The notes under the pieces are model-generated. The model ran no database searches. It was not told the DNA's origin and saw only the letters and a program-made list of their open reading frames with translations. The translations under genes and the position numbers were made by a program. Below are positions 1 to 51,151 of a stretch of 51,151 nt of DNA, piece by piece. The DNA is taken from the NCBI GenBank assembly GCA_009841005.1, contig VXMR01000151.1, positions 1-51,151 of the forward strand, read 5' to 3'. Position 1 is the first letter of the stretch, and every line of letters starts with the position of its first letter. The DNA comes from Gemmatimonadales bacterium (GTDB taxonomy: Bacteria; Gemmatimonadota; Gemmatimonadetes; Palauibacterales; Palauibacteraceae).

Positions 1-96
1 TTCACGGAGATCGCGTGGCTGTGGTACAACGTCGTCGGGACGCTGGCCGTTCTCGTGGTCGGCCTAGCGCTCCGCAGGCGGGAACGGCCGGCATGA
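1..96 (+). CDS. C-terminal end of a sodium:solute symporter-like membrane protein (partial)
   Basis: Only the last 31 codons are in the window; the gene enters from the left edge and stops at TGA 94-96. The visible tail begins with an FTEIAWLWYNVVG stretch, continues with a hydrophobic LAVLVVGLAL segment and ends in a short basic tail RRRERPA. A last transmembrane helix preceded by an IAWLWYN-VVG motif is typical of the end of sodium:solute symporter (SSS) family transporters. The family assignment rests on this short motif alone, so substrate and full topology cannot be given. Confidence 0.5.
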   Translation, partial: FTEIAWLWYNVVGTLAVLVVGLALRRRERPA

Positions 97-141
97 TCCG
101 CGGTACGGTTTTCCGCGCGCGTCGCGTGCGGTAGAGTCTCC

Positions 142-192
142 GACGGTTTTTGGGCCACGACAGTTTTTCAGCCACGACAGTTTTCAAGCCAC
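142..192 (+). repeat. Three 17-bp tandem repeats just upstream of the formate-THF ligase gene
   Basis: Three consecutive 17-bp units lie at 142-158, 159-175 and 176-192. Each reads approximately GACAGTTTTTCAGCCAC; the first differs from the other two at a few bases. The array ends 9 bp before the ATG at 202, so it sits in the promoter or 5' leader. The T-runs stand out in otherwise GC-rich DNA. It could be a set of operator half-sites or a slipped-strand duplication; nothing in the sequence decides between these. Confidence 0.7.
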
Positions 193-201
193 CTGAGCGG
201 G

Positions 202-1878
202 ATGATACGGATGCTCACGGACGTACAGATCGCCGAGGCCGCGACGCCCCGGCCCATACGGGAGATCGGGGAGAAGATCGGGCTGGGGCTCGAGGAACTC
301 GTCCCCTACGGTCACTACAAAGCGAAGGTCGCCCCGGACTCCATCTTCGAGCGCGAGCCCGGATCGGGCCAGCTCGTCCTCGTCACGGGCATCACGCCGA
401 CGGCCGCGGGCGAGGGCAAGACGACCGTCTCCGTGGGGCTCGCCGACGGCCTGCGCCGCGTGGGGGCGAACTCGGTGCTCTGCATTCGCGAGCCGAGTCT
501 CGGCCCGGTGTTCGGCGTCAAGGGCGGGGCCGCCGGCGGAGGGTATTCGCAGGTGATCCCGATGGCGGACATCAACCTCCACTTCACGGGGGACCTGCAC
601 GCGATCACGTCCGCGCACGCGCTCCTTTCCGCCGCCCTGGACAACCACCTGCAGCAGGGGAACCGGCTCGGGATCGACACGCGACAGATCACGTGGCGCC
701 GCGCCGTGGACATGAACGACCGGGCGCTCAGGAACATCGTCGTCGGACTCGGGGGACGGATCAACGGGGTGCCGCGGGAGGACGGCTTCATGATCACGGC
801 CGCCTCGGAGGTGATGGCGATCTTCTGCCTCGCGGCGAGCCTCGAGGACCTCGAGGAGCGGCTGAGCAGCATCATCGTGGGGTACGACTACGGCGGCGAG
901 CCCGTGCGGGCGCGCGAACTGAACGTGGCGGGCGCCATGACGCTGCTCCTGCGGGAGGCGATCGGACCGAACCTCGTGCAGACGCTCGAGGGGACGCCCG
1001 CCTTCGTCCACGGCGGACCCTTCGCGAACATCGCCCACGGCTGCAATTCGCTCATGGCGACGCGGGCCGGGCTGGCCTTCGGCGATGTCGTGATCACGGA
1101 GGCGGGCTTCGGGTCGGACCTCGGCGCCGAGAAGTTCTTCGACATCAAGTGCCGGACCGGCGGACTCAACCCCGAGGCCACCGTGCTCGTGGCCACGATC
1201 CGCGCCCTCAAGTTGCACGGCGGGGGCGACCGCACGGCGCTCTCCACGCCGGACCCCAACGCCGTCCGCGGCGGGCTCGCGAACCTCGGCGCGCACGTCG
1301 AGAACATCCGCGGCTTCGGCATCGAGCCGGTCGTGGCGATCAACGTCTTCGCGACAGACTCCGACGAAGAGATCGCGGCCGTGGCCGAGGCGTGCGAGGA
1401 CCTGGGCGTGCCCTGGGCCCGCTCCGACGGCCACGCGCGGGGCGGCGCCGGCTGCGAAGACCTCGCCCGCGCGGTCCTCGCGGCGCTCGACGAGGGAGGG
1501 GCCGACTTCAAGCCCAAGTACGACGCGGAGGCTTCGATCCGGGACAAGATCGAGGCCATCGCGCGGAAGGTGTACGGCGCCGACGGGGTCGACTACACGC
1601 CGCGCGCCTCGAAGGACATCGCCCAACTCGAGGCGGCGGGGATCGGGAATACGCCGGTCTGCATCGCGAAGACGCCGAACAGCCTGAGCGACGACCCGGC
1701 GCGCCTCGGACGGCCGGCCGGCTTCCGCATCACGGTTCAGGACGTGCGCCCCTCGGCGGGGGCGGGCTTCGTCGTGGCCCGGGCCGGCACCGTCATGACG
1801 ATGCCGGGACTCCCGCGCGTGCCCGCGGCGGAGGGGATCCGGATCGTCGAGGACGGGAGCGTGGTCGGGCTCTTCTAG
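202..1878 (+). CDS. fhs: Formate--tetrahydrofolate ligase
   Basis: This 558-residue enzyme would join formate to tetrahydrofolate using ATP to give 10-formyl-THF, feeding one-carbon metabolism in the cytoplasm. The ATP-binding loop TPTAAGEGKTT is at residues 65-75, followed by the family's conserved EPSLGPVFGVKGGAAGGGYSQ region and the HLQQGN and GAEKFFDIKCR motifs. Length matches the usual 555-560 residues. The ATG at 202 is used; ATG 211 (MLTDVQIAEA) is an equally plausible start because Shine-Dalgarno evidence is weak for both. Three 17-bp repeats precede the gene. The phosphoglucose isomerase gene follows after 15 bp on the same strand, so the two are probably cotranscribed. Confidence 0.97.
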   Translation: MIRMLTDVQIAEAATPRPIREIGEKIGLGLEELVPYGHYKAKVAPDSIFEREPGSGQLVLVTGITPTAAGEGKTTVSVGLADGLRRVGANSVLCIREPSLGPVFGVKGGAAGGGYSQVIPMADINLHFTGDLHAITSAHALLSAALDNHLQQGNRLGIDTRQITWRRAVDMNDRALRNIVVGLGGRINGVPREDGFMITAASEVMAIFCLAASLEDLEERLSSIIVGYDYGGEPVRARELNVAGAMTLLLREAIGPNLVQTLEGTPAFVHGGPFANIAHGCNSLMATRAGLAFGDVVITEAGFGSDLGAEKFFDIKCRTGGLNPEATVLVATIRALKLHGGGDRTALSTPDPNAVRGGLANLGAHVENIRGFGIEPVVAINVFATDSDEEIAAVAEACEDLGVPWARSDGHARGGAGCEDLARAVLAALDEGGADFKPKYDAEASIRDKIEAIARKVYGADGVDYTPRASKDIAQLEAAGIGNTPVCIAKTPNSLSDDPARLGRPAGFRITVQDVRPSAGAGFVVARAGTVMTMPGLPRVPAAEGIRIVEDGSVVGLF

Positions 1879-1893
1879 TCCCGTGACCGGCTC

Positions 1894-3669
1894 ATGATCG
1901 AGATCGAACTCTCCGCGGGTCCCCACACGGAGGACATGGATCGCCGGCTCCGGGAATGGGCCGCCGGGGACGCGGTGGCGCGCCTCTGGCGGCGGGACCC
2001 GACGCTGTGGAGCGCGGACCCGGAGACGCCGGAGTTGGCCGACCGGCTCGGGTGGCTTGAACTCCCGGAGACGTCTCCCGCCATGCTCGGTCCGCTCGAG
2101 GCGTTGCGCGCGGGCGTGCCCTTCTGGTTCACCGACCTCGTGCTGCTCGGCATGGGGGGCTCCAGCCTCGCGCCCGAGGTCATCGCGCACACGATGCGGG
2201 GCGAGGGGCTGCCGCTCACGCTCGTCGACACCACGCACCCCGGGACGCTCCGCGACCTCGAATGGCTGCGTCCGGCGAACACGATCTTCGTCGTCTCCAG
2301 CAAATCCGGCACGACCGTCGAGACGCTCTCGCTCTTCCGCCACTTCTGGTCGCGGACCGCGGAAGTCGTGGACGATCCCGGGGAGCACTTCATCGCGATC
2401 ACGGACCCCGGATCTCCCCTCGCCGAACTCGGCCGTGAGCGGGGATTCCGGGCGGTGTTCGAAGCGCCCCCCGACGTGGGCGGCCGCTTCTCCGCCCTGA
2501 GCCCCTTCGGTCTCGTGCCGGCGGCTCTGGCCGGCGCCGATGTCGCGGCCCTCCTGGCGGAAGCCGCCGAGGCCGCGGACGCCTGCAGGGACGACGCCCA
2601 CCTCAACCCGGGCTTCCTCCTCGGGGCGGCGCTGGGAGAACTCGCGCTCGCGGGGCGCGACAAGGTCACCTTCGCCGCGGCGTCCGACTGGAACGCGTTT
2701 CCCGACTGGGCGGAGCAGCTTCTCGCCGAGAGCACCGGCAAGGAGGGCCGGGGCATCGTACCGGTCGTCGGCGAGCCCCCGCGGCCGCCGGACGAATACG
2801 GCGAGGACCGGGTCTTCGTCGGCCTCCTCCTCGGCGGGGACGCGGCGCGCGAGGCGGAGCAGTGGGGAGAAGCCGACGAGACCCCGGACCTCCTCGACGC
2901 GCTCGAGGCCGCCGGCCACCCGACGCTCCGCATCCGGGTCGAACAGCCCGGGGAACTCGGCGCGCTCTTCTTCGTGTGGGAGGTCGGCGTGGCCATGGCC
3001 GGAGCCGCCCTCGGCATCCACCCCTTCAACCAGCCGGACGTGCAACTCGCCAAGCGCCTCGCGCGCCGCGCGATGGCGGGTGACGGCGAGCCGGAGGGCG
3101 ACCGCGAGCCGGAGGAACGGTCGCCGGGCGTGGAGCCGGCGGAGGATGTGCAGGTCTCCGAGGCGGACGAGATCGACCTCGTCTGGGAGTTGCCGCGGTT
3201 CGGACACGCCCCGCCCCGCACCCCCGTGACGCCCGACGTGGATGGAATCCGGGAGCGGGTGGAGGAGTTCCTGGCCGCGGTGGAGTCGACGGACTACATC
3301 GCCATACAGGCGTTCCTCGCGGGCGGCGAGGAGGAGGAAGGGCTACTCGCGACGCTGCGCGCGGCCCTGGCCGGAGCCACGGGGGCGACGACCACGCTGG
3401 GCTACGGCCCGCGCTTCCTCCACTCGACCGGGCAGTTGCACAAGGGAGGCGGGGACAACGCCGTCTTCCTCCAACTCGTCGACGACGCCGGCGAGCACAT
3501 GCACGTCCCCGAGACCGACTTCACCTTCCGCAGACTGATCCGCGCCCAGGGCCTCGGGGATATCGAAGCGCTCGGTCGATGCGAACGCCTGGCGCTCCGG
3601 GTCCGCGTGGGCGGCCCGGAGGGCCTCGGCCTCCGTCGCCTGATTCAACTCGTCGAGGAGTCCCCCTAG
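1894..3669 (+). CDS. pgi: Glucose-6-phosphate isomerase, transaldolase-fusion type, without the transaldolase half
   Basis: This 591-residue protein should interconvert glucose-6-phosphate and fructose-6-phosphate. It has a SIS-type sugar-phosphate fold: GMGGSS at residues 86-91 and the phosphate-binding SSKSGTT at 135-141. A long C-terminal extension (STDYIAIQAFLAG, then LGYGPRFLHSTGQLHKGG) is the signature of the isomerase half of bifunctional transaldolase/phosphoglucose isomerases. Here it begins directly with a short N-terminus (MIEIELSAG), and no transaldolase domain precedes it, because fhs ends 15 bp upstream. The ATG at 1894 is the first good start. An acidic, charge-rich insertion lies near residues 398-425. 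Overall function is likely; kinetic identity is inferred. Confidence 0.9.
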   Translation: MIEIELSAGPHTEDMDRRLREWAAGDAVARLWRRDPTLWSADPETPELADRLGWLELPETSPAMLGPLEALRAGVPFWFTDLVLLGMGGSSLAPEVIAHTMRGEGLPLTLVDTTHPGTLRDLEWLRPANTIFVVSSKSGTTVETLSLFRHFWSRTAEVVDDPGEHFIAITDPGSPLAELGRERGFRAVFEAPPDVGGRFSALSPFGLVPAALAGADVAALLAEAAEAADACRDDAHLNPGFLLGAALGELALAGRDKVTFAAASDWNAFPDWAEQLLAESTGKEGRGIVPVVGEPPRPPDEYGEDRVFVGLLLGGDAAREAEQWGEADETPDLLDALEAAGHPTLRIRVEQPGELGALFFVWEVGVAMAGAALGIHPFNQPDVQLAKRLARRAMAGDGEPEGDREPEERSPGVEPAEDVQVSEADEIDLVWELPRFGHAPPRTPVTPDVDGIRERVEEFLAAVESTDYIAIQAFLAGGEEEEGLLATLRAALAGATGATTTLGYGPRFLHSTGQLHKGGGDNAVFLQLVDDAGEHMHVPETDFTFRRLIRAQGLGDIEALGRCERLALRVRVGGPEGLGLRRLIQLVEESP

Positions 3670-3700
3670 AACGACTCCCGACGCCGAGCGGCGGTCCGGC

Positions 3701-4663
3701 TCAGTGGACCAGGCGCACCTGCAGGCCCAGGCCGCCACCGACCCAGGCCGCCGAAGGCGCAAGAAGCCGCGGGCGCTGCGACCTCAGCGCGGTCGCAAGC
3801 CCGTCCTCGGCTCCCGCCGTCGAAGTCTCGTCCGGGTCTCGGATCAACAGCGTCCACGCCGCGTGCGCGGACAGGAACGTCAGCGCGGTGTTGGCGAGCG
3901 CCGAGAGTTCGGCCCCGTCGGTCCCCCCGTCATTCCATTCATTGAGCGCATGCCAAGCGAAGCGGGCGTGCGCCGCGGCAAAGGCCCCGTTGAGCGCGCC
4001 AACCACGGGTTTCGCCCACCCCTCGGGTTTCGCGAGGTGAGTCACCAAGGCCGACCCCGCGGACAGCGGGGCCACATATCGCCAGGTGTTGGACGCCGCA
4101 TCCCGGGGGCAGAAGCAACCGTCGGCGTAGGCGGGCTGGATCCTCGCGGCCTCATCCAGCGTGAGACCCGTCTCATCGAGCCATTCGGAGAAGCGTGCGT
4201 CGCCGGCAAGCTCCCACGCGTACACGTTGTTGTCCGTGCTTGCGACCTCCCGGACGAGATCCTCCCTGCCCGACCTCTGGAGCAGGTAGGCCACCGCGCA
4301 CGGCGTCCCGTGTTCGTCGACGAAGACGGGCACACGGTCGGCGTGCGTGTGGTTGCGGGGGAACTCGCCCCGCTCCCGGTACTCGCGCAGCCAGTTCAGG
4401 GCGGTGTTCCGTCTCTCCCGCTGCGAGGCGCTCAGGGCGTCCGTCGCCCTTCGCCGCAGCACCCCCTCGACGTCGAGCAGGTGCCCGTGAATCCGCCGGG
4501 TCTCCAGCACCCCCGGTTCGGCCCGCGCGAACGTGGCCGCCGAGGGCGGCGCCGTCGCGGTGCGGCCGGACGCCTCGTCGCCGGCGTCCCCGGGACCCCC
4601 GGAGGCGACGATGAACGTGCACAGAACTCCAATGGCGGCAACGGCTTTCGATGAAGCGGGCAT
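3701..4663 (-). CDS. Secreted or anchored protein of unknown function
   Basis: I do not recognise a named family. Starting at ATG 4663 (preceded by GGGAG with 8-nt spacing) the protein has 320 residues and opens with a signal-like segment (SSKAVAAIGVLCTFIVASGG). The middle holds a region with THADRVPVFVDEHGTPCAVAYLL, followed by 'VYAWELAGDARFSEWLDETGLTLDEAARIQPAYADGCFC'-type sequence in which short cysteine pairs occur. The C-terminal 140 residues contain several moderately hydrophobic segments and could cross the membrane. The frame is open up to ATG 4732, but that start has no ribosome-binding site. The gene is convergent with pgi and lies downstream of the alkyltransferase gene on the same strand, 123 bp away. 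Confidence 0.7.
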   Translation of the reverse strand: MPASSKAVAAIGVLCTFIVASGGPGDAGDEASGRTATAPPSAATFARAEPGVLETRRIHGHLLDVEGVLRRRATDALSASQRERRNTALNWLREYRERGEFPRNHTHADRVPVFVDEHGTPCAVAYLLQRSGREDLVREVASTDNNVYAWELAGDARFSEWLDETGLTLDEAARIQPAYADGCFCPRDAASNTWRYVAPLSAGSALVTHLAKPEGWAKPVVGALNGAFAAAHARFAWHALNEWNDGGTDGAELSALANTALTFLSAHAAWTLLIRDPDETSTAGAEDGLATALRSQRPRLLAPSAAWVGGGLGLQVRLVH

Positions 4664-4786
4664 GGTTGCGACTCCCGTGAAGATCCCCCCCTCCCCGGCG
4701 TTCGCGCGGAAGGCGCGGCGCCGGGACACCATTTCGGGAGGTACCGGCGGCGGCGGCCGGAGTTCCGCATGGCGCCGACCCTGCGG

Positions 4787-5509
4787 TCAGGCGAGCGGCA
4801 TCTCCGTCTGGGCGTGCGAGCCGAGGAGGTCGGTGCGGCCCTCGATGTCGAGGAGAGTGCGCTTGTAGCGGAGTCCGCCGGTGTATCCGCCGAGGGTTCC
4901 GTCGGTCCGGACGACCCGGTGGCACGGCACGATGATCGGGACCGGATTGCGGCCGAGCGCGTTGCCCACGGCGCGTGAGGCCTTTGGGCGTCCGATCCGA
5001 CGCGCGATCTCCGTGTACGTCACCGTCTCGCCGAAACCGAGCCCCGAGGCGGCGTCCAGCACCGCGCGCTGGAAGTCGCCCAGCTCCGTGAGGTCGACGA
5101 AGAGATCGAAGCGGGGGCGGCGGCGGCCGAAGTACTCCGTCAGCTGCGCTTCGGCGGAGGCGAGCCGGTCGGTGTCGCACACCACGGGGGTCGACGGATA
5201 TCGGCGCTCGAGGCCGACCACGAAGGCATCGTCGCCCTCGTCCTGCCACGAGAGCGCGACCAGGCCCTCGGCGCTCGCCGCGATCCGCATGGCGCCGAAG
5301 GGCGAATCGAAGCGGCGCCAGCGGATGACGGGACCGTCCCGGAGGCTCTCCGCGGAACGATGCAGGAGCCGGTACTCCGCCGCCCGCTCCCGGAGGTCCG
5401 GGCTCGCCGCCAGGTGCTCGGCCGTCTCCTTGGCGGCCTCCGCCTCCGAGTCGCCTAGAATCCATGCGACCAGATCTTCCTCGCTCCGGGTCGTCCCGCG
5501 TTCAGTCAT
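4787..5509 (-). CDS. ogt: O6-alkylguanine-DNA alkyltransferase with an anti-sigma-like N-terminal extension
   Basis: The protein has 240 residues. Residues about 62-230 form a methylated-DNA--protein-cysteine methyltransferase, which transfers alkyl groups from O6-alkylguanine to itself. Visible features are the acceptor cysteine C196 in PCHRVV, the asparagine hinge (GNALGRNPVPI, from about 182), the arginine finger R179 and the FQRAVLDAA helix. The first about 60 residues are not part of this family. They read EEDLVAWILGD...AEHLAASPDLRERAAEYRLL, the layout of a zinc-binding anti-sigma domain (helix, then H-x3-C-x2-C). The histidine (H32) is kept but the two cysteines are Ser and Leu. The start ATG overlaps the sigma-factor stop by 4 nt (ATGA), the position anti-sigma genes usually occupy. 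The alkyltransferase call is firm; the regulatory reading is inference. Confidence 0.93.
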   Translation of the reverse strand: MTERGTTRSEEDLVAWILGDSEAEAAKETAEHLAASPDLRERAAEYRLLHRSAESLRDGPVIRWRRFDSPFGAMRIAASAEGLVALSWQDEGDDAFVVGLERRYPSTPVVCDTDRLASAEAQLTEYFGRRRPRFDLFVDLTELGDFQRAVLDAASGLGFGETVTYTEIARRIGRPKASRAVGNALGRNPVPIIVPCHRVVRTDGTLGGYTGGLRYKRTLLDIEGRTDLLGSHAQTEMPLA

Positions 5510-6018
5510 ATCGGTCCCTCCTCAAGCCACACCTCGGCGAGGTCGCGGCGCAGCTTCTTCATCCCCTGGTAGACGTTGGCCCTCGCGGCCTCGCGAGAAA
5601 TCCCCATCCGTCGAGCGATCGTCGCGTAATCCACCTCTTCGATCCAGCGGAGCCAGACCGCGTCCCGCTGCCGCCGGGGAAGCTCCGCCACCCCCTTCCG
5701 GACGCGCGCCGCGGCGGCCTCCGAAAGCCGGTTCAACGCCGCGTCGGCCGCGGGAGGAGCGCCAGGCTCCACTTCCCCGGAGCGGGCCGCGAGCAACTTC
5801 GAGCGGCGGCGGCGCATCGAGATGCGGTCGAGCGCCCGGCGGGTCGCGACCCGGTACAGCCACGCACGCACGTTCACGGCGTCGCCCGCCTCGGGCGGCG
5901 CACGAAGCGCCGTCACCCACAGTTCCTGCACGACGTCGCGCGCCTCCTCCGCGTTCCCCAGCATCGCGGCCACATGGCGCTCCAGTTCCCCGCCGTAACG
6001 TTCGGACCAGTCGTCCAC
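5506..6018 (-). CDS. ECF-family RNA polymerase sigma factor
   Basis: This 170-residue protein has the two domains of an extracytoplasmic-function sigma factor. Region 2 is at about 15-80 (EEARDVVQELWVTAL, then VRAWLYRVATRRALDRIS), and region 4 helix-turn-helix at about 110-160 (ELPRRQRDAVWLRWIEEVDYATIARRMGISREAARANVYQGMKKLRR). A linker rich in Ala and Pro separates them. It starts at GTG 6018 behind GGGAGAGGGCGG. The downstream alkyltransferase gene overlaps it by 4 nt, so the two products should be made in a fixed ratio. No separate anti-sigma gene is visible in the neighbourhood. The promoter it recognises cannot be read from the sequence. Confidence 0.93.
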   Translation of the reverse strand: MDDWSERYGGELERHVAAMLGNAEEARDVVQELWVTALRAPPEAGDAVNVRAWLYRVATRRALDRISMRRRRSKLLAARSGEVEPGAPPAADAALNRLSEAAAARVRKGVAELPRRQRDAVWLRWIEEVDYATIARRMGISREAARANVYQGMKKLRRDLAEVWLEEGPI

Positions 6019-6192
6019 CCGCCCTCTCCCTTCGTTCTCACCCCCTGGAACGTATCATGTCGAAATCCGTGAAACGGGACCGCCCGCGAACCCACCCGTA
6101 ATCCCTCGAAGCAGGCCTGAATCTGGCCGCGCGCGCGCGCGAGCCGTACCGTGTGAGCCCGCAGCCCCTACCCGGAGCACCCGGAGGTTTTC

Positions 6193-7329
6193 TTGAACCC
6201 AGAGTTTTCAGTTTCGGTGTCCTGGCCGACCCGCGTCGCGCTCACGCTCATCGCTGCGTCCGCGGCAGCGGCCTGCGCCGGCGATGCCGGAGCCGGGAGC
6301 GGCGGCGCGGCGGATGAGGGCCGTGCGGAGACGAGTGCCGTGGCCCGCGACCCGCTCCCGGAAGAGCGGCGCTTCGCGAGTCTCACCCAGCTCACCTTCG
6401 AGGGAGAAAACGCCGAGGCTTACTACTCGTCGGACGGACAGCGGCTGATCTTCCAACGCAGCCACGAGGGCGAGTACGAGTGCGACCAGATCTTCACGAT
6501 GACCGTCGAAGGCGGCGAACGGCGCCTCGTGTCGACCGGGCTCGGCCGGACCACCTGCGGCTACTTTTTTCCGGATGATTCCAGAATCGTCTACAGTTCG
6601 ACCCACCACGCGGCACCCGGGTGTCCTCCGCCCCCGGACATGCGCCGCGGCTACGTGTGGGCGCTCTACGACTACGACATCTACACGGCGCAGCCCGACG
6701 GCTCCGACGTCCGGGTGATTTCTTCGAGCCCCGGGTACGACGCGGAGCCGACCCTCTCTCCCGACGGCTCGCGGATCGTGTTCACCTCCACGCGGGACGG
6801 AGACCTGAACATCTACTCGATGAATCCCGACGGCTCCGATGTGCAACAACTGACGGACGAACCGGGATACGATGGCGGCCCGTTCTATTCCCCGGACGGG
6901 ACGAAGATCGTCTACCGGGCGCGCTATCCCGAGAGCGAGGAGGAACTCGCGGACTACCAGGCGCTCCTGGCCGACGGTCTCGTGCGGCCCGGCGTGCTCG
7001 ACATCTACGTGATGGACGCGGACGGCTCGAACCGGATTCGCCTCACGGACAACGGGGCCGCGAACTTCGCCCCCTTCTTCCACCCCAGCGGCGAGAAGGT
7101 GATCTTCTCCTCGAACCTGAACGATCCGGACGGCCGCAACTTCGACCTCTTCCTGATCAACCTGGACGGGACGGGGCTGGAGCAGGTGACGTTCAGCGAG
7201 GAGTTCGAGAGCTTCCCCATGTTCAGCCCCGATGGCCGCTTTCTCGTGTTCGCATCAAACCGGCACGGGTCCCACGAGGGGAACACGAACGTCTTCATCG
7301 CCGAGTGGATCGACGACCTCGCCGAGTGA
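6193..7329 (+). CDS. TolB-like beta-propeller lipoprotein (PD40 repeats)
   Basis: The 378-residue protein starts at TTG 6193, five bases after GGAGG. A signal segment (TRVALTLIAASAAAACAG) ends in a lipobox-like AAAC, so it is probably a lipid-anchored envelope protein. The rest is a run of WD40-like TolB/PD40 repeats with the recurring pattern 'SPDGSRIVFTSTRDGDLNIYSMNPDGSD', seen around residues 70, 125, 190, 230, 300 and 345. These build a beta-propeller used for protein-protein contacts in the periplasm. It is not TolB itself: the TolB N-terminal domain is absent and no tol-pal genes are nearby. The partner is unknown. Confidence 0.85.
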   Translation: MNPEFSVSVSWPTRVALTLIAASAAAACAGDAGAGSGGAADEGRAETSAVARDPLPEERRFASLTQLTFEGENAEAYYSSDGQRLIFQRSHEGEYECDQIFTMTVEGGERRLVSTGLGRTTCGYFFPDDSRIVYSSTHHAAPGCPPPPDMRRGYVWALYDYDIYTAQPDGSDVRVISSSPGYDAEPTLSPDGSRIVFTSTRDGDLNIYSMNPDGSDVQQLTDEPGYDGGPFYSPDGTKIVYRARYPESEEELADYQALLADGLVRPGVLDIYVMDADGSNRIRLTDNGAANFAPFFHPSGEKVIFSSNLNDPDGRNFDLFLINLDGTGLEQVTFSEEFESFPMFSPDGRFLVFASNRHGSHEGNTNVFIAEWIDDLAE

Positions 7330-7421
7330 CCGACTTCCCGCGCGAACCGTCTAATCTCTGAAGACAGCCCCGGCGGCAGGCCGGCCGCCCGGGAAGGGAC
7401 CGGAGGACACGGGAGTTCGGG

Positions 7422-9593
7422 ATGCGGTTCGCAAAGACAATATGGGGTCGGCGGCGGGCGTGGGCGGTCGGGGTGGCGTGGGGCGTCTCGTTCGCCGCGC
7501 TCCCGGTCTCCGCCCAGGAAGCGGGAACCCCGATCGACTACGACGCCGCGATCGCGCAGAGCGGAATCGACGGCAGCTACGGGTACCTTAGCGCGCTGGA
7601 AGGGTCCGCGACGCTCATTCAGGGAGACACCCGGGAGCGCATCCAGCTCTCGGTGAACGAGCCCGTCCTTGTCGGCGACCGGATCTTCGTGTCCGACGAA
7701 TCGCGCATCGAGATTCTGCTCGCCGACGGAAACCTCGTTCGGATCGGGGACCGGGCGGAGCTTGTCTTCCGCGCGCTCGCCAACTCGGCGGATTCGAGCG
7801 ACCCCGCCTCCATCCTCGAACTCGCGCGCGGATCGCTGCAACTCGTGGTGGCCGCGAATCCGCCGGCGGCCGAAGGGCCCTCCGTCATCACGCCGAACGC
7901 GACGATCCGGCCGCAGGGAGCGGGTGCCTTCCTGATCCTCGTCGACGACGGGGGCCGCAGCGAGATCGTCGTGCGCGAGGGGGTGGCCGAGGTCACCACG
8001 CAGTCCGAACTCGCGGAGGTTCGCCCGGGAGAGAGCCTGTTCGTAGAGGGAGCGCAGGGCGACCGGCTCCGCTTTGCGGCGGCCCCGGGTCTCCAGCAAC
8101 TGGAAGCGTGGGGGCGGGGGCTCGCCGACCAGGCGGGCGGCGAGTACGCCGCTCACGTGGACCCGGACCTCCACTACGCCGCGTCTTCGCTCGGGGGGCA
8201 CGGGTCGTGGGTGCAGGTGGACGCGGGGGTCGCGTGGCGTCCGCGGGTGTCCACGGGCTGGGCCCCGTACCGACACGGGCGCTGGCGAAACACGCCCAGC
8301 GGAATGTTCTGGGTCTCCTACGAGCCGTGGGGCTGGGTTCCCTACCACTACGGGTACTGGGACCTCGATCCGAACTGGGGCTGGATCTGGTTCCCCGGCC
8401 GCCGTTTCGCCGTGGCGCACGTCTACTGGTACTGGGGCCCGAGCTACGCGGGCTGGATTCCGTCGGGATACTACTGGCGCCACTACCGGAGTTATTACGG
8501 GAGCAGTTGGGGCTTCCACTTCGGCGTCTACGGACACATCGGGGGCGGCTTCGGGCGGTATCGGCACTGGACGTTCCTGCCGCACGGGCGCCTCGGACAC
8601 CGGCGACAGCACTTCTACTCGGTGGGCGGTTCGGACTTCGGCCGCGGGCGAAAGGCGGTCGAGCGAGGCGTCCTGCTGACGGATTCCCGTCTGCTCGGGC
8701 GGCAGGCGCAGCGGCGACCCGCGCAGACGCTGGCGAGTCTCAGGCGCGCGGTCTCGCGTGACGGGAGGACGGCGGTCGATGCGAACGGCTTCATCGATCG
8801 CGGCGCGAGCCTGCCGCGGGATGTCGAACGCGTCGTGCTACGGAGCCGCGATGGCCGGTCGGCCCGCCCGCGCGACGCGACCGCCGGAATGCGGAACGGC
8901 ACCTCGCGGACGGCCGGTTCGCCGCGTGTTCGCGTGACCACGCGGTCGCCCGAGGCCGGCGCGTTGCGGCTGGAGCGGTCCGGCGCGCAGGGGACGACGC
9001 GGACCGGCGTGCAGCGGGCGACGCCGCCCGCGGACGGGACCGGAGCCCGCCCGGCGATCCGGCGGCCCACGGCGCGGGCGCGGGATGTGCCCGACGCCGT
9101 GAGACGACCGGTCGTGCGGCCCACGACGCGCACGGGTTCCGGCGGCGTACAGCGCGCGTCCCCGCGGACGGGCGACGACGGCGTTCGTCGGATCGTTCGC
9201 CCGCGGACGGCGCGGGAGTCGCCGGCCGTTCGGCGGACGGGAGGCTCGACGACGCGGCCGACGGCACGGTCGAATCCGGCGAGGCCGACCGTGCGGTCCA
9301 CGCCGGCGCGACCAGCGGCGCGGCCCACGACGACGAGACCCGTGACCCGGCAACCCGCCCCGCGGTCATCGCGGCCGGCGGCGCGGCCTTCCGGCCCGTC
9401 GAGGTCGAGCGGCACCGTCAGTCGTTCCAGCGGCGGGTCCCGATCCGGGGGCGCGGTCCGCCGCTCCGGCGGCAGCTCCCGATCCGGCGGCACGGTCCGC
9501 CGCTCCAGCGGTAGCTCCCGATCCGGGGGCGCGGTCCGCCGCTCGGGTGGCAGCTCCCGATCCGGAGGTGCCGTTCGCCGATCGGGCGGCTAG
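7422..9593 (+). CDS. FecR-domain, DUF6600-like secreted protein with a disordered basic tail
   Basis: The 723-residue protein begins with a signal peptide (WAVGVAWGVSFAALPVSAQE). A FecR-like domain follows (about 60-170: GDRIFVSDESRIEILLADGNLVRIG, then REGVAEVTTQ). Residues about 255-420 are extremely rich in Trp, Tyr and Gly, with repeated units of the type SYEPWGWVPYHYGYW and NWGWIWFPGRRF, as in DUF6600 proteins. From about 440 to the end the chain is almost only Arg, Ser, Thr, Pro, Gly and Ala and must be disordered; its last 55 residues are 13-residue repeats. It starts at ATG 7422 after GGGAG. No FecI-type sigma factor or TonB receptor adjoins it, so a classic iron-signalling role is unlikely; it may bind cell-surface polymer or nucleic acid. 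Confidence 0.85.
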   Translation: MRFAKTIWGRRRAWAVGVAWGVSFAALPVSAQEAGTPIDYDAAIAQSGIDGSYGYLSALEGSATLIQGDTRERIQLSVNEPVLVGDRIFVSDESRIEILLADGNLVRIGDRAELVFRALANSADSSDPASILELARGSLQLVVAANPPAAEGPSVITPNATIRPQGAGAFLILVDDGGRSEIVVREGVAEVTTQSELAEVRPGESLFVEGAQGDRLRFAAAPGLQQLEAWGRGLADQAGGEYAAHVDPDLHYAASSLGGHGSWVQVDAGVAWRPRVSTGWAPYRHGRWRNTPSGMFWVSYEPWGWVPYHYGYWDLDPNWGWIWFPGRRFAVAHVYWYWGPSYAGWIPSGYYWRHYRSYYGSSWGFHFGVYGHIGGGFGRYRHWTFLPHGRLGHRRQHFYSVGGSDFGRGRKAVERGVLLTDSRLLGRQAQRRPAQTLASLRRAVSRDGRTAVDANGFIDRGASLPRDVERVVLRSRDGRSARPRDATAGMRNGTSRTAGSPRVRVTTRSPEAGALRLERSGAQGTTRTGVQRATPPADGTGARPAIRRPTARARDVPDAVRRPVVRPTTRTGSGGVQRASPRTGDDGVRRIVRPRTARESPAVRRTGGSTTRPTARSNPARPTVRSTPARPAARPTTTRPVTRQPAPRSSRPAARPSGPSRSSGTVSRSSGGSRSGGAVRRSGGSSRSGGTVRRSSGSSRSGGAVRRSGGSSRSGGAVRRSGG
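9426..9590 (+). repeat. 39-bp in-frame tandem repeats at the 3' end of the FecR-domain gene
   Basis: Four complete 39-bp units (9426-9464, 9465-9503, 9504-9542, 9543-9581) and a 9-bp partial unit end at the stop codon. Each encodes 13 residues of the form SGGSSRSGGAVRR. Units differ mainly at third codon positions and a few substitutions (Ala/Thr, Gly/Ser), so the copies have had time to diverge while the protein pattern was kept. The array is the kind of tract that changes copy number between strains. Confidence 0.9.
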
Positions 9594-9605
9594 CAGTCCG
9601 AGAGA

Positions 9606-10175
9606 TCAGGAATCCGGCCATACGGCCGGGTCCCGCTCCATCTCCGGCTCCGGTTCGACGCCGAGCGCCTCGACCATGCGGACGTAGTAGTTGAAGAAGC
9701 CGACGACTTCGGTCGCGGTCAGGATCTGCGCGTCGGTCCAGCCGACCTCTCGCAACTCGTCGGTGTCCCGCCGGGCTGTGGAGGTCGGGTCGCGCGTGAT
9801 CGCCACGGCATAGTCCATCAGGCGGCGCGTCTTTTCGTCGAGCCCCGCCGTCCGGTAGTCGGCGCGGATCGCGCCGGCCAGTTCAGCGTCTCCAGTGGCC
9901 TGACGGAGATCCTCTCCGTGCGCCTCCGTTCAGTAGAAACAGTCCAGTTCGCGCGAGGTCACGGTCGCGAGCATCTCGCGCACGTCCCGCGCCAGCGGTC
10001 CCGGCGCCAGCATCAACGCCTCGTAGAGCTGGATCGAGGCGCGCATGACGGGCGGGTTCAGGCTCTGGATGCCGATCACGTTGAAGACGCGCCCCGCGCG
10101 GCGGACGGCCTTCTCGTACTCGCGGGCCACGAGCCCTTTCGCTTCGTCGGGAGCTACCGTCTCGATATGCGGCAT
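9606..10175 (-). CDS. AhpD-like (carboxymuconolactone decarboxylase family) probable selenoprotein, in-frame TGA
   Basis: Read through the TGA at 9930-9932, the frame gives 189 residues, the normal length for peroxidase-related AhpD-like enzymes, which reduce peroxides with a CxxC thiol pair. The N-terminal part runs to RELDCFY; the TGA then stands at residue 82, exactly where the second active-site cysteine is expected, giving C79-x-x-U82. It is followed by TEAHGEDLRQ, with the conserved histidine (H86) four residues on. The C-terminal part (LMDYAVAITRDP...GWTDAQILTATEVVGFFNYYVRMVEALG) is intact and typical. A hairpin directly after the TGA fits a bacterial SECIS. Translation starts at ATG 10175 behind AGGAGG. 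The gene follows the hydroxyproline dehydratase gene by 60 bp. A nonsense-mutated pseudogene is the alternative. Confidence 0.8.
9903..9919 (-). promoter_or_regulatory. SECIS-like hairpin following the in-frame UGA
   Basis: In the mRNA, 10 nt after the UGA, ACGGAGA pairs perfectly with UCUCCGU around a GGA loop (7-bp stem, 3-nt loop). The apical loop begins 18 nt after the UGA and opens with G. Bacterial SECIS elements have a small apical loop with a G among its first two bases, about 16-37 nt from the UGA, so geometry and loop fit. A second copy of ACGGAG directly after the UGA could pair with the same 3' arm, giving an alternative longer-loop form. Confidence 0.65.
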
Positions 10176-10235
10176 GCCGCCTCCTGTGGGCGATGGATCC
10201 GGGGTGCGAGTCAGCTCATCGGCGGAACCGGCTCC

Positions 10236-11264
10236 TCAGCGTACGAGGAAGCCGTCCCGCCACGGGTCCTCCGGATCGACGAGGAACTCGTGACGGCCCG
10301 TCACCCAGGCCCGGCCGCCGACCTCCGGCACGACGGCCTCGTGCCCGCCGACCGACGTCGTCTCCACGACGCGGCCGCTGAACCGGCCGCCGATGATGCT
10401 CTCGACGATAATCTCCGCAGCCCCGGACCCCTCCCCACGCGCGTGAAGGATGGCGAGGCGGCCGCTCACTGCCGTCCCCGTCGGACTTCGGTCGAGTTCC
10501 CCGTCCGCGAAGATGCAGACATGCCGCGAGTGGTGTGCGGTGTCCGCCGCCGCCCCCGTGAACACGGTGCCGTAGAGAAACCCGAGATCCGGGTCGTCCG
10601 GATGCGAGATGTGATTCGCGGCGGACGAAGACACTGCGCGCGTGATCCGGCGCCCCGCGTCGATGAGGTCGGCGGCGGCGGCGGGTGTGAGGGCGAGCCC
10701 GAGCGCGTCCGCATCGACGTACGCGTAGAAGGCCCCGCCGAAGGCGAGGTCGTACGGCACGGTACCCAGCCCCTCGACCTCCACGGCCTGGCCCAGAGCG
10801 GGCGCGAAGGAAGGCACGTTGACGAACCGGACCTCGCTGACCCGCTCGCCGTCCACGATCGCGGTGGCGCCCACGAGCCCGGCGGGCGTGTCGATCACCA
10901 CGGGCCGCTCCCGCGCCGACCCGTCGATCCAGCCGGCTTCGACGGCGATCTTCGCCACGCCGATGATCCCGTGGCCGCACATGGTCGAATAGCCCTCGTT
11001 GTGCATGAACAGGACGGAGAAGTCGGATCCGGCCCGGACGGGCGGCATCACGAGGCAGCCGTACATGTCCGCGTGCCCTCGCGGCTCCCACATCAGCGCG
11101 CGGCGGAGTTCGTCGTGGTCCGCTCGCGCGACGCGACGCCGTGCGAGGACCGTGTCTCCCTCCAACTCCGGGAAGCCCGCCACGATGACGCGGAGCGGCT
11201 CTCCCTCGGTGTGAGCGTCGATCGTCTCGATGCGAAGCCAGTGTCCGGGCGCGGTCCAGGTCAT
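10236..11264 (-). CDS. Trans-3-hydroxy-L-proline dehydratase (proline racemase family)
   Basis: The protein has 342 residues from ATG 11264, which follows GAGGAG by 5 nt; the frame is open further upstream but that part has no family similarity. It belongs to the proline racemase superfamily (RIETIDAHTEGEPLR near the N-terminus). The first catalytic cysteine, C96 in MCGHGIIG, is present. The second catalytic position is threonine, T262 in DRSPTGTAVSG, instead of cysteine. In this family Cys/Cys means racemase or epimerase, and Cys/Thr is the signature of trans-3-hydroxy-L-proline dehydratases, which make pyrroline-2-carboxylate. No ketimine reductase is visible nearby. The aquaporin-like gene is divergent, 140 bp away. 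Confidence 0.88.
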   Translation of the reverse strand: MTWTAPGHWLRIETIDAHTEGEPLRVIVAGFPELEGDTVLARRRVARADHDELRRALMWEPRGHADMYGCLVMPPVRAGSDFSVLFMHNEGYSTMCGHGIIGVAKIAVEAGWIDGSARERPVVIDTPAGLVGATAIVDGERVSEVRFVNVPSFAPALGQAVEVEGLGTVPYDLAFGGAFYAYVDADALGLALTPAAAADLIDAGRRITRAVSSSAANHISHPDDPDLGFLYGTVFTGAAADTAHHSRHVCIFADGELDRSPTGTAVSGRLAILHARGEGSGAAEIIVESIIGGRFSGRVVETTSVGGHEAVVPEVGGRAWVTGRHEFLVDPEDPWRDGFLVR

Positions 11265-11404
11265 GTGAACTCCTCGGTGAGGCGGTGGCCCCCATCGACG
11301 GGATCGTCGTATGCTGGCGTCGCTGATCTTACACCCCGTCGCCGCAGTCCGCTCCAGCGGCGGCTCGCCGCGCTCCGCAACGGTTGCCTGCTTCAGGAGA
11401 AGGC

Positions 11405-12013
11405 ATGAAACCAAGGGCTCTCGCCGCCGAACTCGTGGGCACGTTTGCGCTCGCGGTGTCCGCCGTGATCTCCGTCAACAACCCCGGTTTTCCCATCCCG
11501 GCGCCGGCGATGGCGGGACTCACGCTGGGCGTCCTCGTTCACCTGCTCGGGCCTGTCTCGGGCTGCCTGCTCAACCCGGCGGTGACGATCGCCATCTGGT
11601 CGATCGGCAGACTCGAGGCGAAGGATGCCGGCTCGTTCATCGCGGCGCAGCTTGCGGGGGCCGGACTGGCCCTCGCCCTCGGAAGCGTCCTGTTCGCAGA
11701 TCCGGTCCCGCTCCTTGTAGACGCGTCCGCCAGCACCGGCGTCGCCGAGATGCTGGGAGCTGCGTTGCTCGCCTTCACGATCGGGGCCGTCTTCATGGGC
11801 CGCATCCCCGACCGGCTGACCGGCGCCGTCATCGGCGCGGCACTCGTCGTGGGAATCTCCTGGGCCGCGCACGGATCGAACGGAGTACTCAATCCCGCGG
11901 TGGCCTTGGGGATCGGTTCCTTCTCGTTCCCCTACGTCTGGGGACCGGTCGTCGGCGCCCTGATCGGCGCGCACCTGTCCCGATACGTCCGCGATCCCGG
12001 CGACGCCCCGTAG
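11405..12013 (+). CDS. Aquaporin/MIP-family channel with atypical filter
   Basis: The 202-residue membrane protein starts at ATG 11405 behind AGGAGAAGGC. It has six hydrophobic segments and the two hallmark half-helix motifs, LNPAV at residues 56-60 and LNPAV at 162-166, so it is a member of the major intrinsic protein family (water or small-solute channel in the inner membrane). Two details differ from classic aquaporins. The residue after the second NPA is Val, where nearly all have the selectivity-filter Arg. The first motif is preceded by GCL rather than GAH. The protein is also short for the family (usually about 230 or more). Substrate therefore uncertain. Confidence 0.85.
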   Translation: MKPRALAAELVGTFALAVSAVISVNNPGFPIPAPAMAGLTLGVLVHLLGPVSGCLLNPAVTIAIWSIGRLEAKDAGSFIAAQLAGAGLALALGSVLFADPVPLLVDASASTGVAEMLGAALLAFTIGAVFMGRIPDRLTGAVIGAALVVGISWAAHGSNGVLNPAVALGIGSFSFPYVWGPVVGALIGAHLSRYVRDPGDAP

Positions 12014-12052
12014 CTGGCTAGCGGTGCGTGGCGTAGCGGTCGGCGCCCGGAG

Positions 12053-12556
12053 TCATTCGGAGCGGTCCTCGCCCTCCGGCGAGTCCGGCGCCTCGCCCTC
12101 CGCGAGGGCGCGGTAGAAGGTGAGGCCGTTCATGTCGAGGTCGTAGAAGGCGAACTCGCGGGTGCCCCAGGGGGTCCGGCGCAGCGCCGTCCGCTCGTGG
12201 AAGACGCCCTGATCCCGGTATTCCTCGAACAATGCCTCGACGTCGGGCACGACGAAGCGCAGCATGGGGCGCTCGACGCGGGACCAATCCTCCGCATCGT
12301 GCCACTGCAGGTGTAACTCGATCCCGTCGCGCCTCAGTCCGGCGTATCCCGGATCGCGGGTGGAATCGGCGAAGGCGAGTTCGAAACCCAGCCGCCCGAC
12401 GTAGAAGCCGATCGCCGCGGCGACGTCCCGCGACGGGAGCACGGGCTGTACCGCCTCGAGGCGGGCCGCCCTACCCTCCCCCGCTATCGGTAGTTCTCCA
12501 TCAGGGCGTCCAGCGCCTCGGATCCCGGACACAACTCCTCGAAGGGAAGGTCCCAC
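12053..12556 (-). CDS. VOC-superfamily (glyoxalase/bleomycin-resistance fold) protein
   Basis: About 130 residues form one VOC domain made of two beta-alpha-beta-beta-beta halves: VLPSRDVAAAIGFYVGRLGFELAF at the front and RFVVPDVEALFEEYRDQGV...REFAFYDLDMNGLTFYR at the back. Such proteins bind metals, toxins or small substrates; the specific role cannot be read. The start is unsettled: ATG 12556 would overlap korB by 73 nt, GTG 12532 and GTG 12442 are alternatives, and the domain itself begins near 12460, after a GGGGAGGG that could serve as ribosome-binding site. The C-terminus is acidic (EGEAPDSPEGEDRSE). It is the last gene of the kor operon. Confidence 0.8.
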   Translation of the reverse strand: MGPSLRGVVSGIRGAGRPDGELPIAGEGRAARLEAVQPVLPSRDVAAAIGFYVGRLGFELAFADSTRDPGYAGLRRDGIELHLQWHDAEDWSRVERPMLRFVVPDVEALFEEYRDQGVFHERTALRRTPWGTREFAFYDLDMNGLTFYRALAEGEAPDSPEGEDRSE

Positions 12557-13557
12557 AGCGGCCGGTCGACCGTCCCCAGCACGTCGTGGAGGTCCCTCGA
12601 CTCCGGGTCCACGTAGAGGAGCCCGGTCGGAACCTCTCCCGCGTTCTGCCGTTCGCGCAGGTAGCCGTACACGGCGTCCCGGTCGGTCGCGTCGTAGTCG
12701 CCCTCCACCTGCCGGAAGCGGATCACGCTGCCGTCGTGCATGCGGACGTCGCGCACATCGGCGGACGCGATGTCGGCCGTGATCTCATCGGCCGGGGGGA
12801 CGAAGTCCTTCGGGGCGACGAACGCCGCCTCGACGGCCTCGCGAAAGTGCTCGCGCGTGTAGGCGTAGCTCTTCGTCGAACCCACATGGTCGTTGAACGT
12901 CACGCAGGGCGAGATGACATCGACGAGGGCGAGGCCCGGGTGCCGGATTCCCGCCTTGATGATGGGGACGAGCTGGTCCTTGTCGCCGGAGAAGCCCCGG
13001 GCGACGAAGGTCGCGCCGATCGAAAGTCCGAGCAGGGCGGGATCGATGGGGGGCTGTTCGTTCGACACGCCCCGCTTCGACTTCGAGCCCATGTCGGCCG
13101 AGGCGGAGAACTGGCCCTTCGTCAGGCCGTAGACCCCGTTGTTCTCGATGATGTAGAGGAGGTCGAGGTTGCGCCGCACCGCGTGGCACAGCTGCCCGAG
13201 CCCGATCGAGAGCGAGTCCCCGTCTCCGGAGACGCCGATGTAAACGAGGTCGCGGTTCGCGGCGTTCGCTCCGCTCGCGACCGACGGCATCCGCCCGTGC
13301 ACGCTGTTGAAGCCGTGGGATTCGGACATGAAGTAGGCGGTCGTCTTCGACGAGCAGCCGATCCCGCTCATCTTCGCGGCCCGGTGCGTCGGGATCGCGA
13401 GTTCCCACGCCGCCTCGATGAGCGCGGCGGTGACGGAATCGTGACCGCACCCCGCGCACAGGGTGGACATCACGCCCTCGTAGTCGCGCCGCGTCAGCCC
13501 GAGTTCGTTCTTCTCCAGGCTCGGGTGGAAGACCCGCGGCTTGGCGATGTACGTCAT
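12484..13557 (-). CDS. korB: 2-oxoacid:ferredoxin oxidoreductase subunit beta
   Basis: The 357-residue subunit carries thiamine diphosphate and one [4Fe-4S] cluster of a 2-oxoacid (most likely 2-oxoglutarate) ferredoxin oxidoreductase. The cluster cysteines are C34 and C37 (CAGCGH), C68 (GIGCSS) and C218 (ISPCVTF). The TPP/Mg motif is GDGDS at 111-115 with ENNGVYG at 138-144. Length is above the roughly 290 residues of short KorB proteins, owing to a C-terminal extension ending in GSEALDALMENYR. It overlaps the alpha-subunit stop by 4 nt (ATGA), so the subunits are translationally coupled. Subtype (2-oxoglutarate rather than pyruvate) is inferred from overall resemblance to KorAB. Confidence 0.94.
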   Translation of the reverse strand: MTYIAKPRVFHPSLEKNELGLTRRDYEGVMSTLCAGCGHDSVTAALIEAAWELAIPTHRAAKMSGIGCSSKTTAYFMSESHGFNSVHGRMPSVASGANAANRDLVYIGVSGDGDSLSIGLGQLCHAVRRNLDLLYIIENNGVYGLTKGQFSASADMGSKSKRGVSNEQPPIDPALLGLSIGATFVARGFSGDKDQLVPIIKAGIRHPGLALVDVISPCVTFNDHVGSTKSYAYTREHFREAVEAAFVAPKDFVPPADEITADIASADVRDVRMHDGSVIRFRQVEGDYDATDRDAVYGYLRERQNAGEVPTGLLYVDPESRDLHDVLGTVDRPLWDLPFEELCPGSEALDALMENYR

Positions 13558-15395
13558 GCACCCACTCCTTCCGCGGTCTCCGCCGCGAGCCCGAGGCGGT
13601 CCTTCACGCCCGCGATGACGTGGCGCGCGCTCAGCGGGAGCCCCCCGTAGCGGAGGACCGAGGCCAGCCGTTCCTTCGAGGCCGGCGTCTCCAGCGTGAG
13701 CAGCGACTTCAACTGCGCGTCCCGGTTCTGTTCGATGACGATGTTGAGGTCGTGCGCCTCGATGAAGCGTCCGACTTCGGGCGCGAAGGGGAAGGCGCGG
13801 ATCCGCATGTAGTCGAGCCGGAGCCCGTCTTCCGCCTCCATGCGCTCGATGGCCTCGCGCACCGCGCCGTCGCAGGCGCCCAGCGTGATGAGCCCGTATC
13901 GCGCGTCCGGCCGCGAGCGGATCTCCGGGGCCGGCACGGCCTCCGCGGCGTTGTCGATCTTCACCGCGATGCGGTCGATGACCTCCTGGTACTCGTCCGG
14001 CTCCTCAGTGTACTTGCCGTACTTCGTGTGGCCGGAGCCGCGCGTGAAGTAGGCGCCCTTCGGATCCTCGCCCGGGATCGTCCGATACGGGATCCCGTCC
14101 CCGTCCACGTCGAGGTAGCGATAGAACGTCTCGATCTCCGCGAGCGCCTCCGAGTCGAGCACCTTCCCGCGATCCGGCCGGTACGCGTCATCCCACTCGA
14201 AGCGGGGCACGACCCAGTCGTTCATCCCGATGTCGAGGTCGGAGAGCACGAAGATGGGCGTCTGGAAGCGTTCCGCGAGGTCGAACGCGTGCACGCTGAA
14301 CTCGAAGCACTCCGCCGGGTCCTTCGGGTAGAGGCAGACGTGTTTCGTGTCTCCGTGCGAGGCGTAGGCGCAGAGGAGGATGTCGCCCTGCTGGGTGCGC
14401 GTCGGCATGCCGGTCGAGGGGCCGACGCGCTCGACGTCGAAGAAGACGCACGGGACTTCGGCGTAGTAGGCGAGCCCGATGAACTCGGTCATGAGCGAGA
14501 TCCCGGCCCCGCTCGTCGCCGTGAAGGCCCGGGCTCCGGCCCACCCCGCGCCGATCGTGATGCCCGCCGCCGCGAGTTCGTCCTCCGCCTGCAGGATCGC
14601 CGCCCGGCTCCGCCCGGTCCCGTCCTCGACGCGCAGCCGCCGGCAATAGGCCGTGAAGGCGTCGACGAGCGAGGTCGAGGGGGTGATCGGGTACCAGGCC
14701 GCGACCGTCGCGCCCGCGTAGACGCAGCCGAGCGCCGCCGCCGTGTTGCCGTCGATGAGAATCGAGTCGCGCGTGGCGTCCATCCCCTCGAGCCGGATCG
14801 GCAGGGGGCACTCGAAGTTCTCCGTCGCGTAGTCGTGGCCGAGCCGGATCGCCTCGAAGTTGGCGTCGAGGAGGTGGCGCTTCCTCTCGCCGAAGGTCTC
14901 CTCGAGCAGTCCGCGGATCACCGCCATGTCGATGTCGAGGAGGGCGGCGAGCGCGCCCGTATAGGCGATGTTCTTCATCAGGATGCGCGTGCGGCCGCCG
15001 TCAAAGGTCTTCACGCACATCTCGGCCAGCGGGACGCCGAGGAAGGTCACCTCCTCGCGCCGCAGCGTGTCCGCCATGGGCCAGCTCGAGTCGTACAGCA
15101 GCCAGCCGCCGGGGACGAGTTCCTCGATGTCCTGGGCGTAGGTCTCCGGGTTCATCGCCACGATGAGGTCGAAGTCCGGCGTGCGCGCGACGTGGCCCGA
15201 CCCGTTCACGCGGATCTCGTACCAGGTGGGAAGGCCCTGGATGTTCGACGGAAAGACGTTCTTCCCCGACACCGGGACCCCCATCCGGAAGATCGACTGC
15301 ATGATGAGCCCGTTGGCGCTCGCGGAGCCCGTCCCGTTCACGGTGCCGATCTTGAGCGCGAAGTCGTTCACGCGGCCGGTCTTCATTTCGGGCAT
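13554..15395 (-). CDS. korA: 2-oxoacid:ferredoxin oxidoreductase subunit alpha, gamma-alpha fusion
   Basis: The 613-residue protein fuses a gamma domain (about 1-195: KIGTVNGTGSASANGLIMQSIFRMG and a following MNPETYAQDIEELVPGG) to the alpha domain (about 205-600: NTAAALGCVYAGATVAAWYPITPSTSLVDAF, then SGAGISLMTEFIGLAYYAEVP and GPSTGMPTRTQQGD). Together with KorB it oxidatively decarboxylates a 2-oxoacid to acyl-CoA and reduces ferredoxin. The gamma-alpha fusion is the arrangement seen in two-subunit enzymes that often tolerate oxygen. It starts at ATG 15395, two bases after the flavoprotein stop codon (15400-15402), with ATG 15386 also possible. Coupled to korB by a 4-nt overlap. Confidence 0.94.
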   Translation of the reverse strand: MPEMKTGRVNDFALKIGTVNGTGSASANGLIMQSIFRMGVPVSGKNVFPSNIQGLPTWYEIRVNGSGHVARTPDFDLIVAMNPETYAQDIEELVPGGWLLYDSSWPMADTLRREEVTFLGVPLAEMCVKTFDGGRTRILMKNIAYTGALAALLDIDMAVIRGLLEETFGERKRHLLDANFEAIRLGHDYATENFECPLPIRLEGMDATRDSILIDGNTAAALGCVYAGATVAAWYPITPSTSLVDAFTAYCRRLRVEDGTGRSRAAILQAEDELAAAGITIGAGWAGARAFTATSGAGISLMTEFIGLAYYAEVPCVFFDVERVGPSTGMPTRTQQGDILLCAYASHGDTKHVCLYPKDPAECFEFSVHAFDLAERFQTPIFVLSDLDIGMNDWVVPRFEWDDAYRPDRGKVLDSEALAEIETFYRYLDVDGDGIPYRTIPGEDPKGAYFTRGSGHTKYGKYTEEPDEYQEVIDRIAVKIDNAAEAVPAPEIRSRPDARYGLITLGACDGAVREAIERMEAEDGLRLDYMRIRAFPFAPEVGRFIEAHDLNIVIEQNRDAQLKSLLTLETPASKERLASVLRYGGLPLSARHVIAGVKDRLGLAAETAEGVGA

Positions 15396-15399
15396 TCCG

Positions 15400-17238
15400 T
15401 CAGGGAGTCACCGAAACGAAGCCGCCCGGCGACATCTCCTCGATTCCCATTCCGGAGTAGGGATGCTCCGGGTCCTGGCCGGCGTACGGCTTGAGCAGGT
15501 CGAAGGTCCGCATGTCCCAGGCCGCCGTCGGACAGCGCTCCGCGCACAGCCCGCAGTGGATGCAGAGGTCCTCGTCCTTCACCATGACGCGTGCCGTCTG
15601 CGGCAACGCCTCGGAGACGTAGATCTCCTGTTCCGTGTTATCGGCCGGCGCGAGCAATCGCGTGCGGAGGTCCGCTTCCTCCCCGTTGTGCGTGATCGTG
15701 AGGCAGTTGAGGGGACAGATGTCGATGCAGGCGTCGCACTCGATGCACAGGCTCCCCGTGAAGTGCGTCTGAATGTCGCAGTTCAGGCAGCGCTCGACCT
15801 CGGTCAGCGTCTGCTCGATGTCGAACCCCTCCTCGACTTCCGTCTCGATGCTCTGGAGGCGCTCCTCGAGGCGGACGTGCCGCATCTTCCGGCGGGCCGC
15901 GTACTCGTAGTCGTTCGAGTAGCTCCACTCGTGGAGGCCCATCTTGGCGCTCACGAGGTTCATGTGCTCGGGCGGGCGCTTCCGGAGGTCCTCGCCACGG
16001 CAGTAGGCGTGGATGGAGATCGCCGCCTGGTGCCCGTGCTCGGCCGCCCAGATGATGTTCTCCGGGCCCCACGCCGCGTCGCCGCCGAAGAAGACGCCCT
16101 CGCGCGTGGACATGAACGTCGTGCGGTCGACGACGGCTTCGCGCCACTTGTTGAAATCGATCCCCGCATCGTCCTCGATCCAGGGGAAGGCGGTCTCCTG
16201 CCCAATGGCGAGGATGACGGCCTCCGCGGGGAAGAACGCCTCGTCGAGCTTGGTCGAGACGAGCCGCCCCTCGTCGTTCTCGTGCCATTCCACGATGTCG
16301 AAGTTCATCCCCTTGAGGACGCCGTCCTCGATGACGAACTCCGTGGGCGAGTGGTTCTCGACGATGTCGACGAGTTCCTCTTCCGCGTCCTCGAGTTCCC
16401 AGGGGGAGGCCTTGAAGTACGGCTTCGACTTTCGGGCCATGACCTTGACGTTCGTGCCGCCGATCCGCTTCGAGGTGCGGCAGCAGTCCATCGCGGTGTT
16501 CCCGACGCCGATGACGAGGACGTTCTCCTCGATCGTGTTCGTGTGCCCGAAGGCGACGGATTCGAGCCAGTCGATGCCGATGTAGATGTGGTCGGTGTCG
16601 TACCGGCCCGGCAGGCGAAGTTCCTTGCCGCGCGGGGCGCCGGAGCCGACGAAGACGGCGTCGAAGTCCTGCTCCAGCAGCCACTTCATGCTCTCGACGG
16701 GCGCGTTGTAGCGGATGTCGACGCCCATGTCGAGGATGTAGTCGATCTCCTCCCACAGCACTTCCGGGGGCAGGCGGAACTGCGGAATGTTCGTCCACAT
16801 GAGACCGCCGGGGCGGTCGTTCTTCTCGAAGATCGTGACCTCGTAGCCGAGCGGCATGAGGTCTCGGGCGACGGTCAGCGACGCCGGGCCCGCGCCCACG
16901 CAGGCGATCCGCTTCCCGTTCTTCTGCTTCGGGATGTCGGGGAAGCGGGGAGTGATGTCGCCCCTGAGGTCGGCGGCGACGCGCTTGAGGCGGCAGATCG
17001 CGACCGGCTTCTCCTCGACCCGTACGCGCCGGCACGCGGGCTCGCAGGGGCGGTCGCACGTCCGGCCGAGGATGCCCGGAAAGACGTTCGACTCCCAGTT
17101 GAGCATGTAGGCGTCGTCGTACCGTTCCTGCGCGATGAGGCGGATGTAACCCGGTACGTTGGTGTGAGCCGGGCAGGCCCACTGGCAATCCACGACTTTG
17201 TGGTAGTAGTCGGGATTCCCGACGTTTGTTGGCTCCAC
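15400..17238 (-). CDS. GltD/NfnL-like NAD(P)H flavoprotein with N- and C-terminal iron-sulfur domains
   Basis: The 612-residue protein starts at GTG 17238 behind CGAGGAG. Domain order: an N-terminal cysteine-rich domain of the glutamate-synthase small-subunit type (C18, C22, then GRTCDRPCEPACRR); a FAD-binding fold (CVGAGPASLTVARDL, about residue 110); an NAD(P) fold (VIGVGNTAMDCCRTSKRIG, about 245); and near the C-terminus two ferredoxin-like motifs (CIECDACIDICPLNC and CIHCGLCAERCP). It therefore has the parts to move electrons between ferredoxin and NAD(P)H. It is first in the operon with korA and korB, which makes it the likely electron outlet of the 2-oxoacid oxidoreductase. It is not a true glutamate synthase subunit: no gltB is present. 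Confidence 0.88.
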   Translation of the reverse strand: MEPTNVGNPDYYHKVVDCQWACPAHTNVPGYIRLIAQERYDDAYMLNWESNVFPGILGRTCDRPCEPACRRVRVEEKPVAICRLKRVAADLRGDITPRFPDIPKQKNGKRIACVGAGPASLTVARDLMPLGYEVTIFEKNDRPGGLMWTNIPQFRLPPEVLWEEIDYILDMGVDIRYNAPVESMKWLLEQDFDAVFVGSGAPRGKELRLPGRYDTDHIYIGIDWLESVAFGHTNTIEENVLVIGVGNTAMDCCRTSKRIGGTNVKVMARKSKPYFKASPWELEDAEEELVDIVENHSPTEFVIEDGVLKGMNFDIVEWHENDEGRLVSTKLDEAFFPAEAVILAIGQETAFPWIEDDAGIDFNKWREAVVDRTTFMSTREGVFFGGDAAWGPENIIWAAEHGHQAAISIHAYCRGEDLRKRPPEHMNLVSAKMGLHEWSYSNDYEYAARRKMRHVRLEERLQSIETEVEEGFDIEQTLTEVERCLNCDIQTHFTGSLCIECDACIDICPLNCLTITHNGEEADLRTRLLAPADNTEQEIYVSEALPQTARVMVKDEDLCIHCGLCAERCPTAAWDMRTFDLLKPYAGQDPEHPYSGMGIEEMSPGGFVSVTP

Positions 17239-17454
17239 CGTTTCTCCTCGGGCTTACCCCGCCCGACAGGCGCTCCGTTCCCCGGCCCGTGAGTCGCTTG
17301 GAGACATAACCGCCCGCAATCGTAGGGGACGAGGGGGATTGTCGCCAGTTCTTCGTTGCGCCGGCGGGAGTGGCGGCGGGCGCGGCGCGGGACGGGCGGC
17401 GGGCGCGGCGGGCGGATCGTTGCTGCGGCGCCCGCAGCCGCGGAAGTTGAGCGC

Positions 17455-18732
17455 ATGCAAAAACAGCCCGTGCACACGGTTGCCGGCGGGGCTCACCTCT
17501 TCCGGCGGGACACGGCGGCGAAGCTTGGACGGATCGCCGGAGGATATCTCGACCGGTACGCGGCGGACCCCGCTTCCCTCGCCGATGCCCTGGGAGATCT
17601 CCTTCCGCCGGAGACCGCCGAATCGGTGCACCGGCGCGTGCGCGTCAAGCTCGAACGCGAGCCCGTCGAGTGCTTTCTGATCGACTTCGAGGATGGGTTC
17701 GGCGTCCGGTCCGAGGCGGAAGAGGACGAGGCGGCGACGGCGGCGGCGGCGGAAGTCGCGGCGGGGACGGCGGCGGGTGGTCTCCCGCCCTCGCTCGGAA
17801 TCCGCATCAAGTCGCTGTCGGAAGCCACCGGCGGACGGGCGCTGCGGACGCTCGAACTCTTCCTTGCCGGGTTGGCGCGGACGGGGGGGGAGCTGCCGGA
17901 CGGGTTCACGGTGCTTCTGCCGAAGATCGTCGACGCCGGGCAAGTGGAGAGGCTCGCGACCGCGCTGGATCGGCTCGAGGCGACGCTCGGCCTGCCGGAG
18001 AATCGGGTGGGCATCGACCTCATGATCGAGACGCCGCAGTCGCTCGTGGCGCCGGACGGACGCATCGCCGTGCCCGGGCTGGTCGCCGCGGCGGGGGGGC
18101 GGTGCCGCACCGTGCATCTCGGAGCGTACGACCTCACGGGCGCCGTGGCGGTCGCGGCGGAAGCCCAGACGCTCGGACATCCGTTGTGCGACATGGCCCG
18201 GCAGCTCCTTCAGCTCTCGCTCGGCGGGACCGGCGTTCGGCTGGCGGACGGGGCGACCAACGTGCTCCCCGTCGAGCCGCACCGGGGGAAGGCGGAGATC
18301 TCGCCGGCCGAGCGCGGGGAGAACGCGGCGGTCGTGCATGACGCGTGGCGCCTGCACTACGCCGACGTGCGGCGGTCCCTGAGCCAGGGGTTCTACCAGA
18401 GCTGGGACCTCCACCCGGCGCAGCTCGTCTCCCGCTATGCGGCCGTGTTCTCCTTCTTCCTGGAGGGTCTGGACGCGGCGGCGAGCCGGCTCGACCGTTT
18501 CGTGAGCGCAGCGGGACAGGCCATCCTCACGGGGTCCGTGTTCGACGATGAAGCCTCGGGCCAGGGTCTCCTGAACTTCTTTCTCCGGGGGCTCGCGAGC
18601 GGCGCACTGACGGCGGAGGAGGCGGCGCGTTCCGGCCTCACGCCCGCCGAACTCGAGACCCGCTCCTTCCCCGCCATCCTGGCAGGCCGCAGCAAGACCC
18701 CGCCTCAGCGCCCGGAGCGGCGCGGCGGGTGA
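17455..18732 (+). CDS. HpcH/HpaI/CitE-like aldolase superfamily protein
   Basis: The 425-residue protein resembles the citrate-lyase beta / HpcH aldolase barrel: FLIDFEDGFG near residue 75 (metal-binding acidic motif), GIRIKSLSE, VGIDLMIETPQSL (metal Glu) and TVHLGAYDLTGAVAV. It is longer than typical CitE (about 290) because of a C-terminal helical extension after SWDLHPAQLVSRYAAVF. This matches a bacterial subgroup annotated only as aldolase-like. Start ATG 17455 is chosen because everything upstream in frame is low-complexity Arg/Gly. The next gene overlaps by 4 nt (GTGA), so both are probably one functional unit. The reaction and substrate are not determinable from sequence. Confidence 0.82.
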   Translation: MQKQPVHTVAGGAHLFRRDTAAKLGRIAGGYLDRYAADPASLADALGDLLPPETAESVHRRVRVKLEREPVECFLIDFEDGFGVRSEAEEDEAATAAAAEVAAGTAAGGLPPSLGIRIKSLSEATGGRALRTLELFLAGLARTGGELPDGFTVLLPKIVDAGQVERLATALDRLEATLGLPENRVGIDLMIETPQSLVAPDGRIAVPGLVAAAGGRCRTVHLGAYDLTGAVAVAAEAQTLGHPLCDMARQLLQLSLGGTGVRLADGATNVLPVEPHRGKAEISPAERGENAAVVHDAWRLHYADVRRSLSQGFYQSWDLHPAQLVSRYAAVFSFFLEGLDAAASRLDRFVSAAGQAILTGSVFDDEASGQGLLNFFLRGLASGALTAEEAARSGLTPAELETRSFPAILAGRSKTPPQRPERRGG

Positions 18733-19721
18733 TCGCCGCCTGGATCGACCGCGGCAGGGTCCGCGTGCGCGACGACCTCCCGCGGCCTTCCCCCGAGCCC
18801 GGGGAGGCCATCGTCCGGGTCCTGATGGCGGGAATCTGCGGGACGGACCTGGAGCTGCTGCGCGGATATCGCGACTTCTCGGGGATTCCGGGGCACGAGT
18901 TCGTCGGACGTGTCGAGGAGGGGCCGCCCGAGTGGGTCGGCGCGCGGGTCGTGGCGGAGATCAACATCACCTGCCGCGGGCGAAGGTTCGAGCCCCCCTG
19001 CTTCCCTTGCGCGAACGGGCGGCTCACGCACTGCCTTCGCCGCGAGGCGATCGGCATCCGCGGTCGCGACGGCGCCTTTGCCGAATGGCTGCGGGTGCCC
19101 GTCCCGAACCTGCATCGCGTGCCGGAGCCGCTTCCGGACGAGGTCGCCGTGTTCGCGGAACCCGTTGCGGCCGCGTGCCGCGTCCTGCGGCAGATCGAGG
19201 CCGACATCCGGCGCGACCTCGATCGTGGGCGCGTGACCCGGGCGCTCGTCGTAGGGGCCGGACGGCTGGGGCAGCTCGTGGCGCGGGTGCTGGCGCGTCG
19301 GCTGCCGGAGCTGGAGGTCGCCGGGCGGTCGGAGCGAAGCCTCGCGCGGGCTCGCGCGGCGGGTCTCGCCACCGTGTCGGCCGCGGCCGTGGAGGCGGCG
19401 GCCTACGATCTCGTCGTCGATTGCAGCGGCGCCTCGGCCGGCTTCGCCGTCGCCCGGCAGGCGGTTCGGCCACGCGGCACGATGATCCTCAAGAGCACGC
19501 ATAAAAATGAGTTAGACGTCGACATCTCATCCATTGTCGTAGATGAAATCCGACTGCTCGGCTCCCGGTGCGGGTCTTTCGACGACGCCCTGTTGACGCT
19601 GGAGCGAAGAGAGTTCGAGGTGCGCGATCTCATCGACGACCGGCTGCCGCTCTCGGCCGCCCCGGAGGCCTTCGAGCAGGCGGCGGAGGCGGGAATCGCA
19701 AAGGTGCTTCTCGTCCCCTGA
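18729..19721 (+). CDS. Zinc-dependent medium-chain alcohol dehydrogenase-like protein
   Basis: The 330-residue protein has the medium-chain dehydrogenase layout: catalytic-zinc region GICGTDLELLRGY near residue 36 and PGHEFVG near 55, then a lobe with four cysteines (C79 in NITCRGRR, then PPCFPC and THC), and a Rossmann fold starting ALVVGAGRLGQLVARVLARR near 175. The structural-zinc lobe is unusual: nine residues separate the first two cysteines where two are usual. The gene starts at GTG 18729 inside the stop of the aldolase gene (GTGA), so it is translationally coupled. It probably oxidises the product, or makes the substrate, of that aldolase (inference). Converges with the BNR-like gene. 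Confidence 0.87.
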   Translation: MIAAWIDRGRVRVRDDLPRPSPEPGEAIVRVLMAGICGTDLELLRGYRDFSGIPGHEFVGRVEEGPPEWVGARVVAEINITCRGRRFEPPCFPCANGRLTHCLRREAIGIRGRDGAFAEWLRVPVPNLHRVPEPLPDEVAVFAEPVAAACRVLRQIEADIRRDLDRGRVTRALVVGAGRLGQLVARVLARRLPELEVAGRSERSLARARAAGLATVSAAAVEAAAYDLVVDCSGASAGFAVARQAVRPRGTMILKSTHKNELDVDISSIVVDEIRLLGSRCGSFDDALLTLERREFEVRDLIDDRLPLSAAPEAFEQAAEAGIAKVLLVP

Positions 19722-19733
19722 CCCCGGCCGGGT

Positions 19734-20984
19734 TCAGTCGGAGAGGCGCACGGGGCGGACGCGGACGCCGCCTCCCTCGCCCGGGATCGTCCACGCGAAC
19801 AGGAGTTCGTCTCCCAGCCGCACCATGCGCGGGAATCCGCTCGAGCGCTCGCCGGCGGTCTCGGAGATGAGGAGGGGCGGCTCCTGCGAGCCGTCCGGGT
19901 GGACGCGGCGGACGAGGACGCGCGGGGCGTCGTTCGAGGCTTCGAGCCACACGACCGCCGCCGAACCGTCGTCGAGGCGCTCGATGTCCACGCGGCCCAG
20001 CGGCAGCCCTTCGTCGATTCGGATCCGCGGGCCGAAGCTCGCGCCGCCGTCGGCCGAGAAGGCGACGTACGCCTGCGGCGTGCCGCCGGCGCCAGTGTAC
20101 CAAGCGGAGACCAGCGCCGCTTCGTCGCCGCTCAACTGCGGCCCGTTCACCGGACAGCCGGGAATGACCCAGCCGTCGGTCGACACCGGAGCGGGCGCGG
20201 TCCAGCGCTCCCCCGCCCCGCGGACGACGGCGATATCGCGGACCTCGGATTCGCTCCGGTCGCGGTAGGCGGCGACGAGTCCGTCGCCCACGCGGGCCAG
20301 TGCGGTCTGGCAGCACTCGCAGGTCCGGTCGTCGAGGAGCACCTCGGGGCCCAGTCGGCCGTCCGGCGCGAGCGTCCGGAAGCGGACGGACATCGGACCC
20401 CGCACGGCGTGGCTGTCTTCCGTTATGTGCACGCCCCCGGCGGCGGCGCCCGCCATCGCGCGGGCGTCGAGCCAGGTCAGCGCCGCGCCGTCGCGCCACG
20501 GGACCATCGATACGAAGCCGTGCTCGGTCGGCGACTCGTCGTCGTGCGCCCGGAACGGCTCCGTCCACGTCATCCCGTCGTCCGAGGAGAGCGCCAGCAT
20601 GACGTGGTACGCGTACGGCGCCTCGGCCACCTTCTCCAGCCAGTGGACGGCGAGGGTGCCGTCGGGCATCTCGACCGACGAGGGGAAGTCGGCCCAGTTC
20701 ACAAACATGTCTTCCGACGTCCACACGGTGCGCGGCGCGGACCAGCCGTCCGCTTCGCGAATCGCCAGGCGCAGCGCGGGCACGCCATCCTCCGGCTCGG
20801 TCCACGTCAGGATCGTGCGACCCTCCGCGCCCACCGCGAGATGGGGTTCGCCGCTCGGAAATGGCCGCTCGAACTCGACATCCCCGGACTCCAGCGACAC
20901 CTGCCGTTCTGCGTCGCCGGCGCAGGCGCTGAGGAGTGCGCCGAGGGCGAGCGCACGAACCGGCCAGCCGGGACGGGTCCTCAT
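19734..20984 (-). CDS. Sialidase-like (BNR-type beta-propeller) lipoprotein of unknown substrate
   Basis: The 416-residue protein has a lipoprotein signal (ALALGALLSAC, lipid Cys 21). The remainder reads as a six-bladed sialidase-type propeller with Asp-box-like turns: SSDDGMTWTEPF near residue 130 and SADGGASFGPRI near 310, plus repeated 'W-L/E' strands. A cluster CECCQTAL near residue 210 is characteristic of a family usually annotated as 'exo-alpha-sialidase'. The catalytic Arg triad and Tyr of true sialidases cannot be confirmed, so enzyme activity is not claimed. It starts at ATG 20984, sharing one base with the permease stop codon, hence same transcript. Confidence 0.75.
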   Translation of the reverse strand: MRTRPGWPVRALALGALLSACAGDAERQVSLESGDVEFERPFPSGEPHLAVGAEGRTILTWTEPEDGVPALRLAIREADGWSAPRTVWTSEDMFVNWADFPSSVEMPDGTLAVHWLEKVAEAPYAYHVMLALSSDDGMTWTEPFRAHDDESPTEHGFVSMVPWRDGAALTWLDARAMAGAAAGGVHITEDSHAVRGPMSVRFRTLAPDGRLGPEVLLDDRTCECCQTALARVGDGLVAAYRDRSESEVRDIAVVRGAGERWTAPAPVSTDGWVIPGCPVNGPQLSGDEAALVSAWYTGAGGTPQAYVAFSADGGASFGPRIRIDEGLPLGRVDIERLDDGSAAVVWLEASNDAPRVLVRRVHPDGSQEPPLLISETAGERSSGFPRMVRLGDELLFAWTIPGEGGGVRVRPVRLSD

Positions 20985-22753
20985 CAGAAGTCGCCGGCCA
21001 CCTGAGGGGCGGACTCCACGCGGATCGTGAGGATGTCGATGTCGTGGTACTGCTGGTGGCGGATGGACGAAGCATAGTGCCGCAGCAGCCGAAGCGGAGT
21101 CTCGGCTTCGACGGGGACCCCCGCTGCCGCTTCGCTGAGCATCGCCAACTGATCCTCGACGTTCTTCTCATCCGTCGTCGCGATGAACTCGAGATCCGCG
21201 GCGGGGCCATCGCTGCTCGCGATGAGCAGGAGGCTTCGCGCGTCATCGGCTTCGGCTTCGGCCTCCTGGCGGCCGAGGATCAGCATCGTCTCTTCACCCA
21301 CCGCGCGCAGACGCGTCTCCATCTTCTCGTCCCAGCCTCTGCGCGCCGCGAACTTCACCAGGAAGGCGTCGACTTCCGACCACGTGTCGTCCGATAACCG
21401 GGTCTTCAGTCGGGCCCGACGGCCTCCCGTGACCTCCGAGAAGATGGTGAGCAGGATCACCGTGAGACCGCCGACCGTCATGCCGTTGCCGAGGAACTCC
21501 TCCCACGCCCCTGTGATATGCTCCGGGTAGATCCAGTCGAACTGGAAGACGATGCCCAGCCAGAACGCGACGCCGACCACGAGGCCGTTGCGGTAGTCCA
21601 GCCCCTCCTGGAGCAGGATCTTCATGCCGAAGACGAAGATCAGCGCCACCACGACGATGAAATAGGCCGCCACGACGGGGCCGGGGATCGCGATGATGAG
21701 GGCGAGCAGTTTCGGCAGGAAGGCGAACGCCGCGAAGACGACGCCAACGCAGATCCCGATGGCGCGAGAGGTGACGCCCGTGAGTTCGGCGACGGCGATG
21801 CCCACGCCGTAGGTCGTATTGGGGACGGTCCCCGCCAGACCGGACAGGAGGTTGCCGGCGCCGTCGGCCGCGATCGCGCCCTGGATGGAGCGAAAGTCGA
21901 TCGCGCGCGGCCTGCGCCAGGAGACCCGCTGAATCGCGATCGCGTCGCCAAGCGTGTCCATGGCGCTCACGAGCGTAACCATGAGGAAAGACGGGAGCAG
22001 GGCCCAGAACTCGGGGCGGAAGCTCAGATCGAGACCGGGGTACGCCAGGTCCGGGAGGCCGATCCAGTCGGCTTCGTAGACGGTGGACAGGTCGTAGATC
22101 CCGAATCCCAGGCCGGCGACGAGCGACCCGGCGACGATCCCGAGGGCCGGGGCCCACAGCCGGAGCGCGCCGGAGAACCGAAGCGGGACGAGGACCGTGA
22201 CGGCCAGCGTCACGCCGGCCACGACCGGACCGGCGGCGGCCGGGGCTCCGGCCGGGACTTCGGCGAGCTTCCGCAGGATCATCGGAGTGAGGGTCACCGG
22301 GATCAGGATCAGCACGGTGCCCGCCACGGTGGGCGTGAAGACCCGGCGCAGGAGCGCCATCCTGGACGCGAGAAGGAACTGGACCAGCGAGGAAGCGATG
22401 ATCAGCACCGCGAGCATGCCCGGGCCGCCCTGCTCGATGGCGGTGACGCTCACCGCGATGAATGCGCTCGTACTCCCCATGACGAGCACGTAGCCGGCGC
22501 CGATCCGTCCCACTCTGCGCGCCTGGATCGCCGTCGTGACGCCGCTGATCACGAGCGCCGCGAACACCGCCCACGACAGGTATTCGGCGCTGCCGCCCGC
22601 CACCGTGATCATGACCGTCGGCGTGAGCACGATGCTGGCGAGGCAGATGAGCGCGTACTGGACGCCGAGCCCGGCGGCCATGGGGAGCGGGGGACGCTCG
22701 TCGGGCTCGAAGCGCACGTCCTGGCGGGCGAGCCCGGAGCCGGAACCCGCCAT
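20984..22753 (-). CDS. NCS2-family purine/pyrimidine permease with a C-terminal cytoplasmic domain
   Basis: The 589-residue protein has about 12-14 hydrophobic helices over residues 25-435 and the NCS2 signature GNLLSGLAGTVPNTTYG near 300, preceded by SAMDTLGDAIA. It should import a nucleobase or similar compound by ion symport. After the last helix it carries about 140 extra residues not found in standard NCS2 carriers. They contain WSEVDAFLVKFAARRGWDEKMETRLRAVGEETMLIL, and end in LRLLRHYASSIRHQQYHDIDILTIRVES. The helix with 'RLRAVGEET' and the final strand resemble a GHKL-type ATPase-like fold, but this is a weak call. Coupled to the PLP decarboxylase upstream by a 1-nt overlap. Confidence 0.88.
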   Translation of the reverse strand: MAGSGSGLARQDVRFEPDERPPLPMAAGLGVQYALICLASIVLTPTVMITVAGGSAEYLSWAVFAALVISGVTTAIQARRVGRIGAGYVLVMGSTSAFIAVSVTAIEQGGPGMLAVLIIASSLVQFLLASRMALLRRVFTPTVAGTVLILIPVTLTPMILRKLAEVPAGAPAAAGPVVAGVTLAVTVLVPLRFSGALRLWAPALGIVAGSLVAGLGFGIYDLSTVYEADWIGLPDLAYPGLDLSFRPEFWALLPSFLMVTLVSAMDTLGDAIAIQRVSWRRPRAIDFRSIQGAIAADGAGNLLSGLAGTVPNTTYGVGIAVAELTGVTSRAIGICVGVVFAAFAFLPKLLALIIAIPGPVVAAYFIVVVALIFVFGMKILLQEGLDYRNGLVVGVAFWLGIVFQFDWIYPEHITGAWEEFLGNGMTVGGLTVILLTIFSEVTGGRRARLKTRLSDDTWSEVDAFLVKFAARRGWDEKMETRLRAVGEETMLILGRQEAEAEADDARSLLLIASSDGPAADLEFIATTDEKNVEDQLAMLSEAAAGVPVEAETPLRLLRHYASSIRHQQYHDIDILTIRVESAPQVAGDF

Positions 22754-24273
22754 CAGCCGCCGCCTCCCCCGGCGAGCGCTTGGGCGGGCGCCGCGGAGCG
22801 CCAGCGCTCGGGGTGGGCCTCGAGGCGCTCCACGGCCTCCACGAGCACGTGGAGCGCCAGGTCGATGGTGTCGAGGTGCGTCCGGAAGGCGAGCGCCGCC
22901 ATCCGCAGCCAGAACGTCCCGTCGATCGTCGTCGATGAGAGGAAGATCCTCCCATCGCGATGCGTTTCTTCCACGAGAGCCTGGTTGAAGGCGTTCGCGT
23001 TACCCGACTCTGGCACCCAGCGGTAGGTCACGACCGAGAGCTGAGGCTCCGGACCCACTTCGAATCCGAGCGCCCCGATCTCGCCGTGGAAGTAGCGCGC
23101 GAGTTCGAGCTTCTCCTCGAGGCAGGCCCGAAAGGGGGCTTCTCCATACAGGAGGAGCGGCAGCCAGACCCGGAGCCCGCGAAAGTGCTTCGTGAGTTCG
23201 GGGGATACGGCGGCGGGCGAACGACCTCCCCACTCGGACTCGACGGTGTCCTGCAGGTAGCTCGCGTAGTAGGCGTGGGCATCCTGGAGAGCCTCCCCGT
23301 CGCGGATGAGCACGGCGCCGGTGCCGTACGGCAGGAACATTCCCTTATGCGGATCGAGCACGAGCGAGTCCGCGCGCTCCATCCCGGCGAGCACGCGTCG
23401 GCAGTCCTCCACGAGAGCGAAAAAGCCCCCGTATGCCGCGTCGACGTGGAACCAGAGCCCTTCCCGCTCGCACACATCCGCGATGCGGTCCAGAGGATCG
23501 ACCTGACCGGTATCCGCGGTTCCGGCCGAGCCGAGGACAAGCCACGGCATGAGCCCTCGCGCCCGGTCCTCCGCGACGAGTTCGGCGAGCGAGTCGGGAC
23601 ACAGGCGGAGATCCCGGTCTCGGGATACCTCGCGCCGGACGGCCTCCGCGAGGCCGGCCACGCGGATCGCCTTGTGCAGGCAGTGGTGTGTGTGGGCGGA
23701 GGAATAGACGACGGCCCGCTCGTAGTCGCGCGCCCGGAGACCGGCCGCTTCCCGGGCCGTAACCACCGAGATGAGGCTGGCAATGGAGCCGCCCGAAGCG
23801 AGGTTCCCGTCGGCCCCGGCGGGGAATCCGGCGAACGACGCCATCCAGTCGAGGATCAGATCCTCGATCTCGACCGCGCCCGGCCCGGTGAATCGTACGC
23901 CCGCGTATTCGTTCGTCACCGCAGCGAGATAGTCCCCCAGCGACGAGGCGTAGATGCCTCCGCCCGGGATGTAGCCGAGATGTCCGCCGTGCGAGGGCAC
24001 GAGGCCGACGCCCGCCACGGATTCGTCGATCCGGTCGATGAGTCCGGCCAGGGGCTGCGGTCCGCGGCCGAATCCGAGCTTTCGGATCTCCCGGACGGCG
24101 GACTTGTCGTGCCGGTAGGCGGGCCGCTCGGGGAGTCCGTCGAGGAACCTCTGCGCGTAGGCGTGTACCTCGGCCATGAGGCGGTCGCGCTCGCCCGCGT
24201 CGGGGTCGAGCGGCCGCGCAGCCTCCTCCAGTTCCAGGATCCGTGACCGCTGTCGACTTGAGATCGAGCGCAT
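22753..24273 (-). CDS. PLP-dependent decarboxylase, aromatic-L-amino-acid decarboxylase family
   Basis: The 506-residue enzyme belongs to the group II PLP decarboxylases (tyrosine, DOPA or tryptophan decarboxylase type). Visible features are the cofactor lysine K310 in LVLDPHKGMF, Asp278 in FHVDAAYGG that holds the pyridine nitrogen, and His in AHTHHCLHKA stacking on the ring (about 194-201). SHGGHLGYIPGGG near 94 lines the substrate pocket. Length matches the family (about 480-500). The C-terminus ends in a Gly-rich run. It would make an amine and CO2 in the cytoplasm. Its stop overlaps the NCS2 permease start; decarboxylase, permease and lipoprotein form one coupled unit. Substrate is not determinable. 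Confidence 0.9.
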   Translation of the reverse strand: MRSISSRQRSRILELEEAARPLDPDAGERDRLMAEVHAYAQRFLDGLPERPAYRHDKSAVREIRKLGFGRGPQPLAGLIDRIDESVAGVGLVPSHGGHLGYIPGGGIYASSLGDYLAAVTNEYAGVRFTGPGAVEIEDLILDWMASFAGFPAGADGNLASGGSIASLISVVTAREAAGLRARDYERAVVYSSAHTHHCLHKAIRVAGLAEAVRREVSRDRDLRLCPDSLAELVAEDRARGLMPWLVLGSAGTADTGQVDPLDRIADVCEREGLWFHVDAAYGGFFALVEDCRRVLAGMERADSLVLDPHKGMFLPYGTGAVLIRDGEALQDAHAYYASYLQDTVESEWGGRSPAAVSPELTKHFRGLRVWLPLLLYGEAPFRACLEEKLELARYFHGEIGALGFEVGPEPQLSVVTYRWVPESGNANAFNQALVEETHRDGRIFLSSTTIDGTFWLRMAALAFRTHLDTIDLALHVLVEAVERLEAHPERWRSAAPAQALAGGGGG

Positions 24274-24346
24274 GATGCGATCCTATCCCTTTCGTTCGGG
24301 GGACGCGAGCGTTCCGGTCCCTTTGTCACCCATGGGAGGATCCCGC

Positions 24347-26104
24347 TTGGTTCCTCGTCGGAAATCATCCTGGAGGTACGGTCTCGCTGCGGCGCTCGCG
24401 CTCGGGCTCGCGTCCGGCGTCGAGGCGCAGGGGCGCGCGGACCGCGCGGAAGGCTACCTCCGGTCCTTTCACGACCTGAGGCTCTTCAACGGCGCGGCCC
24501 TCATCGTCGACGAGGGCGAGGTGCTGTTCGAGGGCGCGTTCGGCGAATCCGATTTCGCCGGGGGCGGCCGCAACGCCCTCGACACCCGGTTCCGCGTCGC
24601 GTCGCTGACGAAGCAGTTCACGGCCGCGCTCATCCTGAGACTCGAGGAGGAGGGACTGCTGCGGGTCGAGGACCCGGTGGGCCGCCATATCGAGGAATAT
24701 CCGCCGGAAAACGCGGAACGGATCACGCTCCACCACCTGCTCACGCACACCTCCGGGCTGCCGAGCTACACGAACATGCCGGGGTTCCTGGAGTGGGAGG
24801 CCGCAACTCCGTTCTCGCCGGGGGAGATCGTCGCGCTCACGTGGGAGGAGGCGCTCTCCTTCGAGCCGGGCACGGACTTCGAGTACTCGAACTCGGGCTA
24901 CGTACTCCTGGGCTGGATCGCGGAACGGGTCACGGGGCTGAGCTACGACGAGGCGCTCCGCACGTACGTGCTCGGACCGCTGGAGTTGAGCGATACGGGG
25001 TACGATCATGCGCTCCGGCCGCCGGAGGGCCACGCGGCCGGCCACACGCGGGACCTCGGCGGTTACCGGCCGGCGCGCCTCATCGACCCGACCGTGCCCC
25101 ATGCCGCCGGCATGCTGTACTCCACCGCCGGCGACCTCGCCCGCTGGGGCGGCGGCCTCTTCGTCGACGGAGGCCTGTTCCGGGACACGGCGACGCTGGC
25201 GCGCATGACGACACCCGGCCTCGAGTCCGGATCCTACGGGTACGGCGTGGGCGTGCGGACGCGGGACATCGGAGACGACCGCGGCGTGCGCGTGATCGAA
25301 CACTCGGGAGGGATCTTCGGCTTCTCCTCCTACCTGCGCGTCTTCCCGGACCACGACCGCCTCATCGTGCTGCTGGACAACACGTCCTCGGACCTGGGAC
25401 CGCTCCTGGAGGGACTGACCAACCTGCTGTGGGGGGCCGAAGCCGTGCGCCCGAAACCGTCGATCGCGGAACGGCTGCGGCCGATCGTCGAGGCGGGCGG
25501 GGTCGAGGCAGCGATGTCGAGGTACGAGAACTGGCGGCGCACGCGGCCGGAGGAATACGACTACTCCGCCGGCCAGATCCTGAGGCTCGCGGGCCATTTC
25601 CGGGAGGACGAGCCGGGCACGGCCATTGCGATCCTCGAGGCCTACGCGGTGGAGACGCCCGAACCCGCCGCGATCCGCTTCGCGCTCTCCGAGCTTCACG
25701 AGGAGGCCGGGGATCCGGAGGCGGCGGCCGCCCACATCCGGGAGGCGCTCACATACGCTCCCGGCATGCCCCGGCTCCTGGAGCGTCTGTCGGAGCTGGG
25801 CGTCGAGCCCGATCCGGCGCTCACGCTCCCCGTCGTGCGCGCCGAACCCGGGAGTCTGTCGCTTTTCGTGGGCGAGTACCGCATCGACCCGACCACTACG
25901 CTGACCGTGACGCTCGAGGAGGGCGTCCTCATGGCCGCGCGCACCGGCGAGGCGGCGTTCCGACTCCTCCCGCAGTCACCGACGACCTTCCTCCTGCACG
26001 GTTCCGCCCTGCAGTTCGAGTTCGAGGTCGCCGACGGGGTCGCGAGGGCGGTCTCCGTGGTGGAGGCGGACCAGCGCCTCGCCTTCCCCAGAATCGGGAA
26101 CTGA
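24347..26104 (+). CDS. Secreted serine beta-lactamase-fold hydrolase (class C / D-Ala carboxypeptidase type)
   Basis: The protein (585 residues from TTG 24347) has a signal peptide (WRYGLAAALALGLASGVEAQ) and a penicillin-binding-protein-like domain. The motifs are S86-L-T-K89 (SxxK), Y180-S-N and, near 320, HSGG. These are the three active-site elements of class C beta-lactamase/esterase-type hydrolases. Residues about 400-585 form an extra region with helical tetratrico-like pairs (EAAAAHIREALTYAPGMPRLLERL) and a C-terminal beta-rich tail. TTG 24347 is preferred because GGGAGGA lies 6 nt before it; ATG 24332 has no such site. Function may be esterase, peptidase or lactamase; not resolved. 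Divergent from the decarboxylase gene. Confidence 0.88.
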   Translation: MVPRRKSSWRYGLAAALALGLASGVEAQGRADRAEGYLRSFHDLRLFNGAALIVDEGEVLFEGAFGESDFAGGGRNALDTRFRVASLTKQFTAALILRLEEEGLLRVEDPVGRHIEEYPPENAERITLHHLLTHTSGLPSYTNMPGFLEWEAATPFSPGEIVALTWEEALSFEPGTDFEYSNSGYVLLGWIAERVTGLSYDEALRTYVLGPLELSDTGYDHALRPPEGHAAGHTRDLGGYRPARLIDPTVPHAAGMLYSTAGDLARWGGGLFVDGGLFRDTATLARMTTPGLESGSYGYGVGVRTRDIGDDRGVRVIEHSGGIFGFSSYLRVFPDHDRLIVLLDNTSSDLGPLLEGLTNLLWGAEAVRPKPSIAERLRPIVEAGGVEAAMSRYENWRRTRPEEYDYSAGQILRLAGHFREDEPGTAIAILEAYAVETPEPAAIRFALSELHEEAGDPEAAAAHIREALTYAPGMPRLLERLSELGVEPDPALTLPVVRAEPGSLSLFVGEYRIDPTTTLTVTLEEGVLMAARTGEAAFRLLPQSPTTFLLHGSALQFEFEVADGVARAVSVVEADQRLAFPRIGN

Positions 26105-26120
26105 GCGGGCGGGGAGCCAC

Positions 26121-27239
26121 TTGCACGACTTCGCCGTCATCGGGCTCGGAGCCATCGGAGGCGCGACCGCAGCCGAACTCGTCCGGCGGGGACATTCGGT
26201 GGTCGGGTTCGACCGCTACACGCCCCCGCACACCATGGGGTCCGCGCACAGCGAGACGCGGATGATCCGCGAGGCGTGGTACCGGGGGTCTCCGTACATG
26301 CCGCTCGTCCGCGATGCCTGCCGCCGCTGGGCAGATCTCGAGCTTACGTCCGGCAGGACGCTGCTGCGGCCGGCGGGCGCCCTCATGATGGGGCCGGAGG
26401 ACGGCCGCGTATTCGCGGGGAGTCCGCTTCGCGACGCCGCGCGGTCCGACACCGACGACCTCCTCCTCTCCGTCGGGGAGGTCGTCGAGCACTTCCCCTG
26501 GCTCCGGCCGGATCCCGGGACCGTCACCATCTACGAACCCGGTGCCGCGATCCTCTCACTTGAGGCCTGCCTCGAGGCGACGCTGGAGGCTGCGGAGGGC
26601 GCGGATCTGCTCTTCGACGAACCCGCGATGGAGTGGTCCGCCTCGGCTTCGGGCGTCCGGGTCCGGACGGAACGGGGAGAGTACCCGGCGCGGCGGCTCG
26701 CGATCGCCGCGGGAGCCTGGACGCCGCAACTGCTTCCCGCGCTGTCCCTCCCGCTCGAGGTGGAGCGCACCGTCCAGTACTGGTTCGAGCCCGCGGGGGT
26801 GCATGCGGACGCGCTCGCGGAGGGTCCCGCCTGGGTGTGGGAACTCGAACGGGAGGGGACGTGGTACGGATTCCCGCCGAGTGCGCGGGGTCTCAAGGCG
26901 GGGATGCACTTTCAAGCCGGACGCGGGACCGATGTCGAGCAGGTCGACCGCGAGGTGGGGGCCTCCGAGACGGAGGATCTGCGACGGCTGTTCGCGCGGT
27001 ACGCGCCGGGCGTCGCCGGCGCGCTGGCTCACGCCTCCGTCTGTCTCTACACGAACACGCCCGACGAAGACTTCATCCTAGACCGCCACCCCGAGCACTC
27101 CCGCGTCGCGATCTTCGCCGGGGGCTCCGGCCACGCCTTCAAGTTCGCGCCCACCCTCGGATCGCTCATGGCCGACCTCCTCACGGACGAGCCACGCCGC
27201 TACGCGCCGCCGATCTTCTCGATCGACCGTTTCGGGTGA
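26121..27239 (+). CDS. Monomeric sarcosine oxidase / N-methyl-amino-acid oxidase family flavoenzyme
   Basis: The 372-residue flavoprotein starts at TTG 26121 behind GGGGAG. It has an N-terminal dinucleotide fold (VIGLGAIGGATAAELVRRG, residues 6-24) and the MGSAHSETRMIREAWYRG stretch typical of the MTOX/sarcosine oxidase group. C308 in SVCLYTNTPDEDF is at the position of the cysteine that covalently binds FAD. The GGSGHAFKFAP motif near the C-terminus is also present. It should oxidise an N-methylated amino acid to the demethylated one plus formaldehyde and hydrogen peroxide. It lies 16 bp after the hydrolase gene, so they are likely cotranscribed. Substrate (sarcosine, N-methyltryptophan or other) is open. 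Confidence 0.9.
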   Translation: MHDFAVIGLGAIGGATAAELVRRGHSVVGFDRYTPPHTMGSAHSETRMIREAWYRGSPYMPLVRDACRRWADLELTSGRTLLRPAGALMMGPEDGRVFAGSPLRDAARSDTDDLLLSVGEVVEHFPWLRPDPGTVTIYEPGAAILSLEACLEATLEAAEGADLLFDEPAMEWSASASGVRVRTERGEYPARRLAIAAGAWTPQLLPALSLPLEVERTVQYWFEPAGVHADALAEGPAWVWELEREGTWYGFPPSARGLKAGMHFQAGRGTDVEQVDREVGASETEDLRRLFARYAPGVAGALAHASVCLYTNTPDEDFILDRHPEHSRVAIFAGGSGHAFKFAPTLGSLMADLLTDEPRRYAPPIFSIDRFG

Positions 27240-27283
27240 GACCGGAGACCGTCGCCAACGGTGTCCGCGCGTGGTAACCGAAC

Positions 27284-27910
27284 TCAGCCGCCGGGATCGG
27301 GCGCCAGTGGGATCTCACGGTTCAGGTCTATGTCCACGGCGTTGCCGCACAGCGTGCCCGAAGCACTTCCCGTCTGCATCAGATCGCTGAAGTTCAACCG
27401 GGACTCCACCGTGACCGAAACTTCGCAGACCCCGTTTCTTCCTTCGAGTCGGTATGCGAGAGCGCCAACCATCGACACGTCGAGATCGAACACGAACACA
27501 AGCTCTTCCGGCATCGAAAACGCGTAGGTGCCCGTCTGTCGGAGGCTGGGCGCCCCATCGAGCGTGAACGTCCTGCCATTGGCGGTTTCCGTACAGCCCT
27601 CCGGCACCATCGTCAGATTCGCCAGCAACCGGAATCCGGTCTCGGTTTCCGAGGGGATCAGCGTCCCTCCCGCATTGACGACACCACCCCCCGCGCAGTT
27701 GGCCCTCACGCTCACGGTACCGGCGAAGGAGGCCGGATCCGCCTCCAACGGTCTCGTCCCGACGAGGTTGATGGCCATGAGCAGCGCCTCGCTCTCCTCC
27801 AACGTCAGCACGGGCTCCTAAGGCTCCGTCGCGCCGTTACCGCAGCCCCACGTACTCCCTGCCACCGCCAGCAGGGCCGCAATGGACCCGGCTACTCCCG
27901 GATGTCTCAT
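27284..27910 (-). pseudogene. Lipoprotein-like gene interrupted by an in-frame TAG at codon 31
   Basis: ATG 27910 follows a strong GGAGGTGAGGAG site, only 4 nt after the cusA stop. The first 30 codons give a signal segment (GVAGSIAALLAVAGSTWGC) with a putative lipid Cys 23 and then GNGATEP. Codon 31 is TAG (27818-27820). The same frame continues without another stop for 177 codons, with an extracellular-type beta-rich sequence and a pattern of cysteine residues (ANCAGGG, PEGCTET, NGVCEVS, GTLCGNA). Restart at GTG 27811 would yield a leaderless protein. A GAG-to-TAG change fits the surrounding TEP-EPV sequence. It may be a recent pseudogene, a base error, or a suppressed amber. I do not recognise the family. 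Confidence 0.65.
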
Positions 27911-27914
27911 CTCC

Positions 27915-30900
27915 TCACCTCCATTCCCCGCCGGGCTGTGTCCCGGCTGTCAGCCTCCCGCCGTCCCGAGGGCTCCCCGGCGACCCGGACCCGGCGAAGC
28001 GCAGGAAGAGGGCCGGAACGACGACCATGTTGAGCGTGGTGGAAGTCACGAGCCCCCCGAGGACGACGACGGCGAGCGGGGCCTGGATTTCCTTGCCCGG
28101 TTCGCCGATGCCCAGCGCGAGCGGGACGAGCGCGAGCCCCGCCGTGAGCGCCGTCATGAGGATCGGGCCGAGACGTTCCATGGAGCCGCGCCGGATGCTC
28201 GGGCCGAGCCCGGCGCCCGCCGCGCGCAGGTCCTGGTAGCGGCTGACGAGAAGGATCCCGTTCCTCACCGCGATGCCGAACAGCGTGATGAACCCGACCA
28301 AAGTCGCGATGTTCACCGTGCCGCCGATGATCAGGACCGCGAGCACGCCTCCGGCCAGCGCCAGAGGCAGGTTCACCATGAGCAGTGCCGCGACCCGGGC
28401 GCTCCCGAAGGCCCGGAACATGATGAGGAAGATGGCGGCGATCGAGAACAGCGAGAGCAGCGTGATCCGTCGCGTCGCCTCCCGTCCGCTCTCGAACTGG
28501 CCTCCGTACTCGACGTAGTAGCCCGGCGGCAGGTCGACCTGCGCGGCGACGCGCGACTGCAGCTCCTCCGCCGCCCCGCCCACGTCGCGCCCGGCGACGT
28601 TTGCGCTCACGACGATCTTCCGCTGCACGTTCTCCCGGCTGATCGTGTTGGGCCCCAGCGACGGCACGATCGATGCGAGCTGCGAGAGCGGCACGGTCGT
28701 GCCCGACGGGGTCGTCATCAGCGTCCCGCCGATCGCCTCGGGGTCCGTGCGGTGCTCGTCCGCGTAGCGAACGACGAGGTCGAAGGCGCGCTCCCCCTCC
28801 CGGATGAGCGACACCTCCTCTCCCTGAAACGCGACGTCGACGGCCGCGGCCATCTCGGCCGGCGTGACGCCGTGACGGGCCATGGCTCGGCGGTCGGCGC
28901 GGACCTGAAGCTGGGGGATGTCCGCCTGCCTCTCGACGGAGACGTCCACGAGGCCCTCCACGGTCCCCGCGACCGTCTCGATCTCGCCGGCGATGTCGCG
29001 CAGCTGCCGGAGGTCGGGCCCGAACAGGTTCGCCGCGATGGCGGCCCGCGTGCCCGAGAGCATGTGGTCGATTCGGTGCCCGATCGGCTGTCCGATCGTG
29101 ACATTCGTCCCGGGAAGCCCCGCCAGTTCGCCCCGGAGCGCGGCCATGACCTCCTCCAGGTCGTGCTCCGAGAGGTCCAGCCGCGCGTCGACCTCGGAGG
29201 CGTTGGCGCCCTGCGCGTGCTCGTCGAGTTCGGCCCGGCCGGTCCGCCGCGACGTGGAGACGACGGCCGGGTGCGCCAGAAGCTGGCGCTCCACGCGGGC
29301 CCCGATCGCATCGGACTCCACCAGCGACGTCCCGGGCAGGCTCACGATGGAGATCGTCAGCGTCCCCTCCTGGAACTCGGGCAGGAATCCGCGCCCCAGC
29401 GAGGGCACGAGCGCCAGGGTGCCGGCGAGCAGGAACGCCGCGCCGCCAATCACGGCCCCGGACCGGCGCAGCGCCGCGTCGAGGACGCGCCCGTACGCCC
29501 GTTCGAGCCCGCGCATCAGCCACGGGTCGCGCGGGCGGGCGATCGCCCGATCCCCCGGCAGAAGCATGTGGCAGAGCGCCGGCGTCACCGTGACCGCGAC
29601 GAGGAGCGATGACAGGATGCTCACGATGTACGCGAGCCCGAGCGGCCGGAGCATCCGCCCCTCCACGCCGGAGAGGAAGAAGAGCGGGACGAAGACGATG
29701 GAGATGATGAGCGTCGCGCTGAGGATCGGGTTCCGGATCTCCCGCGCCGCATCCCGGATGAGGGACAGCGTCTGTCGTCGGCGCTCCGGCGGGCGGCGGC
29801 GGTCCTCGCGCAGGCGGCGGTACACGTTCTCGACGACGATGATCGCGTCATCGACGAGGGCGCCGATGGCGATGGCCATGCCGCCGAGCGTCATCGTGTT
29901 GATCGTGCCACCAAGGAGCCGCAGCACGATGACGGCCAGGGCGAGCGACAGCGGGATCGCGAGCACGGAGATCGCCGTCGTCCTCAGGTTCCAGAGGAAG
30001 AGCAGGAGCACCGCGATGACGAGCAGCGCACCGTCGCGCAGGGCTTCGATGACGTTTTCCACGGCAAGCGATATGAAGTCCGCCTGTCGGAACACGGACC
30101 GCTCGAAGGCCACGCCCGCCGGGAGTTCCGCTTCGATTTCATTCAGTTCGGCGTCGATTCGCTCCGTCAGCTCCAGCGTGTTGGCGCCGGGCTGTTTCTG
30201 GATCGAGAGCACGACGGCGGGCTCCGCGTTCACGGAGGCGGTGCCGAGCCGGACGCGCGGACCGATCCGAACCTCCGCCAGGTCCTCGATGAGGACCGGT
30301 ACCCCCTCCCGCACGGCGACGACGGTGAGGCCGATCTCCTTGAGGTCGCGCGCGCGGCCGATGCCCCGGATCAAGATCTCGCGCCCGCCCGAGCGATAGA
30401 CGCCTCCAGACGCGTTCCGGTTCGAGCCCGCCGCCGCCTCGAGCACCTGGTCCAGCCCGACGCCGTATGCGAGCAGGCGCTCGGGACGGATCAGGACCTG
30501 GTACTGGCGGACCTGTCCGCCGATGGCGACGACCTGCGAGACGCCGGGCACGGCGAGCAGCCTTCGCCGCACGGTCCAGTCGGCCGCCGTCCGCGCCTCC
30601 ATGAGTTGCGCGGCGGGCGCGCTCATGCCGACGAGCAGGATCTCTCCCATGATCGAACTCACGGGGGCGAGGACGGGCGCGCTCACATCGTCGGGCAGCT
30701 GGGCCGTGGCGAGTTGAAGCCGCTCGTTCACGGTCTGCCGGGCGCGGAGGATGTCCGTCCCCCAATCGAAATCCACCCAGACGATGCTGATCCCCTGCGC
30801 CGAGCTCGACCGGACCCGGCGTACGCCGGCCGCTCCGTTCACCGCGGTTTCGACGGGGAAGGTGACGAGACTCTCCACCTCTTCCGGGGCAAGTCCGTGG

Positions 30901-31064
30901 GCGTCGCTGAGCACCGTCACGGTGGGGGCGGTGAGGTCGGGAAAAACATCGACGGGCAGCGTGGCCGCCACCCAGCCCCCGCCCGCCAGGAGGAGGGCCC
31001 CGGCGGCCACGGCGAGGAAACGGTTCTCCAGGGAAGCGTGGACGAGTCGGTCCAGCAATCGCAT
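27915..31064 (-). CDS. Heavy-metal-type RND efflux permease (CusA/CzcA family)
   Basis: The 1049-residue inner-membrane protein starts at ATG 31064, two bases after the adaptor gene stop (31067-31069); the frame is open further upstream but that part is antisense to the adaptor. It shows the RND duplication: two large periplasmic loops and 12 helices. The opening segment LAVAAGALLLAGGGWVAATLPVDVFPDLTAPTVTVLSDAHGLAPEEVE is typical of HME-RND pumps. The helix-4 motif GMAIAIGALVDDAIIVVENVYRRL carries the proton-relay aspartates. It would expel a metal cation (Cu, Ag, Zn, Co) with the adaptor upstream. No outer-membrane channel gene is in the window. Substrate is inferred from family only. Confidence 0.92.
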   Translation of the reverse strand: MRLLDRLVHASLENRFLAVAAGALLLAGGGWVAATLPVDVFPDLTAPTVTVLSDAHGLAPEEVESLVTFPVETAVNGAAGVRRVRSSSAQGISIVWVDFDWGTDILRARQTVNERLQLATAQLPDDVSAPVLAPVSSIMGEILLVGMSAPAAQLMEARTAADWTVRRRLLAVPGVSQVVAIGGQVRQYQVLIRPERLLAYGVGLDQVLEAAAGSNRNASGGVYRSGGREILIRGIGRARDLKEIGLTVVAVREGVPVLIEDLAEVRIGPRVRLGTASVNAEPAVVLSIQKQPGANTLELTERIDAELNEIEAELPAGVAFERSVFRQADFISLAVENVIEALRDGALLVIAVLLLFLWNLRTTAISVLAIPLSLALAVIVLRLLGGTINTMTLGGMAIAIGALVDDAIIVVENVYRRLREDRRRPPERRRQTLSLIRDAAREIRNPILSATLIISIVFVPLFFLSGVEGRMLRPLGLAYIVSILSSLLVAVTVTPALCHMLLPGDRAIARPRDPWLMRGLERAYGRVLDAALRRSGAVIGGAAFLLAGTLALVPSLGRGFLPEFQEGTLTISIVSLPGTSLVESDAIGARVERQLLAHPAVVSTSRRTGRAELDEHAQGANASEVDARLDLSEHDLEEVMAALRGELAGLPGTNVTIGQPIGHRIDHMLSGTRAAIAANLFGPDLRQLRDIAGEIETVAGTVEGLVDVSVERQADIPQLQVRADRRAMARHGVTPAEMAAAVDVAFQGEEVSLIREGERAFDLVVRYADEHRTDPEAIGGTLMTTPSGTTVPLSQLASIVPSLGPNTISRENVQRKIVVSANVAGRDVGGAAEELQSRVAAQVDLPPGYYVEYGGQFESGREATRRITLLSLFSIAAIFLIMFRAFGSARVAALLMVNLPLALAGGVLAVLIIGGTVNIATLVGFITLFGIAVRNGILLVSRYQDLRAAGAGLGPSIRRGSMERLGPILMTALTAGLALVPLALGIGEPGKEIQAPLAVVVLGGLVTSTTLNMVVVPALFLRFAGSGSPGSPRDGGRLTAGTQPGGEWR

Positions 31065-31066
31065 CC

Positions 31067-32569
31067 TCAGTGCGGATGCCCGTGGTCCAAGATTTCCACT
31101 TCGCCGAGCGAGGCCAGTCTCACCTGGTAGGCGCCGACCGCGACGACCTGCTCCCCGCTCGCAACGCCGGAGTGAACGATGGTCCACGATCCGTCCGAGG
31201 GGCCGGTCTCCACCACCCGCCGCTGAAACGCTTCGCCGCCGACCTTCACGTAGACGACGGAGAGCCCGTCTTCGTCCAGGATCGCCGGCGTCGGGACCAC
31301 CACGCCTTCCACGGGCTCGCCGAGGAGCAGATGTCCCTCGGCCAGCATCCCCACCTTGAGCACCCCGCCCGGGTTCGCCACCGCGAACCGAACCGGGAGC
31401 GCCCGGCTCTCCGGATCGATGATGCTGCCCACGGACACGACGCGGTCGGCGGCGTGCGTGCGGGTCGCGCCCTCGACGGTGAACCATGCGCCGCTGACTC
31501 CGCCGGCCGCTTCGGCGTGGCGGGCCGGAACCCGCGCGACGAACCACAGCGGATCGGGCCGCACGACCGTGAACGCGTGCGTCCCGGTGGCGACGTGCTC
31601 GCCGGGGGCCACGTGACGATCCGCGATCACGCCCCCGATCGGACTCCGAAGCCGGTAGACGTTCGGATCGGAACCGTCGTCCCCGTCGGCGGAGAGACTG
31701 CCTCCCACTGCCTCGAACGCCGACCGGGCCACCTCGAGGTCATGGTGGGCCTCTTCCAGACGGCGCTCGGCGATGGCTCCGGCGGCGAAGAGACGCTCTG
31801 CCCGGGCCGCCTCGCGCTCGGCATCCTCCACATCCGCCAGCATGCGGGCGTACGAATCGTGGAGGCTCGTGGGGGCGATCAAGGCCAACGTCTCTCCCTC
31901 CCGCACCGCCTGGCCCGGAGCGGGCGACGGCCCCTGGACGAGCACGAGGCCCTCCACCGGCGTCGAGACGTGCGCGAGACCGCCCGCGGGAGCCGTGATC
32001 TCCCCGGTGACCGGGATCGAGTTCGGAATCCGGCGCGTCTCCGCGACCGCAACCTCGAACGGCATCGCCCACTGCTCTTCCTTCAGGAGCGCGATCAGCC
32101 CCGGAAGCGGCTGCTCCACGTCGTGCGGGAGCGCATCTTCGCTCGCGAACACCTCCAGCTGCCCCATCGAGATCGTGTGGTCCGCGCCGCGGGCCGTGAG
32201 GGTCAGGTCCGCCCGCCATGTCCCGACCTCCGTGAGGGTCGGGCTCGCGCTGTAGACGCCCGGGCTCGCCGGGGCCTGCATGACGATCTCTTCGCGGGCG
32301 CCGCCGGGTCCCCGGAGCACCAGCAGGAGGCGTCCCTCCCGCACCGGCTTCCAGTCCGCCAGCCACGTGAGGTGGATGCCCCACGGTTCGCTCGCGACCT
32401 CCCGGACGTGCGGAGGGTACTCGACGAAGAGTTCGAGCGACTCGGTCCAGTGCGTCACGACGCCACCGCCGGCATGGGAATGGGTGGCCGCCGCCTCGTC
32501 GGCGGACGGTGAATCACACCCCGCACAAGAGAACGCCGCCGCAAGGGCGACCGCCCGGTTCACGCGCAT
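31067..32569 (-). CDS. Periplasmic adaptor (membrane-fusion protein) of the RND pump, CusB-like
   Basis: The 500-residue protein starts at ATG 32569, five bases after GAGGAGGT. A signal segment (MRVNRAVALAAAFSCAGC) suggests lipid anchoring at Cys 18. An extra N-terminal domain of about 170 residues (LTWLADWKPVREGRLLLVLRGPGG..., SASPTLTEVGTWRADLTL) precedes the canonical adaptor. The lipoyl/barrel-sandwich part is ITAPAGGLAHVSTPVEGLVLVQGPSPAPGQAVREGETLALI. A coiled coil follows (ADVEDAEREAARAERLFAAGAIAERRLEEAHHDLEVARSAFEAV) and then a beta-barrel. The N-terminus is His-containing (ATHSHAGGG) and the C-terminus ends HGHPH, possibly metal-binding. It pairs with the permease gene 2 bp downstream. 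Confidence 0.9.
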   Translation of the reverse strand: MRVNRAVALAAAFSCAGCDSPSADEAAATHSHAGGGVVTHWTESLELFVEYPPHVREVASEPWGIHLTWLADWKPVREGRLLLVLRGPGGAREEIVMQAPASPGVYSASPTLTEVGTWRADLTLTARGADHTISMGQLEVFASEDALPHDVEQPLPGLIALLKEEQWAMPFEVAVAETRRIPNSIPVTGEITAPAGGLAHVSTPVEGLVLVQGPSPAPGQAVREGETLALIAPTSLHDSYARMLADVEDAEREAARAERLFAAGAIAERRLEEAHHDLEVARSAFEAVGGSLSADGDDGSDPNVYRLRSPIGGVIADRHVAPGEHVATGTHAFTVVRPDPLWFVARVPARHAEAAGGVSGAWFTVEGATRTHAADRVVSVGSIIDPESRALPVRFAVANPGGVLKVGMLAEGHLLLGEPVEGVVVPTPAILDEDGLSVVYVKVGGEAFQRRVVETGPSDGSWTIVHSGVASGEQVVAVGAYQVRLASLGEVEILDHGHPH

Positions 32570-32668
32570 GACACCTCCTCGACTGCGAACCTCTCCCAGC
32601 CGCTCAACGTTGCCCGACGTTCGGCCGCGGGCCAGAGCCGCCGAAACCTCGACCCGGGAGCGGCCCGT

Positions 32669-32715
32669 ACTGTCCGACAGAGCGCGGATACACCCGCGGA
32701 TGGACTGTCCGGCAG
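32669..32715. promoter_or_regulatory. Candidate operator: paired ACTGTCCG(A/G)CAG sites upstream of the efflux operon
   Basis: In the region upstream of the adaptor gene, two 12-bp boxes occur at 32669-32680 (ACTGTCCGACAG) and 32704-32715 (ACTGTCCGGCAG), 35 bp apart centre to centre. The inner CTGTC-C-GACAG of the first is a perfect inverted repeat around one base, and the second deviates at one position. Position and symmetry fit a repressor or activator binding site for the divergent efflux operon, but no regulator gene is adjacent. Otherwise nothing is seen in 32570-32767. Confidence 0.35.
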
Positions 32716-32767
32716 GGGGTGGACGCGCCACCTTGAAGCATACGCCATGCGCGGAAGAGGAAACCCG

Positions 32768-32830
32768 ATGAGAAAGATCGCCATCGTCGTCGCCGTTTTC
32801 GTCATTCGGAAGCTGCTCAAGAAGCTCTGA
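32768..32830 (+). CDS. Possible 20-residue hydrophobic-basic peptide
   Basis: A 20-codon frame (MRKIAIVVAVFVIRKLLKKL) starts at ATG 32768 with AGAGGAAA 5 nt upstream and stops at TGA 32828. The product would be one short hydrophobic helix flanked by positive residues at both ends, the shape of a small membrane peptide. It lies between the divergent efflux operon and the convergent signal peptidase gene. A 15-bp direct repeat (CTCTGACGGCGGACG) covers its stop codon and recurs 20 bp later. Without comparative data it may be fortuitous. Confidence 0.3.
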   Translation: MRKIAIVVAVFVIRKLLKKL

Positions 32831-32877
32831 CGGCGGACGCCACACTCTGACGGCGGACGAAAACCTCCCGACCCCGC

Positions 32878-33651
32878 TCAGTTCGGCGAGGGTCCGATCC
32901 TTCCCGGCCTCATTGCCGTGATGAATTTAACCGGCTTCAGCGCCTCCCGGTCGTACGAGAAGTAGATGAAGAAGGGCCGGCCCTGCATCTTCCCGCGCTC
33001 GACGAAGCCCCAGTACCGTGAATCGAGGCTCTCCTCCCGGTTATCCCCCAACATGAAGTAGCGTTCCGGCGGCACCACGAGGGGCCCCCAGTTGTCCCGC
33101 GTGGGTTTGTACTCGCCCCGCTCGGGATCCGGGATCAGGTGCGCGACTTGCCACTGCATCCGGAGATCCCCTTCATCCCGCTGTCGCGGATTCCGGCGGA
33201 CGTAAGGCTCGTCGAGCGCGACGCCGTTCCGGTAGAGGATCCCCCCCTCCATGCGCAGCGTGTCGCCGGGCAGACCCAGGGTGCGCTTGACGATATCTAG
33301 CCCCGGAGAATGGTCCGCCCGGAACACGATGATGTCCCCGTATTCCGGCTCCGCGTATCCCGGGATGCGGGCATTCGTAAACGGGATCGGCGCACCGAGC
33401 GACGTCTTGTTCACGAGCAGGAAATCGCCGACGAGGAGGGTCCCCTCCATCGACCCCGACGTGATCACGAACGTCGCCAGCAGGAACGTCCGGAAGAACA
33501 GGAAGATGAGGAGCGCAACGAAGAGCGTGCGGCCCCAGTCGCGGAACCACGCCGCGCTGAACGCCGGCGGAGACGGGGAACGTTCCCGCTTCCCTCCCGC
33601 GGCCTCGTCCGCCTCTTCGGAACCGTTCTTTACTTTCCGATCTCGTGCCAT
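32878..33651 (-). CDS. lepB: Signal peptidase I
   Basis: The 257-residue protein (from ATG 33651; GTG 33693 is also open but lacks a ribosome-binding site) has one N-terminal membrane helix (TLFVALLIFLFFRTFLLATFV, about 42-62). The catalytic Ser67 is in SGSMEGTL, and the general base Lys122 is in VKRTLGLPGD. The later boxes GDIIVF and LGDNREESLDSRYWG are present. It removes signal peptides from exported proteins at the outer face of the inner membrane. A charged N-terminal extension (KNGSEEADEAAGGKRERS) lies in the cytoplasm. A relic of a second copy's C-terminus sits upstream, between it and the outer-membrane protein gene. Confidence 0.94.
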   Translation of the reverse strand: MARDRKVKNGSEEADEAAGGKRERSPSPPAFSAAWFRDWGRTLFVALLIFLFFRTFLLATFVITSGSMEGTLLVGDFLLVNKTSLGAPIPFTNARIPGYAEPEYGDIIVFRADHSPGLDIVKRTLGLPGDTLRMEGGILYRNGVALDEPYVRRNPRQRDEGDLRMQWQVAHLIPDPERGEYKPTRDNWGPLVVPPERYFMLGDNREESLDSRYWGFVERGKMQGRPFFIYFSYDREALKPVKFITAMRPGRIGPSPN

Positions 33652-33802
33652 GTTTCGGGACGCTCTTGCGGGGGTCGCCGGCGCCAACGGCACCGGGCGT
33701 CGTCGTCGGTTGCGGCGGACGCTACTCTGCGATCATGTCAGCCGCCATGCAAACACTCGGCCCTGCGGACGGATCCAGCCAGCGCCGCGAGCTTCATGAT
33801 CG

Positions 33803-33922
33803 TCAGTCCGGCCGGAGCCCGAACCTGCCCGGCCTCATGGCCGTCAGAACCCGAAACGGCTCGAGCGCGTCCCGATCGTATGAGAAGTAGACGAAGAAGG
33901 GCCTTCCCCGCATCGTCAGAAC
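33803..33922 (-). pseudogene. Remnant of a second signal peptidase I gene (C-terminal 37-39 codons)
   Basis: Translating the minus strand from about 33922 to the TGA at 33803-33805 gives a peptide containing MRGRPFFVYFSYDRDAL and ending TAMRPGRFGLRPD. The intact lepB nearby ends with MQGRPFFIYFSYDREAL and TAMRPGRIGPSPN. About 26 of 36 residues match, while the DNA differs mostly at third positions, so this fragment was under protein-level selection before it was truncated. Upstream of it the outer-membrane protein gene stops at 33941; there is no room for the catalytic part. It is a leftover of a tandem lepB duplication. Confidence 0.8.
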
Positions 33923-33940
33923 CCCCGGCCCTCGGCATCG

Positions 33941-36241
33941 TTACATCAGGCCGTCGGAGTATATGTGGAGGCGCCAGAGGCTGCCGCCGCGGATGGCGCG
34001 GGCGATGTCGATGCGAAACAGGCCGTCCAGGAGAGACACGCCGACGCCCACGCTCGACCGCCAGCCCTCCGTGCCGAAGGCGTCCACGGGGCCCGTCCAG
34101 CCCGTGTCCCAGAACCCCGTGATCCGCATCGGGCTGCCCCCGACGTCGTACGTGGGATCGCCGATCCGGAAACCGCGCCCCAGTTCCAACCGGCCGAACC
34201 AGAAGCTGTCGCCTCCGGTCGACACGGGATCGAAGGCCCGCAAGGTGTACGATCCGCCGAGGTGGAAGCGACGCTGTGGAGGCGGCTCTCCGAATACTCT
34301 TCCGGCCCCGCCCTCCAGCGCCAGCGACCACTCGCTCACGGGGAGTTGCAGCGCCGCGGAGACGGCGGCGCGCCCGTAAAGATCGAAATCGCCCGTCGCG
34401 ACTTCTCCCCAAACGGACCCGCTGAGGATCGGCGTGCCCGGGTCGACGGAGGAAAACGCGCGCAGGCGGCCCGAGACGCCGGCGAGATCTCCGCGCGCGG
34501 CGACGATGTTGTCCGGAAAGACCGCGTCGCCGAAGAGGTTCGGGAGCGAGGCGTCGCTCTGCTTCCGTGCGTTCTGGTGGCGCTCGGCGAAGAGGGCGCC
34601 TTCCACGCGCGTCCTCTTGCCGTGGCGGTTCGCCGAGACCTCGAAGCCGGTCTCGCGGAAGTAGAGGCCCTCGTCGTACCCCACAACCAAGCTGTTGAAG
34701 GAGTTGCCGAAGGAGAGCGGACGGCCCCAGTCCCCGAGGTCCGCGAGGCGCCGGTACGCCGTGATCCCGAAACCGCCCGTCGCCGTCTGGCGCCGCCACC
34801 CGACCTCCACGCCCGGCTCGCACTCCGGTATGCCGATTCGCGGCGTGACCGCGAACTCGGACGTGACCCCCGTCGGCACGGCTAACCGGGCGCTGACCGA
34901 CAGTCCCTCGACCCGATTGTAGCGGAGCCTGCGCAGACCCGGGGAAAGATCCAGACGGGGACTCAGGCCCACGGCGGCGGGGATCTGCAGCGAGGACAAA
35001 CGATCCTTCAGGTCGTCGAGCTCCGCCGTCGCGAAGGCGTCGACGGTGGCGGAAAAGAGCGGCTCCGGAAGCTCCGGGTACGCGGGAAGCTGATCGAGGG
35101 GCGGGACGATCGTCACGATGGGATGGACCCTGGCGGGGAGCGAATCCGCTTCCGCCGTCAACGGGTCGTCGCGAAACCCCTCGACTCGCCCCTCTTCGCC
35201 CTCTTCCCCCTCGAGCTCATCCGCGTCGATGACCTCGTCGACCCAGCGCGTCCAGCCCTCCGGCAGATCCTCCCCCGGATCGAGCGTCTGCTCGGCGTCG
35301 ACGAGGTAGTCCTCGAAGATCCATTCGTAACGCACGGGCATGCTCGCGAGGTCCGCCATCGTGGCAACCGCATCGAAGGCCATGCGATTCGGCAGCCACC
35401 AGCGCAATTCCTGGAGTCCGTAGTCGATCGTGATGAAGTCGACCCTGGCGCGGATCGGCTTCACAAACCCGGGAACATCCTCCGCATCCTCCGGTTCTTC
35501 GCGCTCGAAGTCGTATTCGATCGCGGGACGGTAGGCGGCGCGCGTGAGGACGCCCTCGTCGGCGTCAAACCAGAGCGAGCCCGCGATGCGGTCGAAGCGG
35601 GCCTCCCGCGGCTCGACGACCGCCTCGATCAGCGTCACCTCCCGGTTGTCCCCCGGGAAGCGGATGCGCAGCGTGTCGCCGGAGCGATAGCGGTAGTGAT
35701 AGGCCGCAGTATCCGCCAGGGGATGGAGGGCCCACTCCGAGCCCAGGGCCAGGTGTTCGCTGGCCGGATCGATGATGTCGAAATCGAGTTCGAACGCATC
35801 GTCGTCGCGCAGGTCGTCCTCGAACTCGACGCCGAGGCCGACGATCGGCACGCCGCGTCGCAGTCCCAGCCAACGGATGATGTGTTCGCCCTCCGCCGCC
35901 CAGCGCAGCCGTGCGGCGCGTTCCTGGTGAAACACCGCCCGCTCCCGGCGCAGGGCCGCACCGCCCAGTCCCGCGTAGATGCGCTCGCGAAAAGTCGTCT
36001 CGAAGCTGGTCAGCCCTTCGGCCCGAGCCTTCCGCTGCGCCAGCGCGCGCTCGATCAGTCCCGCGATCCCTTCGTCGGCGTAGGCGTCGACCGGAATCGG
36101 CCGCGAGGCGGAGACGGGCGCCTCCTGGAGCGCGCGCGCGTCGAACGCGGCGCCCGCGGCGGCTCCCAGGCACACCGCAAGCGCGAGGGCGCGTCCGGCA
36201 GCAGACATTCGGTTCAAGAGCGCTCTCCAGTCCAGAGCCAC
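33941..36241 (-). CDS. Outer-membrane beta-barrel protein (surface-antigen/Omp85-like C-terminus)
   Basis: The 766-residue protein starts at GTG 36241 behind GGGAGGGG and has a signal peptide (AAGRALALAVCLGAAAGAAFDARA). Residues about 50-330 form a periplasmic, beta-rich domain resembling lipoprotein-sorting-type folds (RFPGDNREVTLIEAVVEPREARFDRIAGSLWFDADEGVLTRAAYRP). An acidic linker (ELEGEEGEEGRVEG) follows. The last about 340 residues alternate aromatic and hydrophobic residues as transmembrane beta strands do. Within them lies a block like those of the Omp85/hemolysin-activator barrels (FHLGGSYTLRAFDPVSTGGDSFWFGRLELGRGF). POTRA domains are not evident. Function is unknown; perhaps transport or anchoring of an envelope component. 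Confidence 0.75.
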   Translation of the reverse strand: MALDWRALLNRMSAAGRALALAVCLGAAAGAAFDARALQEAPVSASRPIPVDAYADEGIAGLIERALAQRKARAEGLTSFETTFRERIYAGLGGAALRRERAVFHQERAARLRWAAEGEHIIRWLGLRRGVPIVGLGVEFEDDLRDDDAFELDFDIIDPASEHLALGSEWALHPLADTAAYHYRYRSGDTLRIRFPGDNREVTLIEAVVEPREARFDRIAGSLWFDADEGVLTRAAYRPAIEYDFEREEPEDAEDVPGFVKPIRARVDFITIDYGLQELRWWLPNRMAFDAVATMADLASMPVRYEWIFEDYLVDAEQTLDPGEDLPEGWTRWVDEVIDADELEGEEGEEGRVEGFRDDPLTAEADSLPARVHPIVTIVPPLDQLPAYPELPEPLFSATVDAFATAELDDLKDRLSSLQIPAAVGLSPRLDLSPGLRRLRYNRVEGLSVSARLAVPTGVTSEFAVTPRIGIPECEPGVEVGWRRQTATGGFGITAYRRLADLGDWGRPLSFGNSFNSLVVGYDEGLYFRETGFEVSANRHGKRTRVEGALFAERHQNARKQSDASLPNLFGDAVFPDNIVAARGDLAGVSGRLRAFSSVDPGTPILSGSVWGEVATGDFDLYGRAAVSAALQLPVSEWSLALEGGAGRVFGEPPPQRRFHLGGSYTLRAFDPVSTGGDSFWFGRLELGRGFRIGDPTYDVGGSPMRITGFWDTGWTGPVDAFGTEGWRSSVGVGVSLLDGLFRIDIARAIRGGSLWRLHIYSDGLM

Positions 36242-36297
36242 GACCCCTCCCGACGGGAGCCGTTACGTCTATGTTCGGGTAGACGTTTCAACCTTCG

Positions 36298-36354
36298 CCC
36301 GCGTCACGGGGTCCGCGTCACCGGGCCCGCGTCACCGGGCCCGCGTCACCGGGG
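36298..36354 (+). repeat. Four near-identical 14-bp tandem repeats before the methyltransferase gene
   Basis: Units of the form CCCGCGTCACCGGG occur about four times in a row, the first being variant (CCCGCGTCACGGGGT). Each unit is itself partly self-complementary (CCCG...CGGG), so transcripts could form small stems. The array stops a few bases before the ribosome-binding site GGGGAGGAGAG of the gene starting at 36365. It may be a regulatory array or simple slippage. Confidence 0.65.
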
Positions 36355-36364
36355 AGGAGAGCGA

Positions 36365-37024
36365 GTGGGGCTGTACTCCGAACACATCTTTCCGCGTCTC
36401 ATGGAGAGCGGGCTCAAGGGCGAACTGCATCGCAGGTACCGGCGCCGGGTCCTCTCCCGTGCGCAGGGGCACGTGCTCGAAGTCGGCTTCGGCACCGGGC
36501 TCAATGTCGAATGTTACCCGATGTCGGTTCGCCGCGTCACGGGGATCGATCCCGCGGCCGTACTCGAACGCCGCGTACGCGCCCGCATCGCCCGTGCCCC
36601 CTTCCGCGTCGACCGCGTGATCCACGACGCCGCCGACCGACTCCCCTTTCCGGATGGGCACTTCGACACGGTGACGACCACCTGGACGCTGTGTTCGATC
36701 GAGCGGCTCCGGGACGCCCTCCTCGAACTGAGGCGGGCGCTGAAACCCTCCGGCGAACTCCTCTTCCTCGAGCACGGACGGAACGACAAAGGCTGGGTCT
36801 CGCGCCTCCAGGACACGCTGAACCCGATCCAGAACGTCGTCGCCTGCGGCTGCAACATAAACCGGAAGATCGATGCCGAGATCGAAGGCGGCGGATTCCG
36901 GATTGTCGACCTCGACCGGTTTACGATGCCGGGAGTGCCCCGGGCGCTGGGTTCCGTCTACCTCGGCGTGGCCACACCGCGCGGCGGCGGAGGCCTCGAG
37001 AGACCGCGGGGGACGGGGCCGTGA
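36365..37024 (+). CDS. Class I SAM-dependent methyltransferase (UbiE/small-molecule type)
   Basis: The 219-residue enzyme starts at GTG 36365 behind GGGGAGGAGAG. It has the S-adenosylmethionine motif I HVLEVGFGTGLNVECYP near residue 40, motif II RVTGIDPAA, the DAADRLPFPDGHFDTVTTTWTLCSI block and LKPSGELLFLEHGR. These are the features of the UbiE/COQ5-like methyltransferase family. The cysteine-containing NVVACGCNINRKIDAEIEGGGF segment suits the small-molecule or phospholipid N-methyltransferase branch. Substrate unknown. It lies alone, after a tandem-repeat leader, and converges with a small membrane-protein gene 8 bp downstream. Confidence 0.9.
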   Translation: MGLYSEHIFPRLMESGLKGELHRRYRRRVLSRAQGHVLEVGFGTGLNVECYPMSVRRVTGIDPAAVLERRVRARIARAPFRVDRVIHDAADRLPFPDGHFDTVTTTWTLCSIERLRDALLELRRALKPSGELLFLEHGRNDKGWVSRLQDTLNPIQNVVACGCNINRKIDAEIEGGGFRIVDLDRFTMPGVPRALGSVYLGVATPRGGGGLERPRGTGP

Positions 37025-37031
37025 GCGCGGG

Positions 37032-37391
37032 TCAGCCGTTCACTGTCCTCGCGGCGAGGACGGCGCCCGCCGAGCCCGCGACGGCCGGGCCGAGCAGGAA
37101 GAGAAACGCCAGGCCCCAGTGGCCGGACGGAGGATCCGTCACCGTGACCCAGAGGCCGATGCCGCCCAGCAGGGCCAGGCTCCAGCCCGGCGCCAGCCCC
37201 CAGAGGAGGGGACGCGCGCCGCGATGCCACCGCGCGAGGCCGAAGCCCGCGGAGAAGTACAGTAGACCCCCGAGCGCGATGAGCCCGGGACCGGGACCCA
37301 CGGGCAGATCTCTGAACACGAGCGCGAGCCCCGCGAGGCCCGCGAGGAGGCAGACGATGACCGAGACGAGGACTTTCAGGACCGCTCTCAT
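37032..37391 (-). CDS. Small four-helix membrane protein of unknown function
   Basis: The 119-residue protein consists almost entirely of four hydrophobic helices: about 5-26 (VLVSVIVCLLAGLAGLALVF), 36-53, 62-82 and 90-115 (LAFLFLLGPAVAGSAGAVLAA), joined by short loops. The N-terminus starts MRAVLKV, positive inside. No conserved functional motif is recognised. Its ATG at 37391 is divergent from the gene beginning at 37429. Probably an inner-membrane protein. Confidence 0.65.
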   Translation of the reverse strand: MRAVLKVLVSVIVCLLAGLAGLALVFRDLPVGPGPGLIALGGLLYFSAGFGLARWHRGARPLLWGLAPGWSLALLGGIGLWVTVTDPPSGHWGLAFLFLLGPAVAGSAGAVLAARTVNG

Positions 37392-37428
37392 GGCGTGCGA
37401 AGATGCGGCGGGAGCCGCGGTTTCTCAA

Positions 37429-38019
37429 ATGTCGACGGCGCGGGCCTTTCGCTGCCCGGCGCGAGTCTTTCGCCGGCGGGCGACATGGGTCGCCGTCGCG
37501 TTCGCAGCCGTCGTCCACGCGATCGGCGCCACCGGAGCGACGGGTCAGGATGCGGATCCGGCGGGCCATCCGGCGCCCGACGCGCCCTCACGGGCCGTCG
37601 ATCTCGAGGAGCTGGCATGGATCGCCGGCCACTGGGGCGGGGACGCCTTCGGGGGACAGATCGAGGAGGGGTGGTTCGGCCCGGCGGGGCGCTCGATGTC
37701 CGGCTCCTTCCGCCTCGTGCAGGACGGTCTCGCGGTCATGTACGAGTTGCTGCTCCTGGAGCAGGACGACGATGGCGAGATCTACTACCGGTTCAAGCAC
37801 GTCGGGCGGGGCTGGGAACCCTGGGAGGAGACGCGCCTCGAATACCGTCTCACGGCCCTCGACGGCCGGAAGGCCACCTTCCGGAGCACGGCGGAGACAC
37901 CACAGCCGAACGCTCCCTGGTGGTTCACGTACGAGAGCCCGACGAGCACCGAACTGATCGTGACCATCCACGGCAGCACGGGCGGCGATCCGACGGTGCT
38001 GTCGATGAAGAGGCGATGA
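37429..38019 (+). CDS. Exported DUF6265-like protein
   Basis: The 196-residue protein starts at ATG 37429; ATG 37390 in the same frame is possible but overlaps the divergent gene. It has a signal peptide (RRATWVAVAFAAVVHAIGATGATGQ). A single domain follows, with LEELAWIAGHWGGDAFGGQIEEGWFGPAGRSMSGSFRLVQDGL near residue 65 and a C-terminal block (EYRLTALDGRKATFRSTAE, then PTSTELIVTIHG). The W-I-A-G-x-W opening and the 'EEGWFGPAGRSMSGSFR' motif match small exported calycin-like barrels annotated as DUF6265. Binding partner unknown. Stop TGA 38017. Confidence 0.72.
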   Translation: MSTARAFRCPARVFRRRATWVAVAFAAVVHAIGATGATGQDADPAGHPAPDAPSRAVDLEELAWIAGHWGGDAFGGQIEEGWFGPAGRSMSGSFRLVQDGLAVMYELLLLEQDDDGEIYYRFKHVGRGWEPWEETRLEYRLTALDGRKATFRSTAETPQPNAPWWFTYESPTSTELIVTIHGSTGGDPTVLSMKRR

Positions 38020-38095
38020 GACCTTATCTTTCGGATGATGGAAAGCGGATGATGGAAAGCGTCACGGAGAGAGCCGGATTCGAGCAGGGGGCGAC

Positions 38096-38920
38096 ATGAG
38101 TGCGTTGGAACCGGGAAGCATAAGCGCCCGTTTGGCGGCACTGACCCTTGTCGCCGGAGGCGTGCTGGCGGGTTCGCCGGGCGCGGCTGTGGCGCAGGAG
38201 GAGACGGAACGGCAGACGGCGGAGCTGATCGGGCAGGTGGTCAGCGCCTCGACGGGGCTTCCGATCGAAGGGGCACGCGTGATCCTCATGGGCTCCGGGT
38301 ACGGGGCGATCACCGATGTCGAAGGCAACTTCCGGGTCCCGCAGACCTGGGCCGGCAGGGACTCGATCGAGGTCCGGTTCATCGGCTACGAAGCCGGCTA
38401 TACGCACATCGACCTCGAGCCCGGGCAGACGACACGCGTCACCCTGACCCTTTCGAGCACCGTCATTCGCATCGCGGATCTCACCGTGGAGGTCCGCCAG
38501 ACCCGCCGCGCGCGGAACCTCGAGGGCTTCCTCGAACGCAGGGGACGGGGATTCGGGACCTTCTTCACGCCGCGGGACATCATCAACCGCAACCCGCGGC
38601 TCCCCAGCGACCTCCTGCGCGGCCTGCCGAACGTCTCCGTGGGCCGAATCGAATACGGGATCGCGAAAGTCTTCCTCGGCGACGGCGCGCGGCTCAACTG
38701 TCCGCCGGCGCTCTACCTGGACGGGATGTACCAGGCGGGGATGCAGTTCGACGACCTCCCGAGGGACGACCTGGGCGCGGTCGAGGTCTACAAGCGTGAG
38801 GTCGAGACGCCCATGGAATTTATGCGCACAGGCTCGACCTGCGGCGCGATCGTCGTGTGGACGCCGAGCGGCGCGGGCTTCCTGGACTGGGCCGGGGACC
38901 TTCCCAATCCCTTCGAATAG
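38096..38920 (+). CDS. Exported carboxypeptidase-regulatory + TonB-plug-like protein without a barrel
   Basis: The 274-residue protein has a signal peptide (RLAALTLVAGGVLAGSPGAAVAQ). Residues 45-125 form a carboxypeptidase-regulatory beta-sandwich (IGQVVSASTGLPIEGARVILMGSGYGAITDVEGNFRVP). A TonB-receptor plug-like part follows (FFTPRDIINRNPRLPSDLLRGLPNVSV, then PALYLDGMYQAG, DLGAVEVYKREVETPMEF and CGAIVVWT). The outer-membrane barrel that normally follows a plug is missing; the protein ends 20 residues later. A second such gene lies at 49558-50646. These cannot be transporters; they may be soluble or peripheral envelope proteins. Confidence 0.82.
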   Translation: MSALEPGSISARLAALTLVAGGVLAGSPGAAVAQEETERQTAELIGQVVSASTGLPIEGARVILMGSGYGAITDVEGNFRVPQTWAGRDSIEVRFIGYEAGYTHIDLEPGQTTRVTLTLSSTVIRIADLTVEVRQTRRARNLEGFLERRGRGFGTFFTPRDIINRNPRLPSDLLRGLPNVSVGRIEYGIAKVFLGDGARLNCPPALYLDGMYQAGMQFDDLPRDDLGAVEVYKREVETPMEFMRTGSTCGAIVVWTPSGAGFLDWAGDLPNPFE

Positions 38921-38933
38921 CGGCCCTGGTCGC

Positions 38934-39356
38934 TCAGTCCTGTCCGCCCGCGGGCTCGCCGTTGAGGGTCAGCGTCCATTCGAGTTCCATATCCTTCCGG
39001 AGCGAATGGTAGACGGAGCAGTAGCGCTCGAAGGAGAGCATGACGGCCCGCCGGGCCTTCGCCTCGTCCACGTCGCCGGAGACGTGGAAGTCGAACTGGA
39101 GACCCTTCACGTAGCGCGGCGCCGCGTCCGCCCTGCGCGCCCTCGCCCGGACCGAGAGCCCGGTGAGTTCCTGGCGCCCCTTCTGAAGGATGACCACCAC
39201 GTCGATCGCGGCACAGGCGGCGACGGACTCCACCATAAGGGCGACCGGGCTGGGGGCGATGCCCTCGTCCCCGTCGATTCGCGTCTCGTGGTCGGCTCGG
39301 TCGGCGCTGAACCTGAGTCCGCCGTCCCACCGGACCTGGATTCCGTCCCTGTTCAT
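38934..39356 (-). CDS. OsmC-family peroxiredoxin-like protein
   Basis: The 140-residue protein starts at ATG 39356 after GGAGATCGAG. The OsmC/Ohr fold is visible: SPVALMVESVAACAAIDVVVILQKGRQELTGLSVRARARR in the middle and a C-terminal half that ends VSGDVDEAKARRAVMLSFERYCSVYHSL. The two conserved cysteines are C48 and C113, the pair that reduces organic hydroperoxides in this family. The length is normal (about 140). Genes of this type protect against peroxides in the cytoplasm. It converges with the plug-like gene at 38920. Confidence 0.88.
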   Translation of the reverse strand: MNRDGIQVRWDGGLRFSADRADHETRIDGDEGIAPSPVALMVESVAACAAIDVVVILQKGRQELTGLSVRARARRADAAPRYVKGLQFDFHVSGDVDEAKARRAVMLSFERYCSVYHSLRKDMELEWTLTLNGEPAGGQD

Positions 39357-39488
39357 CTCGATCTCCGTGGCTGGGTTCGGACTTCGGCAACATAGTACAA
39401 CACGGTCGGCAGCCCGTCGCAAACCGGCTGCCGGACCGCTGAAACCGCCCCGGGATGGAGGGCGTACAGGCTGTGCGGGAGGTGCGAC

Positions 39489-39773
39489 ATGTTCGAGTTC
39501 ATCGGGAATTTTCTCTGGCTCGCCATCGCGGGCTTCGCTTCGGTCGGCGGCTACGTCACGATGAAGAGGTTCGTGCGCGGACGGCTGCGGTTCGTGGACG
39601 GCGTTCACCGGCGCGGGGTTCCGCTCGTGGCCGGGGTCGCGGGCTGGGGCGTGGGATTGCTGGCGGCCATCCTTCCATTCGTCACTCCGCTCACGGCCGT
39701 CCTGTTCGGGATCGGGATCGGGACCGGCGTGGCCGCGGGGCGAAGGGAGATCAAGCGCCTCCCGAGCCCTTGA
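39489..39773 (+). CDS. Small two-helix membrane protein of unknown function
   Basis: The 94-residue protein has a first hydrophobic helix near residues 5-24 (IGNFLWLAIAGFASVGGYV), a basic stretch (KRFVRGRLRFVDGVHRRG) and a second hydrophobic region at 43-83 (AGVAGWGVGLLAAILPFVTPLTAVLFGIGIGTGV). Family unknown. It starts at ATG 39489 with GGGAGGTGCGAC before it. Its stop overlaps the TTG of the M20 peptidase gene by 4 nt (TTGA), so the two are translationally coupled. Confidence 0.7.
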   Translation: MFEFIGNFLWLAIAGFASVGGYVTMKRFVRGRLRFVDGVHRRGVPLVAGVAGWGVGLLAAILPFVTPLTAVLFGIGIGTGVAAGRREIKRLPSP

Positions 39774-40942
39774 CCTTCTCCGCCGACCCGCTGCACCTCA
39801 CAACCATCCTCACGGATCTCGTCGCCACGAACTCCGTGAACCCCAGGCTGGTGGAGGGGGCGCCCGGCGAGACGGAGATCGCGCGCCTCACGGCGCGGCA
39901 CATGCGCGAGGCGGGCCTCAAGGTGGCGCGGTACGAGCCCGAGGCGGGGAGGCCGAGCGTCGTCGGGCGCCTCGCGGGCGCGGGGAGCGGGCAGGCGCTG
40001 ATGCTGAACGCCCACTACGACACGGTCGGGGTGGAGGGCATGGAGGCGCCGTTCTCGCCGAGCTTGCGGGACGGACGGCTCTACGGACGGGGGGCCTACG
40101 ACATGAAGGGGGCGCTCGCCGCCTGCATCGAGGCCGCCCGACTCCTCCGCGAAGCGGGAACGCGCCTGGCAGGCGATGTCCTCGTGGCCGCCGTGGCCGA
40201 CGAGGAATACGCGAGCCTCGGCACCGCGGACCTGCTCGAACGGCGCGTACGCGGCGAACTCGCGTTTGACGCCGCGATCGTCACCGAACCCACGTCGCTG
40301 GATCTGTGCGTGGCCCACCGCGGATTCACGTGGATCGAGATCACGACGCGCGGGCGCGCCGCCCACGGCAGCCGGTACCGGGAGGGCATCGATGCGAACG
40401 TGAGAATGGGACGCATCCTGCACCGGCTGGAGGCGTTCATGGGAGAACTCCAGTCCCGGCCGGGGCACCCCCTCCTCGGCCCCCCGTCGATGCACGCGCC
40501 GCTGCTCGAGGGCGGAAGCGGGATCAGCACCTACTCTCCGCGCTGCACGCTCCGGGTCGAGCGGCGCACCGTGCCGCCCGAGACGCGGGAGTCCGTGGAA
40601 GCCGAGATCGCGGCCATCATCGAGGACCTGCGCGCGGAGGACCCGTCGCTCGAGGTCGCCTGGTCGACCTTCTTCCACCGCGAACCCTTCGAGACGACGC
40701 CGGAGGCGCCGGTCGCGGCCTGCGTATCGCGCGCCGCCCGCACCGTTCTGGGCAGCGCACCGGAGGTCATCGGAGACTCTCCGTGGATGGACTCCGCGCT
40801 GACGCAGGCCGCGGGCGTCGACAGCGTCGTGATCGGCCCGGCCGGCGAGGGCGCGCACGCCGACGTGGAGTGGGTGGACCTCGCATCGTGCGCGAGGCTG
40901 GCCGAGATCCTCGCGGAGGCGGCCGCCGACTACTGCGGCTGA
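39770..40942 (+). CDS. M20-family metallopeptidase (ArgE/DapE/acetylornithine deacetylase type)
   Basis: The 390-residue enzyme starts at TTG 39770 in the stop of the small membrane-protein gene. It has the dinuclear-zinc motifs: LNAHYDTVGVEG (metal His and catalytic Asp) near residue 80, YGRGAYDMKGALAA (metal Asp) near 105, and VAAVADEEYAS (catalytic and metal Glu) near 143. A dimerization domain starts near 180 (HRGFTWIEITTRGRAAHGSRYREGIDA). The final His is GPAGEGAHADVEWV. Members hydrolyse N-acyl or peptide bonds of amino-acid derivatives. Substrate cannot be read. Downstream it converges with the TonB receptor gene. Confidence 0.9.
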   Translation: MTFSADPLHLTTILTDLVATNSVNPRLVEGAPGETEIARLTARHMREAGLKVARYEPEAGRPSVVGRLAGAGSGQALMLNAHYDTVGVEGMEAPFSPSLRDGRLYGRGAYDMKGALAACIEAARLLREAGTRLAGDVLVAAVADEEYASLGTADLLERRVRGELAFDAAIVTEPTSLDLCVAHRGFTWIEITTRGRAAHGSRYREGIDANVRMGRILHRLEAFMGELQSRPGHPLLGPPSMHAPLLEGGSGISTYSPRCTLRVERRTVPPETRESVEAEIAAIIEDLRAEDPSLEVAWSTFFHREPFETTPEAPVAACVSRAARTVLGSAPEVIGDSPWMDSALTQAAGVDSVVIGPAGEGAHADVEWVDLASCARLAEILAEAAADYCG

Positions 40943-40961
40943 GCTCGCCGCGCGCGTCGAC

Positions 40962-43196
40962 TCAGCGGGCGAACAGCTCCTCGACCGCGAGCCCCAACCG
41001 CAGCTTCCGTTCTATCGCCCCCTGCCAACCCGCCGGGCGGGCATCGAACAGGTTGTCGACGCCCGCCACGAGCTTGAGCCTCCGCCCGAGATCGACGGAG
41101 ATCTGCAGGTCGATGGCCACGAACCGCTCCTGCGTGCCGATCCTCGCGTCGCTCCCGTCGGGGCCGGTTCCGATGATCGGCGCGGCGCCCGTGAGATGTG
41201 CCGTGGCATCGAGCCGCAGCCCGGAGAGCGCCTCGGCGGTCCACGCCGCCCGGGCGCGCGCGGAATGTGCGGCGCGCCGGTCCAGCGGAAGCCCGGAGTC
41301 GACCGCGTACGCGTCGAGGTACGCGTAGCCCGCGGTGAACTCCGCGCGATCCAGGACGGCCCGGAGGCTGAACTCGAACCCGCGCGTGATCGCCTCCGCG
41401 ACGTTCCGCGGGGAGAAGACGAGGAGACCGCTCTCGGCATTACCGACGAACCCGGGCTCGATGAGATTCCGAATGCGGTTGGAGAAGGCCTCGACTTCCA
41501 ACCGAAGGGTCGACGCCGGTTGCCATTCCACCCCGCCGGAGACGTTCCACGAGCGCTCCGGATCCAGATCCGGGAACCCCTGGAGGACGTAGCCGCCCCC
41601 CACGTTGACGAAGTTCCAGGCCAGCTCCTTGAAGGAGGGGGCCCGGAAGCCGCGGGCCACCGCCGCGCGGAGGTGCACGTGCTCCCCGGCGCGACGTGTG
41701 ACGCCGACGGTCGGCGAGAGGTTGGAGCCCCAGCGGTCGTTCCAGGTGAGGCGGGCGCCCCCGCTCACGACGGTCCCCCCGAGACGCCACGCGTCCTGCG
41801 CGAAGAGCGCGAGCTGTTGGTCGGCCGCGCGCTCCTCGACCAGCTTGTCGGGCGACCGGATCGCGCGGCTCGCGACCTCGAAGCCGACATCGACGGAGTG
41901 TCCACCCAGGACGGCGGAATACCCCGCGGCACCCTTCGCCAGGCGTTCCCACTGGGTGTCGTCACCCTCATCGGCGATGGGGGCGTCTCCACGGGCGCTG
42001 CGGAACAGGTGCTCGTATTCCTGGAGAAAGAGACTTCCGCTCCACGTTCCGGCACCCAGCGGTCGCCGCGCCTCCACCGACCCCGAGAATCCCGCGTTGT
42101 CGTTGAACCCGGAGAACGCGCCGCCCACCGGCCAGCGCTGCCGCTCGCGGAGGTAGGTGGCGGTGGCGAGGAGGTCCCAGGCGTTCGATGCCTTGAACTG
42201 AAAGCGGGACCGGAAGTCCCAGACGCGGGCGAACGCGCTCCGCCCCCCATCGGCGAGCCCCGGGATCCGGTCTTCCTGGCGCCAGCCGCCCGTGATCCGG
42301 TACCGGAGACGGCCTCCACCGCTTGCCGTCGCCTCCGCCTCGCGACGTCCGGCGCCGCCTGACACGGCGCGCGCATCGATCTGGAACCCCGAGGCGGGAA
42401 GCTGGGTGATGACGTTCACGACGCCGCCCAGAGCGTCGGAGCCGTAAAGGGACGACAACGGGCCCTTCACGATCTCCACGCGCTCCACGCCCGCCAGCGA
42501 CATGCGGCTCAGGTCGCGGTTTTCGAGCAGCGCGCCCGCGGTCGGCTGGCCATCGAGCAGGACGAGGACGCGCGCGCCACCGATGCCCCGGATCATGAGA
42601 TTCGAGCCGACCGGGGTGCCGGCCGTCACCTGGACGCCGGGAATCTCTGCAAGCAGCCCGTCGGCGGAAGCCACGCCGGCCGCGTCGATCTCCTCGGCCT
42701 CCACCGTCTCCATGGGCACGGCGATCTGCGAGCGGAGCCGCGGGAGTGAACTCGCCGTGACCACGATCTCGTCGAGGGCGAGCGGGTCGCGTTCGAGTCC
42801 GATCCGCCAGCCCGCCGCCGCCGCGTCCGCCCAGGCCAGCTTTCGCGGGAGGTATCCGAGCGCCGAGACCTCGATGCCTCCGCCGGGCCCCCAGGTGTCG
42901 TCCGGCGTAAGAACGCCGACGGAGTTGGTGCGTACCGAGGTCTGGTGGGGAGCCCGCGCCGGCGAACCCTCGGCACCGGGAGCCGCCGACCCCGCGGCGC
43001 CGCGAGCCGGGAGCCACGTCACCTCGGCGTCCGCGATCCCCGCCCCCGACGCCAGGTCGAAGATCCGACCCTGCGCCTGAGCCTGTGTCCGGGCCTGTCT
43101 CTCGGCCTGTGTCCGGGCCTCGGCCGCAGCCGGAAGCAGGCTGCCGCCCAGTCCGAGGGCGGCGCTGAGGGTCAGGCGCGCGAGCGCGGGCGTCAC
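40962..43196 (-). CDS. TonB-dependent outer-membrane receptor, HmuR-type
   Basis: The 744-residue receptor starts at GTG 43196, which overlaps the HmuY stop by 4 nt (GTGA). It has a signal peptide (LARLTLSAALGLGGSLLPAAAEA) and a short carboxypeptidase-regulatory-like region (residues about 30-130). A TonB-type region around ALDEIVVTASSLPRLRSQIAVPMETVEAEEIDAAGVASADGLLAEIPGVQV introduces the plug, which continues VGSNLMIRGIGGARVLVLLDGQ and VEIVKGPLSSLYGSDALGGVVNVIT. The rest is a 22-strand barrel, ending LRLGLAVEELFAR. Following HmuY and a Fur box, it is the likely heme or metal-porphyrin importer, powered by TonB. The heme specificity is inferred. Confidence 0.9.
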   Translation of the reverse strand: MTPALARLTLSAALGLGGSLLPAAAEARTQAERQARTQAQAQGRIFDLASGAGIADAEVTWLPARGAAGSAAPGAEGSPARAPHQTSVRTNSVGVLTPDDTWGPGGGIEVSALGYLPRKLAWADAAAAGWRIGLERDPLALDEIVVTASSLPRLRSQIAVPMETVEAEEIDAAGVASADGLLAEIPGVQVTAGTPVGSNLMIRGIGGARVLVLLDGQPTAGALLENRDLSRMSLAGVERVEIVKGPLSSLYGSDALGGVVNVITQLPASGFQIDARAVSGGAGRREAEATASGGGRLRYRITGGWRQEDRIPGLADGGRSAFARVWDFRSRFQFKASNAWDLLATATYLRERQRWPVGGAFSGFNDNAGFSGSVEARRPLGAGTWSGSLFLQEYEHLFRSARGDAPIADEGDDTQWERLAKGAAGYSAVLGGHSVDVGFEVASRAIRSPDKLVEERAADQQLALFAQDAWRLGGTVVSGGARLTWNDRWGSNLSPTVGVTRRAGEHVHLRAAVARGFRAPSFKELAWNFVNVGGGYVLQGFPDLDPERSWNVSGGVEWQPASTLRLEVEAFSNRIRNLIEPGFVGNAESGLLVFSPRNVAEAITRGFEFSLRAVLDRAEFTAGYAYLDAYAVDSGLPLDRRAAHSARARAAWTAEALSGLRLDATAHLTGAAPIIGTGPDGSDARIGTQERFVAIDLQISVDLGRRLKLVAGVDNLFDARPAGWQGAIERKLRLGLAVEELFAR

Positions 43197-44269
43197 CGGA
43201 GCCGCTGGAACCTCACCGACGGATGGCCCGAATCCCCGGTCGCGTTGTAGTAGTCGAAGAGCTGCACCTTGTAGACCTCCGCGCCCACGCGGACGAAGTA
43301 GACGTTGTAGGTCGGCCACATTCGATTGTTCTGCCGGATGCTGTACCAGAACGCGCCCTGCGCATCTCCCACCGTGGCCGGAAACGCGCCGGCGATCGTC
43401 GAGAGGAAGCCGGCGTAATCCGGAGCGTCGTCCGCCCGGGCGAGCGCCGTGAAGTCGTCCGTCGGGTCGAGCGGGAAGGTTCCCGCGCCGCAGGCCTCGT
43501 TCACCTGTATCGTGAATTCGGGCGATGTCGCGACGTCCCAGCCGCAACCGGCGGGGTCGCGCACGATCCCGTTCGACAGGCTCACGAAGACGGGACCGCG
43601 CGTGAGGTCCAGCGCCAGGCTTTCCGGCGCGCCGAGGCTGCCGCCCGGGTCGTGACGGCGGAACTGGATCGTCGCGCCCACGGGCCTCTCGCCCTGCATC
43701 GCGATCTCCACCATGCGAATCACGCCGTATCCGCGCCCCGAACCCTCTCGCAGCTTCCAGGCCGCGCCGGGGTTCGCCATGATCGAGCCCGACTGGCGGT
43801 CGAAGCGGAACCACGACGGTCCCGTCTCCGGCGCCAGGGCATCCTCGACGAATCCCCCCGCCGGAATGTCGGCGGCGGTGACCGCCGCGAACGCCGCTTC
43901 GCCGTCTTCCGGCGTCAGCGCGGCGACCTGATCCGCGGTCAGCCCCGCGTTGTTCCCCAGGCTGACCGCGGAGACGCTGCCGGGGCCCGCGACGCCGCCG
44001 TTCAGCCGCACGGAAAACCTGCGGAAGGCCATGTCCCACGCTGTGGAACTACCCGGGTCCGCCGGGCTCGGGAGCGCCCCGCCACCGGTCAGACTCACGT
44101 AGCCGAAGGAGACGGGCGAGGAGGCGTCGATCGTGAGCACCCCTTCTTCGAACGTCTCTTCGGCGGGGGCGGCGACTTCCGACTCGCAGGCCGCAAGGGC
44201 GGCGAGCGCGAGTGGAATCATCAGTGCGCGGAACGGGATCCGCGCCGGGAGAAGTGTGCTTCTGGACAT
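43193..44269 (-). CDS. hmuY: HmuY-family heme-binding lipoprotein
   Basis: The 358-residue protein has a lipoprotein signal (RALMIPLALAALAAC, lipid Cys 28). The HmuY fold is seen as TAWDMAFRRFSVRLNGGVAGPGSVSAV near residue 80 and repeated at the C-terminus as the closing strands YNVYFVRVGAEVYKVQLFDYYN and GHPSVRFQRL. HmuY proteins capture heme at the cell surface and hand it to a TonB receptor. It is longer than the classical 220 residues because of internal repeats; it could hold two related halves. It lies between the chelatase-like gene (24 bp) and the receptor (4-nt overlap). Confidence 0.88.
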   Translation of the reverse strand: MSRSTLLPARIPFRALMIPLALAALAACESEVAAPAEETFEEGVLTIDASSPVSFGYVSLTGGGALPSPADPGSSTAWDMAFRRFSVRLNGGVAGPGSVSAVSLGNNAGLTADQVAALTPEDGEAAFAAVTAADIPAGGFVEDALAPETGPSWFRFDRQSGSIMANPGAAWKLREGSGRGYGVIRMVEIAMQGERPVGATIQFRRHDPGGSLGAPESLALDLTRGPVFVSLSNGIVRDPAGCGWDVATSPEFTIQVNEACGAGTFPLDPTDDFTALARADDAPDYAGFLSTIAGAFPATVGDAQGAFWYSIRQNNRMWPTYNVYFVRVGAEVYKVQLFDYYNATGDSGHPSVRFQRLR

Positions 44270-44292
44270 GTGGTCCGTCTCCGTGTCGAGAG

Positions 44293-45321
44293 CTAGCGCC
44301 GTGCGAGGTTTCGTGACTGTCCGCGGGGGGGCGACGGCGCCCGCCCGCCCGCGGAGGCTGAACAGGGTCCGAGCGGTGAGACGAGACCGGTGGCGCAGAA
44401 CCGCGCCGCCGCCCTCTCCGCGATCCAGTCCGTGATCAGGGGATGGGGGAGGAAGCCTTCGGTGGCGACGTACTCGAGACCTTCCAGCACGTCGGCGTAG
44501 GGTCCGAAGCCGGACACGCGGTACGGGACCACGAGGACGTGCCGGTAACGCTCTCCCATTCCGGCGACGAGCGATTTGATCCGCTCCTCCGCCTCCTCCC
44601 GTGCGCCGGCCCAGTCTTCCCTGAGCGTCCCGACGTGGACTTCGGCGTAGCCGCCGGTCCGCAGGGCCTCGGCCGCATCCTCCATGGAGCGGAGCACCTG
44701 TCGGTCCTCGCCATCATCGCCCATGCCGTGGGCGAGGAGCAGCACGCCGCTCTGGGCGGGGGGTATCCCGGCGGTCGCGGCCCTGTCGACCAGGATGCGA
44801 GCCGCCTGGCCGGACCCTCCCAACCCCTCCCGCACCAGCAGGATCCGGCTGCCGTTCGCGAGGGGATCGAGTTCCGTCCCGCTCACCATTCGGTGCCCCA
44901 CCATCGCGCGCTCCGGGGGGTCGGGACGGAGGCCGAGGAGGAATTCCGTCGGATGCAGGAACGACGCTCCCGACACGAACAGCCTCACGACGGCCACCGT
45001 GTTCACGCCCTCTTCCGCGAGAGAGTCCAGGGCGGACTGCATCGTCGCGGGGTCAGCCATCCCCAGCGCGAGCGACACGGGGATCCGGTCGCGCAGCGGC
45101 CGCAGGGCTTCCTCGACCCGTCCGTTCCACTCCGCCCCACCCCCATGCGCCATGACGAGGATCCCGGGACGTGGCACCGATTCCAGCGTGACTCCCCGAT
45201 GCTCCGGGCGGGAGGTGAGTTCGACGGTGGGCTGCGGCCCCCCTGCGGAGGCGCACCCGCTCAACATCCAGAGCAATCCGAAGGCGGCGAACGGCGCGCG
45301 CGCCTGTGATCCGTTCAACAT
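44293..45321 (-). CDS. Lipid-anchored CbiX/sirohydrochlorin-chelatase-like protein
   Basis: The 342-residue protein starts at ATG 45321; the frame is open to 45363, but that stretch is the Fur box. Its signal (FAAFGLLWMLSGC, lipid Cys 23) places it outside the cytoplasm. Two CbiX-like halves follow: GILVMAHGGGAEWNGRVEEALRPL (H59) with H123 in FLHPTEFLLG, and VLLLAHGMGDDGEDRQVL (H198) with VLVVPYRVSGFGPYADVLEGLEY. Histidines at the starts of these halves carry out metal insertion in class II chelatases. First gene of a Fur-controlled heme-uptake set. A tail (CATGLVSPLGPCSASAGG...SRNLARR) is unusual. Metal and substrate are inferred. Confidence 0.78.
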   Translation of the reverse strand: MLNGSQARAPFAAFGLLWMLSGCASAGGPQPTVELTSRPEHRGVTLESVPRPGILVMAHGGGAEWNGRVEEALRPLRDRIPVSLALGMADPATMQSALDSLAEEGVNTVAVVRLFVSGASFLHPTEFLLGLRPDPPERAMVGHRMVSGTELDPLANGSRILLVREGLGGSGQAARILVDRAATAGIPPAQSGVLLLAHGMGDDGEDRQVLRSMEDAAEALRTGGYAEVHVGTLREDWAGAREEAEERIKSLVAGMGERYRHVLVVPYRVSGFGPYADVLEGLEYVATEGFLPHPLITDWIAERAAARFCATGLVSPLGPCSASAGGRAPSPPRGQSRNLARR

Positions 45322-45342
45322 CGGCTCAACCTTGTCAATAAT

Positions 45343-45361
45343 GATAATGAGAATCATTCTC
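45343..45361 (-). promoter_or_regulatory. Fur box upstream of the heme operon
   Basis: On the coding strand this reads GAGAATGATTCTCATTATC, which matches the Escherichia coli Fur consensus GATAATGATAATCATTATC at 16 of 19 positions. It ends 21 bp before the start of the CbiX-like gene. AT-rich sequence of this kind is rare in this GC-rich window, so the match is unlikely to be chance. It predicts repression of the three-gene operon when iron is plentiful. Confidence 0.85.
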
Positions 45362-45496
45362 AACTAGAACCGTCAAATGATGATGCACGTCGCGAGGGGG
45401 GGATGGCAAGCGGCAATTCGGCCGGCGGCCAGCGGGGACGGCCCGGCGGCTAACGGGGACCGCGGGCGCCGGAAGGGACGTTGGCAAAGATACCGT

Positions 45497-47524
45497 TCAG
45501 CGCCCCGGAGTCGGCAGGGCGAAGGCCTGCAGCTTCGAATCGACCTGTCCGTCGGCGGAGGTTGCGACGACGACGAACTGGCGTCCCGACCGGGTGCGAT
45601 AGGTCATCGGGTTGCCGCGCCCCAGGCCCCCGGCCAGATCCCCTCGCCACAGCGTGGTTCCGTCGCGGACATCCATGGCCTCGAGCCACGGAGTTCCACC
45701 CGCCAGGAATACGATCCCGCCCGCGGTCGCCAGCGGTCCCGACGTCGTGCCGTGGCTCTGCGGCGTGCCCCCCATCGGTGGGAGGTCGAGTCCCGCCAGT
45801 GCCGGGTGCTCCCGGATCGCCGAGTCGTCCCCGAACGGACGCTGCCACAGGTGGTCGCCCGTGTTGAGGTCGATCGCCGTGATCGTGCCGTAGGGCGGCT
45901 TGAGGATGGGAAGCCCGCCGGCCACAGAGAGCGTGCTCGCGAAGTTCGGGAGATAGTCCGCGTCTCCCTCCCCCGGCTCCGCTTCGGCGACACGGGCCAG
46001 GAAGGGATCGTCATACGCCTTCACGAACATGTGGCCGCTCTCGGGATCGATCGCCGCGCCGCCCCACCCCGCCCCGCCGATGAGGCCCGGCATCATGATC
46101 GTCCCCTCGACCGAGGGCGGCGTGAAGATCGGGCCGGTCCGGTGGCGGCGGAACACCTCCAGCGCCTCGGCCCTCAGTTCGGGCGTGAAGTCGATGAGAT
46201 CGTCCTCCGTAATCCCCTGTCGGGAGAACGGCGCGGGCCGCGTCGGGAACGGCTGGGTCGGCCACGGCACCTCGCCGGGCACCGTGCTCTCCGGCACCGC
46301 GCGCTCCTCGACCGGCCACACGGGCTCGCCGGTCACTCGGTCGAGCACGTACGTGAACGCCGTCTTCCCCACCGCCACGACCGCGTCGATCTCGCGCTCG
46401 CCGACCTCGATCGTCGCGAGCGCGGGCGGCGCGGGCAGGTCGTAGTCCCACAGCCCGTGGTGAACGGTCTGGAAGTGCCACACACGCTCGCCCGTCCGCG
46501 CGTCGAGGCACACGAGCGACTCGGCGAACAGGTTCTGGCCCCTCCGGTGCCCGCCGTAGAAGTCGTTGTTCGGCGTGGAGACGGGCAGGTAAAGGAAGCC
46601 CCGCTCCGGGTCCAGCGAGAACGGCGCCCAAACGTTGGCCGAGCCAGTGTAGGACCACGACTCGTCCTCCCACGTCTCGACCCCGAACTCCCCCTCCTTG
46701 GGGATGGTGTGGAAGGTCCAGAGCAGTTCTCCGGTGCGCGCGTCGAATGCCTGCACGTCGCCCGGAGGGTTGTTGCGGTAGATCCGGTTGTCCGGGACGC
46801 CACTGCCCACGATCACGATGTCCTCGAACACGACGGCGGGAGAGGTGTTGGAGATGTGAAGCCGGTTCGTGTCCCAGGCGAGCCCATCCGTCAGGTCGAC
46901 CTCGCCTCCGTCCCCGAAGCTCTGGATCGGCTCGCCCGTGGCGGCGTCGAGCGCGATCAGCCGCCAGCGCGAGTTCAGGAAGATCCTCCGCTCGCCTCCG
47001 TCGTTCCACTGGGCGATTCCGCGGTGACAGAAGCGGCAGCCGCGGTGGAGGTTTCCCCACTCCCACGCTTTGGGATCGTAGCTCCAGAACTCCTCTCCCG
47101 TCTCCGCGTCCAGGGCGACGACGCGGCTGTAGGGGGTCGAGAGCCACATCGTGTCGTTGATGACGATCGGCGTCGCCTCGAAGGCCCCCGGCGCCACGCG
47201 TTCGCCCTGGATGGGGCTCGCCGCGTCGGGAATCGGCTCCTCCCCCGTCTCCCACACCCAGGCCGTCTTGAGGTCCGCGACGTTCGAGCGGTCGATATTC
47301 GTGAGGGCGGAATATTTGAGGCCGCCCGGGTCGCCGCCGTACACCGGCCAGTCGTCACCCGCATAGGCGTCACCCGCGTGCGCCGCCGTCGGAGGCAGGC
47401 GTTCGCCGATACCGCTGGCCGCGTCCTCGCCGGCGCACCCCGAGAGCGCCACCCCGAGAGCCAGACAGTGCACGGGCCGGCACGCCCGGGCCGGAGTCAC
47501 GGGTCGACCGTCAGCCCTCTTCAT
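45497..47524 (-). CDS. PQQ-dependent dehydrogenase-like lipoprotein (quinoprotein propeller)
   Basis: The 675-residue protein has a lipoprotein signal (HCLALGVALSGC, lipid Cys 30) and an eight-bladed PQQ-type propeller. WD-like tryptophan docking motifs recur (YSALTNIDRSNVADLKTAWVWETG near 71; VVALDAETGEEFWSYD near 135; AFDARTGELLWTFHT; CLDARTGERVWHFQTVHHGLWDYDLPAPP; TAIDLNTGDHLW). The sequence resembles membrane-bound glucose/quinate-type PQQ dehydrogenases. At residues 163-167 it has CRFCH, a CxxCH sequence in the place where relatives read TCRGVAYW. It overlaps the RidA-type gene by 14 nt, unless translation starts at GTG 47500. Substrate unknown; periplasmic, electrons probably to quinone. 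Confidence 0.85.
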   Translation of the reverse strand: MKRADGRPVTPARACRPVHCLALGVALSGCAGEDAASGIGERLPPTAAHAGDAYAGDDWPVYGGDPGGLKYSALTNIDRSNVADLKTAWVWETGEEPIPDAASPIQGERVAPGAFEATPIVINDTMWLSTPYSRVVALDAETGEEFWSYDPKAWEWGNLHRGCRFCHRGIAQWNDGGERRIFLNSRWRLIALDAATGEPIQSFGDGGEVDLTDGLAWDTNRLHISNTSPAVVFEDIVIVGSGVPDNRIYRNNPPGDVQAFDARTGELLWTFHTIPKEGEFGVETWEDESWSYTGSANVWAPFSLDPERGFLYLPVSTPNNDFYGGHRRGQNLFAESLVCLDARTGERVWHFQTVHHGLWDYDLPAPPALATIEVGEREIDAVVAVGKTAFTYVLDRVTGEPVWPVEERAVPESTVPGEVPWPTQPFPTRPAPFSRQGITEDDLIDFTPELRAEALEVFRRHRTGPIFTPPSVEGTIMMPGLIGGAGWGGAAIDPESGHMFVKAYDDPFLARVAEAEPGEGDADYLPNFASTLSVAGGLPILKPPYGTITAIDLNTGDHLWQRPFGDDSAIREHPALAGLDLPPMGGTPQSHGTTSGPLATAGGIVFLAGGTPWLEAMDVRDGTTLWRGDLAGGLGRGNPMTYRTRSGRQFVVVATSADGQVDSKLQAFALPTPGR

Positions 47525-47960
47525 CGACCGCCGCGATAACCTTGACTTCTATAAGGGCGCCCGGGCTGTAGAGTTCGGTCACTCCCACGGCAGTCCAGGA
47601 CGGGAGCTCGGGCACGAACTCATCCTTGACCTCGATGAAGGCCTCGATGTGAGCGTGCATGTCGATGTGGTAGGTCGTGATGTCGATCACCCGTTCCAGG
47701 CTCGATCCGGCGTCCTCGAGGACCTCGCCGATCCGGCGGAACGTGTTTCGGAACTGCGTAGCCGGGTCGGGGTCGCGGTTCACGACGCCCGCCAGAAAGA
47801 CGAGATCCCCCACCCGCACGGCATCGGAGTACAGGCCGTGTTCCGGAGGCGGATCAGGAAAGCGCTCCTGCGCGGCGGCAGGTGCCGGGCCAGACGTCAG
47901 CCATCCGAGGGCCAGCATGGCTGGGGCCGCGCGGGGTATGAAGAACCGTAGTCGGGGCAT
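47511..47960 (-). CDS. Exported RidA/YjgF-family protein
   Basis: The 149-residue protein has a signal peptide (PAMLALGWLTSGPAPAAAQ) followed by one complete Rid domain: LYSDAVRVGDLVFLAGVVNRDPDPATQFRNTFRRIGEVLEDAGSSLERVIDITTYHID and FVPELPSWTAVGVTELYSPGALIEVKVIAAV. RidA proteins hydrolyse reactive enamines/imines. The canonical cytosolic catalytic Arg (in LxxPxxxVEIE... ARxxVEV) is not evident here: the segment reads SPGALIEVKV. It starts at ATG 47960 after GGGAGGACGC. It precedes the PQQ dehydrogenase-like gene and may process its product, but that is speculative. Confidence 0.86.
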   Translation of the reverse strand: MPRLRFFIPRAAPAMLALGWLTSGPAPAAAQERFPDPPPEHGLYSDAVRVGDLVFLAGVVNRDPDPATQFRNTFRRIGEVLEDAGSSLERVIDITTYHIDMHAHIEAFIEVKDEFVPELPSWTAVGVTELYSPGALIEVKVIAAVDEEG

Positions 47961-48057
47961 GCGTCCTCCCGGGTGTCGTCAGCAAACGAATCGCAGGGGC
48001 GGAAATCTGGCGGTCGCGATCGGATGCGGCGAGTCCGCCGCCGCCTTCGGCGTTCGG

Positions 48058-48891
48058 TCAGTCCCCGGCGAGGAGCCGCGGGTTGTGTCGGCGGGCATAG
48101 TCCACGCAGGCCTGCCAGTCCGTCTCGTAGAAGGCGCGGGAGCGCGCGAGTTGAGCTTCGGTGAGAAGCGCGTCGGAACTCAGCATCCGCTCCGGCACCA
48201 CCCGTCCGAGCGCCACGCCCGCGTGCCAGGCGAACCGTCGACCCCGGACCCGAAGCCATCGGAGGGCGGCGGGCCCAGGCTCCGCGCTCCGCTTCGCCGG
48301 CCAGCGTCGACGCACCTCCCGCAGAAACCGGTACTGCCGGTCTCGATAGGAACGGTTCGACGGGCGAAACGAGATGTCGGTCTCGTCGTACGACGCGCCC
48401 ACGTAGTCCGCGATCGTTCGGACGAACTCGCGCGGATCCGCGACGAGCCGGTCGAAGAAGAGGACGAGCGGCCGGTGTTCGAAGTGATCCTCCAGCACGC
48501 GGATGCGCTCGCGGAAGAGGGCCGAGGACTGCGGCCGGACGCCTTCGTCACGCTCGATGTCGATGAAAGCCCCGAACGGGACGTAGCGCAGTTCCTTGAT
48601 CTCCCGGAGATATACCGACCGGAGCCACTCATCATGGCGGCGCAGGACCAGGATCGGCCGGGCCGCCGGTGCCAGGCGCGCGAACCACTCCACGGCGGGC
48701 GTAAACTCGCGGTATCCGAGCTGTCGGGACACGAGGACGGGAAGGTCTCCACCCCGCCGCACCACCTTCGCGCTCTGCCGAAACCGGGTGCGCGGGACGT
48801 GGCGCACGCCCCGAAAGTGCGGAAACACCCGTTCCTGCAGCCACCTGGACGCCGCCCGGCCGGCTCCCACGTGAAAAAAGACCTCCGGCAT
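48058..48891 (-). CDS. Sulfotransferase-family-like protein
   Basis: The 277-residue protein starts at ATG 48891. A P-loop-like 5'-phosphosulfate motif is seen at the N-terminus (FFHVGAGRAASRWLQERVFPHF), but the usual T/S-G-T/S is changed to GAGRAASRW. A second block near residue 95 (PILVLRRHDEWLRSVYLREIK) resembles the 3'-phosphate-binding RxPxxxxxS region. The protein ends with FRPSNRSYRDRQYRFLREVRRRW and DWQACVDYARRHNPRLLAG. These are features of the heparan-sulfate-type sulfotransferase fold found in bacteria. Activity is not certain because of the altered loop. Nearby is a methyltransferase-like gene on the same strand, 9 bp upstream. Confidence 0.72.
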   Translation of the reverse strand: MPEVFFHVGAGRAASRWLQERVFPHFRGVRHVPRTRFRQSAKVVRRGGDLPVLVSRQLGYREFTPAVEWFARLAPAARPILVLRRHDEWLRSVYLREIKELRYVPFGAFIDIERDEGVRPQSSALFRERIRVLEDHFEHRPLVLFFDRLVADPREFVRTIADYVGASYDETDISFRPSNRSYRDRQYRFLREVRRRWPAKRSAEPGPAALRWLRVRGRRFAWHAGVALGRVVPERMLSSDALLTEAQLARSRAFYETDWQACVDYARRHNPRLLAGD

Positions 48892-48899
48892 CGGCTGCA

Positions 48900-49424
48900 C
48901 TACCGGGAGCGGCGGGACTGCGCGTCCCGCCGTGCTCCCGGAATCCACCGGGGGACGTCGCGGCAGTAGTCGTCGAATGCATCGCCGAACGTCCGACGGA
49001 GATCCGGCTCCTCCCTTCGTACGACGAAGAGGGTCAGCCACAGCCAGTAGGCCAGCGCGTAGACGAGCAACGCCATGGATGAGAAGAACACGGCCTCGGA
49101 GAAGAGGGTGAGGACCACGCCCAGGAGAAGCGGATGGCGAGTGCGTCCATACCAACCGTCCGTCACGAGCACGCTGGGCGCGATTCCGGGGATGGCGGAT
49201 GTCCGCCTCCGCAGGAGCCGGCTGGCCGCCCACAGGTAGAGATAGAAGCCGAATCCCGCCACAGGAACGCCCAGCCAGCGAAGAGTCCCGATGTCCACCG
49301 ATGGTAGCGGGATCGCCTGGGAGCGCTGGAGAATGAGTGCCGGGAGCCCCACCACGAAGACGCCGTACAGCACGATCGCCGTGAGGATCGTTTTCAACGC
49401 TGCGGCGTGCGGGCGCTTCATCAT
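48900..49424 (-). CDS. Isoprenylcysteine-carboxyl-methyltransferase/phospholipid-methyltransferase-like membrane protein
   Basis: The 174-residue protein starts at ATG 49424, after GAGGTCCGA. It has about five hydrophobic helices (LTAIVLYGVFVVGLPALIL; WLGVPVAGFGFYLYLWAAS; HPLLLGVVLTLFSEAVFFSSMALLVYALAYWLWLTLFVV). The conserved pattern VTDGWYGRTRHPLLLGVVL...REEPDLRRTFGDAFDDYCRDVPRWIP is that of ICMT and PEMT-like enzymes, where RHPxY...G, E and YxxxVPR(W/F) bind S-adenosylmethionine. It would methylate a membrane lipid or isoprenyl cysteine. Farther upstream open sequence is not needed. Confidence 0.85.
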   Translation of the reverse strand: MMKRPHAAALKTILTAIVLYGVFVVGLPALILQRSQAIPLPSVDIGTLRWLGVPVAGFGFYLYLWAASRLLRRRTSAIPGIAPSVLVTDGWYGRTRHPLLLGVVLTLFSEAVFFSSMALLVYALAYWLWLTLFVVRREEPDLRRTFGDAFDDYCRDVPRWIPGARRDAQSRRSR

Positions 49425-49557
49425 TCGGACCTCGGCGTCGGGTATCGGGGCCATGTGACGCCGGGAGTGATTTCGGCGTCTTCCGGACAGCATCCGGGAA
49501 CGTAGCCTCGCCACGCCTCCATCGGGACGGGCTATACACCTCGCGGGAGGGACGGAC

Positions 49558-50646
49558 ATGCATCACGGACGAGCGTTGGCTCTGGCCGTTCTGGTCGCGC
49601 TGCAACCGGTTGTCGTCCCCCTCGGTGTGGAGGGCCAGTCGATGGACGACTGCGACGGCCGGGCCTCCCTCCGGGTCTCGGTGGTGGACGAGTCCGGCGT
49701 CATTCCGATCCCCGGAGCCACCGTGGTCCTGCGCTGGACGGACGCGGTGCGGCGACCCGTGCGGGAAAGTGCCGGCACGGACGGACACTTGCTTCTCTGC
49801 GCTCCGCGGGACGCGGGCGAGGCCACGCTCTGGGCCGAGTTCGGAGACGCATCCAGCCCGGAAGCCGTCGTGGCTCTCGAAGCGGGGATGCCGCACGACG
49901 TGGAGCTTCGGCTCCTGCTCTCGGAGGCCGGCACCGGACGGCTCGTGGGCCTTGTCCGCGATGCCGCTACGGATGAGCCCGTGGCCGCGGCGGCGGTGTC
50001 CATCCTCGGTGCCGCCGGCGTAGTCTCGAGCAATCGGCGGGGCCGCTTCGTCCTCAGCGGCGTCCCCGTCGGCCGGCGCGAGATCGCCATACGCCACATC
50101 GGGTATGCGCCCTTCCGCCATCCGGTCGCGGTGGCCCGCGGCCACACGACGGAAATCGAGATCGGTCTCGTCCCGGACCCGGTGGAGTTGGAGCCGCTGG
50201 TCGCGACCGTGCTACGGTCTCGCCGACTGGAGACCAGGGGCTTCTACGAGCGGAAATACTGGGGCGAACTGGTCGCAGGCGGCATGTTCTTCACGGCCGA
50301 GGACATCGAGCGCCGCAATCCCCTGCGGATCACGCAGATGGTCGCCGATATCCCGGGGATCCGACTCCGGAACTGCGGCGTGCGGCAGAACAGCTGCAGG
50401 CTGTACAACACCCGGATATCGGATATCTCTTCGAACGATGGCTGCCTGATGAACATCTACCTGGACGGCAGCCTCATCGTCCGCAGGGGTCGGATCGGGG
50501 GCGGTGACGTACCGAACATCAACGATTTCGTTCTTCCGATCGAGATCGCGGGGGTCGAAGTGTACCTGGGCCCCTCGGAGCTGCCGGCCGAGTTCGTCGG
50601 GATGGAATCGCGCTGCGGCGTCGTCGTGATCTGGACGAAGTCTTGA
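49558..50646 (+). CDS. Exported carboxypeptidase-regulatory + TonB-plug-like protein without a barrel (second copy)
   Basis: The 362-residue protein starts at ATG 49558 behind GGGAGGGAC. After a signal peptide (ALAVLVALQPVVVPLGVEG) come two beta-sandwich modules: residues about 35-120 (ASLRVSVVDESGVIPIPGATVVLRW) and about 125-205 (LVGLVRDAATDEPVAAAAVSILGAAGVVSSNRRGRFVLSGVPVGRREIAIRHIGYAP). The C-terminal 130 residues are plug-like: FFTAEDIERRNPLRITQMVADIPGIRL, MNIYLDGSLIVRRG, IEIAGVEVYLGPSELPAEF and CGVVVIWT. It is a longer paralogue of the gene at 38096-38920, with one more sandwich. No barrel follows. Confidence 0.82.
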   Translation: MHHGRALALAVLVALQPVVVPLGVEGQSMDDCDGRASLRVSVVDESGVIPIPGATVVLRWTDAVRRPVRESAGTDGHLLLCAPRDAGEATLWAEFGDASSPEAVVALEAGMPHDVELRLLLSEAGTGRLVGLVRDAATDEPVAAAAVSILGAAGVVSSNRRGRFVLSGVPVGRREIAIRHIGYAPFRHPVAVARGHTTEIEIGLVPDPVELEPLVATVLRSRRLETRGFYERKYWGELVAGGMFFTAEDIERRNPLRITQMVADIPGIRLRNCGVRQNSCRLYNTRISDISSNDGCLMNIYLDGSLIVRRGRIGGGDVPNINDFVLPIEIAGVEVYLGPSELPAEFVGMESRCGVVVIWTKS

Positions 50647-50648
50647 GA

Positions 50649-51151
50649 TCAGCCCTCGCGCAGCGCGTCGAGGAACACGTCGCCGTACTGCTGGAGCTTG
50701 GCGGGGCCGATGCCGGGGACCCGGAGCATCTCCTCGGGCGAGCCGGGGCGCTGGTCGATCAGGTCCCACAGTACCTGGTCGCTGAACACGATGTAGGCGG
50801 GGACCCCTCTCGCATCCGCCAGCTGCTTCCGCAGGGTGCGGAGGCGCTGGAAGGTGGGGTCCGACGGTGACCGGTCGATCCCGCCCGCCGCAGCCGGTCG
50901 CCGGGAGTCTGCCGCACGCGCCTTCCGCTTGAGCACGGGGAGCACGTCCACGAGATCGGCGACGCCGATTCCCGCGCACACATCGCACGCTTCGCCGCAC
51001 GTATCGAAGTCCTCCCCGAAGTACGCGAGCAGCCCGCGGTGGCGGCACACGTCTCGGTCCGCGAGGCGGAAGAGGTCGACGGCCGCCCGGCGCTTCGCCT
51101 CGCGCACCGTCGGATCGTCGATCTCGGCGAGGAACCGCTCGCGCACCTTCA
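50649..51151 (-). CDS. recQ: RecQ-type DNA helicase, C-terminal part (partial)
   Basis: The gene runs off the right edge; about 166 C-terminal residues are visible. They start in the RecQ zinc-binding region (DLFRLADRDVCRHRGLLAYFGEDFDTCGEACDVC), whose four cysteines coordinate zinc. A linker follows, then an HRDC domain (residues about 95-160 of the visible part: FQRLRTLRKQLADARGVPAYIVFSDQVLWDLIDQRPGSPEEMLRVPGIGPAKLQQYGDVFL), which contributes DNA binding. The winged-helix domain that usually sits between zinc and HRDC appears missing or much reduced here: only about 30 residues separate them. The helicase motor is outside the window. Confidence 0.85.
   Translation of the reverse strand, partial: KVRERFLAEIDDPTVREAKRRAAVDLFRLADRDVCRHRGLLAYFGEDFDTCGEACDVCAGIGVADLVDVLPVLKRKARAADSRRPAAAGGIDRSPSDPTFQRLRTLRKQLADARGVPAYIVFSDQVLWDLIDQRPGSPEEMLRVPGIGPAKLQQYGDVFLDALREG

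Follow-up and report, generated by a model that had tools for sequence, protein, structure and literature searches.

We conclude that a gene on the minus strand of the window (the whole 51,151-nucleotide stretch analysed here, contig VXMR01000151.1 of a Gemmatimonadales bacterium) very probably encodes a genuine bacterial selenoprotein belonging to the TIGR01926 AhpD-like family, with an in-frame TGA at codon 82 (9930..9932) that would be read as selenocysteine (Sec). A sequence-only reading of this DNA had proposed such a protein and argued against a pseudogene. That proposal is supported by the TGA column in relatives, by selection past the TGA, by covariation in the hairpin that follows it and by the Sec genes of the genome.

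The coding sequence (9606..10175, minus strand) comprises 189 codons and was assigned from its translation, its TIGR01926 score, a Pfam CMD match of 42.8 bits and its orthologues in the genus. It begins with an ATG (10173-10175) preceded at 4 nt by the Shine-Dalgarno sequence AGGAGG (10180..10185), and it ends at a TGA (9606-9608). Under the standard code the open reading frame at this locus is only 81 amino acids long (9930-10175). Translation gives 81 codons up to the TGA at 9930-9932 and 107 sense codons beyond it, which agrees with the earlier count; the strand, which the sequence-only reading had left unstated, is the minus strand. The earlier placement of the TGA at the second active-site cysteine is likewise borne out, as the site reads C79-F-Y-U82-T-E-A-H86. 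Cys79 (9939..9941), the CxxU partner of Sec82, aligns with the first CxxC cysteine of 2pfx and 2oyo. Glu67 (9975..9977), Cys79, Tyr81, Sec82 and His86 (9918..9920) are all invariant in an alignment of 16 sequences.

The TGA recurs at the same column in relatives. Among 151 loci taken from overlapping collections, 147 have TGA at the Sec column and four have TGC, with no other stop inside the matches; after removal of duplicates, the 147 TGA loci leave 122 distinct TGA sequences. The 151 loci comprise 30 and 40 from a protein search of 100 genomes, the paralogue in the same genome as the window, and 80 from a named genome collection. The 40 were hand-chosen from the protein-search list and include 4 of its 8 stop-less rows; the 80 are the best 80 of 340 relatives, one conserved search pattern having required Cys at the site. 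The protein search of 100 related genomes gave an in-frame TGA in 94 of 102 listed matches and none in 8, two of which end short of the site, and the codon at the Sec column was checked for 71 of the 102. Orthologues were found in 13 of the 16 same-genus genomes searched, own genome included, and the named TGA loci belong to Gemmatimonadota, Acidobacteriota, Planctomycetota, Chloroflexota, Marinimicrobia and Actinomycetota. The earlier reading had suggested aligning homologues at residue 82, and TGA codons scattered over the gene in close relatives would have counted against it: the column contains Cys or TGA only, and none of the 151 loci has another stop inside its match. We therefore find the pattern by which bacterial selenoproteins are recognized, namely a UGA at the Cys column of homologues with the frame conserved on both sides, CxxC being present in 2pfx and 2oyo. 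The four TGC (Cys) versions (L086, L087, L091 and L092) are distributed as two in one starred clade and two on long branches, a scatter that would be compatible with Sec having been lost or replaced in separate lineages.

Selection was compared on either side of the TGA in 12 genus orthologues. Nonsynonymous relative to synonymous change per site was 0.167 upstream of the TGA and 0.194 downstream, so that purifying selection appears similar on both sides; since it continues past the TGA, the downstream protein would be made and used. Third positions varied at 1 of 9 sites in codons 82-90, compared with 3-8 of 9 in every other nine-codon block of these orthologues. This synonymous freeze over the TGA and the hairpin argues that the RNA there is under a constraint of its own. 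A pseudogene or an assembly error, with a real or artefactual nonsense mutation and an 81-residue fragment as product, would agree with the interruption of the frame under the standard code and with an assembly in 158 contigs. Against it stand the same TGA in 147 of 151 loci and in a second, non-identical assembly of the species, which has the same TGA and hairpin (99.8% identity over 3,587 bases), together with the purifying selection downstream and the frozen synonymous sites. We give this explanation a negligible probability and, judging from the conservation data, it appears already refuted.

The selenoprotein reading also calls for a signal that recodes the UGA. The sequence-only reading had pointed to a perfect 7-bp hairpin with a GGA loop starting 11 nt past the TGA, and sequence and fold both confirm it. 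The hairpin, ACGGAGA-GGA-TCTCCGT (9903..9919, minus strand), spans 11-27 nt 3' of the TGA with 7 perfect pairs, and its GGA loop (9910-9912), at 18-20 nt past the UGA, is a small apical loop with a G, as in bacterial SECIS elements. We assign it as a SECIS-type apical hairpin from its sequence, its fold, pairing in 44 rows of the family and the synonymous freeze. The predicted fold of the wider TGA and SECIS region (9888..9932, minus strand) has two short lower helices that lengthen the hairpin (MFE -17.2 kcal/mol, with an identical centroid). When the window gene was redrawn 5,000 times with synonymous codons, using the codon usage of this window and a simple scripted bacterial-SECIS rule, a stem of at least 7 bp appeared in 0.66% of redraws. 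The folding energy of the hairpin is weakly unusual against synonymous redraws (P 0.07) and has a z of -2.5 against dinucleotide shuffles, 2 of 200 shuffles being as good. The pattern TGA-N10-ACGGAGA-GGN-TCTCCGT occurs exactly twice in the genome, in the window gene and in a paralogue of 40% identity, where it is in frame. A third match, from a search for this SECIS pattern only, had 3 mismatches and was without TGA; it was rejected. Rfam and ARAGORN gave no matches on the window. What seems decisive for the hairpin and the TGA is comparative evidence, namely the recurrence of the TGA in relatives, most of which have a hairpin after it, and of both in the second assembly, rather than chance statistics. 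By its synonymous freeze and its covariation the hairpin behaves like a SECIS element, and it would be expected to bind SelB.

The paralogue (L062; contig C16, 28755-29249) gives this genome a second AhpD-like selenoprotein gene, with the site ACRY-U-IVHHG. Its SECIS motif, at C16:28908, has the identical 7-bp stem and a GGG loop at an equal distance from the TGA.

Across the family, the hairpin was found in more than one register. The 122 distinct TGA rows divide into 44 with this proximal hairpin, 57 with a distal one and 7 with a third register, while 14 fit none of the three. In the 44 distinct proximal rows 99.4% of cells are paired, a percentage inflated because these rows, like the 57 distal ones, were picked for pairing; when one arm is slid by 1 to 3 bases, pairing falls to 30-48%. 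Compensatory changes in the proximal hairpin run from G-C to C-G in 6 rows and from A-U to C-G in 5. Three of five covariation measures lie above all 500 shuffles, and the other two, pairs changed on both sides and further pair types, were matched by 150 of the 500. The distal hairpin (GACCTC-CGGGCC-GAGGTC, loop 25-30 nt past the TGA, 57 rows) shows double changes in 3 of its 6 pairs, with all five measures above 500 shuffles. Folding energy does not discriminate in the family: against synonymous redraws, P is at most 0.05 in 14 of the 122 distinct rows and has a median of 0.4. Mean stem length does discriminate (6.8 bp observed vs 5.2 bp in redraws), the family-wide redraws having applied this window's codon usage to all organisms. 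By the scripted SECIS rule, 5 of the 122 rows are without a stem of 5 bp.

Among the rows examined, the proximal register (loop 18-20 nt past the UGA) is that of the Palauibacter genes, many Acidobacteriota and several paralogues. The distal register (25-30 nt) is that of most other Gemmatimonadota rows, Chloroflexota, Marinimicrobia, Actinomycetota and some Planctomycetota and Acidobacteriota, and a lone-Sec side clade, GGAPU, has a hairpin register about 22-24 nt past the UGA. A quick protein tree was built from the 4 Cys rows and from the 122 distinct TGA rows less L080, L093, L096 and L097, which were dropped as short (118 TGA rows in all). On this tree the six register states need 13 changes vs 54 in shuffles, and therefore the register follows clades; the number and direction of the moves are unsure because this quick tree has weak deep branches, long rows and 10 rows classed as 'other'. 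The window gene falls together with L119, an Acidobacteria gene of 59% identity (branch support 82), and also with two Ktedonobacteria genes (support 93), apart from the distal-type genes of other Gemmatimonadota. We lean slightly towards a history in which the SECIS moved within the family, the UGA staying in place while its decoding hairpin was remodelled within the coding sequence that overlaps it, and in which the proximal-SECIS Palauibacter gene may have been exchanged with Acidobacteriota. Such an exchange between phyla would be a reasonable inference from the tree and the registers.

To insert Sec at codon 82 the cell would need the complete machinery, and the sequence-only reading had suggested a search for its genes, the absence of all of which would have spoken against a selenoprotein. 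The genome (3.16 Mb, 158 contigs, 96% complete) contains selA (496 bits), selB (371 bits) and selD (375 bits; L107, contig C41, 3286-4212), all over cut-off. The gene for tRNA-Sec, selC, is cut by a contig end and is whole in the same-species assembly. Specifically, tRNA-Sec above cut-off was not found in the genome's own assembly, and the 9 sub-cut-off matches were set aside, the 8 with loci being Ser, Leu, Tyr and Val tRNAs. The contig that carries selB, C76, breaks off 48 bases into a tRNA-Sec gene, past the TCA anticodon; over its last 1,520-1,550 bases it aligns at 89-96% identity with the tRNA-Sec regions of 7 relatives. In the second assembly of the species the tRNA-Sec gene is whole (79.9 bits), and the flanking sequence shows 99.8% identity over 1,500 bases. 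Each of the 15 other same-genus genomes searched has tRNA-Sec over cut-off, and ARAGORN reported tRNA-SeC(tca) at all 7 of the same-genus loci examined. The contig end explains the missing tRNA-Sec, and this explanation was tested and held. The selD gene carries an in-frame TGA of its own (SHGAG-U-ACKLGP); SelD proteins with Sec are of a known kind, and published selenoprotein counts include SelD.

The UGA could instead be read as another amino acid, through a general change of code or leaky readthrough with Trp or Cys, and the Cys codons at the site in 4 of 151 loci would be compatible with this. UGA nevertheless terminates the window gene and all 12 genus orthologues examined, and therefore it does not serve as a general sense codon. 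The presence of selA, selB and selD in the genome and of a UCA tRNA-SeC in relatives, along with a hairpin conserved at a fixed distance, also speaks against it, and we consider this reading very improbable.

Sec at this position would form part of a known type of redox site. The window protein scores 127.9 bits against the TIGR01926 'peroxidase-related enzyme' model, above its cut-off of 81.8, and 47.6 bits against NF041238 AhpD_rel_CFYUT, below its cut-off of 175; it matches five NCBIfam families at E <= 0.001, and classical AhpD (TIGR00777) is not one of them. NF041238, 'hypothetical protein 1' of the Sargasso Sea, shares a related C-terminal domain and has in its model name the CFYUT found in the window protein, but it is a 357-position model of which the window protein covers positions 218-341 only. 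An AF2 model of the window protein (pLDDT 87.9) has an all-helical AhpD-like fold. Its best PDB match is Deinococcus AhpD 6k40 (TM 0.84), followed by 2oyo, 2prr, 2pfx and 3c1l; normalised by query length, all five lie at TM 0.79-0.84. Lower in the ranking are PA0269, the debrominase Bmp8 and Sestrin-2. The CxxC site and the His of 2pfx and 2oyo align with the window protein, but both have Cys where it has Sec.

The proton relay is described, in the passages available from PMC3141380, as Glu118, Cys130, His132, Cys133 and His137 in M. tuberculosis AhpD and as Glu36, Cys48, Tyr50, Cys51 and His55 in PA0269. The spacing of these residues maps onto E67, C79, Y81, U82 and H86 of the window protein, so that Glu67 is spacing-equivalent to Glu118 and Glu36, and His86 to His137 and His55; both proteins have Cys where the window protein has Sec. 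Sestrin-2 matches the window protein at E 1.7e-6. According to the available part of PMC4674687, Cys125-x-Tyr127...His132 of its Sesn-A domain corresponds by spacing to C79-x-Y81...H86, but Leu128 stands at the position of Sec82.

We propose that a Sec-tRNA(UCA) made by SelA and SelD would be delivered by SelB, which would bind the 7-bp hairpin with its GGA loop 18-20 nt past the UGA, so that the ribosome would insert Sec rather than terminate at codon 82. The product would be a 189-residue all-helical protein in which Sec82 and Cys79 most likely form a redox pair, aided by Glu67, Tyr81 and His86. The Sec82 selenolate would likely attack a hydroperoxide and then form a selenenylsulfide with Cys79, an order of attack that we infer. 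The substrates may be peroxides, probably organic, and the pair may be re-reduced by cellular thiols as electron donor. Peroxide reduction is probably the main activity.

A selenoprotein catalysing another reaction, such as reductive dehalogenation, or acting as a thiol-disulfide adaptor, is in our judgement unlikely. The AF2 model also resembles the debrominase Bmp8 (6ohi/6ohj; TM 0.77, 13-14% identity). Brominated compounds occur in sponges, corals and marine sediments, and Sec carries out dehalogenation in deiodinases; we counted both points for dehalogenation. Palauibacterales are found in sponges, corals and marine sediments (PMC10469786, in the part available), and M. tuberculosis AhpD itself serves AhpC as an adaptor, as stated in the available passages of PMC3141380. 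These points are set against the nearest folds and sequences, which are peroxidase-related or AhpD chains (6k40, 2oyo, 2pfx, 2prr and 3c1l), against the AhpD proton-relay residues, which are kept, and against a gene neighbourhood that offers no substrate clue.

The neighbours of the gene are a proline racemase, an aquaporin, a glyoxalase-like gene, a FecR/DUF6600 protein and genes that we take to be KorAB and TolB-like, an arrangement kept within the genus only. The proline racemase family gene (10236-11414, minus strand) lies on the same strand and ends 60 bp upstream of the AhpD-like gene. It adjoins the genus orthologues except the most distant one (L043/L118), whose fetched flank is without it. 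The FecR/DUF6600 gene (7422-9593, plus strand) is convergent to the selenoprotein gene and encodes a long Arg/Ser/Gly-rich repetitive tail. Outside the genus, flanks of 1.5 to 4 kb yielded 6 weak TolB-like matches and one KorB match (26-44% identity), and no functional clue from gene order was seen in them.

We also observed a side clade within TIGR01926 with the site GAP-U (mostly GGAP-U-LGLHT), in which all 7 loci keep TGA at the Sec column and have lost both the partner Cys and the Tyr. Its loci (L088, L089, L090 and L094-L097, duplicated as L190-L196) have a hairpin of their own 15-31 nt past the TGA, and on their sequences they possibly encode a lone-Sec enzyme. Close matches to this GGAPU clade occur in 7 of 149 genomes of the class, with TGA in 8 of 8 matches, and a literature search for 'GGAPU' returned no paper.

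The earlier statement that bacterial AhpD-family enzymes with CxxU sites exist holds in the literature, to the extent of the passages available. They report CxxU AhpD-like selenoproteins from the Sargasso Sea in 2005 (27 sequences; PMC1088965) and again from GOS in 2008 (PMC2398784), and a 2026 review lists an 'AhpD-like protein, TIGR01926, CxxU' (PMC13188914). The window gene is a further example of this family, in print since 2005, and the comparative evidence for it is unusually complete. Like the published AhpD-like CxxU proteins (TIGR01926/COG2128), as far as the available passages describe them, it has the same family model, the CxxU motif and a bacterial SECIS with a G in a small apical loop. 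It differs from them in its genome context, of Candidatus Palauibacter by kinship and with all Sec genes, and in a hairpin register common to Acidobacteriota genes rather than to the sequence-nearest other Gemmatimonadota genes. Our search of open-licence papers found no reports of Gemmatimonadota AhpD-like selenoproteins or of Palauibacter selenoproteins. The selenoprotein reviews searched contain 0 occurrences of 'gemmatimonad', and the sole match to 'selen' in PMC10469786 is an author's name in a reference.

Our results point to a complete Sec system in Palauibacter-type bacteria. Because a standard gene caller reports only an 81-residue fragment, the redox enzyme is easily missed in this genome and in related ones. 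Since hairpins in different registers serve one and the same UGA, the family provides a natural series for examining what SelB needs of a SECIS; it is also suited to asking how a SECIS can shift within coding sequence while Sec is retained. What a specialist might not expect here is the register shift and the clade with a lone Sec, GGAPU.
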